64,000 nucleotides of DNA from Commensalibacter papalotli (ex Servin-Garciduenas et al. 2014) (GTDB lineage Bacteria > Pseudomonadota > Alphaproteobacteria > Acetobacterales > Acetobacteraceae). A program made the translations under genes and the position numbers. The notes under the pieces were generated by a model. It did no database searches, was not told the DNA's origin, and saw only the letters and a list, made by a program, of their open reading frames with translations. Each line of letters begins with the position of its first letter. Positions within the stretch are counted from its first letter, which is position 1. Of the stretch, positions 1 to 64,000 are shown piece by piece. The stretch lies in the NCBI RefSeq assembly GCF_000527695.1, contig NZ_ATSX01000001.1, forward strand, positions 1 through 64,000, written 5' to 3'.

Positions 1-1192
1 GGAAGAAGTTGCGATTTGCAGCAACACCAACACCAGCACCACCCAATGCAAGATCACCAGCAAGAAGATGTACGTTCGCACTATCACCAAATTGAACATT
101 ACCGTTAGACAGGGTGTTAGTAACACCATTATTTACAATGATATTTGCACTAACACCTGTTGAAAGAGTAGCGTTTGCTTGCACACCTCCTCCGGTTTTA
201 GAGCCAAATGACATTGTCGTGGTGCTTAAAACTAGGTTGTCACCAAATGTTATATTAGTTGAAGACCCATTTAATAACAGTCCTGCACCAGAAAGTTGGA
301 TATTAGCATTATTATCAATTGTAATGTTTCCATTATTGGCACCAACTTCCAATGCTCCTGCGCTTAATGTAAAGTTTGAGCCAATATTGGCAGAAGCGTT
401 TTGGTATACACCAAAAGTTCCACCAATTTCCATTACATTATTATTACCAAATTTTGGATTAATTATTGTCCCTGTTGTAGGTCCGACTGTAAAAAAGCTG
501 GAGACAACTTTTATAGATACTTGGTCAGCAGCGCTTACAAAACCAGCAACTGCAGTGCTTGTTGTAGCTCCTAAATACCCGTTTACACTAAGGTAAGAAC
601 CTGAAGCTAAGGTTAAAGAGGCTGATGTTTTCTTGGCGGCTGTAGTTGGTGTCGCGATGGTTAGGTTGGCAGCAATTGTACTTCCAACAATAAAAATATT
701 GCCGCGACCAAGATGAACGCCGGCATTACCTGTAATGGCAAAATTTCTGGATTGAGTATCATATATGGCATTTCCAGCGTTAGTACCAGCGGATTCACCA
801 ATATAAAACTGATAGTTACCATCTGTCCCGTAATTTGCACCACCATTATACTTTATAGCATATCCTGATTGTGTCGCATTATTTAAAGTAGCCCAAGATG
901 CTCCAGTAGTCGTGGTTGATACGTTATAGGTTGGAAATACAATCGTTGCTGCTGATGGTATTTGTGAATCTCTTTGTTGAATTGTATTTTAATTTGATTC
1001 TGATGTGTTATAAATAGATGTAGTCGAATCTTCATCTAATATTGAACTCTCGCTTGTATTGCTGATTGATGCACCATTGAGAATAATAATTTCTGATTCT
1101 TGAGAATTTATAGCAGATGATGAATTATTTTCATCATTTAAATTGCTATTTTGATCATCAATTAATGGATCTTGTGTATCGTTTGTCGTCAC
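1..1192 (-). pseudogene. Large repeat-rich adhesin/autotransporter-like gene, 5' part, interrupted by an in-frame stop
   Basis: Translation starts at a GTG at 1192, preceded 8 nt upstream by AAGG, and gives a 67-aa acidic Ser/Asn-rich segment that ends at a TAA (989-991). The same frame then stays open without another stop from 988 to the left edge (about 329 codons). That part is rich in Gly, Asn, Thr and Ser, with repeated short patterns such as GNITIDNNANIQLSG, as in beta-helical passenger domains of large surface adhesins. No ATG occurs early in the downstream part and I see no good alternative start, so the two parts look like one gene broken by a nonsense codon. There is no signal peptide at the GTG start. 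The C-terminus and any secretion domain lie outside the window, so the secretion type is unknown. Alternatives are a sequencing error or stop-codon readthrough. Confidence 0.6.
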
Positions 1193-1560
1193 TAAAATAG
1201 CCTTTTAAAATAAATGTTGAAGAGCTTATTTTTTAGTATTTGTATTATTTATTTTGGAGAGAAATATTGATATTTATATTTTATATATAAATTGCTATTA
1301 TAATATTTAAATTCAAGTATTTTACTTAATTTTATTAGTCAGATATAAATTTAAAAGAATATTAATTTATATAAATTATTGATATTATTAATTTTTTTAA
1401 ATTATCAACAGGATGGCAAGAAGGTAAAATGTAAGAATTATTGGAATATAAAAAGTAATATAATTCTCGTTATATGAGATATTGTTAAAGAATAAATATC
1501 TTTCGACGTGTGAAATATATGTAATTATTACAGAAATATAAAATATTACTGTAATAATGA
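1193..1560. other. A+T-rich intergenic region between the adhesin and ligA
   Basis: About 370 bases, very A+T-rich, with no ORF I can support. It must hold the promoter of the minus-strand adhesin gene, but no single -35/-10 pair stands out against the A+T background. Just beyond the ligA stop there is a perfect 10-bp inverted repeat (1524-1533 with 1549-1558, ATTATTACAG / CTGTAATAAT, 15-nt loop). It has no clear U-tract on the minus strand, so it is at best a weak terminator or a protein-binding site. Confidence 0.4.
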
Positions 1561-5393
<3,833 letters not shown>

Positions 5394-5431
5394 TTATAAA
5401 AACTGATGCAAAAAAATGAAATGAATAGTGA

Positions 5432-6310
5432 TCAGAAAAGAGATGTAAAAGAGTTCCATGTGCGGCTGAAGAAACCAGGAGTTTTAGCTGTTGGTTTTTC
5501 TGCTTGAGGAGACACAAGTTTATATTTCTTAAGATCATTATAAGTATAACGATACCAAGTACTGTTAGGATAGTTATATCCCAAGATAGAAGCTGTTTTA
5601 CGAGCTTGATCAGTCAATCCAAGCTTAAGATAAATTTCAACAGAACGATGTAATGCTTCTGCTACATGGTTGGTGGTTTGATAATCAAAAACTACACGTT
5701 GAAAGCGCGTAATTGCTGCTTCATAATTTTTTTGTTGCTCGTAAAAACGACCCACTAGCATTTCTTTACCTGCCAAATGGTCACGACAAAGATCAATTTT
5801 TAATTGAGCATCACGTGCATAAGAGGTGCCAGGAAAACGATTAACAACGTCGTTTAAAGCACTCAAAGCTTCTAATGTACTTTGCTGATCACGAGAAACG
5901 TCTGAAATTCGTTCATAATAACATAATGCGCGCAAATAAAATGCGTAAGGTGCATCAGGGCTATTGGGATGAAGTTGCAAGAAAGTTTCAAGTTGTTTTA
6001 CAGCGTCTGGATATTTATTTTGTAAGTAAAACGCGTAACCTTGCATTAATTGAGCATTCGGAGCATACCCAGAATAGGGGAAGTTCTCTTGCAACATCTC
6101 AAACTGTTTAGTAGCTAGTTTATAATGTTTTGTTTTAATTGCATCGATACCATTATTATAAAGCTGCTCTGGTGTGCCTTGTCTATAGCTCTCTTCAGAG
6201 TTATGATCAGCTGCTGCTTTTTTTGCATCTTTGCTACTACCGCCGCCGCATGCGACCAAACTGGTCACAAGCATGACAGAAAAAAAGCCACGTGTTATGT
6301 TTTTTAACAT
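5432..6310 (-). CDS. bamD: Outer-membrane assembly lipoprotein BamD (ComL)
   Basis: Lipoprotein subunit of the BAM complex that inserts beta-barrel proteins into the outer membrane. The frame is open from a GTG at 6337, but I prefer the ATG at 6310 (292 aa) because it places a normal lipoprotein signal peptide at the N-terminus, with lipobox SLVAC and acylated Cys at residue 21. After a Gly/Ser linker the rest is TPR-type repeats (YNNGIDAIKTKHYKLATKQFEML, cut here to show the pattern NNGID..KLATKQFE). No convincing Shine-Dalgarno sequence precedes either start. It follows lpxC on the same strand with a 130-nt gap. Confidence 0.93.
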   Translation of the reverse strand: MLKNITRGFFSVMLVTSLVACGGGSSKDAKKAAADHNSEESYRQGTPEQLYNNGIDAIKTKHYKLATKQFEMLQENFPYSGYAPNAQLMQGYAFYLQNKYPDAVKQLETFLQLHPNSPDAPYAFYLRALCYYERISDVSRDQQSTLEALSALNDVVNRFPGTSYARDAQLKIDLCRDHLAGKEMLVGRFYEQQKNYEAAITRFQRVVFDYQTTNHVAEALHRSVEIYLKLGLTDQARKTASILGYNYPNSTWYRYTYNDLKKYKLVSPQAEKPTAKTPGFFSRTWNSFTSLF

Positions 6311-6466
6311 ATGTAGTTTTGGATTCACTGTAACCACAGTTTGACAACTTTCTGCTTTATTAAAAATGGCACAATACTTAATAATCGAAATATTTTTATA
6401 TCATGTCATTAGAGAAGTTGAAGTGCTTTCTTTAATAAAAATGAATTTTAATTTAAAGTGAGGTTT

Positions 6467-7507
6467 TTAAGCCTCTTGTTTTTCTTGTTTTTTATAGAAA
6501 AAATTCGGAAAAATTTCTGGTGATGCTGCACGAGTGGTGGATGTGGGTAAATAACACCACGCTTCTTTATCTGACATTAATTTACGTAATAAAAGATTAT
6601 TAAGTTTATGCCCAGATTTATGCCCGATAAATTCACCATGTATGCGAACATTACTTAATGCTAAATCACCAATAGCATCAAGCATTTTGTGTTTTACAAA
6701 CTCATTTTTACAACGCAATCCATTCGGATTTAAGATAATATCATCTTCGACAACGATTGCATTATCCAAGCTGCCACCTTTGGCAAGACCCATTTTATGT
6801 AGAGTATCAATTTCACTCTTAAGTGTGAAAGTACGGCAATGCGCCAACTCATTTTTGAAATTTTCAGGAGTTAGATGCATTTTAAAAATCTGTTTGCCAA
6901 TAGCAGCCACAGGAAAATCAATAGATAGGGTCAAAGTTAATCCTTCATAAGTTGAAGGGACTAGCTCTGCAAAAGCATCTTTACTTTCTACACGTACGGT
7001 TTTTAGTATTTTAATGCTAGGGATAATAGCCAGTAATGTCTGGCGGCCTGCTTGTTCTAATAAAGCGTTGAATTGAGCAGAGGAACCGTCTAAAACAGGA
7101 AGTTCAGGGCCATCACATTCTACAATGATATTATCGATTTGATTGCCCGATAAAGCTGCCATTAAATGTTCAATAGTAGCTATTTTAATTGATGGATTTT
7201 TGGGGTTTGCAATAACAGTACTCAGGGTTGTGTCAACAACATTATCATAACAGGCACGAATAGAGATATTGCTCATGTCTGTTCGGCGAAATATTACTCC
7301 TGTTCCAGCAGGTGCAGGTAACAGTTTTAGGTTAATATATTTTCCAGAATGTAACCCAATTCCACAACAAGAAATTGGTGTAGATATAGTGTGTTCTGGT
7401 GCAATATAGGATTGAGTCAATGGAAGATGAGACCAGATAGAACGACGTGGTATATTAGTTGGTCTTGGCAAAGATTTAATTTGCATTCTATCCATAGTCT
7501 TTTCCAA
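6467..7507 (-). CDS. lpxC: UDP-3-O-acyl-N-acetylglucosamine deacetylase LpxC
   Basis: Zinc-dependent deacetylase for the committed step of lipid A synthesis. The family's metal-binding and catalytic residues are visible: E113-H114 in TIEHLMAAL, H273 and D277 in HKMLDAIGD, and H300 in GHKSGH. The protein is 346 aa, about 40 residues longer than E. coli LpxC; the surplus is mainly an N-terminal extension before PISCCGIGLHSG, so a downstream Met could be the real start. It lies just beyond ftsZ but after a strong terminator, so it probably has its own promoter in 7508-7625. Confidence 0.95.
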   Translation of the reverse strand: MEKTMDRMQIKSLPRPTNIPRRSIWSHLPLTQSYIAPEHTISTPISCCGIGLHSGKYINLKLLPAPAGTGVIFRRTDMSNISIRACYDNVVDTTLSTVIANPKNPSIKIATIEHLMAALSGNQIDNIIVECDGPELPVLDGSSAQFNALLEQAGRQTLLAIIPSIKILKTVRVESKDAFAELVPSTYEGLTLTLSIDFPVAAIGKQIFKMHLTPENFKNELAHCRTFTLKSEIDTLHKMGLAKGGSLDNAIVVEDDIILNPNGLRCKNEFVKHKMLDAIGDLALSNVRIHGEFIGHKSGHKLNNLLLRKLMSDKEAWCYLPTSTTRAASPEIFPNFFYKKQEKQEA

Positions 7508-7626
7508 TCTTAATTAATAATAACCTTAAAAAGAGCGATATCTTAATGTATATGTAGAGGGGAAATTGGAAGAATGCCAGTCAAAGATTATTGCATAGTG
7601 TTACGCAAGATTATTAAATACTTATA

Positions 7627-7662
7627 AAAAAGACCTCTAAATTATTATCTAGAGGTCTTTTT
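7627..7662 (-). terminator. Intrinsic terminator after ftsZ
   Basis: A 13-bp perfect stem (7627-7639 AAAAAGACCTCTA with 7650-7662 TAGAGGTCTTTTT) with a 10-nt loop lies 14 nt beyond the ftsZ stop. On the minus strand the stem is followed by a run of U derived from the A-rich flank, so it should end transcription of the division and cell-wall cluster before lpxC. The symmetric A/T ends could make it work in both directions. Confidence 0.85.
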
Positions 7663-7675
7663 TATAGCTCATCAA

Positions 7676-9199
7676 TTAAGATTTTCTTCTTAAAAAGGCT
7701 GGAATATCAAGGCCATCCTCGTCTATTTTAGATTGGCTTTCGTTATGAGAGCGGGCTTGACCTTCTGTGTTATTAACCATAGAGGGTTCATTTTTCCCAA
7801 GTTCAGCTTGTGATGCAGAAGGGTTTTTATTTCCGCGTAGTGCCCCAGTTACAATACCAAATAAGCTTCTTGATGGTGGAGGGGCAGTGTCATCCTGACG
7901 ATGATGAGGATCTGAGAACAAACCTGAACGAGGTGATGCTTTAGAAGCACGCTCTGGAATCGCATCGGGAGAGGGTGCGCGAGGCTCATCATTATTTTTG
8001 TAAGAACTGTTTTGTTCAATAACAGCTTCTGTTTTTGCTGGCGCAGCAGGTTTTACTGTTTGAGGAGGCTCTTGATAGTTAATAGGTTCAGGAATTTTTT
8101 GTGAAGTGTGAGTTGCTTCTGTAGAAGAAGGTGTTGTGTTTTGAGGCGCAGCCTCTACAGCAACATTTTTTTCTTGTTCGCTCGGCTGTGGCTGTGGGGC
8201 TGTAGGTGTTTGTTTTTCGTATTGAACAGGGCTGTCAATACCTGTAGCAACAACAGAAACACGAATTTTTCCAGTTAGATTTTCATCAATTGCAGAACCA
8301 AAGATAATATTGGCATCATCAGCGACTTCTTCACGAATACGATTCGCAGCTTGATCAACTTCGAATAGGGTAAGATCATCACCACCCGTAATGTTGATTA
8401 ATAATCCTTTTGCCCCAGCCATAGAGGTATCTTCTAATAAAGGATTAGAGATTGCGGATTCTGCTGCACGAATAGCTCTATTTTCGCCCTCTACTTCGCC
8501 TGTTCCCATCATTGCTTTACCCATTTCCGCCATAACGGTGCGGATATCAGCAAAGTCAAGATTAACAAGGCCAGGTGACATCATCAAGTCTGTTACCCCT
8601 TTAACGCCCATATACAAAACTTCATCAGCCATTTTAAACGCATCTTTCCAAGTTGTGTTTTCAGTTGCTGTGCGGAAAAGATTTTGGTTCGGAATAACGA
8701 TTAAAGTATCAACAAATTGTTGAAGTTCGGCAATGCCTGTTTCTGCAAGGCGAGCTCTTCTGGCACCTTCAAAGGTAAAAGGTTTTGTTACGACACCCAC
8801 TGTCAGGATTCCACGTTCACGTGCCATACGTGCAATTACGGGGGCTGCACCAGTTCCTGTTCCACCACCCATACCAGCAGTGATAAATACCATATGAACA
8901 TTTTCCATATGACGGGCAATTTCTTCTGCTGCTTCTTCTGCGGCGGCACGACCAATATCAGGCTTTGCACCAGCACCTAACCCTTGGGTTAAATGAGGAC
9001 CCAGTTGAATACGATTATCAGAAAGGCTCTTCATTAGTTGCTGTGCATCTGTATTCGCAACAACGAATTCGACCCCTTTGAGCTGCAAAAGAATCATATT
9101 ATCAACGGCATTTGTGCCACCACCACCGACACCAAAAACTGTGATACGAGGTGTAAAATCAGCATAGGTAGGTTGTGGAATTGTCAAATTGAGTGTCAT
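7676..9199 (-). CDS. ftsZ: Cell division GTPase FtsZ
   Basis: Tubulin-like GTPase that polymerises into the Z ring at midcell. The GTP-binding loop [10 protein letters not shown] is at residues 111-120 and the N-terminal nucleotide-binding [10 protein letters not shown] near residue 24. A Pro/Ser/Glu-rich linker of roughly 160 residues follows the globular core, and the conserved C-terminal tail that binds FtsA is present ([13 protein letters not shown]). Length 507 aa; long linkers are usual in alphaproteobacterial FtsZ. It is the last gene of the division cluster before a terminator. Confidence 0.97.
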
Positions 9200-9277
9200 G
9201 GATATCCTCGAACCAAGTATAGCTTTGTGTTTTGAAAACAGGATACATCAGAAAAGTGTTAGAATCCAAAGAAATAT

Positions 9278-10660
9278 TTATATATGTACACGGATAAACT
9301 CAACAAGCTTTTTCAAAAAGCCTTCTGATTTTTTTTCAAAAAAATCAAGATCAGCTAAAGTTCGACCATCTCCTGCCGCCCAGGCCAATAATCCCGCGGC
9401 AGTTGAAAAAGCAGCAGAATTTGCAGTATCGTCTGGTAAACCTATGATATTATTCGGTTTTCCTAAGCGAATTTGACGATTTAAAATGCGTGCAGCCAAT
9501 GGTCCAAGGCCATCCAAGAGTGATCCGCCGCCTGTTAAAATTACTCTACCATTGGCAGCATTTCCGACATTTGCATTATCCAGACGGTCTCTGACAAGTT
9601 CTAAAGTTTCTTCGATTCGGGGGCGAATAATAGAAATTACTCTTGATAGCGGTATTTTTGTCACAACTTCATAGTCATCATCGCCTATCATTTGAATCGG
9701 AAGTTGTTGATATTCATCGTCATAAGAGTATTCCGCACTGCCCCACATCGTTTTCAACCATTCAGCTGTATCAATAGATGTGGATAGAATCCCTGCAATG
9801 TCTCTGGTAATATGGGACCCACCAATTGGGATTTGCGAGGTATAAAGAAGTTGGTTTTCGCCAAAAATACCAAGAGAAGTTGTTCCGCCTCCCATATCAA
9901 CAATTGTCGCCCCTAAATCACGTTCGTCTGGTGCCATAACAGCTAATCCAGCTGCTAATGGCGAAGAAATGATTGCTTCAATTTGTAATTCCGCACGCAT
10001 TAATACAGTGGCAAGGTTACGTAGGGCGGTTGCAGATGTATCGATAATATGTAGGCGAGTGCTTAAAAGCTCGCATTGATGACCACGAGGATCTTCCACA
10101 CCAGAAGTTTCATCAACATCAAATGCCAAGGGTAGAGCGTGAATAATTTCTCTACCATCTATTTGTGCTCTTAAAACACCTTCATTCACAAGCCGGTAAA
10201 TATCGTGATTATTAACTTCTCTGCCGCCAATAGGCCAGTCAACATTAAAAAGCTGGCTTTGAGGTTTCCCTCCAGAGAGATTAACATAAATCTTACTTAA
10301 TCTGCGTTCAGCTGCCTCTTCAGCTTGGCCGACAGCAGAGCGAATTGCACGTTCAGCTGCTTCAAGGTTTACAATTCCACCTTGTTTAACTCCATGAGAT
10401 CTGCGCCAACCATAGCCTAAAACTTGTAATTGACCATTTGGCTTTCCTTGGCCAATAAGACAAGTAATTTTATTACTGCCAATATCTAAAACACCAAAAA
10501 CACCAGGAAGCCAATCCTTTTTATAGGGCAAATCGTCAGGAGGAAAGACACGGCTTTTTACTAACTGTCTGGATTGTGCTACGGCCAAAGCATTCTTGTC
10601 ATGATTTGTATTAGTGTTTTTTCTTTGCGCTTTTTTCTGAGAAGAAGCTAGCTTACTCAT
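9278..10660 (-). CDS. ftsA: Cell division protein FtsA
   Basis: Actin-like ATPase that tethers FtsZ to the inner membrane and recruits the divisome. The actin-fold phosphate loops are visible (GVLDIGSNKITCLIG near residue 57; IVDMGGGTTSLGIF; ILTGGGSLLDGL). The C-terminus FLKKLVEFIRVHI can form the membrane-binding amphipathic helix. The 460-aa protein has an N-terminal basic extension of about 50 residues before the first actin motif, so a later start is possible. It sits between ftsQ and ftsZ. Confidence 0.95.
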   Translation of the reverse strand: MSKLASSQKKAQRKNTNTNHDKNALAVAQSRQLVKSRVFPPDDLPYKKDWLPGVFGVLDIGSNKITCLIGQGKPNGQLQVLGYGWRRSHGVKQGGIVNLEAAERAIRSAVGQAEEAAERRLSKIYVNLSGGKPQSQLFNVDWPIGGREVNNHDIYRLVNEGVLRAQIDGREIIHALPLAFDVDETSGVEDPRGHQCELLSTRLHIIDTSATALRNLATVLMRAELQIEAIISSPLAAGLAVMAPDERDLGATIVDMGGGTTSLGIFGENQLLYTSQIPIGGSHITRDIAGILSTSIDTAEWLKTMWGSAEYSYDDEYQQLPIQMIGDDDYEVVTKIPLSRVISIIRPRIEETLELVRDRLDNANVGNAANGRVILTGGGSLLDGLGPLAARILNRQIRLGKPNNIIGLPDDTANSAAFSTAAGLLAWAAGDGRTLADLDFFEKKSEGFLKKLVEFIRVHI

Positions 10661-10705
10661 GACATTTACCCTGATTATAAAACGGAATGATGAAAGTGTA
10701 GTTTT

Positions 10706-11596
10706 TTATGGTGTTGATTGCGTACTGGTATTATCACCGTTTATATTTTGTGAATCTTCTTTTTGTTTGTTTATATAGTCTTTGTCTTCTGTAATAACTA
10801 ATCGATCTGCTTGACGCAAATCAATAATTTTTATTGGGCGATCTAATATCTGAATGTCTTTTTGCAAACGGTTTAAACGTTGAATTGCTGGTAGCTCTTG
10901 ATTTTCTGGTAATTTTACAGTGGTACCATTTTTTAAATCCAGATTCCATCGTCTATTACCAACACGAACTGCGGCAACGACATGTTTTTTGATGTCAGGT
11001 TGAGAAGATAAAATATCAAGAAGTTCAGCACCGTCTGTATTAGCACCATAACCAACAACTAATGGAAGCTTTAAAAAAGCTTGCCCATCTTTACCACTCA
11101 TACCATGATCATTCACAATTTGGCCTTTACGATCAATCAATTTAAATTGGCCATTATGTTGCCATACAGCAAAAGGTTTACGCTCAGTAATATGAATAAT
11201 AATTGTATTAGGTAATTGTCGTTTTAATAAAGCGGTTTCAACAAAAGGTAGCTCGTCCAGACGTTGTTGAGCATCATTGACGGAAAAATTAAAAATAGAA
11301 TCTCCGATGTGAATGCCCAAAGCTTCTTTAACCTCATCCTCAGAGGTCAAATCACATCCCGTAATAATAATTTTCGTAATTTTCATAGGTAAAATACTGC
11401 TTACTTTACCTACGATGACTGAGTATTGTTGATCAGAAGCCAAGCGAGCGATAAACCATCCCCCACCGCCAAGAATGCCAAAAATCACAATTAAAAAAAT
11501 AAAAGGGCGCAATAATCGCCTTGACCGCCGAAAAGCAATTTTACTTTTCGATGGTCGATCATTTTGATAATCAGGACGTTTTCTCATGCTCGACAT
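10706..11596 (-). CDS. ftsQ: Cell division protein FtsQ
   Basis: Bitopic inner-membrane divisome protein linking early and late division proteins. A basic cytoplasmic N-terminus (residues 1-28) precedes one membrane segment (about 30-52, FIFLIVIFGILGGGGWFIA) and a periplasmic POTRA domain starting ITKIIITGCDLTSEDEV. Length 296 aa. The start overlaps ddl by 13 nt (11584-11596); starting at Met4 (11587) would shorten the overlap. The position ddl-ftsQ-ftsA-ftsZ is the classical order. Confidence 0.94.
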   Translation of the reverse strand: MSSMRKRPDYQNDRPSKSKIAFRRSRRLLRPFIFLIVIFGILGGGGWFIARLASDQQYSVIVGKVSSILPMKITKIIITGCDLTSEDEVKEALGIHIGDSIFNFSVNDAQQRLDELPFVETALLKRQLPNTIIIHITERKPFAVWQHNGQFKLIDRKGQIVNDHGMSGKDGQAFLKLPLVVGYGANTDGAELLDILSSQPDIKKHVVAAVRVGNRRWNLDLKNGTTVKLPENQELPAIQRLNRLQKDIQILDRPIKIIDLRQADRLVITEDKDYINKQKEDSQNINGDNTSTQSTP

Positions 11597-12537
11597 TTAG
11601 CATGTTCCACTAGCCAAGAGCAGAGATCAGGATAAGAAATACCACAATATTGTGCTTGCTCAGGTAATAAAGAGGTTTTGGTCATACCAGGTTGAGTATT
11701 GACTTCTAGTATATAAAGTGCGCCTGGATGATCAGAGGTTTCTTGTGAATTATCATAACGAAAATCCGTTCTGGAAACAGGATAACACCCTAGAATTTTA
11801 TGTGCTTGTTGAGCATAATCTATAGCTTTTTGAAACGCCTTTGGATGTATTTGTGCGGGCAAAATATGTTTTGATTCTCCAGCCGTATATTTAGAGGTAT
11901 AATCATAAAACACATGCGTGCCAGAGGAAATATCTGTGATGGTTAAAGCTTTATCTCTCATAACACATACAGTTAATTCTTTTCCTGGGATAAATTGCTC
12001 AACAAGGACATTGTCGCCAAAGTGCCATTCTTTTATAATTTTTTGACGGCGCTTTTTTCGTTCTTGTGCATCTGTTTCATTGACTATATACACCCCAACT
12101 GAAGAGCCTTCCTCTATAGGTTTGATAACATAAGGCGAGGGTAAGGGATCTTGGTGAGCCAGCTCGTGGACAGGGATTACTTTACCTGTGGCAACAGGTA
12201 GTCCTGAATCAGCCAATAGAATACGAGTTATTTGTTTGTTCATTGCTATGGCAGAGGAACAAATACCACCGTGAGTATAAGGGATGTTCATCCATTCCAA
12301 AACACCTTGGATCGCTCCATCTTCTCCAAAACGACCATGTAATGCGTTAAACACGATATCAGGTTTTTGTTCTTTTAAACATTGAATGATCTGCTCAAGG
12401 TCATCATTAGCCACAAGATCACTGACTTGATAACCAGTCTCTTTAAGCGCTTCGATAATATTGCTGCCACTGGCTAGGCTGACTTCACGTTCAGAAGAAA
12501 TTCCACCACGAAGAACGGTTACATGTTTTTTGGACAT
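11584..12537 (-). CDS. ddl: D-alanine--D-alanine ligase
   Basis: ATP-grasp enzyme making D-Ala-D-Ala for the peptidoglycan stem peptide. Visible family motifs are the N-terminal LRGGISSEREVSL, the HGRFGEDGAIQG loop, the ATP-grasp VIKPIEEGSSVGV, and the C-terminal LEVNTQPGMTKTSL with the metal-binding Glu/Asn. Length 317 aa, normal for DdlB. It lies between murB (12-nt gap) and ftsQ (overlap). Confidence 0.96.
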   Translation of the reverse strand: MSKKHVTVLRGGISSEREVSLASGSNIIEALKETGYQVSDLVANDDLEQIIQCLKEQKPDIVFNALHGRFGEDGAIQGVLEWMNIPYTHGGICSSAIAMNKQITRILLADSGLPVATGKVIPVHELAHQDPLPSPYVIKPIEEGSSVGVYIVNETDAQERKKRRQKIIKEWHFGDNVLVEQFIPGKELTVCVMRDKALTITDISSGTHVFYDYTSKYTAGESKHILPAQIHPKAFQKAIDYAQQAHKILGCYPVSRTDFRYDNSQETSDHPGALYILEVNTQPGMTKTSLLPEQAQYCGISYPDLCSWLVEHAKCRA

Positions 12538-12549
12538 TTGAATACTTTC

Positions 12550-13488
12550 TTATTGTTGTAATGGACGACCAATGCGTTTGATTTCCCAGTGAAGTGCAAT
12601 AGAGAATTGATCCATAACGCGCTTTTTCAGTTCTTCACCCAGATTCTCAATATCAGCCGCTGTCGCTGTACCAGTATTTATTAAAAAATTACAATGTTTT
12701 TCACTGACTTGCGCGCCACCGATGGTTAAGCCTCTGCCGCTAACCATGTCAATCAACTGCCATGCTTTATATTCTGAAACTGAAGGGTCAGGATTGCGGA
12801 AGGTCGATCCGCCTGTGCGAGATCGAATGGGTTGTGAGTCTTCTCGTTGCTTTTTAATAGCATTCATTGCTTGAATAATTTTTTCTTTGTCCCCAGGTAG
12901 CCCTTGTAGGCGTGCTTTGGTAACTATGGCATCTTGTGGCAAAGTGGAGTGGCGATAGCTCAGCCCAAGCTCGCTGACAGATAAACGAATTAATTTGCCT
13001 TCGCGGGTAATAATCTCTATCCAATCAAGGATGTTGGACAGTTCTGAACCATGTGCTCCTGCATTCATTTTGACAGCTCCACCAATAGAGCCAGGAATAC
13101 CAATTAAGAATTCTAATCCTTTAATTCCTGTCGCAGCGGCATGTTCAGCAACAACAGTGTCAAGACATGCGGCACCTACGATAAATCCATCTTGATCAGG
13201 AATGATTTCATTAAACCCTTTGCGGAGTTGAAAATTAACGCCTGGAATACCGCCATCACGGATTAATAAATTTGAAGTTGCGCCCAAAGTAAAGATAGGC
13301 CACTCCAAAGGGAGTCGGTATAAAATATATGCAAGGTCTTCATCATTGGCAGGATTAATCAAAATTTCTGCATTTCCGCCTACTCTGAACCAGCTGCGTA
13401 CATTAAGAGGAACATCAAAATTGATCTTTCCCTGCAGTTTTGGCAGTAAATCAGAAAATGCTTCTTTGGTAAAAAGACCTTGTTGCAT
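12550..13488 (-). CDS. murB: UDP-N-acetylenolpyruvoylglucosamine reductase MurB
   Basis: FAD enzyme that reduces UDP-GlcNAc-enolpyruvate to UDP-MurNAc using NADPH. The sequence has the FAD-binding pattern RVGGNAEILINPAN, the loop LGATSNLLIRDGGIPG, the IPGSIGGAVKMNAG motif and the type I YRHS element. Length 312 aa, typical of the short type found in Alphaproteobacteria. It is 11 nt downstream of murC on the same strand. Confidence 0.96.
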   Translation of the reverse strand: MQQGLFTKEAFSDLLPKLQGKINFDVPLNVRSWFRVGGNAEILINPANDEDLAYILYRLPLEWPIFTLGATSNLLIRDGGIPGVNFQLRKGFNEIIPDQDGFIVGAACLDTVVAEHAAATGIKGLEFLIGIPGSIGGAVKMNAGAHGSELSNILDWIEIITREGKLIRLSVSELGLSYRHSTLPQDAIVTKARLQGLPGDKEKIIQAMNAIKKQREDSQPIRSRTGGSTFRNPDPSVSEYKAWQLIDMVSGRGLTIGGAQVSEKHCNFLINTGTATAADIENLGEELKKRVMDQFSIALHWEIKRIGRPLQQ

Positions 13489-13499
13489 ATTCTATCCCT

Positions 13500-14918
13500 T
13501 TAAGTGCTTTCTTGTTGTAATTTTTTAAGTTGCTCTGGTAAAGCATGTGCCCAATAGGTTACAGATCCAGCCCCCAGGAAAATTACTACGTCACCAGGCT
13601 CTGCAATGGCATTAATCATTTCCGCTAATTGATCAGGATGGGGCAAAGCGACTACAGATTGGTGTCCATGAGCACGTAATCCTTCGATCAAAGCATCACG
13701 ATCGAAATCAGGAATAGGATCTTCACCAGCTGCATATACATCTGCCACAATAACGGTGCTGGCATCATTCATACAAGAACAAAATTCAGTAAATAAATCC
13801 CGTAAGCGTGTATAGCGGTGAGGCTGTACTACGGCAATTACATTATTTGATGTTGCTTGGCGTGCTGCTTTTAATACGGCAGAGATTTCAACGGGATGAT
13901 GACCATAATCATCAATAATGCTGATTTTTCCAACTTCTCCAACACGAGTAAAGCGACGTTGAACGCCTTTAAATGCAGCAAATGCAGAACGAATATTGTC
14001 TTCGCTGATATCCATTTCCAAAGCAACAGCAATCGCAGCCAGTGCATTTTGTACATTATGCTGGCCCAGCATCGGTAAACGGAAAGGCCCAATGCGACGG
14101 TTAATTTGTTTATGACGGTTGGTGACAACAACGTCAAAAGTTGTACCTAGTTTGTCGGCAATAATTTTATCTGCACGAACATCAGCTTGAGGGGAAAAAC
14201 CATAGGTAATAAGCCTGCGATCTGAAAGGTTTGGCAGCATTTTTTGCACGCCAGGATGGTCTATACAAAGAACAGCAAAACCATAAAAAGGAATATTGGA
14301 TACAAATTGATGATAGGCGTTTTCCATAGCTTCTGGCGTGCCCCAATGATCCATATGTTCTGGGTCCATATTGGTGACAATCGCAATGACTACAGGAAGA
14401 TGTAAGAACGAACCATCACTTTCATCGGCCTCAACAACCATCCAGTCCCCAGATCCCATTCTCGTATTGGTGCCATAGGCCTCGATAATACCCCCGTTAA
14501 TGACAGTGGGGTCCAGTTTTGCGTACTCTAATAAAGTAGCAACCATACTGGTGGTTGTGGTTTTTCCATGAGTGCCTCCAACGGCAATGGACCAACGTAA
14601 ACGCATTAACTCGGCCAGCATTTCTGCTCTGCGAACCACAGGAATAAATCTGGAACGTGCCTCAACAATTTCAGGATTATCTTTTTTGATTGCTGAAGAA
14701 ATAACGACAACTTGAGCTTGGCCGACATTTTCCGCACTGTGACCAATATGAACAACAATGCCGAGTTTACGAAGACGTAATACATTTGCATTTTCTGACA
14801 TATCTGACCCTTGGATTTTATATCCCAGATAATGTAAAGTCTCAGCAATACCGGACATGCCAATACCACCAATTCCTACAAAATGAATAGTGCCAATCGA
14901 AAGGGGAAGAGATCTCAT
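13500..14918 (-). CDS. murC: UDP-N-acetylmuramate--L-alanine ligase MurC
   Basis: First Mur ligase: ATP-dependent addition of L-Ala to UDP-MurNAc. The N-terminal Rossmann motif [14 protein letters not shown] and the ATP loop [12 protein letters not shown] are present, followed by the central Mur-ligase pattern [12 protein letters not shown] and the C-terminal domain motif [10 protein letters not shown]. Length 472 aa, normal. It lies between murG and murB in the cluster. Confidence 0.97.
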
Positions 14919-14957
14919 AATTGCGGTGCTTTCTTTCTGAAATAATCGTCAAGGAGT

Positions 14958-16055
14958 TTATATGGTGATACTGGATTCTATTAAATCTGCCAATTCTTTT
15001 GCAGCATTAGGATAAATAAGTTTATGGGATTGGGCGGCTGTTGTTAATTTCTCAGAATGGTTTAGCAAGTCTGTTAATAAGGCGTTTAACCCAGTAACTG
15101 AGAATTCGCTTTGATCAATTACCCACGCTGAACCTTCTTGCTCTAGAGCTTTGGCATTATAGTCTTGTTCTTTATTTGCAGCAAATGGATAAGGAATTAA
15201 AATTGCAGGTTTTCCTGCTAAGGATAATTCTGAAACTGAGGAACCACCAGCACGGCCAACAACCAGATGTGCTTGTTTTAAAATAGAAGCGACATCTTTT
15301 AAGAACGGTGCAAGAGTAGCTTGTATTTGTGCTCTTTTATAAATTTGCTTAACATGATCCAAATCTTCTTTACGCACTTGTTGTGTAATACGTAACTTTT
15401 GTTTGATCTCAACAGGCAGGTTTTCTAAAGCATAAGGAACGATCTCGCCTAAGATCTTAGCTCCTAAAGAGCCTCCCCAAATCACTAAATTAATTGTATC
15501 TGTCGGGGCTTGATAAACAGAAGGATAAAGTGCCGTAATATCGGGGCGAACAGGAAGTCCCGTTTTCTTTACAGGAATTTTTTTGGAAATGCCTGTAACC
15601 TCTGGAAAAGATGTTGCAATAGTATCGGCAAAGTAAGACAACATTGCATTAGCCTTACCAATAATGGCATTACCTTCATGTAATATAATCTTTGGACGTT
15701 TTTTCTTGGGTAATAAGCGTGCCGCTGCAAGTGGAGGAATGGAAGGATATCCACCAAAACCAATAATGACGCTTACAGGGTTTTTTTGTAATATTTTACG
15801 AGCCTGAGAAATACCCTTTAAAAGTTCCAACCCATTATGAATTTTTTGTCCAATAGATTTTTTTGCAATTCCCCCACCATCAATGACGAATTGCTGGATA
15901 TCATCCCATTCTGCTAATTGAGGATCTTCTATTCGTTTATCCGTCATAAACAAGATCGGATAGTTTCTTTCTCTTAGTTGCATAGCTAATGCTTTGGCAG
16001 GAAAGAAGTGCCCCCCTGTTCCCCCAGCAACAATGCCGATTTTTGGTTTATTCAT
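14958..16055 (-). CDS. murG: UDP-GlcNAc:undecaprenyl-PP-MurNAc-pentapeptide GlcNAc transferase MurG
   Basis: Converts lipid I to lipid II on the cytoplasmic face of the inner membrane. GT-B fold with the N-terminal glycine motif GIVAGGTGGHFFPA, a second loop GFGGYPSIPP, and the donor-binding VVGRAGGSSVSELS with the following IPYPFAANKEQDYNA. Length 365 aa, normal. It overlaps the end of ftsW by 4 nt (ATGA type), which suggests translational coupling. Confidence 0.96.
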   Translation of the reverse strand: MNKPKIGIVAGGTGGHFFPAKALAMQLRERNYPILFMTDKRIEDPQLAEWDDIQQFVIDGGGIAKKSIGQKIHNGLELLKGISQARKILQKNPVSVIIGFGGYPSIPPLAAARLLPKKKRPKIILHEGNAIIGKANAMLSYFADTIATSFPEVTGISKKIPVKKTGLPVRPDITALYPSVYQAPTDTINLVIWGGSLGAKILGEIVPYALENLPVEIKQKLRITQQVRKEDLDHVKQIYKRAQIQATLAPFLKDVASILKQAHLVVGRAGGSSVSELSLAGKPAILIPYPFAANKEQDYNAKALEQEGSAWVIDQSEFSVTGLNALLTDLLNHSEKLTTAAQSHKLIYPNAAKELADLIESSITI

Positions 16056-17218
16056 CGTACGAGGTTTCTCTTGCTAAAAGGTTGATTGTTATTTTTAAAG
16101 AATTTTGGAGATTCTACCCGTTTTCGTGTTAATGCGAGAACCATACCAATAGTAAAAGCAACGGATAAAGCCGAGGATCCCCCATAAGAAATAAATGGCA
16201 GCGTCATTCCTTTGGTTGGAATCAGATGTAACGTTGATCCCATATTAATAAAGGCTTGTAGCCCAAAACCTGTAATTAATCCAGAGGTTGCTAAAACTAC
16301 AAAAGGATCATCTTCTTTGATAAGTTTTAGCAGAGTTCTGGAAACAATAAAGCAAAAAAGAAAGATAATGATACAACAAACAACCATACCATACTCTTCT
16401 CCAGCAACAGCAAAAACAAAGTCAGCATGCGCATCAGGTAGCAAGTCTTTGACACGTCCTTCACCAGGACCACGCCCCCATAATCCACCATTCCCAAAAG
16501 CACGTAAAGCAGTATCAATTTGATAATGATCACCGACTTCAGGATGTAAAAACCGTTCTACGCGTGAACGCACGTGGGGTAATACTACGTAGGCACCGAT
16601 AAAAGCAGCAATCATTCCGCCAAAACCAGAAAAAATCCAGAACATGTTTAATCCGTTGATAAAAAGCTGTGTTAACAGAACAGCAGTAATAACGGCTAAC
16701 ATACCAATATCAGGTTGGGATTTTAGAATAAATAAAATCACACCATAAAATCCCAAAGCAATCAGAATTCCAGGTATATAAAAACGCATTTTCCATTGCG
16801 TTAGCAACCATGCAGTAAAAATTGCAAAACAGGGTTTTAAAAACTCAGAAGGTTGTAAGGACATAATTGGTAAAGCAATCCAACGTTTTGCTCCTTTAAT
16901 ATCCATTCCATGAACCAACGTATATGCCGTGGCAGCAATAGCAAGAAATGTGCCTAAAATACTGAGTTTTTTGATCCCTTCAGTTGATAACATTGAAACA
17001 ACAATAATAGTTAAAGCTGCAATGCTTAGAAACATGACCTGTTTGAAAATAAATACATCTCTTGAAGCCCCAATACGTTGAGCCACGGCAGGGCTTGCGG
17101 CCATCATTAAAATATAACCAAAACCAATTAACAGACCTACAGAACCAAGCGTCCAATGGTCAACATTACGCCACCACCGTGCAAGTAACGAATTATCAGT
17201 GCGGGAAATTCCTGACAT
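16052..17218 (-). CDS. ftsW: Septal peptidoglycan polymerase FtsW (SEDS family)
   Basis: Polytopic inner-membrane glycosyltransferase that polymerises lipid II at the septum together with FtsI. About ten hydrophobic segments can be counted. SEDS signatures include GAKRWI, LQPSEFLKPCF, the periplasmic loop GNGGLWGRGPGEG and the C-terminal LPFISYGGSS. Length 388 aa. It lies between murD and murG; its stop overlaps the murG start. Confidence 0.95.
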   Translation of the reverse strand: MSGISRTDNSLLARWWRNVDHWTLGSVGLLIGFGYILMMAASPAVAQRIGASRDVFIFKQVMFLSIAALTIIVVSMLSTEGIKKLSILGTFLAIAATAYTLVHGMDIKGAKRWIALPIMSLQPSEFLKPCFAIFTAWLLTQWKMRFYIPGILIALGFYGVILFILKSQPDIGMLAVITAVLLTQLFINGLNMFWIFSGFGGMIAAFIGAYVVLPHVRSRVERFLHPEVGDHYQIDTALRAFGNGGLWGRGPGEGRVKDLLPDAHADFVFAVAGEEYGMVVCCIIIFLFCFIVSRTLLKLIKEDDPFVVLATSGLITGFGLQAFINMGSTLHLIPTKGMTLPFISYGGSSALSVAFTIGMVLALTRKRVESPKFFKNNNQPFSKRNLVR

Positions 17219-17246
17219 TAATTTGGGCCTTTAATTCTTGGATGAT

Positions 17247-18626
17247 TTAAGAAAGTGAAGATGAAAGCTGCATAACAAGCTCGGCAAAATGATCACCTCT
17301 TTCTTCAAAACTGCTAAATTGATCAAAACTGGCACATGCCGGAGACAGTAAAACTGTATTTATATGATGTGTTTGTGCATACCCAAAAGCTTCAGGAACT
17401 GCATGTTCAAGGGTTCTCACGATTTTATAAGAAACATGATGTGCTTGCAAGGTTTTGGCTAAGAGTTGTGCGTCTTCGCCAATTAGCAGAGCCAACTTGA
17501 TGCGCGAAAAAAAAGGCACTAGATCGTCAATGCCATTGGACTTGGCCAATCCTCCCGCAATCCAAATCAATTCGTTATAACAAGTTAATGCTTTTGAGGC
17601 GGCATCGGCGTTTGTTGCTTTGCTGTCATTAATAAAAGTTATATTATGAATAGTAGCCACAGGGCGTTGACGATGTGCTAGGCCTTGATAAGAGTTTAAT
17701 CCAGTTTGTATCTGTGTTTTGCTGAGGCCTAAACGTAAAGCCATTGCAGCTGCAGCTGCAGCATTTTGCGCATTATGATCCCCAGGAAGTAAAAAAGCGG
17801 TTGTAAGATCTGCAATAGGGCCTCGTTGATCGCGTAAAATATGATTGCTTACCCAAAAATCGGCTTTTTTATCGATGCCTGTAATGGTTTGAATTTGCAC
17901 TTTGGATTGATTACCTAGCGTTTGAGCAATATGGCTGCAAATATTATCTTCGACGCCAATAATAGCCAAATCAGTAGAAGATTGGCGATCAAAAATATGA
18001 CTTTTGGCTTTGATATATCCTTGCATATCCCCATGACGTTCCAAGTGATCTGGGGTCATATTTAACAAGCACGAAATATCAGCGGTAAATTCTGATAAAC
18101 GTTCAAGCATATAAGAAGACATTTCCAGAACATAAACCCCATTATCCCTTAATAAAGGTAATGCCAAAGCAGCAGGGCCCAAGTTTCCACCAGCCATTGC
18201 AGGAATACCTGCTTCATTTAGTAAATGCGTTAATAAAACTGTTGTTGTGGATTTGCCATTTGTGCCTGTTATAGCCACAAAACGTGCTTTTGATCCAGAC
18301 TTCTTGACCGCGCGGTATAAAAGCTCTGCATCGGAAAAAATAGGGATATTTTGCTCAATCGCAAGTGTTGCGATAGGGTGTGCTTTGGGTAAAAGATGTG
18401 GAATACCAGGAGACATAACCAGCGCGTTAAAATTTTGTAGATCTTTAAACGACTTAACATACGGTTTGAGCTCTGCGGGGATATCATTTCTTTTTTGTTC
18501 TTGATCATCCCATATTTGTATTGTTGCGCCCATTGTTAATAAGCGTTTGGCAGCAACAATACCGTTTTTCCCCAGCCCCAAAATGGCATAGTGTTGATTA
18601 TGAAAAAGAGTAGATGAGAAATTCAT
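17247..18626 (-). CDS. murD: UDP-N-acetylmuramoyl-L-alanine--D-glutamate ligase MurD
   Basis: Adds D-Glu to UDP-MurNAc-L-Ala, using D-Glu made by the racemase also present here (54219-55046). N-terminal ILGLGKNGIVAAKRL, ATP loop ITGTNGKSTTTVLL, central MTPDHLERHGD and C-terminal FINDSKATNADAA are Mur-ligase signatures. Length 459 aa. A single base separates it from mraY, so the two are tightly packed in one transcript. Confidence 0.96.
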   Translation of the reverse strand: MNFSSTLFHNQHYAILGLGKNGIVAAKRLLTMGATIQIWDDQEQKRNDIPAELKPYVKSFKDLQNFNALVMSPGIPHLLPKAHPIATLAIEQNIPIFSDAELLYRAVKKSGSKARFVAITGTNGKSTTTVLLTHLLNEAGIPAMAGGNLGPAALALPLLRDNGVYVLEMSSYMLERLSEFTADISCLLNMTPDHLERHGDMQGYIKAKSHIFDRQSSTDLAIIGVEDNICSHIAQTLGNQSKVQIQTITGIDKKADFWVSNHILRDQRGPIADLTTAFLLPGDHNAQNAAAAAAMALRLGLSKTQIQTGLNSYQGLAHRQRPVATIHNITFINDSKATNADAASKALTCYNELIWIAGGLAKSNGIDDLVPFFSRIKLALLIGEDAQLLAKTLQAHHVSYKIVRTLEHAVPEAFGYAQTHHINTVLLSPACASFDQFSSFEERGDHFAELVMQLSSSLS

Positions 18627-18627
18627 A

Positions 18628-19719
18628 TTACCGTAACTTTAATGTGGCCAGACCAATAAGACCCAGCATAATCGCAACAATCCAAAAACGAATAACAATT
18701 TTTGATTCTGAAAGGCCTTTTTTCTCAAAATGGTGGTGCAAAGGTGCCATCAGGAATACGCGGGTTTTTGTACGTTTATACCAAGCAACCTGTATAATAA
18801 CAGATAATGTTTCAACGACAAATAAACCACCAACGATACATAGAACGAATTCATGTTTGACAGCAACCGCAACAGCACCCAAAGCCCCACCTAAGGCTAA
18901 GGATCCTGTATCTCCCATAAATACAGAAGCAGGAGGAGCATTAAACCATAAAAATCCTAACCCAGCACCAATAATCGCTGCACAGAAAATCCCAAGTTCT
19001 CCTGTTTGTGGTACAAAATGTAAGAATAAATATTTGGCAAATACTGCATTTCCGACAAGATACGCAATCAACGCAAAGACCAAGAATGCAATAACAACAG
19101 GAACAATGGCTAACCCATCTAGTCCATCGGTAAAATTAACTGCATTTCCAAATCCTGCAATAACGACCATTCCAAAAATAGGAAAGAAATATCCTAGGGG
19201 AATCATAAGATTTTGAAAAAAAGGTAAAGCGATATGATTGGCGATATCTGGTGGGGTTATTGCTTGTAAACCAAAGGCTGCAACAGCAGAGATCAAGAAC
19301 TCTCCCCCTAAACGTGTGCGTTTAGAAAGACCATCTGTGTTTCTTTTAGCCAGTTTTTGATAATCATCAAAAAACCCAATTAACCCAAAGCCCAGCGTTA
19401 CAAATAACATAATCCACATAAAACCGTTGGAAAGATCACTCCATAACAAGGTGGAAAAAGTCAGGGTAAAAAGCATCATAATTCCGCCCATTGTGGGCGT
19501 TCCAGCTTTTTCTTTGATGTGACGTTCTGGTCCCAAAGCACGGATAGGTTGTCCATCACGTTGAATTTTATGGAGTTTGGCAATAATATAGGGGCCAATC
19601 CATAAGCTTAGGAAAAAGGCGGTAAAACAGGCAGCTCCAGCACGAAATGTAATATAGCGAAAGAGGTTGAAAGGAGAAATATATTCCAACCCAAAACGCG
19701 TTATCAGATCATATAGCAT
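18628..19719 (-). CDS. mraY: Phospho-N-acetylmuramoyl-pentapeptide transferase MraY
   Basis: Polytopic membrane enzyme making lipid I from UDP-MurNAc-pentapeptide and undecaprenyl phosphate. About ten membrane segments; conserved loops PTMGGIMML, FFDDYQKL (acidic pair of the active site), NFTDGLDGLA and the C-terminal APLHHHFEKKG histidine motif are all present. Length 363 aa, normal. It overlaps murF by one base. Confidence 0.97.
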   Translation of the reverse strand: MLYDLITRFGLEYISPFNLFRYITFRAGAACFTAFFLSLWIGPYIIAKLHKIQRDGQPIRALGPERHIKEKAGTPTMGGIMMLFTLTFSTLLWSDLSNGFMWIMLFVTLGFGLIGFFDDYQKLAKRNTDGLSKRTRLGGEFLISAVAAFGLQAITPPDIANHIALPFFQNLMIPLGYFFPIFGMVVIAGFGNAVNFTDGLDGLAIVPVVIAFLVFALIAYLVGNAVFAKYLFLHFVPQTGELGIFCAAIIGAGLGFLWFNAPPASVFMGDTGSLALGGALGAVAVAVKHEFVLCIVGGLFVVETLSVIIQVAWYKRTKTRVFLMAPLHHHFEKKGLSESKIVIRFWIVAIMLGLIGLATLKLR

Positions 19720-21107
19720 TAGTTTTTCCTTATGGCTGGAGCAGTTAAAGCTGTAACAATTATATTCATACGCATAGAGTTGCTGCCTTTAATCAAAAGA
19801 GTATCATTTTCTTGCAGACGCTCTTGGATTACCGGAATTAATTCTTGCGCAGTCGCACGCCAAGAACCCTGTAAGGTGAGAGGCAATTGTTCAAATACAA
19901 TTTTCATCATTTCACCACAACAGAAAACTAGATCAGCATGTGTGGTTAAATGAGGAAGTAAACAGAGATGTTCAGACTGACTATACTCACCTAATTCTTT
20001 GATATCTCCTAATATTGCAATTTTTCTTGCTGGAGCCAGTATAGATAAAGTTTGTAATGCCGTGCGTATAGAAAGGGTGGAAGCATTATAACTCTCGTCT
20101 AATATAATTCCATTGATGGGCTGTAAAGGTAAGATTTTTCCTCTGCCATTGCCAGTTTGAAATGCAGCTAAAGCAGTAATAGAGCGTTTAACATCCAGAT
20201 TTAGGCTTTCTATTACACCAATAACTAAACCTGCATTATGCACTAAATGTTTTCCAGGTGAAGAGAGAGTAAAATGGTATTCTTGATTGTGCAAAGTAGC
20301 TTGGAATTTTGATCCTTGAGGAAGTAATTCAATATCGCTAAGTTGTATTGATGCAGTTTCAGATAAACCAACTGTTATTAATTGTACTTGATATTGTTGG
20401 GCGACTTTCTGGAAAATTGACATTCCATAAATCGTATCTGGAATCAAGGTAATAGCTTGAGCGGGTAGGGCTGTTATAATCTGACTTTTTTCTTTGGCGA
20501 TATTATCTAGGTTTTGCATATATCCAAGGTGAGATGAAGCAACTTCGGTAATAATGGCAATATGAGGATTAACCAACTTTGCTAATGGTGCAATTTCCCC
20601 AACATGATTCATTCCAATTTCACAAACGCAAAAATCTGTATCATTTGGCAGGCGTGCCAAAGTCAATGGAACACCTAAATGATTATTATGCGATCCTGCT
20701 GCGGCATGCACGCTGCCAAAAGCTGACAAAGTTGTTTTAAGCATTTCTTTGGTCGTGGTTTTACCCACACTACCCGTAACTGCAATAACCTTGCCTGTAA
20801 AACGCTTACGACCATAATAACCGATATCTGTTAAGGCCTGTAATGTATCCTTAACATATAAAACAGGAGAATCTTCTGATAGTTCTGCAATAGGATGGCT
20901 GATAATCGCACAAGATGCTCCTAGCTCTAATGCTTTTTTCACATGTGCATGACCGTCGCTATTCTCACCAATAATGGCAATGAAGATATCTCCTTTTTCA
21001 AGGGTGCGCGTATCAATAGAAATCCCTGTGCCCTTGATTTGACAAGCGTAAGAGAACGAACCTTGGGTTGCGTGAACAAGGTCGGTTTCAGTCCATAAAA
21101 CAGTCAT
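19719..21107 (-). CDS. murF: UDP-MurNAc-tripeptide--D-alanyl-D-alanine ligase MurF
   Basis: Adds the D-Ala-D-Ala made by Ddl to UDP-MurNAc-tripeptide. The ATP loop AVTGSVGKTTTKEML is the MurF variant of the Mur-ligase P-loop; N-terminal SIDTRTLEKGDIFIA and central ICEIGMNHVGEIAPLA and LDESYNAS follow. Length 462 aa. It overlaps murE by 4 nt and mraY by 1 nt. Confidence 0.96.
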   Translation of the reverse strand: MTVLWTETDLVHATQGSFSYACQIKGTGISIDTRTLEKGDIFIAIIGENSDGHAHVKKALELGASCAIISHPIAELSEDSPVLYVKDTLQALTDIGYYGRKRFTGKVIAVTGSVGKTTTKEMLKTTLSAFGSVHAAAGSHNNHLGVPLTLARLPNDTDFCVCEIGMNHVGEIAPLAKLVNPHIAIITEVASSHLGYMQNLDNIAKEKSQIITALPAQAITLIPDTIYGMSIFQKVAQQYQVQLITVGLSETASIQLSDIELLPQGSKFQATLHNQEYHFTLSSPGKHLVHNAGLVIGVIESLNLDVKRSITALAAFQTGNGRGKILPLQPINGIILDESYNASTLSIRTALQTLSILAPARKIAILGDIKELGEYSQSEHLCLLPHLTTHADLVFCCGEMMKIVFEQLPLTLQGSWRATAQELIPVIQERLQENDTLLIKGSNSMRMNIIVTALTAPAIRKN

Positions 21108-22570
21108 AAACGGCTCGCATATTTTTGTATTATTGTGACATCATCAAAAGGATAAACAGTAGTGCCAATAATTTGGCCTTGTTCATGTCCTTTTCCTGCC
21201 ACTACTAAGATATCGTCTTTTTGTAGCTTTTTGATAGTTTGTGCAATAGCTTCTTCTCGCCCTGCAATTTCTAGCGCATCAGGAGCACCGACTTTGACTT
21301 GCTTTCGAACAAGCTCGGGATTCTCATTACGAGGGTTATCATCGGTGATAATGACATGATCGGCATATTTTTGAGCTTCTTGTGCCATCAAAGGACGCTT
21401 GCCTGCATCACGATCTCCGCCTGCACCAAAAATAATATAAAGTTTGTGGTGAGTATGAGGGCGTAAAGATTGCAATAAATGTGCCAATGCATCAGGTGTA
21501 TGAGCATAATCAACATATATTGCTGCACCATTTGGTAAAATAGCTGCTTGCTCCATTCTACCTCTAACCCCTTTAAGTTGAGGAAGTAAAGAGATGAGGT
21601 TTTTTACATCAATGGTGTCTTTGGCAATTAATGCTATGGCTAGTAAAATGTTATCTACTTGATATCGTCCAAGTAAAGGAAGGGTCACTGAGATTTGTTC
21701 GCCAGTCATTATTTTAATCTCTAGTTTTTGCCCTTCTGGAAGTGGTGTTACAGAAATTAGTTTTAAAAACTCACCTTGCTCACCAACTAAGCGAAGTTTT
21801 TGCTGCCGCTCCTGAATAGTTTGCTTAATTTGTTTTAAGACATCTTGATCCATATCTGCATTAACAGCTGCAATACCGCCAATCGGTAAAATATGTTTAA
21901 ATAACCGCAGTTTGGCTTCTAAATAATGTTGAAGATCATGATGATAATCTAGATGATCACGAGTAAGATTAGTAAACCCACCAGCTTCCAAGGTTAATCC
22001 ATCTAAACGATATTGATCAAGCCCATGAGATGAGGCCTCTAATGCCACATATTGTATATCGTGTTTAACCAAGTTCGTTAGAATTTGGTGCAAGGTAATC
22101 GGATCTGGGGTAGTCAGAACAGGGCCTGTATAATGATAGTTTGTATTACTGATAACGCCTAGAGTACCAATAGTTGCTGAGTTATAATGTTTTAAAATCC
22201 ATAATTGGCGAACAAAATCGGCGGTACTAGTTTTTCCGTTTGTCCCAGTTATCGCGATTTGATGTTTGGGGTGTTTCGGATAAAATAAAGCAGCCATTAA
22301 AGAAAAAACATAACGTGGGTTGTCATTATAAATATAAACACAACCTTCAGTTTCAGGAAAATCCACATTTGTGGATAGTAATATTGCTTTGGCACCTTTT
22401 TCAATAGCCGTTTTAATATAATCACATCCATTAGAGTGCGTGCCAGGAAGGGCACAAAACAAGTATCCGTCTTTGACCTTGCGACTATCAAGGGTTATTC
22501 CCGTTAGGTGGATATCTTGATCTATAATGGGCAAGTGCACATCATGGAGCAGGCTATTAAGAGAGATCAT
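21104..22570 (-). CDS. murE: UDP-MurNAc-L-Ala-D-Glu--meso-diaminopimelate ligase MurE
   Basis: Third Mur ligase. The motif DDNPRNENPE near the C-terminus is the one that selects meso-diaminopimelate, so the cell wall should be DAP-type. The ATP loop AITGTNGKTSTADF and N-terminal TLDSRKVKDGYLFCALPG are clear. Length 488 aa. It starts 14 nt after the ftsI stop and overlaps murF. Confidence 0.97.
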   Translation of the reverse strand: MISLNSLLHDVHLPIIDQDIHLTGITLDSRKVKDGYLFCALPGTHSNGCDYIKTAIEKGAKAILLSTNVDFPETEGCVYIYNDNPRYVFSLMAALFYPKHPKHQIAITGTNGKTSTADFVRQLWILKHYNSATIGTLGVISNTNYHYTGPVLTTPDPITLHQILTNLVKHDIQYVALEASSHGLDQYRLDGLTLEAGGFTNLTRDHLDYHHDLQHYLEAKLRLFKHILPIGGIAAVNADMDQDVLKQIKQTIQERQQKLRLVGEQGEFLKLISVTPLPEGQKLEIKIMTGEQISVTLPLLGRYQVDNILLAIALIAKDTIDVKNLISLLPQLKGVRGRMEQAAILPNGAAIYVDYAHTPDALAHLLQSLRPHTHHKLYIIFGAGGDRDAGKRPLMAQEAQKYADHVIITDDNPRNENPELVRKQVKVGAPDALEIAGREEAIAQTIKKLQKDDILVVAGKGHEQGQIIGTTVYPFDDVTIIQKYASRL

Positions 22571-22584
22571 GATAAAAGGCTTTA

Positions 22585-24555
22585 TTATTGTCTTGTTGAA
22601 GATGTTGTGACGGTGGTTTTCTTTTTTGGTTTTTCATTGGATTGTTGACGATTAAGACGAGGATCGCCTGGATCATTTCCTGGTCCCAAAGCTCTGATAC
22701 CTTTAGGAACAGGAGGACGCAAAGGAATAGCCATTTGTGCATCAATGGTGGCAGCATCTTTGGTATTTGGAAACAGATTAAGGATAGGGCCAATACGTCC
22801 AATGATTTTAGAAACAGCTGGGGCAGCATTCCAACCAGCCGTTGTCCAACCATGAGTTTCTTTGGTTGGCTTAGGGCTATCTAGCATCACATAGACCGCA
22901 TATTTAGGATCATTCATCGGGAATACTGCCGTAAATGCAGAAACGTTCACATGTTTTAAATACCCTCCAGATTTACTGACTTTTTCGCTGGTTCCCGTTT
23001 TTCCACCAACAAAATATCCTGGCACTTCTGCATTTCTACCAGTCCCTTTGGTTACGTCTAAACGCAAGATTTTTCTTAAAAGTGAGGAAGTTTTTTCAGA
23101 AAGAACACGTTCGCCCTGAGCTTGTGGTTTTGGAGGGGGCAGGTTGGGATCTTGCGGTTGCACAGATGGATCATTGTTACTGATATCTTGCAAAGATAAT
23201 AAAGTTGGTTTGACTAGAATTCCACCATTTACAGTAGCCGCCGTTCCTCTGACAATTGCAAGTGGAGATTCAGCAATACCATGACCAAAAGCAATCGTCA
23301 TCACAGTTGAAATCCCCCAGTTTTTGGCAGCGGGAACAATGGGTCGGCCAGCCTCTGGTAATTCAATAGGAACGCGGGCGGTAAATCCCATTCTTTGCAT
23401 CCATTCCCTTTGCCTTTCTGCTCCAACATCCAAGGCGATGTGTGCAGAGGCAGGATTGGATGAGTAAGCCATCACTTCAGGTAAAGATAAATATGGAGGG
23501 AAATGATCTGTTTTTAAATCTTTAATAGTAAATCGTCCCACACGTATAGGCGCAGTCGCAAAACGATCCCAAATGCGAACAACGCCTAACTCTAATGCCA
23601 TGGCTACGTTTTGTAGTTTGAAGGTAGATCCTGGTTCATACATTCCATTAGTGGCACGGTTAAACTGTGAATTTGGAGATGACTTACTAAATTGATTGGA
23701 ATCATAATCTGGCAAGCTAATCATTGCTAGAATTTCACCCGTGTGCACATCCATAACAATTCCACAAGCGGCTTCTGCTTGGAATTTATTTTTTGCAGCC
23801 TCCACCTCTTCTTGGACAACAGTTTGCACATGCGTATCAATAGATAATCTTAATGGATGACGATTCTCCATAAGACGTTCGTTGAAAAATTTCTCGATGC
23901 CAGCAATCCCATGATCATCAATATCAACACTACCCATAATATGAGAAGCAAGCCTTCCTAGTGGATAACGACGGCGTTCACCTGCTTCGAAATATAATCC
24001 AGGAATACCTAAGTTATTGATGGCAACCTCTTGTTGTGGAGAGATGTCTCGCGCAACATAAATAAACTGTTTGCGCGAAGATAAACGCTCTATTGTTTTA
24101 TTAACATCAAGAGAGGGAAGTATTTCCTTTAGTTTATTGGCAACAACAGTAGGTTCAATGATTTCTAGAGGGTTAGCGTAAACTTGTGCAACCGGTAATG
24201 AAATAGCTAAAATTTGACCATTTCGGTCAATAATTGAAGCTCTTTTAATTTGAGGTAAAGAAAAATCACCTGACATTACTCCCTTTGGATCGCTCTTGGG
24301 AATAGCAGGAACCTGAGGTGCAATTTGATTTTTTTGTGGGGCAAGAGGCATTAGAATAGTAGCTAAACTTAACTTAAAAGCCACAGCGCCATACAAAGCA
24401 CAAAAGCCACATGCTGCGATCAGCAGACGGGCTCTGGTCTTATCCATTTTATTGTATTGTTTTTTCTTTTCTCTTTTGCTTAGCTTTGGCTCAGAATTAT
24501 TTTCCTGCATTTTTCTACGCGGAGGATTAGACCTCTGATCATCCCTGTATTGCAT
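22585..24555 (-). CDS. ftsI: Septal transpeptidase FtsI (penicillin-binding protein 3)
   Basis: Class B PBP that crosslinks septal peptidoglycan with FtsW. A basic cytoplasmic N-terminus of about 45 residues precedes one membrane segment (LLIAACGFCALYGAVAF). The transpeptidase motifs are present in order: STFK (nucleophile Ser near residue 309), SSN (YSSNPAS) and KTGT near residue 519. Length 656 aa; both the charged N-terminus and the Pro/Lys-rich C-terminal tail are longer than in E. coli. It lies between the FtsL-like gene and murE. Confidence 0.95.
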   Translation of the reverse strand: MQYRDDQRSNPPRRKMQENNSEPKLSKREKKKQYNKMDKTRARLLIAACGFCALYGAVAFKLSLATILMPLAPQKNQIAPQVPAIPKSDPKGVMSGDFSLPQIKRASIIDRNGQILAISLPVAQVYANPLEIIEPTVVANKLKEILPSLDVNKTIERLSSRKQFIYVARDISPQQEVAINNLGIPGLYFEAGERRRYPLGRLASHIMGSVDIDDHGIAGIEKFFNERLMENRHPLRLSIDTHVQTVVQEEVEAAKNKFQAEAACGIVMDVHTGEILAMISLPDYDSNQFSKSSPNSQFNRATNGMYEPGSTFKLQNVAMALELGVVRIWDRFATAPIRVGRFTIKDLKTDHFPPYLSLPEVMAYSSNPASAHIALDVGAERQREWMQRMGFTARVPIELPEAGRPIVPAAKNWGISTVMTIAFGHGIAESPLAIVRGTAATVNGGILVKPTLLSLQDISNNDPSVQPQDPNLPPPKPQAQGERVLSEKTSSLLRKILRLDVTKGTGRNAEVPGYFVGGKTGTSEKVSKSGGYLKHVNVSAFTAVFPMNDPKYAVYVMLDSPKPTKETHGWTTAGWNAAPAVSKIIGRIGPILNLFPNTKDAATIDAQMAIPLRPPVPKGIRALGPGNDPGDPRLNRQQSNEKPKKKTTVTTSSTRQ

Positions 24556-24579
24556 CGCTTTATATACAACCTTTAATAA

Positions 24580-25680
24580 TTAATGAGCGAAAGGAACAGG
24601 AGCAGGAAGGGCATCATCAGCGTTACCACCTAAAGCAGATTCGGTATAGTTACTTTTTTTACTGTCATTCCGTGCAACTTTGATCGCAGCGGGACGTTTT
24701 TTTTGGGCAATGGTTGACGTCGGTTGTGTTGGTTTACTAGAGAGTTTTTTCTCAAGTGAAGCTTCATTATTTGTTATATTGGTTTGACTAGAAACAGTCT
24801 GTTTCGGACGTGCAACTTTGTTGTGAGAAAAAGGATTATCACTTTGAATATTATAAGAAACATTCTGGATATGATTCTTTTTAACAGGTTGTGGTTTTAG
24901 ATTTTGTGTTTCGATAGCATCTGTTGCATCAGCGATTTCTGTCGTTTTAACTTTTTTACGATGTACAGGTGCAGGCGTAACTACAGACTCAGTAACGACA
25001 TTATTTTTAGTTGGTGAAATAATAGGTTTTTTAACAGGTTGTGGTTTTAGATTTTGTGTTTCAATAGCATCTGTTGCATCAGCAATTTCTGTCGTTTTAA
25101 CTTTTTTACGACGCACGGGCTCTGAAGTAGTTACAGGTTCAATCTTCACACTGTTTTTAGCAACAATAACAGGTTTTGTAATAGGCTTGGCTGTTTGTTG
25201 AGGTTTAGCTTGTGTTACAGACGGAGACGAATTCTCAGTATTTTTGGCAATAAGCGCTGGTGATGTATTTTTGTTTTCTTCAGTTTTATCAGATGAAGTA
25301 TCAGCAATAATAGGAGCAGGCTGCCCATTATTTTGGGCAACATTTTTAACTAAATCTTCACGTGTTTTGTCTTTTTCTTGAGTCTTTATAATTGGCGGAA
25401 GCGTTGTGCTAACAGCAGCCATTTGTACAAACTGGCTAGGGTTTAAGGGACGTAACCCAGGGATAAACTGATTAGCAAGATTTTTCAAACGATCAGGTTG
25501 ATTTAATAACGTCCATTCAGTGCGCAACATAGCTGTATTAGACTTAATTCTTTGTGTATCGTACACAATTTTAGTAATTTCTCTGTCGAGCTGGGTTGTT
25601 TTATGTTTTTGTGCGTACAAAACCATACCAGAAACTCCAGCAAAGAAAGCACAAAACAAAGTGAAAGGACGGATCATCAT
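24580..25680 (-). CDS. ftsL: FtsL-like cell division protein with a long repeat-containing C-terminal extension
   Basis: The position between rsmH and ftsI is that of ftsL. Residues 1-100 fit alphaproteobacterial FtsL: one membrane segment (FTLFCAFFAGVSGMVLYA), a short coiled coil, and the pattern RTEWTLLNQPDRLKNLANQF. FtsL is normally about 100-130 aa, but this protein has 366 aa. The rest is a low-complexity Lys/Pro/Thr-rich periplasmic tail containing a 28-residue block, starting RKKVKTTEIADATDAIE, at about residues 191-218 and again at 241-268. The tail's role is unknown. The FtsL call rests on position and the first 100 residues. Confidence 0.8.
   Translation of the reverse strand: MMIRPFTLFCAFFAGVSGMVLYAQKHKTTQLDREITKIVYDTQRIKSNTAMLRTEWTLLNQPDRLKNLANQFIPGLRPLNPSQFVQMAAVSTTLPPIIKTQEKDKTREDLVKNVAQNNGQPAPIIADTSSDKTEENKNTSPALIAKNTENSSPSVTQAKPQQTAKPITKPVIVAKNSVKIEPVTTSEPVRRKKVKTTEIADATDAIETQNLKPQPVKKPIISPTKNNVVTESVVTPAPVHRKKVKTTEIADATDAIETQNLKPQPVKKNHIQNVSYNIQSDNPFSHNKVARPKQTVSSQTNITNNEASLEKKLSSKPTQPTSTIAQKKRPAAIKVARNDSKKSNYTESALGGNADDALPAPVPFAH
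24878..24960 (-). repeat. Direct repeat, distal copy, inside the FtsL-like gene
   Basis: About 83 bases nearly identical to 25028-25110, with two mismatches seen by eye, offset by exactly 150 bases (50 codons). The unit keeps the reading frame, so it duplicates a 28-residue block in the protein tail. The few mismatches imply recent duplication or gene conversion. Confidence 0.9.
25028..25110 (-). repeat. Direct repeat, proximal copy, inside the FtsL-like gene
   Basis: Partner of the 24878-24960 copy. The 67 bases between the copies also encode Pro/Val/Thr-rich sequence and are less conserved. Unit length plus spacer (150 bases) is a multiple of three, so expansion or contraction would keep the gene in frame. 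Confidence 0.9.
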
Positions 25681-25703
25681 TGGGAGTTTTTCCTTTTTTC
25701 AGA

Positions 25704-26654
25704 TCATAAACGGCGTTTGATCGCACGCAGTCTGGCACTGCGAGAGCGAGGATTAAGCTGACATTCTTGTTCAGAGGGGCGTTGTGGTTTCGAAGTTAAT
25801 AACTCAAACTCATTATCAGCTTGTGATGGAGACAATGAAAGCGGCAAATGTCGAGACGGTTTGGCGATACGACCAGCAGCTTTGTTCATAATATCTTTGG
25901 CGATACGGTCTTCAAGAGAATGAAAAGAAACAACAATTAGCTTTCCACCGGGCTTTAATAAATTTAAAGCTGCTTGAAGTGCAATGTGAATTTGCTCTAG
26001 TTCATTATTTACAGCAATGCGTAACCCTTGAAAAGAACGCGTTGCAGGATTAATGCCGCTTTTGTCCCCGTGAATAGTCTTCTGAATTAAACCAGCCAAA
26101 TCTTGGGTGGTTTCAAATGGAGCCTCAATACGGCGCTGGACAATAGCTTTGGCAATTCGACGAGAAAACCGTTCTTCACCATAGTGGAACAAAATATCCG
26201 CCAACTCTGTTTCTGAAAGTGTGTTGACTAGATCAGCCGCTGTTTTTCCTGTGCGGCTCATTCGCATATCTAAAGGACCATCAAAACGGAAAGAAAAACC
26301 GCGTTCTGCTTGATCAATTTGAAAAGAGGAGACCCCTAAATCAAGAACAATACCATTACATTCAGTAATTTTTTGTGATGCTAATAATTCCTTTATATTG
26401 GAAAAATCACCTTGTAATAAATGTAAAGAAGTAAATTCTTTTTGAATTTCTTGTCCACGAGCAATGGCATCGGGATCACGATCAATCCCCCAAACCTCAC
26501 ATGCAGCAGCAGATAGGATGGTTTTGCTATATCCACCGCCACCAAAAGTAGCATCAACATAGACACCTTTATCTTGTGGATCTAGTAAAGCCATTACTTC
26601 GTTTAACATGACAGGAAAATGTCCCTCATGCGCAGGATAGATATGTTTTGTCAT
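25704..26654 (-). CDS. rsmH: 16S rRNA (cytosine1402-N4)-methyltransferase RsmH (MraW)
   Basis: SAM-dependent methyltransferase modifying C1402 in the ribosomal P site. N-terminal [16 protein letters not shown] loop [15 protein letters not shown], and family motifs [26 protein letters not shown] and [10 protein letters not shown] are present. Length 316 aa, normal. It overlaps mraZ by 4 nt, the usual first pair of the division cluster. Confidence 0.97.
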
Positions 26655-27130
26655 AACTCTACCCCTTTTTTTGTTGCTTTTGGTGGAACTGCCAAGGTTT
26701 TTTGTTGCACTTTATGACGTGCAGCTTTGCATCTTTCAATAGCTGCAATTGGTTCCCAGATTTGAAAAATCGTTCCTAGCCCCATAAAGGTCACTGAATC
26801 TGTCAAGTTAGCATGCTCTTTTAAAATATCTGGCAGCAATATTCTGCCTTCTCGATCTGGATCAATAGGCCATGCTTCTGCATATAGAGTTGTAGCGATA
26901 TCATCATGCTCTTCTGAAAACAGATTTAAGCTATCTAAAGAATTGGTAAGTTCAGAAAAAATCGAAAGAGGCCAAACCTCAATGCAAGGCATTTTATGAG
27001 AAGGGCGGAAAATTAATGAATGATTTTCTTTAGTTTGCTCTTTACGCAAGGCAGATCGAAAGCTTGCAGGCACAGAAACCCTTCCTTTGACATCAAGTCT
27101 ATTTTGATGTGTACCAAGGAATAAGCTCAT
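26651..27130 (-). CDS. mraZ: Transcriptional regulator MraZ
   Basis: Two SpoVT-AbrB type DNA-binding halves are visible, [13 protein letters not shown] near the N-terminus and [13 protein letters not shown] in the second half. In E. coli MraZ represses its own division-cluster promoter; the repeats at 27223-27247 are the likely operator here. Length 159 aa, close to the family. A good Shine-Dalgarno (AAAGGGG) lies about 9 nt before the ATG. It is the first gene of the cluster. Confidence 0.96.
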
Positions 27131-27222
27131 TCTTGTATGCCCCTTTCTAACATGCTGCGTAAATCTAAAAGAAAATGAATATGAATTGATCTGGTGTCAT
27201 TATTAATCGACCATGTTCTTTT

Positions 27223-27247
27223 ATGGGATAGCATGGGTCAATATGGG
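27223..27247 (+). promoter_or_regulatory. Putative MraZ operator: three TGGG repeats at 10-bp spacing
   Basis: ATGGG occurs at 27223, 27233 and 27243, an exact 10-bp period, about 93 bases upstream of the mraZ start. Published work on E. coli MraZ describes tandem TGGGN elements separated by 5-nt spacers, which is the spacing seen here. The repeats read on the strand opposite to mraZ. On the mraZ strand they are interleaved with two TTGACC sequences that could serve as -35 elements, so binding would block the promoter. Confidence 0.7.
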
Positions 27248-27408
27248 AGGTCAAACGATTACAGTAAAAAATCTTCTATTTTCAGTGGCTTTTGCCCAAA
27301 AGCTATTAAACTTCTTTAAACAAAGATAAAATTGCTTCGTATTTATGAAAAATTGGGGTTAAAGTTATTCTATAAGTGGTAGTATTTAAATTGAAAGAGA
27401 GTTTAAAA

Positions 27409-27816
27409 GTCAGATAGCCGGTAAGCCGGGTTCTGTAAATGTCTAAAAGACAAGTGATGACCATTCATCTAGAATACGATTCGCATCGCATTTCATGCAA
27501 CCAACCCGGATAACAAGACGGAAAATCTTCGATCATTTTGCAATGATCCGTTATCCCTATTAGGTTTTGCTCCTGGTGGGGTTTACCCTGCCATTCCTGT
27601 TACCAAGAACGCGGTGTGCTCTTACCACACCATTTCACCCTGACTTGTAATTTACTGAGAAACAATAAATTCCGACAAGCGGTTTATTTTCTGTGGCACT
27701 TTCCCTGAGGTTACCCTCGCCAGCCATTAACTGGCACCATTTTTCCGTGGAGCCCGGACTTTCCTCTTTTTATAGAGTTTTTGGCAATATAAACAGCGAT
27801 CATCTGGCTATCTGAC
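27409..27816 (-). ncRNA. rnpB: RNase P RNA (class A)
   Basis: Catalytic RNA that matures tRNA 5' ends. The minus strand carries GAGGAAAGTCCGGGCTCC near the 5' end, GGGTAACCTCAGGGAAAGTG in the middle and an AGAACCCGGCTTACCGG 3' segment, all universal RNase P RNA elements. The two ends (GTCAGATAGCC at the 5' end, GGCTATCTGAC at the 3' end) pair to form P1, which fixes the length at about 408 nt. It lies between petA and mraZ on the same strand. Confidence 0.95.
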
Positions 27817-27822
27817 AAGCTC

Positions 27823-27852
27823 ATAGGGACTGTGTTTTGGATAAAAAGTCAA
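27823..27852 (-). promoter_or_regulatory. Putative rnpB promoter
   Basis: On the minus strand TTGACT (27847-27852) and CCCTAT (27823-27828) are separated by 18 nt. Transcription starting about 7 nt after the -10 would fall at the 5' end of the P1 helix at 27816. The -10 is a weak match to consensus but the position fits well. Confidence 0.5.
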
Positions 27853-27905
27853 GGAAAAACTATAAAGATGAGGATTTTAGGAATTGTTACGATAAAGTGT
27901 TTAAA

Positions 27906-28538
27906 TCAAAGTTGCTTGATTTTCGTAAAGTCAAAATCTTGACCTTTGGGGTTTTCACCAATTCGAATGATATTAGGTTTTATATAAGTATAAGGCGGCA
28001 CAGGAAGATTATAGGGTGCGGGCATGGATTTATAGACACGTCCTGCTAGGTCAAACTTTGAGCCATGACATGTGCAATTATATAGTCCACCCATTTTATT
28101 GCTGAGTTGTAAGGTTGGAACGCATCCTAAATGCGTACAAACCCCTATTAAAACAGCTGTTTCAGGATGAATAGAACGATGCCAATTTTGCGTATAAGGA
28201 GGTTGTTGGAAATCCTTGCTGTCTGGATCGCGTAGGTGTGAAACCAAGCTTGCGTCTTGTAATGTTTGCAGTGTTTCTTTGGGGCGGTTTAAGATAAATA
28301 CGGGATGTCCTTGCCAAGTTACGGTTATTTGCTGTCCTGTTTTTAAGGAAGAAATGTCAACATCAACAAAACTATGTTCCAGAATTGTGTTTTGTGAATT
28401 TAAACTATTAAGAAAAGGCCATGCCACAACAACGCCGCCAACGGTCACAGAACTAGCGGTTAATAGTTTTAAGAAACTGCGCCGATTGTTCTGTGAAGAG
28501 AGTAGAGGAGGCGTTGGTGTGGATGGAGTATCCGTCAT
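27906..28538 (-). CDS. petA: Ubiquinol-cytochrome c reductase Rieske iron-sulfur subunit
   Basis: [2Fe-2S] subunit of the cytochrome bc1 complex, passing electrons from ubiquinol to cytochrome c1. A twin-arginine type N-terminus (NNRRSFLKLL, residues 17-26) leads into a membrane anchor. Cluster ligands are complete: C134-T-H136 in CTHLGC and C155...H158 in CTCHGS, with C139 and C157 placed for the structural disulfide. Length 210 aa. Unlike the usual petABC operon, no cytochrome b or c1 gene is next to it; the neighbours are rnpB and an unknown membrane protein. Confidence 0.92.
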   Translation of the reverse strand: MTDTPSTPTPPLLSSQNNRRSFLKLLTASSVTVGGVVVAWPFLNSLNSQNTILEHSFVDVDISSLKTGQQITVTWQGHPVFILNRPKETLQTLQDASLVSHLRDPDSKDFQQPPYTQNWHRSIHPETAVLIGVCTHLGCVPTLQLSNKMGGLYNCTCHGSKFDLAGRVYKSMPAPYNLPVPPYTYIKPNIIRIGENPKGQDFDFTKIKQL

Positions 28539-28565
28539 TTGAGCTTAAGCCTTATCATTGAGCCA

Positions 28566-29042
28566 TTAATGGATAGGATAAAAGTGATTAGGGGATCCCT
28601 TATCAACCTGTATATTACCATTTGTTCGATCAACGCGAAAGGTAAATAACAAAGGGAAATCATTGCGTGTATTGGTGCAAGTGCTGTTATGTTGCTCTCT
28701 TACCTGCATATTCACTGTTTCTTCCCCTGTGTCATTATTAATAACAAAAACAAGACAGTTTATAGGTGTCTGGGTCAATTTATTATCGGTAATGACCGTG
28801 CGTAGATACTGGGTGACTTGTTTATTATCCATCCAGTTTACTTTTTGTTTGCTCCATTGACGCGAGATATTGTCTATCCATCCCATTTCTTGGGCACCAA
28901 TAACCCCAGCAGAAAACAGTAATGCAAAAATAACACGCTGTATAATCCTGCGCTTTATTGAACGGCGAGGTTTGCCTGAGAAACGAGATGTATTCTCTTC
29001 TTGTTTAACAGGCTTTTGAGAATGATTAGGTGATTCAGACAT
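28566..29042 (-). CDS. Unknown single-span membrane protein
   Basis: A 158-aa protein I do not recognise. A hydrophilic, Arg/Lys-rich N-terminus of about 32 residues is followed by one membrane segment (IIQRVIFALLFSAGVIGA) and a soluble domain, presumably periplasmic, with two Cys residues (PINCLVF and NSTCTN) that could form a disulfide. It lies 6 nt downstream of zwf and 27 nt upstream of petA, so the three may be co-transcribed. No function can be inferred from sequence. Confidence 0.75.
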   Translation of the reverse strand: MSESPNHSQKPVKQEENTSRFSGKPRRSIKRRIIQRVIFALLFSAGVIGAQEMGWIDNISRQWSKQKVNWMDNKQVTQYLRTVITDNKLTQTPINCLVFVINNDTGEETVNMQVREQHNSTCTNTRNDFPLLFTFRVDRTNGNIQVDKGSPNHFYPIH

Positions 29043-29048
29043 AGGAGA

Positions 29049-30521
29049 TTAAGGCATATCTTCGTGCCAAATATGGCCGTCTTTAGCCAATAATTGTTGA
29101 GATGCCTGAGGGCCCCAACTTCCAGATTTATATTGAGAAAGGGGAATAACGTCTCTAGCCCAACCGTCCAAAATAGGTTCAATCCATTTCCACGCAGCAT
29201 CAACTTCGTCACGGCGTATAAATAATAATGGATCTCCTTTAACAGCATCCATTAATAATCCTTCATATGAATCGGGATAACGAATATGAAAAGCTGGCGA
29301 AAACGCAATGTCAATAAAGGTGCTGCGTAAACTGGTATGAGATTTACTTGGATCTTTGACCTGCATTGATAACGACACACCTTCATCAGGTTGAATACGG
29401 ATATGTAAACGGTTTGGCTGAGGAGCTGTCGGAAATAAGGACCAAGCGGATTTTTTAAATTGAATAATGATTTCGCTGGTTTTTTCAGCCAGTCGTTTGC
29501 CTGTTCTGAGGTAAAAAGGAACACCAGTCCAACGAGATGTATTAATTTGTGCTTTAATTGCGACAAATGTTTCTGTATTACTCTTGTCTTTCTTTAATTC
29601 CTCTAGATAACTTACCATTTGTTCACCATTAACGGTATTGGCAGTATATTGACCTCTGACAGTGTCTGTCTTGATCATTTCGTCGGTCATTGGTTTTAAA
29701 GAGCGTAAAACCTTCAACTTTTCATTACGTAAATCATCAGCATTTAATGAGATAGGTGGATCCATTGCTACCATACACAGGACTTGCAATAAATGGTTTT
29801 GTACCATGTCTCGTAATGCGCCAGCACCATCATAATATCCACCACGTTTGCCAACCCCAACAGTTTCAGCAGCAGTAATTTCAACATAATCGATTGAATC
29901 AGAGCTCCATAAACGTTCAAAAACAGGATTTGCAAAACGCAAAGCTAAGATATTTTGAACCGTTTCTTTACCAAGATAATGATCAATACGGAAAATATGA
30001 TTTTCTGGTAAATGCTTTCCTACACGGCTATTAATTTCTTCGGCTGTTGCTAAAGAGGTTCCAATAGGCTTTTCTAAAACGACACGAGTGGTTTTTGTTA
30101 ATAATTTTTTGTTAGATAAATTATCACAAATATCACCATAGAGGCGAGGTGCTGTTGCAAAATAAAAAATACGTACAGTGTTGGCTTTGTCTGAATTTAA
30201 TAATTTTTCTATATCAGCCCATTTGCCATTAGGATCTGCGCCATCCAAGCTTATATAGTAAATGAGCTTAATGAAATCTTCAATTTTTTCAGGACTATGA
30301 TCCTCTTCTTGAACGAATTGATTTAATCCATCTTGGGCACGTTTTCTGAAATCTTCATCTGTCAATGGTGAGCGTGCAGTACCAATAATACGAGTATTGC
30401 TGGGTAATTGACCATCAAGGTAACGATAATATAAAGCAGGTAATAATTTTCGAGTTGTTAAATCACCTGTTGCGCCAAAAATAATAAAATCAAATGGCGA
30501 ATAGGTATGCGGGTTTTCCAT
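29049..30521 (-). CDS. zwf: Glucose-6-phosphate 1-dehydrogenase
   Basis: Oxidises glucose-6-phosphate to 6-phosphogluconolactone and makes NADPH, the entry to the oxidative pentose phosphate pathway that acetic acid bacteria rely on. The nucleotide-binding GATGDLTTRKLLPALY is at residues 15-30 and the substrate/catalytic motif RIDHYLGKE follows in the middle. Length 490 aa, normal. No pgl, gnd or edd gene is adjacent. Confidence 0.97.
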   Translation of the reverse strand: MENPHTYSPFDFIIFGATGDLTTRKLLPALYYRYLDGQLPSNTRIIGTARSPLTDEDFRKRAQDGLNQFVQEEDHSPEKIEDFIKLIYYISLDGADPNGKWADIEKLLNSDKANTVRIFYFATAPRLYGDICDNLSNKKLLTKTTRVVLEKPIGTSLATAEEINSRVGKHLPENHIFRIDHYLGKETVQNILALRFANPVFERLWSSDSIDYVEITAAETVGVGKRGGYYDGAGALRDMVQNHLLQVLCMVAMDPPISLNADDLRNEKLKVLRSLKPMTDEMIKTDTVRGQYTANTVNGEQMVSYLEELKKDKSNTETFVAIKAQINTSRWTGVPFYLRTGKRLAEKTSEIIIQFKKSAWSLFPTAPQPNRLHIRIQPDEGVSLSMQVKDPSKSHTSLRSTFIDIAFSPAFHIRYPDSYEGLLMDAVKGDPLLFIRRDEVDAAWKWIEPILDGWARDVIPLSQYKSGSWGPQASQQLLAKDGHIWHEDMP

Positions 30522-30723
30522 AAAAATTTAACCTTTCAGATTATTTTGTTTAATTGCATGAATTAAGCGTAAAATAAATTTGGTAATAACGATAATAAAA
30601 ATATAAACCTATCATTGAATAATTAGTCTTACTGATTATCATGATTTAGGGTTAGCTTAATATGATATTTTCTTTTTTCAAACTTTTAATTATGTTTGAA
30701 TAAAATAATATTGCATCAAATAA

Positions 30724-30752
30724 TTGACGCTACCAAAAGGATTGCGTAATGC
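30724..30752 (+). promoter_or_regulatory. Putative promoter of gapR
   Basis: TTGACG (30724-30729) and TAATGC (30747-30752) with a 17-nt spacer, about 50 nt upstream of the gapR ATG. The -35 is a 5/6 match to consensus; the -10 is partial. It is the best -35/-10 pair I found in the 280-nt zwf-gapR intergenic region. Confidence 0.4.
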
Positions 30753-30802
30753 AATATAACAAATACTGTTTATTTGATAGTATGCAAAAGTAAGGAATTA
30801 AA

Positions 30803-31063
30803 ATGAGTGAGTTTGAAAAAGCACCAGAAGTTGGTGGGATTGCAGCAGATCGTTTGCGTAGCATCATTGAACGTATTGAACGTTTAGAAGAAGAGCGTAA
30901 AGGTCTAGCAAATGATATCAAAGACATTTATGCTGAAGCGAAATCTGCTGGATTTGATGTGCCTGTTATTCGTCGTATTATTACGGCACGTAAAAAAGAG
31001 CCTTCGGAAATTGAAGAACAAGAAACGCTTTTTGATATTTATCGTCGCGCTTTGGGAATGTAA
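30803..31063 (+). CDS. gapR: GapR family DNA-binding protein (DUF2312)
   Basis: An 86-aa protein matching the DUF2312/GapR family known from Caulobacter, which binds overtwisted A+T-rich DNA and supports replication and topology. Family features seen are DRLRSIIERIERLEEERKGLANDIKDIY (pattern DRLRSI..RIERLEEE..), a predicted coiled coil, followed by AKSAGFDVPVIRRII. A good Shine-Dalgarno (AAGGA) lies 9 nt before the ATG. It is monocistronic or followed by the 205-aa gene 100 nt downstream. Confidence 0.9.
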   Translation: MSEFEKAPEVGGIAADRLRSIIERIERLEEERKGLANDIKDIYAEAKSAGFDVPVIRRIITARKKEPSEIEEQETLFDIYRRALGM

Positions 31064-31166
31064 TGAATTTCAAGGGGAATTTTGACAATTTTCTCAAAGT
31101 TGATAAATTCATACATATTCAAGAATATTAATTTTATTTTAGTAATTAGGTAGCTGGATAAGTTTT

Positions 31167-31780
31167 ATGGGGTCTTTTTTTCCAGAATGGATGCCTTTAT
31201 GGTTTCAACTGATCGTCGTCGGCGTAGTTGTTATTTTTGGTCTTTGTTTTTTATTAATGCCGTTTTCTGTTTTGGGATTAAAAAGTCGTTTGACGTATCT
31301 TGATCATCAAATGGAAGATATCCAATCTCAATTACGGGTTTTATTGAAGCGACTTCCTGACGCACGTGAACGCTTAGAGTTCAAGTTACAGCCTATTCCT
31401 ACAGGTGATGATGAGGTTGGTCGAAGTGGTGTGGTTAATAAAGGGAAAAAGTTAAAAGATTCTTCTGCTGAATATTATGCAGCAGTTGCTTCTACAAAAA
31501 ATCGTCCCACATGTTTTGATCCTCCTTCTCAATCAGAGGAGGTTGACTTTACGCGTTCTCCTGAAAAAGAAACACATATTTCAGAGGAAGAACAAAACGC
31601 CAGACAAAATCGTTTTAGAGAGCGTGGACCTGCTGTATCAAGGCAAGAGCAACAATTTGTTAACCCTGGGCGAAGAGAAGATCAAATTTACAATCCTCCT
31701 AGCAAACCAGTTAAAGAAGAAAGACAGGAAGGATCACAACCACGACGTAGAGCCGAACCTATTTTGCGTTGGCCCCCGCG

Positions 31781-31784
<4 letters not shown>
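31167..31784 (+). CDS. Unknown membrane-anchored protein with a charged disordered tail
   Basis: A 205-aa protein I do not recognise. One N-terminal membrane segment (about residues 11-33, LWFQLIVVGVVVIFGLCFLL) is followed by a short helical stretch (QMEDIQSQLRVLLKRL) and then about 130 residues rich in Glu, Arg, Pro and Ser that look disordered. The last 4 bases overlap the convergent proB gene. It is probably a small inner-membrane protein with a cytoplasmic tail; the function is unknown. Confidence 0.75.
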
Positions 31785-33945
<2,161 letters not shown>

Positions 33946-33965
33946 TTATCTATACCTTAAAATAT

Positions 33966-33996
33966 AAAGGGTCGATTCAATACGAATCGACCCTTT
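33966..33996 (-). terminator. Intrinsic terminator between rpmA and obgE
   Basis: A perfect 13-bp stem (33966-33978 AAAGGGTCGATTC with 33984-33996 GAATCGACCCTTT) and a 5-nt loop. It separates the rplU-rpmA transcript from obgE-proB. The U-tract on the minus strand is interrupted (ATATTTTAAGG), so some readthrough into obgE is possible. Confidence 0.8.
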
Positions 33997-34032
33997 ATTG
34001 AATAACAAAGACCATAAAGGTCAATGATGACT

Positions 34033-34302
34033 TTATTCAGCAGCGTTAGCTAGCGTTTCTACAGAAACAGTAACGTTTCCTTTGTTACGGCTGTCAAAGC
34101 GTACATTGCCATCAACAAGGGCAAAAATTGTGTGGTCACGACCTAAACCAACATTACTTCCTGGTTTAATTTTTGTGCCACGTTGACGAACAATAATGTT
34201 ACCAGCGATAACTGATTGTCCACCGAATTTTTTTACTCCAAGACGACGACCTTCTGTATCGCGTCCGTTTCTGGAGGAACCGCCTGCTTTTTTATGTGCC
34301 AT
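34033..34302 (-). CDS. rpmA: 50S ribosomal protein L27
   Basis: Ribosomal protein near the peptidyl-transferase centre. The N-terminus [20 protein letters not shown] is diagnostic, followed by GVKKFGGQ and IIVRQRGTK. Length 89 aa, normal. It lies 45 nt after rplU and has a good Shine-Dalgarno (AGGAGAT). Confidence 0.98.
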
Positions 34303-34347
34303 GATTTATCTCCTGTTTAAGAAATCAATATTGAATAGGGTTGTGAA

Positions 34348-34650
34348 TTACGCAGCGTTAATTTCGGTAATACGCAAAACAGTTACAGGTTGGCGATGTC
34401 CATTTTTGCGGCGGCTGTTTTGACGACGACGTTTTTTGAAAATAATTACCTTTTTCAAACGATCTTGTGCAATAACAGTAGCTTTTACAGATGCGCCAGC
34501 AACAGTTGGGATACCAATTTTCCCATCAACAGCTAGAATCTCTGAAAAAGTAACGGTGCTTCCTGCTTCGACATCAAGTTTTTCAACTTTTAATACCATA
34601 TCAGGGGTAACGCGATATTGTTTTCCACCAGTGCGGATAATTGCAAACAT
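34348..34650 (-). CDS. rplU: 50S ribosomal protein L21
   Basis: Binds 23S rRNA next to L20. N-terminal [14 protein letters not shown] and the C-terminal [22 protein letters not shown] block are family signatures. Length 100 aa, normal. It is the first gene of the rplU-rpmA unit; its promoter must lie in the A+T-rich region just above 34650. Confidence 0.98.
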
Positions 34651-35480
34651 TAATAAACTCTCTATTTATGCCAAACTCTTGTAAAAGTGATTTTACAGAA
34701 TTTCTTTTTGTTATAATTAGCTTTCAAAGGTACGATAGACTTTGAATTCTGACATATATCATATTTTTTAGTATAAAAGTCAATTGCTAAGTCAATAAAA
34801 AAGCTAATTTTTATAGATATATTTAGTTTAAAGATTTGATCTGATTAATAGTAGTGATTTATGTATTAAATATTAATATAATACCAAAGTATACATATTT
34901 TTAGCATAGTGAGTAATACATAAAAACATTTTGTATTTTCGATAGTGCAATAAATATTCTTTGTCATTTTTGTTAATACTTCTTGAAATATTTTTAAACT
35001 ATCGATAAATCAGTCACATTATTTACTGTATTGTTTAAATTTAATAATGATTTTTTTCTTGAATACTTATTTAAGATTAACGCACAGATCCACCAGAGCC
35101 AATTTGTAAGTATGAGCCTTTGACATAATTATGATGTGAATTGTTTTGAGCGCAATTTGATAGAAAGAATAAGCTTATGATGCAAATTAGATAAAATGAT
35201 TTTGTTTTGTTCATGGTTTTTCTTTTGAAAATTATTAATGCGTATGGGTTGTTAATCTTATATTAAACAGTAAGAAATCTTGGGGAAATCAAAGTTTTAT
35301 TTTGGGTGATGAGTATTATGTTGAGTGAAGAGATATTTTTTCAATTTTAGATAGTAATTATTCTAAATAATGTTAGAGTTGTTATTTCTATATATATTGA
35401 AAAATAAAATTTATAATATAATTTTATTTGAATTTTATAAACAAAGTTCAAGTATTTAGTGTGGTTTTTGGGTAAATATA
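34651..35480. other. A+T-rich intergenic region holding one small lipoprotein gene
   Basis: About 830 bases between rplU and the MucR-like gene. The only coding feature I can support is the 45-aa lipoprotein at 35077-35214. The rest is very A+T-rich and should hold the divergent promoters of rplU and the regulator. I see no RNA gene, IS end or tandem repeat. Confidence 0.5.
35077..35214 (-). CDS. Small lipoprotein, 45 aa
   Basis: ATG at 35212-35214 and TAA at 35077-35079. The N-terminus has a Lys-containing n-region (MNKTKSF), a hydrophobic core (YLICIISLFFLSN) and a lipobox-like LSNC with the acylated Cys at residue 21. The mature part is only 25 residues, Asn/Ser/Gly-rich, ending GSGGSVR. 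The start is preceded by a purine-rich AAAAGAAAAA. It resembles entericidin-like mini-lipoproteins only in size. Function unknown; the signal architecture is the main reason to believe in it. Confidence 0.65.
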   Translation of the reverse strand: MNKTKSFYLICIISLFFLSNCAQNNSHHNYVKGSYLQIGSGGSVR

Positions 35481-35933
35481 ATGGAATTAGAAGAAAAAAA
35501 TTTTTCGCTATTAGAGCTGACAGTCAAAGTTGTTTCGTCACATATATCTAATAATTCGGTTGGCACAGATCAATTGCCAGAATTAATTAGACAAGTATAT
35601 CAAACGTTAAACTCTATAGAGAAAAATGGCTCAGAAACAGAAAAGTTACAGCCTGTTGTGCCTATTAAACGTTCTGTATTTCCTGATTATATTATTTGCC
35701 TAGAAGATGGCAAAAAATTGAAAATGTTAAAACGTCATATTCAAAGTGCGTATGGATTAACACCGGAACAATATCGTGAACGTTGGAATCTCCCTGCAGA
35801 CTATCCTATGGTTGCGCCAAATTATGCAGAACGCAGATCTAATTTAGCTCGTGAAATTGGGTTAGGACGTAAAAATATTGCCAATAATAAAAATGATCAT
35901 ACCCATGGACGTAAAAGCCGCAAAGATGATTAA
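35481..35933 (+). CDS. MucR/Ros family transcriptional regulator lacking one zinc ligand
   Basis: Ros/MucR regulators control surface polysaccharide, motility and host-interaction genes in Alphaproteobacteria. The C-terminal half has the family signature: LTPEQYRERWNLPADYPMVAPNYAE (pattern EQYRERW.LP.DYPMVAPNYA). In the zinc-finger region the ligand positions read C73, D76, H86 and A90, so the second Cys is Asp (known in the family) and the last His is missing. Zinc-free Ros-like domains have been described in Mesorhizobium. 150 aa, ATG start, standing alone upstream of sppA. Confidence 0.88.
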   Translation: MELEEKNFSLLELTVKVVSSHISNNSVGTDQLPELIRQVYQTLNSIEKNGSETEKLQPVVPIKRSVFPDYIICLEDGKKLKMLKRHIQSAYGLTPEQYRERWNLPADYPMVAPNYAERRSNLAREIGLGRKNIANNKNDHTHGRKSRKDD

Positions 35934-36027
35934 AAAATATTCTCTTTGACTCGGGTTGTCTTGATAATTATATATCCATTGTTTGGAAATATAAATAATA
36001 TCTTATGGTTATGGGATGCTCAATTAA

Positions 36028-36966
36028 ATGCAAATAGAAAGTGATTTATTACTCGAACGTCAAAAAATACGACGAAAATTGGTTTTGTGGCGTTGTATGG
36101 CAATAATTATATTTGTTGTGTCTGTTGCATCAATCGTTGTGAGTGCTTCTTTATCTAAGATGGGATCTGGTGGTGATCATTTGGTAAAGTTGAAAATCGA
36201 AGGTATTATTGGATCTGATGTTTCTAAGCAAGTAAAGTTAATTGATGACGCTTTGGCAGATAAATCTATCAAAGGATTGATCCTTTGTGTGAATAGTCCC
36301 GGGGGTGCCGTTACAGGAGGAGAGCAATTGCATGATGCAGTAATGCGTTTTGCAAAGGAAAAACCTGTGGTTGTCAGTATGGGAGGTGTAGCCGCTTCAG
36401 CTGGTTATATGATTTCTGTACCAGCCAATCGGATTTTTGCTTTAAACTCTACCTTGACGGGGTCTATAGGTGTCATTATGCAAGCGCCTGACATTTCCGG
36501 ATTGTTGGGAAAAGTTGGCATTACTGTTGATCAGCTGGTTTCTGGGCCTTTGAAGGGACAACCTTCGATGGTTAAGCCTTTATCACCTCAAGGTCGTGAG
36601 ATGTTACAAGGATTGATTGAGAACTTTTATGATCAATTTGTAGGAATGGTTGCACAAGGAAGGCATATGGATGTTGCCAAGGTAAAAGAACTTGGTGATG
36701 GTCGTCCATATAGTGGTCAACAAGCGGTTAACAATGGGTTAGTCGATCAAATTGGTACAGAGCAAGATGCCAAGAAATGGTTAGCTCAGTATTTAAAATT
36801 ATCATCTGATATCAAAGTAATAGAGTTAAAAAATAAGAAACCTTCTAAGTGGTTTTCTAGATTTATGGGTGAAACACTAGGAGATACGATGAATGGGGTT
36901 ATGCAGCAAGCACTGTATAATAGTCATGAAAATCTTGATGGTGCTATAGCAATTTGGAAACCTTAG
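36028..36966 (+). CDS. sppA: Signal peptide peptidase SppA (S49 family, short form)
   Basis: Inner-membrane serine protease digesting cleaved signal peptides. A basic N-terminus and one membrane segment (about residues 23-42) precede the S49 domain. The nucleophile is probably S124 in GGVAASAGYMIS and the general-base lysine K176 in SGPLKGQPS. Length 312 aa, the single-domain type. It is followed 39 nt later by ihfB, a conserved alphaproteobacterial pair. Confidence 0.94.
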   Translation: MQIESDLLLERQKIRRKLVLWRCMAIIIFVVSVASIVVSASLSKMGSGGDHLVKLKIEGIIGSDVSKQVKLIDDALADKSIKGLILCVNSPGGAVTGGEQLHDAVMRFAKEKPVVVSMGGVAASAGYMISVPANRIFALNSTLTGSIGVIMQAPDISGLLGKVGITVDQLVSGPLKGQPSMVKPLSPQGREMLQGLIENFYDQFVGMVAQGRHMDVAKVKELGDGRPYSGQQAVNNGLVDQIGTEQDAKKWLAQYLKLSSDIKVIELKNKKPSKWFSRFMGETLGDTMNGVMQQALYNSHENLDGAIAIWKP

Positions 36967-37005
36967 GTTACAAATTTAATAAAAGTATATAATGAGTATA
37001 AATGA

Positions 37006-37308
37006 ATGACTAAATCTGAACTAATTTTAGAGATTGCAGCAGCACATCCAAATTTATTAATTAAAGATATTGATTTGATTGTTTCTACGATTTTTGATGA
37101 AATCGAAGCTTCGTTGTCTGAAGGTGGTAGAGTAGAGTTGCGTGGTTTTGGTGCTTTTTTTGTTAAAAATCGTAAAGCTCGTACAGGTCGCAATCCTAGA
37201 ACTGGGGATGCTGTTGAAGTTGAAGAAAAGCACGTTCCTTTTTTCAAAACCGGTAAAGAACTCAGAAAGCGAACAAATAATCAATTAGAAGAGGCTGCTA
37301 AAAAGTAA
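37006..37308 (+). CDS. ihfB: Integration host factor subunit beta
   Basis: DNA-bending nucleoid protein of the HU/IHF family, acting as a heterodimer with IhfA. N-terminal [15 protein letters not shown] and the beta-arm signature [21 protein letters not shown] with NPRTGD (the proline that intercalates into DNA) identify it. The subunit assignment to beta rests on the position after sppA and on the N-terminus. Length 100 aa. Confidence 0.92.
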
Positions 37309-37348
37309 GCTCAGCTTTGGGAAAATAATAAAAAGGCAAGGAAAAAAA

Positions 37349-38785
37349 ATGAGTGGAACTGAGAATTTTAAAATTGTTCCCGTAATTTTGTCAGGAGGTA
37401 CAGGCAGCAGATTATGGCCTGTTTCCCGTGCCAGTTTTCCCAAGCAATTATGGCCATTGTTAACAAATAATTCGATGTTGCAAGATACAGCATTAAGAGC
37501 GGTCGGGTCTATGTTTACAGACCCGATTATTGTTTGTAATAATGATCATCGTTTTTTAATTGCTGAACAGTTGCGCGAGATTGGCATTGAAAAAGCCCGT
37601 ATTTTATTAGAGCCAATTGGCAGGAATTCAGCCCCAGCGATTGCAGCAGCAAGCATGTTAGTAGCTCAAGAAAACCCAAATTATATTCTTTGGGTCATGG
37701 CAGCTGATGCAGTTGTTCAAGAAACAGAGCTTTTAATTGAATTAGTTAAAGAGGCAGCAATCCTGGCTCAAAAGGAAAAAATTCTTACATTTGGTATTCA
37801 TCCAACCAGACCAGAAACGGGGTATGGGTATATTGAAAAAGGGCAAAAGCTTTCAGAGGCCGAACATGCTTTTTTTGTAAAAGCATTTACAGAAAAACCT
37901 GACTATCAGCGTGCTGTTCATATGATAGAATCTGGGAATTATTTGTGGAATTCAGGGATGTTTGTTTTTTCTGCACAGACGATGCTGAGGGAAATGGAAA
38001 AATATACGCCAGAGCTTTTATCTCTTATACAAATTGCCATTAAAAACCGCAAAACAGATTTATATTTTGAACGAATCCAACTTGAGGATTTTGTAAATAT
38101 TCCTGATATTTCGATTGATTATGCGATTGCTGAAAAAACTGAGCAAATGCTAGTTATTGCTGCGGATTTAACTTGGTCAGATATAGGTAGTTGGGATGGT
38201 CTTTGGGACATTAGCCCAAAAGATAAAGTAGGCAATGTTGCCATAGGTAATGTGTTCTTAGAAAATACTCATAATAGCTATGTTCGCTCGGATGATATGG
38301 TGGCGGCGGTCAGTGGTCTTGATGATGTGGTTGTTGTGGTTACTAAAGATGCTGTCTTGGTTACAGATCGACGCAAATCTCAAGAAGTTAAAAAGATTGT
38401 TGAACGGTTGATAACAGCCAAGCAAAAAGAAGCCTTTGCACATGCACGTTGTTATCGCCCTTGGGGGTTTTATGAAACTTTGGTCAATGGACATCGTTTT
38501 CAGGTAAAACAGTTGGTGGTAAATGAAGGTTCACAACTTTCTTTGCAAAAACATTATCATCGCTCTGAACATTGGGTTGTGGTTTCTGGAGTTGCAGAGG
38601 TCACAAGGGGCAATGAAAATATTCTTGTTAAAGAGAATGAAAGTGTTTACTTGCCAGCTGGAACATTACATCGTTTGGGGAATCCTGGACGTATCCCTTT
38701 GGTAGTGATTGAAATACAGTCTGGCGCTTATTTAAATGAAGATGATATTATTCGTATAGAAGATAATTATAACCGTTTGAATTAA
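37349..38785 (+). CDS. manC: Mannose-1-phosphate guanylyltransferase / mannose-6-phosphate isomerase
   Basis: Bifunctional enzyme making GDP-mannose for polysaccharide and glycan synthesis. The N-terminal nucleotidyltransferase has the signature LSGGTGSRLWPVSRASFPKQ, a FGIHPTRPETGYGYIE loop and YLWNSGMF. The C-terminal cupin (from about residue 370, RPWGFYETL, LQKHYHRSEHW) is the type II isomerase domain. Length 478 aa, normal. The GT2 and GT39 genes 2-3 kb downstream could use its product. Confidence 0.95.
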   Translation: MSGTENFKIVPVILSGGTGSRLWPVSRASFPKQLWPLLTNNSMLQDTALRAVGSMFTDPIIVCNNDHRFLIAEQLREIGIEKARILLEPIGRNSAPAIAAASMLVAQENPNYILWVMAADAVVQETELLIELVKEAAILAQKEKILTFGIHPTRPETGYGYIEKGQKLSEAEHAFFVKAFTEKPDYQRAVHMIESGNYLWNSGMFVFSAQTMLREMEKYTPELLSLIQIAIKNRKTDLYFERIQLEDFVNIPDISIDYAIAEKTEQMLVIAADLTWSDIGSWDGLWDISPKDKVGNVAIGNVFLENTHNSYVRSDDMVAAVSGLDDVVVVVTKDAVLVTDRRKSQEVKKIVERLITAKQKEAFAHARCYRPWGFYETLVNGHRFQVKQLVVNEGSQLSLQKHYHRSEHWVVVSGVAEVTRGNENILVKENESVYLPAGTLHRLGNPGRIPLVVIEIQSGAYLNEDDIIRIEDNYNRLN

Positions 38786-39075
38786 TTTTCATATCTAACG
38801 AAAATCCATCCCTTATGAGCATTGAGAGATGCTATTGGATTTGCTGTTTTGATTAAAGTAATATCTTGTGATTCAAGTTGTGGAAAATCTGCTAATATTT
38901 CAGTAGCAGCACGATCTATAATTTCAAAATCATCATCCCTTGGCTCTTGATTTAAATAAGCATAAATAAAGATACATATATTTGTATAATCATAAGCAAT
39001 GGCACGGATATTTGTTCCGATATGCCCTAAGAAAGCTTTATGAATCGATAATTTAAGATACGTGTCATCTATCAT
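38782..39075 (-). CDS. Small unknown protein of a widespread short family
   Basis: 97 aa. The pattern KLSIHKAFLGHIGTNIRAI at the N-terminus, an acidic EPRDDDFEIIDRAATEILADFP in the middle (pattern E...ATEI.ADFP) and a C-terminal GWIFVRYE resemble a common family of small cytoplasmic proteins that I know only as hypothetical; some relatives sit next to contact-dependent toxin genes, but no toxin is seen here. The 3' end overlaps the convergent manC by 4 bases. Function unknown. Confidence 0.7.
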   Translation of the reverse strand: MIDDTYLKLSIHKAFLGHIGTNIRAIAYDYTNICIFIYAYLNQEPRDDDFEIIDRAATEILADFPQLESQDITLIKTANPIASLNAHKGWIFVRYEN

Positions 39076-39128
39076 TTTGAGATTGATGGGAAATAAAGAT
39101 TATTTTTTCCCATCTAATATCATATTCT

Positions 39129-40088
39129 TTAGTTTGTTTCACCTAAATAGCGTTCAGCTTCTAAAGCTGCCATACATCCAGAGCCAGCAGCAGTAATTGC
39201 TTGGCGGTAAGTTTTATCTTGCACGTCACCTGCTGCAAAAATACCATGAATAGAGGTCTGTGTTGTACCTGGTTTTGTCTTGATATAGTTTTCAGAATCC
39301 AATTCAATTTGCCCTTTAAACAAAGAGGTGTTTGGATTATGACCAATAGCGATAAAAACACCATCTACATCAATGCTAGCTTGTTCATTTGTTTTAATAT
39401 TTTTTAAAGCAACACCTGTGACAGCTTCTGGAGTTCCTCCTGAAAGAATATTTTCAACGACAGAATCCCAAATGACAGAGATCTTTGGATTAGCAAGCAA
39501 ACGATCTTGTTGGATTTTTTCAGCTCTTAGGCTATTGCGGCGATGAATAAGAGTAACATGAGATGCATGATGGGTCAGGTATAATGCCTCTTCAACAGCA
39601 GTATTTCCGCCGCCAATTACAGCTACTTTTTTACCACGATAAAAAAAACCATCACAAGTAGCACAAGCAGAAACGCCATATCCTTGTAGGCGCTCTTCGG
39701 CTTCTAGTCCTAACCAACGAGCCTGAGCCCCTGTAGCAATAATGGCAGTGCGTGCTTTATAGATATTGCCACCATCGGTATGAAAAACAAAATATCCATC
39801 TTCTTTTTGAGGGTCAAGTAAGGAACATTTTGAAACACTGTCCATTACGATTTCGGCACCAACATTTTTAGCTTGCGCTGCCATTTGATCCATTAACCAA
39901 GGCCCTTGAATAGCCTCTGCAAAGCCTGGATAGTTTTCTACATCATTGGTAATGGTCAGTTGTCCACCAGGTTGTAGGCCTGTTAAAAGAACGGGTTTCA
40001 TATTAGCTCTGGCACCATAGATTGCTGCTGTATATCCAGCAGGACCCGCACCAATAATAAGCATATTTGTTATAAATGTTTCCGTCAT
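39129..40088 (-). CDS. trxB: Thioredoxin-disulfide reductase
   Basis: FAD/NADPH enzyme that keeps thioredoxin reduced. The FAD-binding IIGAGPAGYTAA is at residues 11-22, the redox pair C142-A-T-C145 lies in SACATCDGFFY, the NADPH-binding motif is VIGGGNTAVEEA, and the C-terminal GIFAAGDVQD closes the FAD site. Length 319 aa. It is divergent from an Lrp-type gene, a neighbour pair common in Alphaproteobacteria. Confidence 0.97.
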   Translation of the reverse strand: MTETFITNMLIIGAGPAGYTAAIYGARANMKPVLLTGLQPGGQLTITNDVENYPGFAEAIQGPWLMDQMAAQAKNVGAEIVMDSVSKCSLLDPQKEDGYFVFHTDGGNIYKARTAIIATGAQARWLGLEAEERLQGYGVSACATCDGFFYRGKKVAVIGGGNTAVEEALYLTHHASHVTLIHRRNSLRAEKIQQDRLLANPKISVIWDSVVENILSGGTPEAVTGVALKNIKTNEQASIDVDGVFIAIGHNPNTSLFKGQIELDSENYIKTKPGTTQTSIHGIFAAGDVQDKTYRQAITAAGSGCMAALEAERYLGETN

Positions 40089-40231
40089 ATTGTTATATCC
40101 TGATTTTGTCGTAGCGATTTTTTAAATATTATATATATATGGTGTTTATTGTATAAAAAGAAGGTTTGGTTTAACAATAGCCTTTTAAAGATATAAATAA
40201 AATACAAAATGCTAGGGCAGGTAACAAGTAT

Positions 40232-40714
40232 ATGGCACAATTAGTAGAACTTGATAGAATTGACTGGCTGATTTTGGATGAATTACAAAAAGATGGCCGC
40301 ATTACTAATATTGATTTAGCTCAACGTGTTGGTATATCTGCTCCGCCTTGCTTGCGACGGGTCAGACGCTTGGAAGCTATGGGGGTTATAAAAAGTTATC
40401 ATGCAGTCATAGATAATGTTTCTGTGGGCTGGTCTTTGTCAGTGTTTGTTTTGGTTGGTTTGGATAGTCAAAAAGAATCTGTCTTAACAGAATTTGAAAC
40501 CCAAATGGCGGAATTGCCCGAGGTAAGAGAGTGCCACATGGTGCGTGGTGGTGTTGATTTCTTAATTCGTTTTATTGCTAAGGATGCCGAGGACGAGAAT
40601 CGATTAACGCATGAGTTGACCAGTAATCCTCATGTTGCCAGAGTTCAAACTTTACAAATCATTAGAACCAGCTTGCAAAGAGAAGGGGTTCCTCTAGCTA
40701 AACCTGCTGAATGA
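40232..40714 (+). CDS. Lrp/AsnC family transcriptional regulator
   Basis: A 160-aa protein with an N-terminal winged helix-turn-helix (LDRIDWLILDELQKDGRITNIDLA, pattern LD..D..IL..LQ.DGR.TN..LA; then VGISAPPCLRRVRRLE) and a C-terminal RAM effector domain (SVFVLVGLD, VRECHMVRGGVDFLIRF). It probably binds an amino acid or related metabolite; the target genes are unknown. Divergent from trxB. Confidence 0.93.
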   Translation: MAQLVELDRIDWLILDELQKDGRITNIDLAQRVGISAPPCLRRVRRLEAMGVIKSYHAVIDNVSVGWSLSVFVLVGLDSQKESVLTEFETQMAELPEVRECHMVRGGVDFLIRFIAKDAEDENRLTHELTSNPHVARVQTLQIIRTSLQREGVPLAKPAE

Positions 40715-40751
40715 TGTATCTTTTGTATATGGATAGATTGTAAATATCGTA

Positions 40752-41483
40752 ATGAATGTTTTCACCCCCTCAAAATATAAGTTAGAGCTTTGTGTGATTA
40801 TCCCTTGCTATAATGAAAGGGATAATGTGGAGCCGTTATTTCAAGCTCTGGTTAAAGCATTAGATGGAAGACGTTGGGAAGCAATTTTTGTCGATGATAA
40901 CTCTCCTGACGGTACGATTGAGCAAGTTTGGCAATTGGCCCAACAAGACCAACGAATTAGGGGAATTTTACGTGTAGGAAGGCGAGGGCTTTCTACAGCA
41001 GTAATAGAAGGTGTGCTGTCGACATCTGCACAATGTATAGCCGTGATTGATGGAGATATGCAGCATGATGAAACATGTCTACCCATTATGTTAGATGCTG
41101 TATTAAAAGATAATTATGATTTTGCAGTAGGTAGTCGTCACGTAGAAGGCGGTGATGATACTGGACTTGCCAATAAATGGCGTCATTTTTTATCAAATAC
41201 GGGAATTCGTATTTCACAATTTTTTTTACCTGTTCCTTTGCAAGACCCAATGAGTGGTTTTTTTCTGTTAAAACGGTCTTTGTTCATTGAACTTATGCCA
41301 CAATTGTCAGGAACAGGGTTCAAGATTTTATTAGATCTGGTAATGTCCTCGCCCAAAACAACTCGAATAAAAGAAGTGCCTTTCAGGTTTCGTGAAAGAA
41401 TATTTGGGAAAAGTAAACTTGGTTTCCGAGTAATGATTCAATTCGTCATTATGTTAATTGAAAAACTATATCAACGAATTTAA
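40752..41483 (+). CDS. Family 2 glycosyltransferase, polyprenyl-phosphate sugar synthase type
   Basis: DPM1/ArnC-like GT2 of 243 aa. The N-terminal GT-A motif VIIPCYNERDNVEPL, the nucleotide-binding VDDNSPDGT and the catalytic VIDGDMQHDE (DxD-like) are clear; PMSGFFLLKR and FRFRERIFGKSKLG are typical of dolichyl/undecaprenyl-phosphate mannose or glucose synthases. No C-terminal membrane pair is present, so it is the short soluble type. The following GT39 gene likely uses its product; the sugar is probably mannose but this is inference. Confidence 0.88.
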   Translation: MNVFTPSKYKLELCVIIPCYNERDNVEPLFQALVKALDGRRWEAIFVDDNSPDGTIEQVWQLAQQDQRIRGILRVGRRGLSTAVIEGVLSTSAQCIAVIDGDMQHDETCLPIMLDAVLKDNYDFAVGSRHVEGGDDTGLANKWRHFLSNTGIRISQFFLPVPLQDPMSGFFLLKRSLFIELMPQLSGTGFKILLDLVMSSPKTTRIKEVPFRFRERIFGKSKLGFRVMIQFVIMLIEKLYQRI

Positions 41484-41650
41484 TCGGTCTAATCTAACCA
41501 ACTTATTTAAAACAATTTTATATCGCTGCAAATAAGAGATGTTTAATTCTTCCTTACGGTGGAATGTAACTTTCTTATAATGTGTTATGTTGATATTATT
41601 ATCGGCATCATTTCAAATATCTTCACCTTTTTTATTCTGGTTAACTATAC

Positions 41651-43138
41651 GTGAAAAAACATCCATCTTTATGGCTTTTGGTAATATTGATTATTTTGAC
41701 AATAGTGCGTTTTATTGTTGCTTCATCTCTATACCTGTCTCCTGATGAAGCTTATTATTGGGTTTGGTCACGTGCTTTGGATTATAGTTATTATGATCAC
41801 CCACCCATGATTGCGTTGTGGATTAAAACAGGATGTTTATTATGGGGTAATACAGAATTAGGAGTGCGCTTTTTAGGCTCTGTTGCTGCATTCGTTGGCA
41901 GTTTTTTTGTTTATTTTGCTGTTAAAGATTTTAATCGCTATCACTCAGATTCAAGGCAAAAAGCGATTATAGCCGTTTTACTTTTAAATGCGACCTTAAC
42001 AGTGGGTGTCGGCGGTATTATTGTAACGCCTGATACGCCGTTGTTATTTTTTATTTGTATAATGCTATGGGCGTGTGGTCGTCTGCTTTATACGAAATCT
42101 GTACAATATTGGTGGGTTATTGGCGCCAGTGCTGGGTTGGCATTATTGAGCAAATATACAGCCTTATTAATGATTGCGGCTTTGGGACTATGGTGTTTAT
42201 TTACCAAAGAAGGTCGTGGATATTTAAAAACGAAAGAGCTATGGGGAGGAGCAATCCTAGCAGGTTTTATTTTCTCCCCTGTTATTATATGGAACAGCCA
42301 GCATCAATGGATCAGCTTTTTCAAGCAAGGAGGAAGAGCTGGGGATTGGAACCCAAATCGTGCTTTGCAATTTTTATCAGAGTTATTAGGTGGACAAATA
42401 GGTTTATCTACACCCGTTATTTTTATCTGTTTTTGTATTGGGCTATTTTATTTAACACGAGCTGTATGGCAAAGAAAATGCGATTCTGGTTCATATCTAT
42501 TGTGGTTGATGGTTGTCTTACCCGTTTTTGTGTTTATTCAACATGCAATTGGGGATCGAGTACAGGCTAATTGGGTAGGATTATTATATCCTGTGTTAGT
42601 GGTAATTACAGGTCTTTATGTGACGAGATGGCTTAAAACGGCTATTGTTGTTGGATTTTCAATAGTGTCTTTGGTTTATATCCAAGCAATTTTTGCGATT
42701 GTACCTTTGCCTGCAAAAAAAGATATGTTGTTAAAACAGTTGGGTGGTTGGCAAAGTTTTGCCCAATCTGTCAATGCTGCTGTGCCTGTGGATTGTGTTA
42801 TTATTTCTGATAATTATGGACTAGCTTCAGAGCTTAGGTTCTATTTACCTGATAGGCAAATAATGGTAATTGGGAATCGTTGGCAATATTTTAGTTTGCC
42901 CAGCAGTAATTTAACAGAAGGTTATTTTATTCGTAGGCAACATGCCAAGGAACTATCATTTTTAACTGTTGGTAAAAATGATTATTTTGTTTCTCCACTT
43001 AACCCTTTGGGCTATGCACCTCGTGGGAGCGTTGCTCGTATCCAAAAGGGCAGTATAGCTCAAGCTTATGAATTGTATCTGGTAAATCTTAGTCCTGATC
43101 TTATCATAAAGAGAGAAAGTAAGTTTCTACCTTACTAG
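41651..43138 (+). CDS. GT39/ArnT-like membrane glycosyltransferase
   Basis: A 495-aa integral membrane protein with about ten hydrophobic segments. The N-terminal periplasmic loop SLYLSPDEAYYWVWSRALD followed by YYDHPPMIALWI carries the DE-containing acidic signature of GT39/GT83 enzymes, which transfer sugars from polyprenyl phosphate to lipid A, other lipids or proteins. The start is a GTG without a strong Shine-Dalgarno. It is 167 nt downstream of the GT2 gene. The acceptor is unknown. Confidence 0.88.
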   Translation: MKKHPSLWLLVILIILTIVRFIVASSLYLSPDEAYYWVWSRALDYSYYDHPPMIALWIKTGCLLWGNTELGVRFLGSVAAFVGSFFVYFAVKDFNRYHSDSRQKAIIAVLLLNATLTVGVGGIIVTPDTPLLFFICIMLWACGRLLYTKSVQYWWVIGASAGLALLSKYTALLMIAALGLWCLFTKEGRGYLKTKELWGGAILAGFIFSPVIIWNSQHQWISFFKQGGRAGDWNPNRALQFLSELLGGQIGLSTPVIFICFCIGLFYLTRAVWQRKCDSGSYLLWLMVVLPVFVFIQHAIGDRVQANWVGLLYPVLVVITGLYVTRWLKTAIVVGFSIVSLVYIQAIFAIVPLPAKKDMLLKQLGGWQSFAQSVNAAVPVDCVIISDNYGLASELRFYLPDRQIMVIGNRWQYFSLPSSNLTEGYFIRRQHAKELSFLTVGKNDYFVSPLNPLGYAPRGSVARIQKGSIAQAYELYLVNLSPDLIIKRESKFLPY

Positions 43139-43292
43139 CTAGTACTTTATAAAACCTCTTTTTTTTGGATCGTACTATCCCTTTGATTAAAGATAGAACA
43201 TGATCATTTTTATGCGGACGTAGTCAGCAAATAATAAAGGGTGATGTCTTTATGGTAATGGCTATATTTTGCATAGAAATACAGGCGGATGA

Positions 43293-43679
43293 TTAAGAGG
43301 CAGATTTTAAAGCTTCGGCCGTAGAAGCTTGAAAGGCTTGCTCAACGGATTGTATTAATGTTGGTAATCTAAAAGGTTTGTCAATTTTGGGCAAAGGGAG
43401 TTGTGCCAGACGCTTATTAAGCTCGAAATTACCACTCATTAATAAGATTTTACATTGTTGCGTCAGTAGTTCTTTAACCAAAGGATAAGGGTCGCCGTCA
43501 GGTAAGCAAGAATCTACGATGGCAATATCAAAGCGAAACTGAGATTGTAGGCAACATGCCTGAGTAACAGAGTGCGCAATATAAATTTTTTCAACTTTGT
43601 TTAGTAAACTCAGTTCGAGTAAATCGCATATTTCTGGTTGGTCTTCTATGATTAAAAGCGAAGCAGAAGAGAGTATCAT
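43293..43679 (-). CDS. Single-domain response regulator (receiver only)
   Basis: 128 aa. Receiver-domain residues are present: acidic pair E12-D13 (IIEDQ), phosphoacceptor D56 (AIVDSCLPDG), the conserved Ser after KILLMS, and the Lys-Pro pair in KIDKPF. No output domain and no kinase gene are nearby. It may act in a phosphorelay or by protein contact; the partner is unknown. Confidence 0.88.
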   Translation of the reverse strand: MILSSASLLIIEDQPEICDLLELSLLNKVEKIYIAHSVTQACCLQSQFRFDIAIVDSCLPDGDPYPLVKELLTQQCKILLMSGNFELNKRLAQLPLPKIDKPFRLPTLIQSVEQAFQASTAEALKSAS

Positions 43680-43788
43680 TAACTAATCAACCGTGTATTT
43701 AACATGAGAGGTGCAAAGAACTTTTTTTATAACAAAAAAATTATTATCTGTATAACACTATTTTGAAATTTTAAGGAAAAAATTAAAG

Positions 43789-43817
43789 AAATATCAACTT
43801 AAAATTAAATGATATTT
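43789..43817 (-). terminator. Putative terminator of tRNA-Arg
   Basis: Inverted repeat 43789-43796 AAATATCA with 43810-43817 TGATATTT, a few bases beyond the tRNA 3' end on the minus strand and followed there by a T-rich run (TTTAATTTTTT). The stem is A+T-rich and therefore weak. Confidence 0.45.
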
Positions 43818-43820
43818 AAA

Positions 43821-43897
43821 TGGCGCACCCGACAGGAATCGAACCCATAACCCCCAGATTCGTAGTCTGGTGCTCTATCCAGTTGAGCTACGGGTGC
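43821..43897 (-). tRNA. tRNA-Arg (anticodon ACG)
   Basis: The minus strand folds as a full cloverleaf: acceptor GCACCCG / CGGGTGC, D arm TAGCTCAACTGGATAGAGCA, anticodon stem CCAGA / TCTGG around loop CTACGAA (anticodon ACG, read as ICG after deamination), and T arm GGGTTCGATTCC. The CCA end is encoded (43821-43823). Length 77 nt including CCA. It sits alone between the receiver gene and a lipoprotein gene. Confidence 0.97.
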
Positions 43898-43907
43898 GTC
43901 TTGAAAT

Positions 43908-43943
43908 AGGCTTGTATCTTATCTTTTTTTTGATTGCAAGCCT
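43908..43943. terminator. Inverted repeat with T-run between a lipoprotein gene and tRNA-Arg
   Basis: AGGCTTG (43908-43914) pairs with CAAGCCT (43937-43943), which on the plus strand is followed by eight T. The terminator shape is clearest on the plus strand, where no gene is expected to be transcribed. On the minus strand it would separate the lipoprotein gene from the tRNA. The loop is long (22 nt). Confidence 0.35.
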
Positions 43944-43961
43944 TTTTTTTATTTTTATTAA

Positions 43962-44399
43962 TTAATGTGCGATGGCATCTGACAAGCCATAATGTTTGGG
44001 GCGATAAAAAGTAATGTGCGCACGGCAGTCTGGGGTTCCATAAGTGCCGATAATATTTTCATCTTTTGCTTTACCTTCGAAAATTAAATCATAAGGTTTG
44101 TGATCCATATCTACTCGATGAAGTTTTGCTACTAAATGTCTTGGTTTTTGTTTTTTATCGAAATCCCCTCTTAGAATCAAAGCACCATTATCAGGGGAAA
44201 AAAGAACCATTTTTTTATCAACGCGTAATGCGGCTATTCTATCGGTAGGGCAGGTTCCTTGTTCAACTTCCATTTTTCCCAACCAAATACCTTGTGGGTG
44301 ATCTTCTGCAAGTTTGCTGCCACAAGCATTCAAAGTAAGGCAGGTAAGTCCTAAAAGCATGGAGTTGGTAAAAAAATATCTTATTTTCTTTTTAATCAT
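43962..44399 (-). CDS. Unknown lipoprotein
   Basis: I choose the ATG at 44399 (145 aa) rather than the one at 44414, because GGAG stands 6 nt before it and it opens a lipoprotein signal: MIKKKIRYFF, hydrophobic core, lipobox TLNAC. The mature domain begins near HPQGIWLGKMEVEQGTCPTD and ends with DCRAHITFYRP; two further Cys could form a disulfide. I recognise no family. It is divergent from guaA. Confidence 0.8.
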   Translation of the reverse strand: MIKKKIRYFFTNSMLLGLTCLTLNACGSKLAEDHPQGIWLGKMEVEQGTCPTDRIAALRVDKKMVLFSPDNGALILRGDFDKKQKPRHLVAKLHRVDMDHKPYDLIFEGKAKDENIIGTYGTPDCRAHITFYRPKHYGLSDAIAH

Positions 44400-44575
44400 A
44401 GAAAGCTCCGACAAAATTCAATAAAAACTTATAGTATGAAAACATCAAATTAATTTAGTCTTATAAACGAGAAAGTTAAAATTTTTTAGATAATTCTCTT
44501 TTTATCTGAATGTTTTTCGCTTATTTGATAGTGAAGCATGTTTTTTCAAAAAAGTTTAATGAAGAAGTTGGTATA

Positions 44576-46153
44576 ATGACCCAAGTAAGTGACTTAGAAC
44601 AATCTTTACACGAAGAAAAGATTCTTATTCTTGATTTCGGTAGCCAAGTAACGCAATTAATAGCCCGACGCGTTCGCGAAAGTGGTGTTTATTGTGAAAT
44701 TTGGCCTTATACCAGTAAAAATGAAAAGATTCGTTCTTTTGCGCCCAAAGGTATTATTTTATCAGGCGGTCCTGCCAGTGTTGCGGATCAAGATTCTCCT
44801 CGTATTCCAGATGAAGTTTTTGCGCTTAATATCCCTGTCTTGGGGATTTGCTATGGCGAACAAGCAATGTGCCACCAGTTAGGGGGACAGGTCGAATCTA
44901 GCGATCATCGTGAATTTGGTCGTGCGCACGTCGATGTTGTTGAAGATAGCTCTTTATGCCGTGGGGTATGGGCAAGAGGAAGTCGTGAGCAAGTATGGAT
45001 GAGCCATGGGGATCGTGTTGTGAAACTTCCTCCTGGATTTAAAGTTATTGGAACCAGTGAAGGTGCGCCTTATGCGATGATTGCTGATGAAGGTCGTCGT
45101 TTATACGGGGTTCAATTCCATCCAGAAGTTGTGCACACACCTCATGGTGCAGCATTGTTAAAGAATTTCACGCATAATATTGCTGGTTGTCGTGGAAATT
45201 GGACAATGGCGAGTTTTCGTGATTTGGAAATCGAACGAATTCGTCAGCAAGTTGGGGATAAAAAGGTTATTTGTGGTTTATCTGGTGGTGTTGATTCTGC
45301 GGTGGCGGCTGTATTAATACACCAAGCGATTGGCGATCAACTAACCTGTATTTTTGTCGATCATGGTATGTTGCGTCAAGGTGAGGTCGATGAGGTTGTT
45401 AAAACCTTTACTGGGCAGTTTAATATTCCTTTGATTAAACGTGATGCTTCTGATCTGTTCTTAAAAGAATTAGAGGGTGTTAAAGATCCAGAAATTAAAC
45501 GTAAAACGATTGGTCGTTTATTTGTTGAAGTCTTTGAAGAAGAAGCTAAAAAATTAGGTGGTGCGGATTTTCTTGCCCAGGGAACTTTATACCCTGATGT
45601 GATTGAAAGTGTCAGTGTTACAGGATCATCAGTAACTATTAAATCTCATCATAATGTTGGTGGGTTACCAGAGCGGATGAATATGCAGCTGGTTGAACCG
45701 CTTCGAGATTTGTTTAAAGATGAAGTCCGTGACCTTGGTCGTGAAATGGGTATTCCAGAGAATATCGTCGGTCGTCATCCTTTTCCTGGACCAGGATTAG
45801 CTATTCGAATTCTAAGTGATATTACGAATGATAAACTGGATTTGTTGCGTAAAATTGATTCTATTTATCTGGAAGAAATTCGGAGTGCTGGTTTATATGA
45901 TGCTATTTGGCAAGCCTTTGCTGTATTGTTGCCTGTTCGTACGGTGGGTGTGATGGGTGATGGTCGTACTTACGATCACGCTTGCGCATTACGTGCAGTT
46001 ACCAGTGTTGATGGAATGACTGCGGATGTTTATCCATTCGATATGGCCTTTTTGACGAGAGTTGCTGGGCGTATTGTGAATGAAGTCCGCGGTGTTAATC
46101 GTGTAACCTATGATATTACCTCTAAACCACCAGGAACGATTGAGTGGGAATAA
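44576..46153 (+). CDS. guaA: GMP synthase (glutamine-hydrolysing)
   Basis: Converts XMP to GMP with glutamine and ATP. The frame is open from an ATG at 44510, but the ATG at 44576 (525 aa) fits family length. The class I amidotransferase domain has nucleophile Cys in GICYGEQAM and His/Glu in VQFHPEVV; the ATP-pyrophosphatase loop is [11 protein letters not shown]; the C-terminal dimerisation domain ends KPPGTIEWE, the usual C-terminus. It is convergent with the nucleotidyltransferase gene, with only 4 bases between stop codons. Confidence 0.96.
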
Positions 46154-46157
46154 AGGT

Positions 46158-46505
46158 CTAATTATATTTGAGTGGAAGTGTCAAAATTTGATTACTTCCC
46201 TTCATATAATAATGTTTATTTTGCTTAACTGATTTTAGAAAAATACTAGTTTTACTTTCTTCTAAGTTTAACAATACTGCATGTAAATTGACTTGAGTTA
46301 TATCGAAAATAATTGATGAATATAACTCTATTTCTTGAAGTATTAACAACCTTTTATGCTTCTCATAAATACAAATTATATCAACATCATTAAAAATATT
46401 GGATTTCAATACCGATCCGAAAAGAATAACTTGGTGGCTATTGAATAAAATTCTTTTACCTTCGTTAATAATTCGCATTAATTGCTTAACGTTTTTCTGG
46501 CACAT
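46158..46505 (-). CDS. Minimal nucleotidyltransferase (MNT-like), partner of the HNH protein
   Basis: 115 aa from the ATG at 46505, or 106 aa from the ATG at 46478. The later ATG overlaps the upstream HNH stop codon (TAATG), so it may be the true, translationally coupled start. The pol-beta nucleotidyltransferase motif is complete: G30-S31 in ILFGSV, D40 and D42 in NDVDII, and a third acidic residue at D68 (IIFDIT). Small MNT proteins often act as antitoxins that AMPylate a partner, typically a HEPN toxin; here the partner is an HNH protein. The region is A+T-rich compared with guaA. Confidence 0.75.
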   Translation of the reverse strand: MCQKNVKQLMRIINEGKRILFNSHQVILFGSVLKSNIFNDVDIICIYEKHKRLLILQEIELYSSIIFDITQVNLHAVLLNLEESKTSIFLKSVKQNKHYYMKGSNQILTLPLKYN

Positions 46506-47668
46506 AATTTCGCAAATTGGTTTGTATTAAGAGCTCTGATATTTAAATTTAAGCCATTTAGATACTCTAAAGCTTCAGATGAAAATGGACCACCATTCCA
46601 ATTATGAGTATTAATTATTATTAAATTTTCTTCTGCTTGTAATGTCATAACATCATTTACAGTTATTTCATACTCATACATTAATAGTAGTTCTATTGAA
46701 TCATTCACAAGAATTTTTGTAAAATTATATTGTTCAGGAAAAGCCCAATTATAATATTTGTTTTGAAAGAGTATCTTTAAAATAAAAACTACATCGCTGA
46801 TACGTAATTGTGTTTCTATATTTTTTTGGTAATAAATTTTTTCAGTATATAGTATTTGTTGAAATCTTATTACATTGTCTAAAGTAACTTTTTCTTCTTT
46901 GTTAGATTCATCTGTGTAAATTAAATGTTGTGGTGAGAAAAGACTAAAATCAATTAATCTTTGTTCTTTATCAAGTTTTTTTAATAAATTTTGTAAATAA
47001 GTTAGATTGTTTGTATTTGATTCCTCTGTGATGATTTCTAAACCAAAAATGGTTAGGATTTCCTTTGGGAAAAGTGCTTGTCTTGTAAATATTTCTGGTT
47101 CTCGAGTATTAATAAAATCTTGTTGATGTCGTTCATACAGGTCAATTATATCTCTGAGTTTATTGTTTATTAAATTTATATTGGCTTTTAGTATAGTTAA
47201 TATTATTTCATTATTACTGATGATTTTTGGTTCGAATTGAACCCATGACTTATGTGTCTCTAAGGAAGCCTTCAAACTTTCGGGTCCATATAGATCAAAA
47301 ATATTTTTATTTTCTTTTAAATACGGTATAATATTTTCCTTTAATAAAGCAAATGAGTCGTATTTTTTACAGAAAATTTCTTTTAATTTTTTTTGTCTAT
47401 CTTCTTTCCATTGTAGAAGCTTATTTTCTATTTGCGTATCGTTTTGTCTAGAGGAATCAATGATTTTATGGCAGTTTTTACATAGTAAAATTAAGTTTTC
47501 AAACTCTATACTTCCACCCTTCGCATGCTCTTGAATATGGGCTATATCAGCAACAGATGCTGTATCTGTTATAAGTAACGTATTGCATTCAGGATTCATA
47601 CAAAAACCAAAGGATTCAGCCCAAAGTTGCCTTTGGATATTTTGTGAAATTGGGGGTCTTTTAATCAT
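46478..47668 (-). CDS. HNH endonuclease-domain protein with unknown helical C-terminal region
   Basis: 396 aa. The N-terminal HNH zinc-finger nuclease is intact: C23 and C28 (CMNPEC), H44 as likely general base (IAHI), N58 (FENLILLC), C63 and C66 (LCKNC) and H67. Residues from about 85 are long Asn/Lys/Ile-rich helices I cannot assign. The last 55 residues (LIIINTHNWNGGPFSSEALEYL and on; pattern W.GG..S.EALEYL) faintly resemble the end of Mrr-like restriction folds, but I see no catalytic set. No Shine-Dalgarno precedes the ATG. It forms a two-gene unit with the nucleotidyltransferase, inserted between guaA and nrdA. Confidence 0.8.
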   Translation of the reverse strand: MIKRPPISQNIQRQLWAESFGFCMNPECNTLLITDTASVADIAHIQEHAKGGSIEFENLILLCKNCHKIIDSSRQNDTQIENKLLQWKEDRQKKLKEIFCKKYDSFALLKENIIPYLKENKNIFDLYGPESLKASLETHKSWVQFEPKIISNNEIILTILKANINLINNKLRDIIDLYERHQQDFINTREPEIFTRQALFPKEILTIFGLEIITEESNTNNLTYLQNLLKKLDKEQRLIDFSLFSPQHLIYTDESNKEEKVTLDNVIRFQQILYTEKIYYQKNIETQLRISDVVFILKILFQNKYYNWAFPEQYNFTKILVNDSIELLLMYEYEITVNDVMTLQAEENLIIINTHNWNGGPFSSEALEYLNGLNLNIRALNTNQFAKLCARKTLSN

Positions 47669-47873
47669 AAAGGAGCAACTTTTATGTTTTGGTTTGTTTC
47701 TAATATGTTAATATATACAGATGGATTAAAATAGAAACGTTTTAATTTTATTCTTTTTTGCTTCAATTTTACATGTATTTTAGATTTTGTGTATAGTTGA
47801 ATTAGTTGGTAAAATTTAGCATGTGTGGTAATTACATGCTAATAAAATATTTCTTGTCAAGACTATTGTTCTG

Positions 47874-47902
47874 TTGATTTTGTATCATCATATAGATATA
47901 TA
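47874..47902 (+). promoter_or_regulatory. Putative nrdA promoter
   Basis: TTGATT (47874-47879) and TATATA (47897-47902) with a 17-nt spacer, about 115 nt upstream of the GTG start. One NrdR-like box fills the spacer and the other lies just beyond the expected start point, which is what a NrdR-repressed promoter should look like. Confidence 0.5.
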
Positions 47903-47928
47903 TATTCTTTAAATATACTAGATATAGA
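47885..47928 (+). promoter_or_regulatory. Pair of NrdR-like boxes upstream of nrdA
   Basis: 47917-47928 reads ACTAGATATAGA, a 10/12 match to the palindrome ACTATATATAGT seen upstream of nrdB. 47885-47896 reads TCATCATATAGA, a 7/12 match that shares the half ATATAGA. The centres are 32 bp apart, the usual spacing of tandem NrdR boxes (about three helical turns). Confidence 0.55.
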
Positions 47929-48018
47929 AAATTAACCATTTCATTTAACAATTTATGGTGTATCATTAGGGATAACAAACCCCTAAGCCCTTAATCTTGT
48001 TTTGCGAGGATATGAGAC

Positions 48019-49941
48019 GTGAGTCCTGTTGATGTACTTGAAAAAAAGACCTCTGTAACAGTAAGAAGTAAAGTTGAACAATCCACGTTTGACTTTACTG
48101 ATGCGTTGGCTGGAAACGTTCAGCTTTATGGGCGATATCAGGTAAAACTTAATCATTCTCGTGATGATTTGTTAACCCCTTTTGGTAAAGCGACATTGGA
48201 TGATCGCTATTTGATGGAAGGGGAGTCTTATCAAGATTTATTTGCACGTGTTGCTTCTTATTACGGTAGTGACGCAGGGCATGCACAACGGCTTTATGAT
48301 TATATGTCTCAACATTGGTTTATGCCTGCAACGCCAGTACTATCGAATGGGGGAACTTCTCGTGGTTTGCCGATTTCTTGCTTTTTGAACGAAGCAGAAG
48401 ACAGCCTTAAAGGTATTGTTGAGCTGTGGAACGAAAATGTTTGGCTTGCTTCTCGTGGCGGTGGAATTGGTTCTTATTGGGGGAATCTGCGTTCAATTGG
48501 TGAAAATGTTAAACGGAATGGTAAAACCTCAGGAGTGATTCCGTTTATTCGCGTGATGGATAGCTTAACGTTGGCAATCAGCCAAGGTTCTTTACGTCGT
48601 GGTTCAGCTGCTGTGTATTTGCCCGTTTGGCATCCTGAGATTGAAGAATTTATCGAATTACGTCGCCCTACAGGGGGGGATCCTAATCGTAAAGCATTGA
48701 ATTTACATCATGGTGTATTGGTTTCTGATGCTTTTATGCGCGCTGTAGAGAAAAACGAAGAATGGGCGTTATTATCTCCCAAAGATCAATCTGTGATTCG
48801 TAAAGTTTCAGCACGTTCTTTGTGGATCAGATTGCTAACAACACGTATTGAACAGGGCGAACCATATATTGTTTATTCAGATACCGTTAATAATGCACGT
48901 CCAGAACATCATAAATTAGCTGGACTTGAAGTTAAAACTTCGAATCTCTGTGCTGAAATTACATTACCAACTGGAATAGATCATAAAGGTGAAGAGAGAA
49001 CAGCTGTTTGTTGTTTGTCTTCTTTAAATCTAGAATATTGGGATCAATGGAATAATGTTCCTCAGTTTATTCCAGATGTCATGTTATTTTTGGACAATGT
49101 CTTACAAGATTTTATCAACAACGCGCCAGATGAAATGGCACGCGCTCGTTATGCAGCGTCTCGTGAACGTTCAGTTGGTATGGGCGTTATGGGTTTTCAT
49201 TCTTTCTTGCAAGCCAAGAATATTCCTTTTGAAAGTGCGATGGCCAAAGTTTGGAATAAAAAAATGTTCCAACATATTCGTGCTCAAGCAGATAAAGCCT
49301 CTGTGATGCTAGCCGAAGAACGTGGCCCGTGTCCTGATGCTGAAGATTATGGAATTAACGAACGCTTTTCAAATAAAATGGCAATTGCACCAACGGCTTC
49401 TATTTCTATTATTGCGGGAAATGCCAGTCCAGGAATAGAACCGATTAATGCCAATGTCTTCTTGCAAAAAACATTATCAGGGTCCTTTATCGTGCGTAAT
49501 CGTCATTTGAGAGCATTATTGCAAAGCAAAGGACAAGACACAGATGAGGTTTGGTCTTCTATCACGTTGAACAAAGGCAGTGTTCAGAATTTGGAATTTT
49601 TAACTCAAGATGAAAAAGATGTTTTTAAGACAGCATTTGAACTTGATCAACGCTGGATTATTGAACATGCAGCAGATCGCTCGCCGTTTATTTGTCAGTC
49701 TCAATCTGTTAATTTATTCGTGCCAGCAGACATTCATAAACGTGATTTACATCAAATTCATTATCAAGCATGGAAAAAAGGGGTGAAATCTTTATATTAT
49801 TGTCGCTCATTATCCTTACAACGTGCAGATGACGTCAGTAATGTTGCGGTAAAGATGGATGTTTTATCTCCGATTACGCCATCAACACCAATTGATGGGA
49901 ATACAACGACAGATTATGAAGAGTGCCTATCTTGTCAATAG
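48019..49941 (+). CDS. nrdA: Class I ribonucleotide reductase large (alpha) subunit
   Basis: Reduces ribonucleotides to deoxyribonucleotides with the radical from the beta subunit. GTG start with AGGA 10 nt upstream. Active-site features are PATPVLSNGG, CFLNEAEDSLKGI (reactive Cys), SNLCAEITLP with the radical Cys region, the loop ISIIAGNASPGIEP, paired Tyr in LYYCRS and the C-terminal redox pair ECLSCQ. The 640-aa length and the absence of an N-terminal ATP-cone motif set it apart from long NrdA (about 760 aa). It is not in an operon with nrdB, which lies convergent 3 kb away. Confidence 0.95.
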   Translation: MSPVDVLEKKTSVTVRSKVEQSTFDFTDALAGNVQLYGRYQVKLNHSRDDLLTPFGKATLDDRYLMEGESYQDLFARVASYYGSDAGHAQRLYDYMSQHWFMPATPVLSNGGTSRGLPISCFLNEAEDSLKGIVELWNENVWLASRGGGIGSYWGNLRSIGENVKRNGKTSGVIPFIRVMDSLTLAISQGSLRRGSAAVYLPVWHPEIEEFIELRRPTGGDPNRKALNLHHGVLVSDAFMRAVEKNEEWALLSPKDQSVIRKVSARSLWIRLLTTRIEQGEPYIVYSDTVNNARPEHHKLAGLEVKTSNLCAEITLPTGIDHKGEERTAVCCLSSLNLEYWDQWNNVPQFIPDVMLFLDNVLQDFINNAPDEMARARYAASRERSVGMGVMGFHSFLQAKNIPFESAMAKVWNKKMFQHIRAQADKASVMLAEERGPCPDAEDYGINERFSNKMAIAPTASISIIAGNASPGIEPINANVFLQKTLSGSFIVRNRHLRALLQSKGQDTDEVWSSITLNKGSVQNLEFLTQDEKDVFKTAFELDQRWIIEHAADRSPFICQSQSVNLFVPADIHKRDLHQIHYQAWKKGVKSLYYCRSLSLQRADDVSNVAVKMDVLSPITPSTPIDGNTTTDYEECLSCQ

Positions 49942-49965
49942 ACTTTAATTCTTTGTAATTTTATA

Positions 49966-50001
49966 AAAACCCCTTATCTTTAATTTTAGATAAGGGGTTT
50001 T
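49966..50001 (+). terminator. Intrinsic terminator after nrdA
   Basis: 14-bp perfect stem (49966-49979 AAAACCCCTTATCT with 49988-50001 AGATAAGGGGTTTT), 8-nt loop, followed by TCTTTT. It ends the nrdA transcript 25 nt after the stop, so the next gene (aldo/keto reductase) must have its own promoter. Confidence 0.88.
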
Positions 50002-50056
50002 CTTTTACTCTGATAACTAGAAATATAAAAATTTATCATAATAGAAAGGATAAGAG

Positions 50057-50896
50057 ATGACTGCTATTCCAAAGCTTATTTTGAATGACGGAACGACAAT
50101 TCCTGCTGTTGGATTTGGTACTTACAAGTTAAATGGCAGACAAGGTGCCAAAGATATTGTTAGAGCGATTCATAACGGATATCATTTTTTAGATTCTGCA
50201 TTTAATTATGAAAATGAAGGGACAGTGGGGGAAGCTGTTCGTCAATGTGGTCTTGCTAGAGAGAAAATACAGGTCACCTCTAAACTTCCTGGACGGCATC
50301 ATCAATATGATAGAGCGTTGCTCACTATTGAGGAGTCTTTATATAGAGCTCAATTAGAGTATTATGATTTTTATTTAATTCATTGGCCCAACCCCATTAC
50401 AGGAAATTATGTGGAGGCTTGGCAGGCTTTGATTGAAGCGCAAAAAAGAGGGATGATTAAATCGATTGGAGTATGTAATTTTTTACCAGAGCATTTGGAT
50501 ACTATTATTAAAGAAACGGGAATTACCCCTTGTATTAATCAAATAGAATTACACCCTTATTTTTCTCAAGAAACACAACGTGCTTATAATAAAAAGTTGG
50601 GAATTATAACGCAATCATGGAGCCCAATTGGTAGGGCAAGTAGTATGTTGGAGAATCCAATTATCCAAGAAATTGCCAAGCAACATCAAAGGTCTACCGC
50701 TCAAATTATCTTGCGTTGGCATGTGCAATTAGGGGCTATGCCTATTCCGAAAGCGACCTCTGATGAAAGGCAAAAAAACAATCTAGCATTATTTGATTTT
50801 GCATTAACTGAAGCTGATATGGCCAAAATCAAAGAATTAGACAGGCCTGATGGACGGTTAAAAGATCAGGATCCATCACGATATGAAGAGTTTTAA
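50057..50896 (+). CDS. Aldo/keto reductase (2,5-diketo-D-gluconate reductase type)
   Basis: NAD(P)H-dependent carbonyl reductase with a TIM-barrel fold, 279 aa. Family motifs GFGTYKLNG, the catalytic set D (FLDSAFNYENE, with Tyr), K (TSKLPGRHH) and H (LIHWP), and IPKATSDERQKNN for cofactor binding are present. Acetic acid bacteria carry several such enzymes that reduce keto-sugars, but the real substrate cannot be told from sequence. It is between nrdA and nrdB. Confidence 0.9.
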   Translation: MTAIPKLILNDGTTIPAVGFGTYKLNGRQGAKDIVRAIHNGYHFLDSAFNYENEGTVGEAVRQCGLAREKIQVTSKLPGRHHQYDRALLTIEESLYRAQLEYYDFYLIHWPNPITGNYVEAWQALIEAQKRGMIKSIGVCNFLPEHLDTIIKETGITPCINQIELHPYFSQETQRAYNKKLGIITQSWSPIGRASSMLENPIIQEIAKQHQRSTAQIILRWHVQLGAMPIPKATSDERQKNNLALFDFALTEADMAKIKELDRPDGRLKDQDPSRYEEF

Positions 50897-50913
50897 GATC
50901 ATATAAATAAAAA

Positions 50914-50940
50914 AAAGAGGTTATTTAAACTAACCTCTTT
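50914..50940. terminator. Bidirectional terminator between the aldo/keto reductase gene and nrdB
   Basis: 10-bp perfect stem (50914-50923 AAAGAGGTTA with 50931-50940 TAACCTCTTT), 7-nt loop, flanked by A-run on the left and T-run on the right. Both convergent genes would see a U-tract after the stem. Confidence 0.88.
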
Positions 50941-50949
50941 TTTATAATA

Positions 50950-51963
50950 CTAACCTTCTAAAATCATATCTTCAAACGCATCTTCCCAAGTTCCCTGGGT
51001 TGCAGCACGGCTATATTCAGTAGAGCGGTTTTCAAAGAAATTGGTATGCTCAACTGCGTTTAACATCTCATCCATCCATGGGAGTGGATTTTTATGAATA
51101 TCATAAAGTATATCAACCCCAAGTTGGGTTAAACGACGATTGGCAATGAAACGAATATATTGTTTAACCGTTTCAGCATCTAGACCTTCTACGTCGCCCA
51201 TTTCAAAAGCAAGATCGATAAAAGCATCTTCATGTTCCACAATGGTTGCGCAAATATCGCGTAATTCTTGTTGGAATTCAGGTGTCCATAAAGATGGATT
51301 TTCTTGAATAAACGTACGGAATAATTTGATGATGGATAAGCAATGTAAAGTTTCATCGCGCACAGACCATGAAACGATTTGTCCCATTCCTTTAAGCTTG
51401 TTAAAGCGTGGAAAATTCATCAAAATCGCAAAAGATGCAAAAAGTTGTAACCCTTCTGTAAATGCGCCAAATACAGCCATTGTTTTGGCAATTTCATAGG
51501 GGCTATCAACGTTGAAACTCTGCATATAGTCATATTTATCCTTCATTTCTTTATAATTTAAAAATGCAGAATATTCGACTTCTGGCATGCCAATTGTATC
51601 CAAAAGATAACTATAAGCAGCAATATGAATCGTCTCAATATTAGAAAATGCAGCAAGCATCATCAGAACTTCAATGGGTTTAAAGACCTGACTATAATAT
51701 TTCATATAGACATTATTAACTTCAACGTCTGACTGGGTAAAAAAACGAAAAATTTGTGTAATCAAATTTCTTTCTGAATCGTTGAGGTTTTTATGCCAAT
51801 CTTTAACATCTTCTGCCAAAGCGACTTCTTCTGGAATCCAGTGAAGGCGTTGTTGAGTTGACCATGCTTCATAGGCCCATGGATAATGAAAAGGCTTATA
51901 AACGGGATTATAAGTCATTAAATTATGGGGTTTCGTGGTGTCTTTTATGTTGTTACTCAACAA
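50950..51963 (-). CDS. nrdB: Class I ribonucleotide reductase small (beta) subunit
   Basis: Holds the di-iron centre and tyrosyl radical. Residues matching E. coli R2 are E110, H113 and radical Y117 in NIETIHIAAY, then the Glu in FTEGLQLF and Glu/His in RDETLHCL, so it is a tyrosyl-radical type enzyme. The frame begins with two adjacent TTG codons (51963 and 51960) directly after AAAGGAG; the second TTG has the better 7-nt spacing. The first ATG (residue 16) has no Shine-Dalgarno, so I favour a TTG start. Length about 336 aa. Confidence 0.95.
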   Translation of the reverse strand: MLSNNIKDTTKPHNLMTYNPVYKPFHYPWAYEAWSTQQRLHWIPEEVALAEDVKDWHKNLNDSERNLITQIFRFFTQSDVEVNNVYMKYYSQVFKPIEVLMMLAAFSNIETIHIAAYSYLLDTIGMPEVEYSAFLNYKEMKDKYDYMQSFNVDSPYEIAKTMAVFGAFTEGLQLFASFAILMNFPRFNKLKGMGQIVSWSVRDETLHCLSIIKLFRTFIQENPSLWTPEFQQELRDICATIVEHEDAFIDLAFEMGDVEGLDAETVKQYIRFIANRRLTQLGVDILYDIHKNPLPWMDEMLNAVEHTNFFENRSTEYSRAATQGTWEDAFEDMILEG

Positions 51964-52095
51964 ACTTCTCCTTTGTGGATCTTTCTTTGGTTATTTATTC
52001 ATGCAACATGGTGAACAACCAAAGAAAAATCAATCTACGAGGGCGTAACTATCGCCAATTGCTTTTATGCTAATGATAAATTATCGGGTAGATAT

Positions 52096-52139
52096 TGTGT
52101 ATATGGTATATAAAATAATGTAAAGATACTATATATAGT
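52096..52139 (-). promoter_or_regulatory. Pair of NrdR-like boxes upstream of nrdB
   Basis: 52128-52139 is the perfect 12-bp palindrome ACTATATATAGT. 52096-52107 (TGTGTATATGGT) is a partial match whose centre lies exactly 32 bp away. NrdR normally binds such tandem boxes to repress reductase genes when dATP is high. They lie about 135-175 nt upstream of the nrdB start and overlap a possible promoter (TTTACA near 52119-52124 on the minus strand). Confidence 0.65.
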
Positions 52140-52230
52140 TTTTATAGGTTTGGGAATATTTATCTGATTGGCCTTCTTTACATGTTTTGCGAATCTTAAC
52201 CTTATGACTATTGTTCTAATTTTAACTTGT

Positions 52231-53031
52231 TTAGGGTAGTAAGCAAAGCATTTTTCCATCTTTAAGTATATGATTAGCCTCTGTGGTGAAATTTCCATTA
52301 TCCTCATGCAAAACTAGTCCAGGGGCGATATGGCTACCACCAGTGGAACCCATACGTCCCTGAAGTAAAATAATGCGTGGAGGACGATTTACTTTCGGCC
52401 ATAAGGGAAATAAAATTAGTGACCCCAGCTTGTAATGATGCATTACAGCACTTGCTTCTGCATATAACGAGACAGAAAGTGCCAATGTTAAGGTTCCACC
52501 TTGGCGTAAAGGACGACTGAGCGCATAAATCCACTCAGACAAGAAGCCTTTAGGTAATCTTTTGGCTAAATCCTTCTTGGGATCAGGAGAGGGACAACTA
52601 TTATATGAGTGCCAAGGAGGATTAGAAAAAACATGATCTACATGTTCTTGCCCTTGGGGTAAAAAGTCAAAAGGCCGTTTTGGAAGTTTAGGTAAAGTGA
52701 TTTCGATAGCTTTTAAACTATTCATTTCGTTGAGTTGAAAATTCTCATTAGCTAAGGCTATCATTTCAGGATGCTGTTCAAAACCTATACCAGAAATATT
52801 AGGAACACGGTGATGCAAACACATTAATCCCGCTCCAGCACCACAACCCCCTTCAATAATAGTTTGCCCTGCTTTGGCAGGAATTGCGGCAGCCATTAAA
52901 ATGGGTTCTAGAGCAGTACGGTAACCTTCTTGATATTGTTTATAAAGAATCTTTCCTTCAAGAAGCGTTCCATCAGATGTTTTTTTTGATTTATGGTGTA
53001 TAAGAGAAGATGAAGAAGAGATCGATTGCAT
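52231..53031 (-). CDS. tRNA1(Val) (adenine37-N6)-methyltransferase-like protein (TrmN6 family)
   Basis: SAM-dependent N6-adenine methyltransferase fold, 266 aa. Signatures are YRTALEPILMAAAIPAKAGQ, the SAM loop EGGCGAGAGLMCL, and the catalytic NPPW in VFSNPPWHS. In Alphaproteobacteria genes of this type are annotated as tRNA1(Val) methyltransferases; a protein-glutamine target is less likely because the motif is NPPW. It is divergent from ispB, as in many relatives. Confidence 0.85.
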   Translation of the reverse strand: MQSISSSSSLIHHKSKKTSDGTLLEGKILYKQYQEGYRTALEPILMAAAIPAKAGQTIIEGGCGAGAGLMCLHHRVPNISGIGFEQHPEMIALANENFQLNEMNSLKAIEITLPKLPKRPFDFLPQGQEHVDHVFSNPPWHSYNSCPSPDPKKDLAKRLPKGFLSEWIYALSRPLRQGGTLTLALSVSLYAEASAVMHHYKLGSLILFPLWPKVNRPPRIILLQGRMGSTGGSHIAPGLVLHEDNGNFTTEANHILKDGKMLCLLP

Positions 53032-53223
53032 AAATCATGGACCAAAAGATGTTTTAACAAAATAAATTGTATTCTAGCTTAATAATAAGTGAAGTGTTAA
53101 TGATAAAAATGTTCTATAGTCTTGTTTTTGGATTTAGTAAGAATATTTTAAGTGTTACATATAGTCGATTGGAATTGAAAGTAACAATTCTACAAAAGGT
53201 AATAGAGTAAGAAGCCCATCTCA

Positions 53224-54228
53224 ATGGATACAAAAGAACCTCTACAAAAATTATTAGATTACTTGGCCAGTGATATGGAGCTTTGTAATCGTCTTATTAT
53301 GGATAGAATGCAAAGCTCTGTGGATTTGGTTTCACAGCTGGCAGCCCATCTTATTGTTGCGGGGGGTAAACGGCTACGTCCTTTATTAACCTTAGCTTCT
53401 GCTCGATTATGTGGGTATGAGCAACTCTCTCAAGGTAGTATGCCTCGTCATGTTCGATTGGCAACTAGTATCGAGTTTTTACATACATCCACTTTATTAC
53501 ATGATGATGTTGTTGATGAAAGTAAATTGCGTCGAGGTGCGGATAGCGCCAATGTTGTGTTTGGCAATGCCGCCTCTGTTTTAGGAGGTGATTTTTTATT
53601 CGCTCGTGCTTTTCAAATTATGACCGAAGATGGGTCTTTGGACGTCATGCGTGTTATTTCTCAGGCTTGTGCGACAATCGCCGAAGGTGAATTGTTGCAA
53701 ATGACCACGCAAAATGATTTGTCGACATCGATTGCACGTTATTATGAAGTCATTTATGGAAAAACAGCAGCTTTGTTTGCAGCATCTTGTCGAGTCGGTG
53801 CTATTGTTGCTGATTCTACTGTAAAAGATGAAGAAGCTTTAGAGAATTATGGTTTGAATCTCGGTATGGCTTTTCAGCTTGTAGATGATGCTTTGGATTA
53901 TTCTGCAAAACAAGAAGAGTTAGGCAAGACGGTTGGTGATGATTTTCGTGAAGGTAAAATTACCTATCCAATTCTAATTGCTTATCAAAAGGCAGATGCA
54001 GAGGAAAAGAAATTCTGGGAACGTGTCATTGAAAGTTGCGATCAAACGGATCAAGATCTTGAACATGCTTTGTCTTTGATTAATAAGCATCAGGCTCTTG
54101 AGGAAACTTTAAAAGAAGCGATGTCTTTTGCGAATAAGGCATGTGATGCTATTCGTCATTTCCCCGAAGGGGAATTGCATTCTTTGTTTGAAGAAATTGC
54201 GCGATACACAGTAACGCGTCATTTCTGA
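53224..54228 (+). CDS. ispB: Polyprenyl diphosphate synthase (octaprenyl/decaprenyl type)
   Basis: Makes the long isoprenoid side chain of ubiquinone. The first Asp-rich motif is LLHDDVVDESKLRRG and the second QLVDDALDYSA; GGKRLRPLL precedes them. Length 334 aa. Chain length cannot be read from the sequence with certainty; acetic acid bacteria usually have Q-9 or Q-10. The 3' end overlaps the convergent murI by 10 bases. Confidence 0.93.
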   Translation: MDTKEPLQKLLDYLASDMELCNRLIMDRMQSSVDLVSQLAAHLIVAGGKRLRPLLTLASARLCGYEQLSQGSMPRHVRLATSIEFLHTSTLLHDDVVDESKLRRGADSANVVFGNAASVLGGDFLFARAFQIMTEDGSLDVMRVISQACATIAEGELLQMTTQNDLSTSIARYYEVIYGKTAALFAASCRVGAIVADSTVKDEEALENYGLNLGMAFQLVDDALDYSAKQEELGKTVGDDFREGKITYPILIAYQKADAEEKKFWERVIESCDQTDQDLEHALSLINKHQALEETLKEAMSFANKACDAIRHFPEGELHSLFEEIARYTVTRHF

Positions 54229-55046
54229 GATTGGAAATGACGTAACTTTGTATATCCCATATACGTAATCTGTTCTAGTAAAGCTTTATCTTCATTAGGT
54301 AAGGCAGTATAATAGAAACGGTTAGTGCGTGGTGTATTATTATTGGGCGTAATTGTTTTTGCTGCTATTAGATCCAAAGCATGTTTAGCAACGGCATTTG
54401 CTGGATCAAGCCATTGAATATGGCGAGGGGATAGCTCTTGTAAATGGGGCAAGACAAATGTGTAATGTGTGCACCCTAGACATACTGTGTCGATTTGTTC
54501 TGCACTAGGCATACTTAAAAGTGCATGAATTTCTTGGGCAATATTTTCAGGATTATAAGACTCTTGACGAAAAATTTGTTCGGCAATTTTGGCTAAAATT
54601 GGTGAACCATAGCCGATCAATTGACAATCAGCAGCAAATTGCTCTTTTAAACTTTTAAGATAGGGGCGCTGCACAGTGGCACGGGTTGCTAACAGGCCTA
54701 TATGTTTCGTTTGGCTGATCCGAGCTGCCCAACGAATAGGGGGAACACAACCAACAAACTCAGTGTTAGGATAATGCTCCCTAAGCGCCTGAAGGGCAAT
54801 AGTACTAGCAGTATTACAAGCAATAATGACCAGATCAGGTTCAAGTTTATCTATTGCCTTACCAATTAATGTTATAATTCTTTGGATAAGAAAATTGTCT
54901 TCTTGCTCACCATAAGGGAAAACCAAATTATCTGCCAAATAATCAATGGACAGATTTAAGTTAGTCTGTTGAGCTTGTTCAAAGAGGCTTCGAACAATGC
55001 CGATGCCTCCGATACCAGAATCAAATGCAAGAATATGATAAGACAT
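54219..55046 (-). CDS. murI: Glutamate racemase
   Basis: Makes D-Glu for MurD. The two catalytic Cys are C77 (IIACNTAST) and C192 (CLGCTHY), and the N-terminal FDSGIGGIG is the substrate loop. Length 275 aa. It lies 21 nt downstream of pyrE on the same strand and overlaps ispB at its 3' end. Confidence 0.94.
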   Translation of the reverse strand: MSYHILAFDSGIGGIGIVRSLFEQAQQTNLNLSIDYLADNLVFPYGEQEDNFLIQRIITLIGKAIDKLEPDLVIIACNTASTIALQALREHYPNTEFVGCVPPIRWAARISQTKHIGLLATRATVQRPYLKSLKEQFAADCQLIGYGSPILAKIAEQIFRQESYNPENIAQEIHALLSMPSAEQIDTVCLGCTHYTFVLPHLQELSPRHIQWLDPANAVAKHALDLIAAKTITPNNNTPRTNRFYYTALPNEDKALLEQITYMGYTKLRHFQSQK

Positions 55047-55067
55047 TTATATGATTGGTTTTAAGGG

Positions 55068-55820
55068 TTACAAACGTGCTTTTTTATAAGCAAGAGCTTC
55101 TTGTTCATTGCTGACACCACCATGTTTCGCAGACCAAGCGCATGGGTCTTCTAAGAAACGTCTGATTTCAGATGTGTCGCCATTAGAGAAATAAGGATAC
55201 TCGGAACTTACTTCTAAAATATCCCACCAAGTGCAAAGGGAATGCAGAGTAATGCCCATATCACTTAATGTTTGATAAGCACTTGAAAATACACCGTAGA
55301 AAAATACAACAAAAGCATGGTCAACAATGGCGCCAGCATCACGAAGTGCTTTGGCAAAACCAATTTTAGACATACCATCTGTTGTTAAATCTTCGACCAA
55401 GAGCGTGCGCATATTTTCAGGAACGTCGCCTTCGATCTGTGCATTACGGCCAAAGCCTTTTGGTTTTTTACGTACATAAGCCATAGGGGTCATCATACGA
55501 TCAGCAAACCATGCAGCAAAAGGAATTCCTGCGGTTTCACCGCCAACAACGGCATCAAAAGATTCGTAACCGACGTGACGGCAAATTTTTTCTACACCAA
55601 GCTCAATAATTTTTGCTCTGGCTCTGGGAAAGAAAATAATTTTACGACAGTCAATATATACAGGAGATTTCCAACCAGCGGTTAAAAGATATGGATCTTC
55701 TGGGCGGTAATTTACGGCCTTAATTTCAAGGAGTAGCCTTGCAGTAATTAGTGCTGCGTCACGATCCCATTCTGTCATACGAGGAGAGCGTGGTTGTTTT
55801 CTGGCATTTGTTTGAGACAT
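55068..55820 (-). CDS. pyrE: Orotate phosphoribosyltransferase
   Basis: Makes OMP from orotate and PRPP in pyrimidine synthesis. The PRPP-binding motif is LLVEDLTTDGMSK, preceded by the FDAVVGGETAGIPFAAW loop. At 250 aa it is longer than E. coli PyrE (213 aa), mainly by a C-terminal part (FLEDPCAWSAKHG) seen in alphaproteobacterial members. Probably co-transcribed with murI. Confidence 0.94.
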   Translation of the reverse strand: MSQTNARKQPRSPRMTEWDRDAALITARLLLEIKAVNYRPEDPYLLTAGWKSPVYIDCRKIIFFPRARAKIIELGVEKICRHVGYESFDAVVGGETAGIPFAAWFADRMMTPMAYVRKKPKGFGRNAQIEGDVPENMRTLLVEDLTTDGMSKIGFAKALRDAGAIVDHAFVVFFYGVFSSAYQTLSDMGITLHSLCTWWDILEVSSEYPYFSNGDTSEIRRFLEDPCAWSAKHGGVSNEQEALAYKKARL

Positions 55821-55989
55821 AGTGCGTGCCTTGTTAAAAAATCTTACTTTATGATATTTACCTTTTATATATGGTTTTTTATAAAAAATCAGTAATTATC
55901 GTGTTAAATATGTCAAAAGAAAAAAAGAATAATCGATACATTGTTATAAAGTGGCTTTACTATAATGCTATTGGTTCTTATTCTTAAGG

Positions 55990-56023
55990 AAAGGTTAATT
56001 AAAGTTAACTAAAGTTAATTGAT
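55990..56023 (+). promoter_or_regulatory. Three GTTAA direct repeats at 10-bp period upstream of an 87-aa gene
   Basis: GTTAATTAAA, GTTAACTAAA and GTTAATTGAT start at 55994, 56004 and 56014. The first repeat lies in the 14-mer AAAGGTTAATTAAA (55990-56003), which also occurs exactly upstream of aarC (59452-59465). The spacing of one helical turn suggests a protein-binding site. The binding protein is unknown. Confidence 0.4.
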
Positions 56024-56040
56024 ACAAATGGGAATAAGTT

Positions 56041-56304
56041 GTGATTATTCAGGTAAATGATATACAGCGTCGTTGTGAACGCTCCGTTATTACGGCTTAT
56101 CAAGAGTTAAAATCTGCTGGTGTAGGTGAAATGCAAATTTTTCAAAGCTGCACAAATTTATATAGAATTTATCATCCAGAATCTTCGATAACAGAGGCAC
56201 GTTTGCTAGTTTCTGAATGGATTGATCATCATTTTTATACTGGTGCACAAGGAAAAACGAGGGGTTGTGATTGCCCTGATACTTCAGGAAGTTTAAATCA
56301 TTAA
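56041..56304 (+). CDS. Unknown small protein, 87 aa
   Basis: GTG start at 56041 with a weak GGGAAT upstream. The protein is soluble, with a helical N-terminus (CERSVITAYQELKSAGVGEMQ), a middle with paired Tyr and His (LYRIYHPESS) and a C-terminal GCDCPDTSG with two Cys. The composition is normal for a real protein and no overlapping gene competes. I do not recognise the family. It is convergent with citrate synthase. Confidence 0.65.
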   Translation: MIIQVNDIQRRCERSVITAYQELKSAGVGEMQIFQSCTNLYRIYHPESSITEARLLVSEWIDHHFYTGAQGKTRGCDCPDTSGSLNH

Positions 56305-56349
56305 ACTCCCTGATTAGTATATAATCTTTTACAATTTATTTAATTATTA

Positions 56350-57660
56350 TTATCTTGGCCACAGATCGCGTTCACCTGGGCCAGTATATAATTGGCGAGG
56401 GCGATATATTCTGCGTAAAGGGTCGTTAAAAGCTTCTTTCCATTGGCTGACCCATCCTACTGTACGAGCAACAGCAAATAATGCTGTGAACATGCTTTCT
56501 GGAATGCCCATCGCTTTAAAAATAATGCCAGAGTAGAAATCGACATTAGGATAAAGTTTACGTTGAACAAAATAATCATCTTGTAAAGCGTATTTTTCAA
56601 GCTCCATCGCTAATTCAAGCAATGGGTCTTGCTCGCCTAATTCATTTAAAACTTCATCACAAGTTTTTTTCATGATCTTAGCTCTGGGATCAAAGTTTTT
56701 ATATACCCGATGGCCGAATCCCATCAGTCTGACGTCACTATTTTTATCTTTAACTTGAGCAATATAATCAGGAATATTTTCTTTCGAACCAATAGTATGC
56801 AGCATTTTTAAAACAGCTTCGTTAGCCCCACCATGAGCAGGTCCCCACAAAGCAGCAATTCCAGCAGCAATACATGCAAATGGATGTGCACCAGTAGAGC
56901 CTGTTAATCTTACAGTAGAGGTAGAGGCATTTTGTTCATGATCTGCGTGTAAGATCAAAATACGATCCATAGCCTTACTAAAGATAGGGTTAATTTGGTA
57001 TGGGGTATCAGGGCGAGCAAAAAGCATATTCAGAAAATTTTCAGAATAGGAATAATCCGCTCTTGGATATACAAAAGGTTCTCCACGAGAATATTTATAA
57101 GCCCATGCCGCAATTGTAGGGATTTTTGCAATTAAATGTACCGCGGCAATGTCGCGGCTTTCTTCGTTTGAAGTATCAGTGCCTTCGGGATAGAACGCAG
57201 ACAAACCCGCAACTGTTCCACAAAGAATAGACATAGGATGAGCATCACGACGGAACCCGTTAAAGAAATTGCGGATTTGTTCATGTAATAATGATTTTTC
57301 TTCTAGGCGATCGACGAATACTTTATATTCATGTCGTGTGGGTAAATTGCCATAAAGTAATAAATAAGCAACTTCTGGAAAGCTTGAATGCTCTGCAAGT
57401 TGTGTTATGGGATAACCTCGGTAAAGTAGGACACCTTTATCACCATCAATAAATGTAATCTTACTTTCACAAGATGCTGTCGTGCCAAGACCAGGGTCAA
57501 AGGTAAATAAATCTAAATCTTTTTGTAAGTTGCGGATATCGATAACATTATTGCCACTGGTCCCTGTCAAAACTGGAAAAGTTGAACTTTTACCCTTGTA
57601 AGAGATTTTGACAGCGCCCTCATCTTGAGGAGGGGTAAAAGACGGTGTGGTCTGTGTCAT
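56350..57660 (-). CDS. gltA: Citrate synthase (AarA type)
   Basis: Condenses acetyl-CoA and oxaloacetate. The three catalytic residues are present: His in [11 protein letters not shown], His in [14 protein letters not shown] and Asp in [10 protein letters not shown]. Length 436 aa, the hexameric Gram-negative type. In Acetobacter aceti the orthologue AarA works with AarC in an acetate-resistance TCA variant. Shine-Dalgarno AGGAG precedes the ATG; the 86-nt gap after sixA may hold its own promoter. Confidence 0.95.
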
Positions 57661-57746
57661 ACAGGTACTCCTAAAATATTTGTTTAAATATAATATAACA
57701 AAAAATAAAGGTATTAATTGTAACGTCTATGCGAGGCGAGTAAATT

Positions 57747-58259
57747 TTATCGATCAAACGAAATCAAAGAGCCTTGGTGCCAGTTAATTTGAGACCAATC
57801 AGAACAAGAGAATTGAAATTCGGCAAGGGCACATTTGGGAAAAGATGCTGATAAGGCATCCTCTTGTGGTGTCCGTGTTTTAGAATATAATGGTAATAAA
57901 TTATAAGCGAATTGATGTAATCCTGGATTATGACCAATTAAAAGTGCAGATTTTCCACGATCAATTTGGTTAATATGTGCTAATAAAACTTCAGGATGAC
58001 AAAGATATAGTTTTTTTTGGATAAAGATGTGTGATTGATCATGATCTAAGTTGGAGTATTGTAATGTTTCACGAGTGCGAAGTGCTGAGCTGCAAAAAAT
58101 TGTGTCTATAAAGGGTAACTTTTGTTTTAAAATCAGCCCTTTTTCAGCAGCCTGTTGTTGCCCTTTTTTTGTTAAAGGGCGATCAAAATCTGTATTTGCA
58201 TGATCGCTTGCCTTACCATGCCTAAGAATAAAAAGAGTTAAATAAGGATTGGTTGACAT
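57747..58259 (-). CDS. SixA-type phosphohistidine phosphatase
   Basis: 170-aa histidine phosphatase. N-terminal LFILRHGKASDHANTDFDRPLTKKG (pattern LRHG...D.DRPLT.KG) carries the RHG catalytic His; the second catalytic His is in LLIGHNPGLHQ. In A. aceti the gene between aarA and aarC (aarB) is, as I recall, of this family. The start overlaps the chorismate mutase stop by one base. Confidence 0.9.
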   Translation of the reverse strand: MSTNPYLTLFILRHGKASDHANTDFDRPLTKKGQQQAAEKGLILKQKLPFIDTIFCSSALRTRETLQYSNLDHDQSHIFIQKKLYLCHPEVLLAHINQIDRGKSALLIGHNPGLHQFAYNLLPLYSKTRTPQEDALSASFPKCALAEFQFSCSDWSQINWHQGSLISFDR

Positions 58260-58579
58260 TATCTTTGGTCTTTTTGTTCAGCAATAGCTTTGTGATGTTG
58301 TATGACTTCTGTGATGATAAAATTAAGAAATTTTTCAGCGAAATCAGGATTTAAACGCGCAGATTGAGCCATTTCACGCAGGCGTGCTATTTGTTTAGCT
58401 TCTCTTTGAGGATCAGCAGCTGGTAAATTATATGTTGCTTTGAGCTCTCCAACACTTTGTGTTAATCGAAAACGCTCAGCTAGGATATGAATCAAAGCAT
58501 TGTCAATATTATCAATACTGAGGCGAAGCTTTTGTAATTGTTCTAATGCTTCTTCAGAAGAGGCCATTATAATATCCAA
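58259..58579 (-). CDS. Chorismate mutase, AroQ type II
   Basis: Converts chorismate to prephenate for Phe/Tyr synthesis. A small all-helical protein of 106 aa with the AroQ pattern LQKLRLSIDNIDNALIHILAER (pattern LR..ID.ID..L...L..R), a Lys in VGELKATY and Arg/Glu in DPQREAKQIARLRE. A later Met (residue 5) is an alternative start. It is in one unit with sixA. Confidence 0.9.
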   Translation of the reverse strand: MDIIMASSEEALEQLQKLRLSIDNIDNALIHILAERFRLTQSVGELKATYNLPAADPQREAKQIARLREMAQSARLNPDFAEKFLNFIITEVIQHHKAIAEQKDQR

Positions 58580-58620
58580 TCATATAAAATAAAAAGTCAC
58601 TTTAATTACACTAGCAATAT

Positions 58621-59316
58621 TTATAGGGGAATATCAACCCAAGATAAATGCCCACCTTTGCTGGCACCTGTATCCATAAAAATAGCCGTCCCACCTGCAT
58701 ATCCTTTACGAACCCAAGGTCTTCCATCAGTAGAACGACAATCATGTCCACAATATAAAGTATATCCTTCGGGAATATGGTTTACCCATTTCAGTTTTCG
58801 AACAGGATACCCGCTTTTATACATTTTATTACTAGTTTCTCCATATAACGCTCTGGATAAAAGAGGATTAATCTGTGCCAAGGGATTAGATGGTGGGCTC
58901 TCTATCAACATTCTTGTATGAAAGCCTGCATGTACGAAAATTAACTTTTTTAATACAATCCATGCAGGTGCCTGTTCGAGCGCATAGATGATTTTTTCTG
59001 ATAGATTTTTATCTGGATAATTTTCGATTTGTTCTATTGTTTCATTGAGAGCATTGTCTGTGCGTGGTTTATGGCCTTTTAGAACTAATCCTAACTTTCT
59101 ATCATGGTTACCGATTATAAATAACCCTCTTTTCTCTTCAATAACCTTCAACATCAACGCCATAACTTTAGCGCTGTCAGCACCATAATCCACCAAATCA
59201 CCCAATTGTATAATAAAATGGTGTGTGTTTACGGCATGACGAAAGGCGTGCCAGTCACCATGCACGTCGCCAATTATACGTAAAGATTTAGGGTAAGAAG
59301 TAAACAAATCAGACAT
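58621..59316 (-). CDS. Calcineurin-like metallophosphoesterase
   Basis: 231 aa with the full metal-binding set of the family: GDVHGDW near residue 17, GDLVDYGAD, GNHDRK, and His residues in FVHAGFH and YCGHDC. It resembles the Ser/Thr protein phosphatase or diadenosine-tetraphosphatase groups; the substrate cannot be decided. It is upstream of the chorismate mutase gene (41-nt gap) and divergent from aarC. Confidence 0.88.
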   Translation of the reverse strand: MSDLFTSYPKSLRIIGDVHGDWHAFRHAVNTHHFIIQLGDLVDYGADSAKVMALMLKVIEEKRGLFIIGNHDRKLGLVLKGHKPRTDNALNETIEQIENYPDKNLSEKIIYALEQAPAWIVLKKLIFVHAGFHTRMLIESPPSNPLAQINPLLSRALYGETSNKMYKSGYPVRKLKWVNHIPEGYTLYCGHDCRSTDGRPWVRKGYAGGTAIFMDTGASKGGHLSWVDIPL

Positions 59317-59440
59317 AACAAAACATTTTAAACATAAACATTAAAATTTGCATCATATATTTCCAGAAATGATTCAAACACATGAGTTCACATTGTTTTG
59401 TGTAGTGTTTTTTAATTTTTTCTCTCATTTTTAAAAAGGA

Positions 59441-59465
59441 AAAGGTTATATAAAGGTTAATTAAA
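59441..59465 (+). promoter_or_regulatory. AAAGGTTA direct repeat upstream of aarC
   Basis: AAAGGTTATAT (59441-59451) and AAAGGTTAATT (59452-59462) form an 11-bp tandem repeat ending 15 nt before the aarC ATG. The 14-mer AAAGGTTAATTAAA (59452-59465) is identical to one upstream of the 87-aa gene at 56041. It lies in the likely 5' leader, so it could be a regulator site or act on the mRNA. Confidence 0.4.
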
Positions 59466-59480
59466 CAAATAGGGGGTATT

Positions 59481-61001
59481 ATGAGCCAGGAAAAACGTAT
59501 CCATCACTCGGGCTTACAACATAAAATATGCAGCGCAGAAGATGCTGCAAAATGGATTAAACATGGTGACTTAGTCGGTGTCAGTGGTTTTACGGGTTCT
59601 GGTTATCCCAAGGCTGTGCCTGGGGCTTTGGCAGATCGTATAAAACAAGCGCATAGTGAAGGTGAAGAGTTTCAAATTAAAGTGTTAACAGGCGCTTCGA
59701 CGGGCCCTCAGATGGATGGCGTGCTAGCTGAAGTTAATGGTGTTTCTTATCGATCATCATTTAACACTGACCCTAAAATGCGTGAGCGTATTAATAACGG
59801 AGATACGACGTATTTTGATATGCATTTAGGTCAAGTTGCCTCTTTTTATCGCAGTGGCGCCATAGGAGATATGGATGTTGCAATTATAGAGCTCTCTTCT
59901 ATTCGTGCAGACGGCACTTTAATAGCATCTTCTGCGGTGGGAAATAATCAGCTTTGGTTAAATAGTGCAAAGAAAGTTATTCTAGAGGTTAACTCTTGGC
60001 AGCCTGCTGAGTTAGAAGGTATGCACGATATATGGGAAGTTACGACAACTTACCCTCAAGAAATCATCCCTCTTCGTAATCCATCAGATCGTATTGGTGT
60101 GGATTATATGACGGTAGATTTGGATAAAGTGGTAGCGATCGTAGAGACGAATTCGCATGATCGGAATACCCCCTTTAGTCCTCCTGATGATAATGCACGG
60201 ATGATCGCTGGGCATTTAATGGAATTTTTAAAAGATGAGATGAAAGAAGGAAGAATCCCTCAAGAGTTTTTGCCGTTACAATCGGGTGTTGGAAATGTTG
60301 CAAATGCAGTGATGGAGGCGTTGAGTAAAGAAGATTTTGAAAATCTTATGGCTTATACTGAAGTCATTCAAGATGGAATGTTAACGATGTTGGAAAGTGG
60401 AAAAATGAGTGTTGCTTCTGCAACTTCTTTTTCACTAAGCCCAGATAAAGTTCAATATTTTAATAATAATATTCATAAATTTCGTGATAAAATTATACTA
60501 AGACCTCAAGAAATTAGTAATCATCCGGAAATTATTCGCCGCCTTGGGTGTATCGCGATGAATGCTGCGATTGAGATCGATATTTTTGGTAATGTTAATT
60601 CAACCCATATTATGGGTACTCGTATGATGAATGGAATTGGAGGATCTGGTGATTTTGCGCGCAACTCAAAACTTACAATCTTTATGACACCCTCTTTGGC
60701 TAAAAACGGTGCAATTTCTGCAATTGTTCCAATGGTATCCAGAGTAGACCATGCTTCGATGGATGTTCATGCGGTTGTTACTGAACATGGGTTGGCTGAT
60801 CTACGAGGTCTTTCGCCTAAACAACGTGCTGAGTTATTAATTGAAAAATGTGCTCATCCCAATTTTAGACCTTTATTAAGAGAATATTATAATAAAGGTC
60901 TAGATAATGGCTCAATGTATACGCCTCATCATTTAAAAGAAGCGCTTTCATGGCATGAAAGATTTGTTGATACTGGAAGTATGTTGCCTAAGTCCAATTA
61001 G
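59481..61001 (+). CDS. aarC: Succinyl-CoA:acetate CoA-transferase AarC
   Basis: Transfers CoA from succinyl-CoA to acetate, replacing succinyl-CoA synthetase in the TCA cycle of acetic acid bacteria and detoxifying acetate. At 506 aa it matches the length of A. aceti AarC, and the catalytic glutamate falls at the same number, E294 (in AYTEVIQDG). Glycine-rich CoA-binding patterns GVSGFTGSGYPK and QSGVGNVANAV and the C-terminal VVTEHGLADLRG are present. A strong Shine-Dalgarno (AGGGGG) precedes the ATG. Confidence 0.95.
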   Translation: MSQEKRIHHSGLQHKICSAEDAAKWIKHGDLVGVSGFTGSGYPKAVPGALADRIKQAHSEGEEFQIKVLTGASTGPQMDGVLAEVNGVSYRSSFNTDPKMRERINNGDTTYFDMHLGQVASFYRSGAIGDMDVAIIELSSIRADGTLIASSAVGNNQLWLNSAKKVILEVNSWQPAELEGMHDIWEVTTTYPQEIIPLRNPSDRIGVDYMTVDLDKVVAIVETNSHDRNTPFSPPDDNARMIAGHLMEFLKDEMKEGRIPQEFLPLQSGVGNVANAVMEALSKEDFENLMAYTEVIQDGMLTMLESGKMSVASATSFSLSPDKVQYFNNNIHKFRDKIILRPQEISNHPEIIRRLGCIAMNAAIEIDIFGNVNSTHIMGTRMMNGIGGSGDFARNSKLTIFMTPSLAKNGAISAIVPMVSRVDHASMDVHAVVTEHGLADLRGLSPKQRAELLIEKCAHPNFRPLLREYYNKGLDNGSMYTPHHLKEALSWHERFVDTGSMLPKSN

Positions 61002-61013
61002 TTTATATTTTTG

Positions 61014-61050
61014 AGAAAGCCACATCATGATAATGTTAAAATGGCTTTCT
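61014..61050. terminator. Putative terminator between aarC and the GtrII-like gene
   Basis: Perfect 9-bp stem (61014-61022 AGAAAGCCA with 61042-61050 TGGCTTTCT), 19-nt loop, placed 13 nt after the aarC stop between convergent genes. The U-tract is short, so efficiency is uncertain. Confidence 0.55.
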
Positions 61051-61064
61051 TATTGATGATCTAT

Positions 61065-62474
61065 CTAATCTAGGCAAAGTGTCAGTTGATCATTTGTTAT
61101 ATGTAAATATCCATCCTTTGGCCATTTAGGGCTATTTTTACAAAAGTTAATGTCTTGCTGTTCGGCAGCTTTAATATCAAATATTTTGCCCGTATAGGTA
61201 TAAAATAAACCCTTGTATGACCAATCTACACTATTAATAGTATTCTTATTAACGATGATAATTTTTTGTCCTGTTGTATGTTTTAATATATCAACAGCTA
61301 TATGCGAAGATACCCATTGGTCTTGGTTATTACTGTGTTCAACCTGAGTAAGAAATGAATTAGAAATTATAATCGCGTATGTAATTGCTATGATTGAAAG
61401 GGCATAGATTATTTTTTGACTAATACCCTGGCGGTATATAAAAATTAAAACCAATCCATAACAAAATGAGTAACCAAGTAATGACCTATGAGTAGGATCC
61501 CATGTTCTAACAATAGATATAGGTGCAATAACAATAATTAATGAAATAACAAATAATACAGAGATTAAAAGATATTTTTTAAAGGATAAAATTAATCCGT
61601 TTGTTATTGTTATTATAACTATTAACGATAATAAACTTGTAAACGAAGCAGGAATAATCCACCAATCTTTCCATAAAATTGATGGTATAAAAAACATAAT
61701 ATCATGTAATCTATGATTAATTTGTGAGATTGGGATCATACCAACTCTAGAATCCCAATTATTCAAGCCTGCAGCATTTTTAGTTATTGCATAAACAATT
61801 ATATATAGAAGTATTCCGCATATTATAGGGGAAAAAAATATATAGATTTTGCGAATATTATAATTTATGTTTTGTACAAAAGCGTAAAAAAGACACCATA
61901 TCGTAGCCACAGATAAACAGGGTTGATAAGCTCCACATGTTAAGGTCAAGGCAATAGATGCAAAAATTAGATATTTATATTGTTTAGATTCAAAAAAAGT
62001 TTTAGAGAAATAAAAAAAGCTACTCAAACATAAAAAAGCTACTGTATAGTTTGCTACGGTTTGATGATAGTCTGCAAGTGTACTAAAGATTGGGTGAGTG
62101 ACAATCAGTGCAGAAGCAAACAGCAATGAAAAAATAGAATGATTTTTATTGGATAAATAGTATAAGAAACAAGAAACTGATAGCGATACAGAGGCAAAAA
62201 AAAGTATTTCGAAAGCAAAACCAGATGATGTTAAGGATAGGTTTAACCTATTAAATATAACGGAAATTGTTCCTTGTACAAAACGACCTTGCTGAAGAAA
62301 AAAAGCCAATGGAAGCTTTTCAACATTGACCAGATAGTCATCTGGAGTATAGGCAGAAAAAAGAGCTCGACCACAACTCAAAAAAAATAGTAAAAACGAT
62401 ATTATTGAGCAATATAATATCGATTTTTTTTCGCCTAATTCACTGAGTGTGAGATTAACATTAGTTTGTTGCAT
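61065..62474 (-). CDS. GtrII-like membrane glucosyltransferase domain protein
   Basis: 469-aa membrane protein with about eleven hydrophobic segments. The first periplasmic loop SAYTPDDYLVN has the paired Asp expected of GtrII/GT-C enzymes, followed by QQGRFVQGTI. Such proteins add glucosyl groups to O-antigen or related surface glycans. No gtrA/gtrB genes are next to it. The gene is more A+T-rich than its neighbours, which may point to transfer. A C-terminal soluble domain has two Cys (NFCKNS, LTLCLD). Confidence 0.75.
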   Translation of the reverse strand: MQQTNVNLTLSELGEKKSILYCSIISFLLFFLSCGRALFSAYTPDDYLVNVEKLPLAFFLQQGRFVQGTISVIFNRLNLSLTSSGFAFEILFFASVSLSVSCFLYYLSNKNHSIFSLLFASALIVTHPIFSTLADYHQTVANYTVAFLCLSSFFYFSKTFFESKQYKYLIFASIALTLTCGAYQPCLSVATIWCLFYAFVQNINYNIRKIYIFFSPIICGILLYIIVYAITKNAAGLNNWDSRVGMIPISQINHRLHDIMFFIPSILWKDWWIIPASFTSLLSLIVIITITNGLILSFKKYLLISVLFVISLIIVIAPISIVRTWDPTHRSLLGYSFCYGLVLIFIYRQGISQKIIYALSIIAITYAIIISNSFLTQVEHSNNQDQWVSSHIAVDILKHTTGQKIIIVNKNTINSVDWSYKGLFYTYTGKIFDIKAAEQQDINFCKNSPKWPKDGYLHITNDQLTLCLD

Positions 62475-62557
62475 AATTTAATTCGCTATAGTCATTTGAT
62501 AATGTGTTGGATATAAACATTCGTGATAAATTATAATAATTATTTATAAAACTAACA

Positions 62558-63175
62558 TTAATAAGTTTTATATTGCACAGGTCTAAAGTGATCTCGGTTA
62601 TAGGCGAGTTGCTCTGGGGAAAGTTGAAAGCCTATAAAAAGTTCATATCCATCAGGTTGTCTATCTGGTGTTGCGGGTATCTTAAGTAATATCTTATCTG
62701 ATTTTAGCGTAATTTGATCAATATTATCAGGGAATTGCGCAACAGCAACAAAGTGTTTTTTGTCTACAATGTTACCATTTTTAATTGTTGTGATAAAATA
62801 GGGTATTTGATAACGACGTTCTTGTGCAGCTGGCCCCCGAGCAACCTGAATAACAATGCTCATCGTTGTATCAATTTTGTCAGTGTAAGCTTTGTGTTTT
62901 CTTTTCTTTTCTTTGTTGCTTCCATTGTCAGGATCATCAATACAATTTCCATCGATTCCTAAAATATTAGCTTTGGTTACTAAATGAGCTAAATCATCTT
63001 TATTGTTAGAAAAAGTATAATAATCCGAGGCAGAGGATAAAACGGTTACTTTGGGGCATGCAGGAGGAAAGTCATAGCTATCTTTAGCTGCACAACCCCA
63101 AAGGAAAAAGCTGGCTCCTAAGGGGAATAATATAGATTTTAAAGTCGATTGATGAAGAAACTTCGAAGGAATCAT
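62558..63175 (-). CDS. Unknown lipoprotein
   Basis: 205 aa with a lipoprotein signal: hydrophobic core [11 protein letters not shown] and lipobox LWGC (Cys at residue 28). The mature part contains a Lys-rich stretch ([11 protein letters not shown]), [17 protein letters not shown] and a C-terminal [20 protein letters not shown] know similar proteins in Acetobacteraceae only as hypothetical. It lies between the GtrII-like gene and ispH. Confidence 0.8.
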
Positions 63176-63363
63176 ATTTTTTCTGCCATAATAATTTATT
63201 TAACATCACTTTGGGTTCATACCATAAAGCAAATTATACAAATGTGGAATATATTCTATATTTAAAAATTCTATTACGAAATGGTCTCTTGCTTACCGAC
63301 CAAACTATAAATATATATTATAAATATACAGTATATAGATTTTATCATTTATTTGGGAATGTT

Positions 63364-64000
63364 ATGCCTAGTCAAAATTCAGAATCTTTTATGAAAGAGT
63401 CTCGTGCGTTAAAAGTCTTGTTGGCTGGACCACGTGGCTTTTGCGCTGGTGTAGACCGTGCTATTCGTGTGGTTGAAGAAGCCCTGCGCAGGTATGGCGC
63501 TCCTGTTTATGTTCGTCATGAAATTGTTCATAATCGAACCGTTGTTGAGAATTTAGAAAAAAAAGGTGCGATTTTTGTAGAGGAATTGGATGAGGTTCCT
63601 CAAGATGCACATGTTGTATTTTCTGCACATGGCGTTCCAAAAACGGTACCACTTGAGGCAGTACGTCGCAACTTACTTTATCTTGATGCTACATGTCCTT
63701 TGGTTTCCAAAGTTCATAGAGAAGCAGAACGTCACTTTGCGGATGGTGGTGCAAACTCTCGTCATATTTTAATGATTGGGCATGCAGGTCACCCTGAAGT
63801 GGTTGGAACCATGGGGCAGCTACCCTCTGGTGCGGTAACATTGATTAAAGATGCAGATGAAGCCAGAACCGTGCAGCCTGAAAATCCAGATCGTTTGGCT
63901 TTTATTACGCAGACCACACTTTCTGTTGATGATACCGCGGAGATTGTAGCCATTCTTCGTCAGCGTTTTCCTCAGATTGAGGGCCCTAAACGCGAAGATA
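63364..64000 (+). CDS. ispH: 4-hydroxy-3-methylbut-2-enyl diphosphate reductase IspH, 5' part
   Basis: Last step of the MEP isoprenoid pathway, using a [4Fe-4S] cluster. ATG at 63364; 212 codons are visible and the gene runs off the right edge. Cluster and substrate residues in this part are C27 ([12 protein letters not shown]), H56 (EIVHNRT), H89 (FSAHGVP) and C111 (DATCPLV); the third cluster Cys lies beyond the window. The product feeds IspB and undecaprenyl phosphate synthesis. Confidence 0.96.

Follow-up and report, generated by a model that had tools for sequence, protein, structure and literature searches.

In front of both class I ribonucleotide reductase genes of Commensalibacter papalotli, nrdA and nrdB, we found a pair of A+T-rich boxes 32 bp apart, and we predict with high confidence that these pairs are NrdR operators. 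Both reductase subunits are very probably switched together by NrdR. The control site had been read correctly; it is ordinary and conserved, and the operator is of a known kind. The joint NrdR control of nrdA and nrdB that the first-pass annotation of this DNA had proposed is supported by the presence of an nrdR gene and by the conservation of the box pairs within the genus, while binding, repression and dATP sensing in this organism are what we infer from published work on NrdR. Coordinates of the locus refer to the window, the whole stretch of 64,000 nucleotides that was analysed.

The gene nrdA (48019-49941, plus strand, GTG start) encodes a catalytic subunit of 640 amino acids (NF006577, 1035 bits; Pfam Ribonuc_red_lgC/lgN), and nrdB (50950-51963, minus strand, TTG start) encodes the radical-generating subunit of 337 amino acids (NF007186, 558 bits; Pfam Ribonuc_red_sm only). 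Between them lies an aldo/keto reductase gene (50057-50896, plus strand), which PF00248 identifies at family level only, the DkgA model remaining under its cut-off. Terminator-like hairpins with a T run follow nrdA (49966-50001, plus strand, 14 bp stem) and separate the convergent aldo/keto reductase gene from nrdB (50911-50943, minus strand, 13 bp stem). The layout is thus as first described, with nrdA and nrdB not in one operon and convergent around the aldo/keto reductase gene; the word “unlinked” was too strong for convergent neighbours whose stop codons are 1 kb apart. Since the two reductase genes form separate units that converge, each has its own predicted operator pair.

For the searches we used a 16-mer consensus and a 10-mer core which we take to be those of the NrdR literature. 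PMC9110341 names the C and G at the ends of the box. The 16-mer was applied across the family, and it rates the Commensalibacter nrdA pair poorly: at the C. melissae locus L002 the pair fell below the cut, with 38 of 200 shuffles reaching its score. Scored by 10-mer cores, the nrdA pair of genome G006, seemingly the same record, matches at 18 of 20 positions and was reached by none of 1000 shuffles. Therefore, the 10-mer core was applied within the genus.

Upstream of nrdA, the distal box (47883-47898, plus strand) has the core CATCATATAG (47886-47895), which is the same in eight of nine genus genomes and differs by one change in the ninth, G001. The proximal box (47915-47930, plus strand; core CTAGATATAG, 47918-47927) lies 32 bp from it; its core reads CTATATATAG in seven of the nine genomes, the window's genome and G001 each carrying a variant. 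The 10/12 copy noted earlier upstream of nrdA, ACTAGATATAGA at 47917-47928, was correct in position and match count. A degenerate sequence 31 bp downstream of the proximal box, CAATTTATGG (47949-47958, plus strand), is a weak candidate for a third box, and similar sequences are found in G004 (31 bp), G002 (31 bp, one change) and G005 (30 bp).

Upstream of nrdB, the strong distal box (52126-52141, minus strand) has the core CTATATATAG (52129-52138), and the perfect palindrome claimed there, ACTATATATAGT, was found at 52128-52139. The proximal box (52094-52109, minus strand; core CCATATACAC, 52097-52106) is degenerate and lies 32 bp from the strong one, so that the weaker partners announced at 32 bp were located at both genes. 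Three of the four boxes in the window have a core bounded by C and G; the exception is the proximal nrdB box, which matches at 7 of 10 positions, has lost the closing G and ends in C.

The TATA-rich boxes could instead be mere promoter -10 elements in A+T-rich DNA, their equal spacing being due to chance. We consider this highly improbable on the evidence of the relatives, although several properties of the locus speak in its favor. At nrdB, the strong box shares bases with a -10-like TATAGT, and the 250-bp upstream regions of nrdA and nrdB consist of 69-74% A+T. A scan for sigma-70-like promoter sites gave 0 at nrdA (2.0 expected) and 3 at nrdB (1.9 expected) and was therefore uninformative. 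Single boxes were dropped as evidence, the 10/12 match being weak: the window contains 8 12-mers with at most two mismatches where 3.35 would be expected, a number that one of 100 shuffles attained. For the 32-bp pairs, 17 of 20 core matches were reached by 9 of 2000 dinucleotide shuffles of the 250 bp upstream of nrdA and by 8 of 2000 for nrdB; with the spacing widened to 31-33 bp, the numbers were 24 and 10 of 2000, respectively. The earlier argument that equal spacing is hard to explain by A+T-rich background was therefore only partly right. Between 0.4 and 0.5% of the shuffles equal the pair score, and other spacings do as well or better in the window's genome, namely 41 bp (18 matches) and 13, 18, 23 and 25 bp (17 each) at nrdB, and 20, 22 and 31 bp (17 each) at nrdA. 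Spacing alone in one genome was thus dropped as proof, and the spacing of 32 bp is fixed only by the relatives.

The genome scan with an NrdR motif, which had been suggested as a check, recovered the pairs at nrdA and nrdB together with one at a third reductase gene, nrdD. In the 2.33 Mb of the window's genome, 14 places fit a 32-bp pair with at most 3 of 20 mismatches, compared with 5 for the reversed pattern. Three of them are nrdA, nrdB and nrdD; the other 11, with 8 inside an open reading frame and 3 in intergenic DNA elsewhere (L153, L158 and L161), were not accepted as targets. At 31 bp and the same threshold the genome showed no excess (4 places, 4 in the reversed control). The 32-bp counts of eight relatives at this threshold were near their controls, slightly above in six and below in two (G002, 5 versus 6; G007, 3 versus 5). 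Loose counts are thus a weak guide, and it is the identity of the best matches that carries weight. Taken alone, the evidence from the window's genome is modest to moderate.

The case that one genome leaves modest is settled by recurrence within the genus. We compared the window's genome (G000) with eight further Commensalibacter genomes; the first-pass annotation had made its proposal depend on box positions being conserved in close relatives, and a pair at 31 or 32 bp precedes nrdA in all nine genomes and nrdB in eight, while the DNA further upstream has diverged. At the nrdB of the exception, G001, no good pair was found (best 16/20, reached by 22 of 1000 shuffles). Across the remaining 17 promoters, the spacer between the two 16-mers measures 15 or 16 bp. 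All 34 of their boxes share the opening C and the core A-T-A, and 29 retain the closing G, figures that lean towards conservation because the boxes were chosen by motif resemblance and G001 nrdB was omitted; the outer positions of the 16-mer show little conservation.

The best pairs point the same way. With one mismatch, 8 pairs at 31 or 32 bp were found in the nine genomes, all of them before reductase genes, and none had fewer mismatches: in G003, G006 and G008 they precede both nrdB and nrdD, in G002 they precede nrdB, and the one in G001 precedes a class II-like reductase gene. With two mismatches, 12 of 19 pairs stand before reductase genes and 7 elsewhere, some of them sharing a box. In a wider survey we examined 80 named loci, the best 80 among the NrdB matches listed; the region upstream of nrdA was readable in 58, cut off in 6, and 16 had no nrdA in the stretch. 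A pair precedes nrdA in 51 of the 58 readable loci among these listed matches, each reached by at most 5 of 200 shuffles. Chance spacing of -10 elements accounts poorly for such recurrence, for the genus-wide pairs and for the placement of all one-mismatch pairs at reductase genes, and we therefore retain the reading as NrdR operators.

In the window's genome the nrdD pair is located at G000:C4:388277-388318. Five of the nine genus genomes have nrdD, and all five carry a pair that no more than 1 of 1000 shuffles equals; for G008 the stretch used in this test had been chosen to surround the pair already known. The best-fitting NrdD model differs between the nrdD genes of G005 and G000, so that one kind of operator is shared by reductase genes that are not of the same type. 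The class II-like gene of G001 was noticed through its boxes; its partial protein has the Pfam RNR-II insertion domain above the cut-off and stays below the cut-offs of the NCBIfam class II models.

A different question is whether both genes of the window respond equally well. Only nrdA could be under effective NrdR control in this strain, with the nrdB operator decaying, a view to which the degenerate proximal core CCATATACAC (7/10, no closing G) and the absent or relic pair at the nrdB of G001 lend some weight. The proximal box is better kept in G002 (CAATATATAC) and in G003, G006 and G008 (CTATATATTG), where the nrdB pair is nearly perfect (19/20). Altering the conserved GC pairs lowered the binding of Streptomyces NrdR about 50-fold or more, according to PMC9110341. 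Because such changes are costly there and the closing G is lost here, NrdR binding at the nrdB of the window may be weaker. However, the strong half of the operator is a perfect palindrome, and its partner keeps the 32-bp register both in the window's genome and in the four nearest by NrdB identity (G002, G004, G005 and G007). Together with the nearly perfect pairs of the three other genomes, this makes a decaying nrdB operator unlikely, and control of both subunits by NrdR remains our preferred reading.

Joint control called for an nrdR gene in the genome, and exactly one was found above the family cut-off (G000:C3:724210-724644, minus strand; 157.7 bits, cut-off 124.65). The encoded protein has the Pfam domains Zn_ribbon_NrdR and ATP-cone and carries D15, R17 and RRRR, the residues given as DNA contacts in the cryo-EM study PMC9110341. 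The 250 bp before nrdR contain no good box pair (best pair reached by 542 of 1000 shuffles), which is in line with the statement in PMC5343134 that NrdR was never found to be autoregulated in Proteobacteria.

By analogy with characterized NrdR proteins, a rise in dATP would lead NrdR loaded with dATP and ATP to form a tetramer, in which one pair of Zn ribbons would grip each 16-bp box. Two boxes with a 16 bp spacer, whose centres lie 32 bp or three helical turns from each other, would be bound jointly, resulting in repression, and the nrdA and nrdB subunits would both answer to one dATP signal. Through the third pair, this control would extend to the anaerobic gene nrdD. A Pfam domain search of NrdA and NrdB found no ATP cone in either protein, and for this reason dATP probably acts back on the aerobic enzyme mainly through NrdR. 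The NrdD of the window's genome has its own ATP cone.

NrdR boxes were reportedly first described by Rodionov and Gelfand in 2005. The operators of E. coli, Listeria and Streptomyces have a spacer of 15-16 bp and about three helical turns between the box centres, as given in PMC12051234, and the 32 bp of both promoters in the window likewise correspond to a whole number of helical turns (31-32 bp). Like these operators, which PMC12051234 and PMC9110341 describe as bounded by C and G, the Commensalibacter sites are A+T-rich palindromes of 16 bp, occur twice per promoter and lie upstream of reductase genes; most of them also have C and G as boundaries. In contrast to the three known systems, nrdA and nrdB of Commensalibacter are separate convergent units with a pair each, and conservation is poor at the outer 16-mer positions. 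A small deoxyribonucleotide-synthesis regulon without autoregulation is also what PMC5343134 describes for NrdR regulogs of Proteobacteria. Among the papers searched, none joins Commensalibacter with ribonucleotide reductase and none joins NrdR with Acetobacteraceae, and no binding or expression data for Commensalibacter papalotli were found.

The same 80 loci allowed the nrdB operator to be compared with gene arrangement, using 300 bp upstream and dinucleotide shuffles. Seventy-seven of the 80 listed loci were classifiable; three were set aside for contig ends, and two of these have the pair. Among the matches listed, a separate pair precedes nrdB in 18 of 28 loci where this gene stands apart from nrdA versus 0 of 49 where it follows nrdA. 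The latter comprise 0 of 43 with nrdB at most 300 bp after nrdA and 0 of 6 at 301-800 bp, the former 8 of 13 further away, 2 of 2 opposite and 8 of 13 with nrdA absent, meaning absent from the analysed stretch. In these figures the six loci at 301-800 bp are counted with the adjacent group; pooled with the split group, they give 18 of 34 versus 0 of 43 among the listed matches (Fisher p 1.3e-8). With 430 bp and mononucleotide shuffles, one adjacent locus, L013, passes (2 of 200). On the NrdB tree, 10 independent pairs on supported branches showed a mean of 4.1 in the same direction, 0 in the opposite and 5.9 without difference (median p 0.125). With about 4 informative pairs, which is too few, the association between operator and arrangement is a lead and not established beyond shared ancestry.

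In conclusion, good comparative evidence from sequences extends predicted NrdR control to Commensalibacter. We tentatively speculate, while leaning somewhat against it, that whenever nrdB becomes a transcription unit of its own in these Alphaproteobacteria, a helix-phased NrdR box pair would be installed or retained in front of it by selection, so that duplicated operators and not a shared messenger would hold the balance of the subunits. These bacteria offer a small set of natural break-ups of the nrdAB operon, along which one can trace what becomes of an operator with two boxes.

Beside nrdA in the window, a gene for an HNH endonuclease (46158-47668) is oriented divergently to nrdA and is overlapped by a small nucleotidyltransferase-like gene. 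The N-terminal part of the HNH endonuclease matches defence effectors (best match 49 bits), and the two genes are possibly a defence or mobile insert. A degenerate candidate third box (47949-47958) lies 31 bp past the nrdA box pair; in-phase box triplets are also found 5' of nrdD in G005, G006 and G008.

Among the nine genomes of the genus, a good nrdB box pair is missing only in G001 (nrdB upstream region, L087). The distance between nrdA and nrdB is about 12 kb in this genome, where an NrdR pair with one mismatch also accompanies a class II-like reductase gene (G001:C4:86560, L155). Among the box-pair matches in G002, one 41-base stretch was found at ten places and is presumably a mobile element present in multiple copies.

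According to Pfam, an ATP cone is present in NrdD of the window genome G000 (L154) and absent from that of G006 (L150), the latter protein being read from the first start codon; NrdR box pairs are kept at both genes. In G003, the nrdD match contains two in-frame TAA codons (G003:C7:44004-45365), and a second, partial nrdD copy is located on a separate contig (G003:C27).

Directly 5' of the NrdR boxes of G000 nrdD (L154, G000:C4:386800-389800) stands the FNR/CRP-like inverted repeat GTGATCAAAATCAT. Its presence suggests that G000 nrdD may be under anaerobic control in addition to NrdR.
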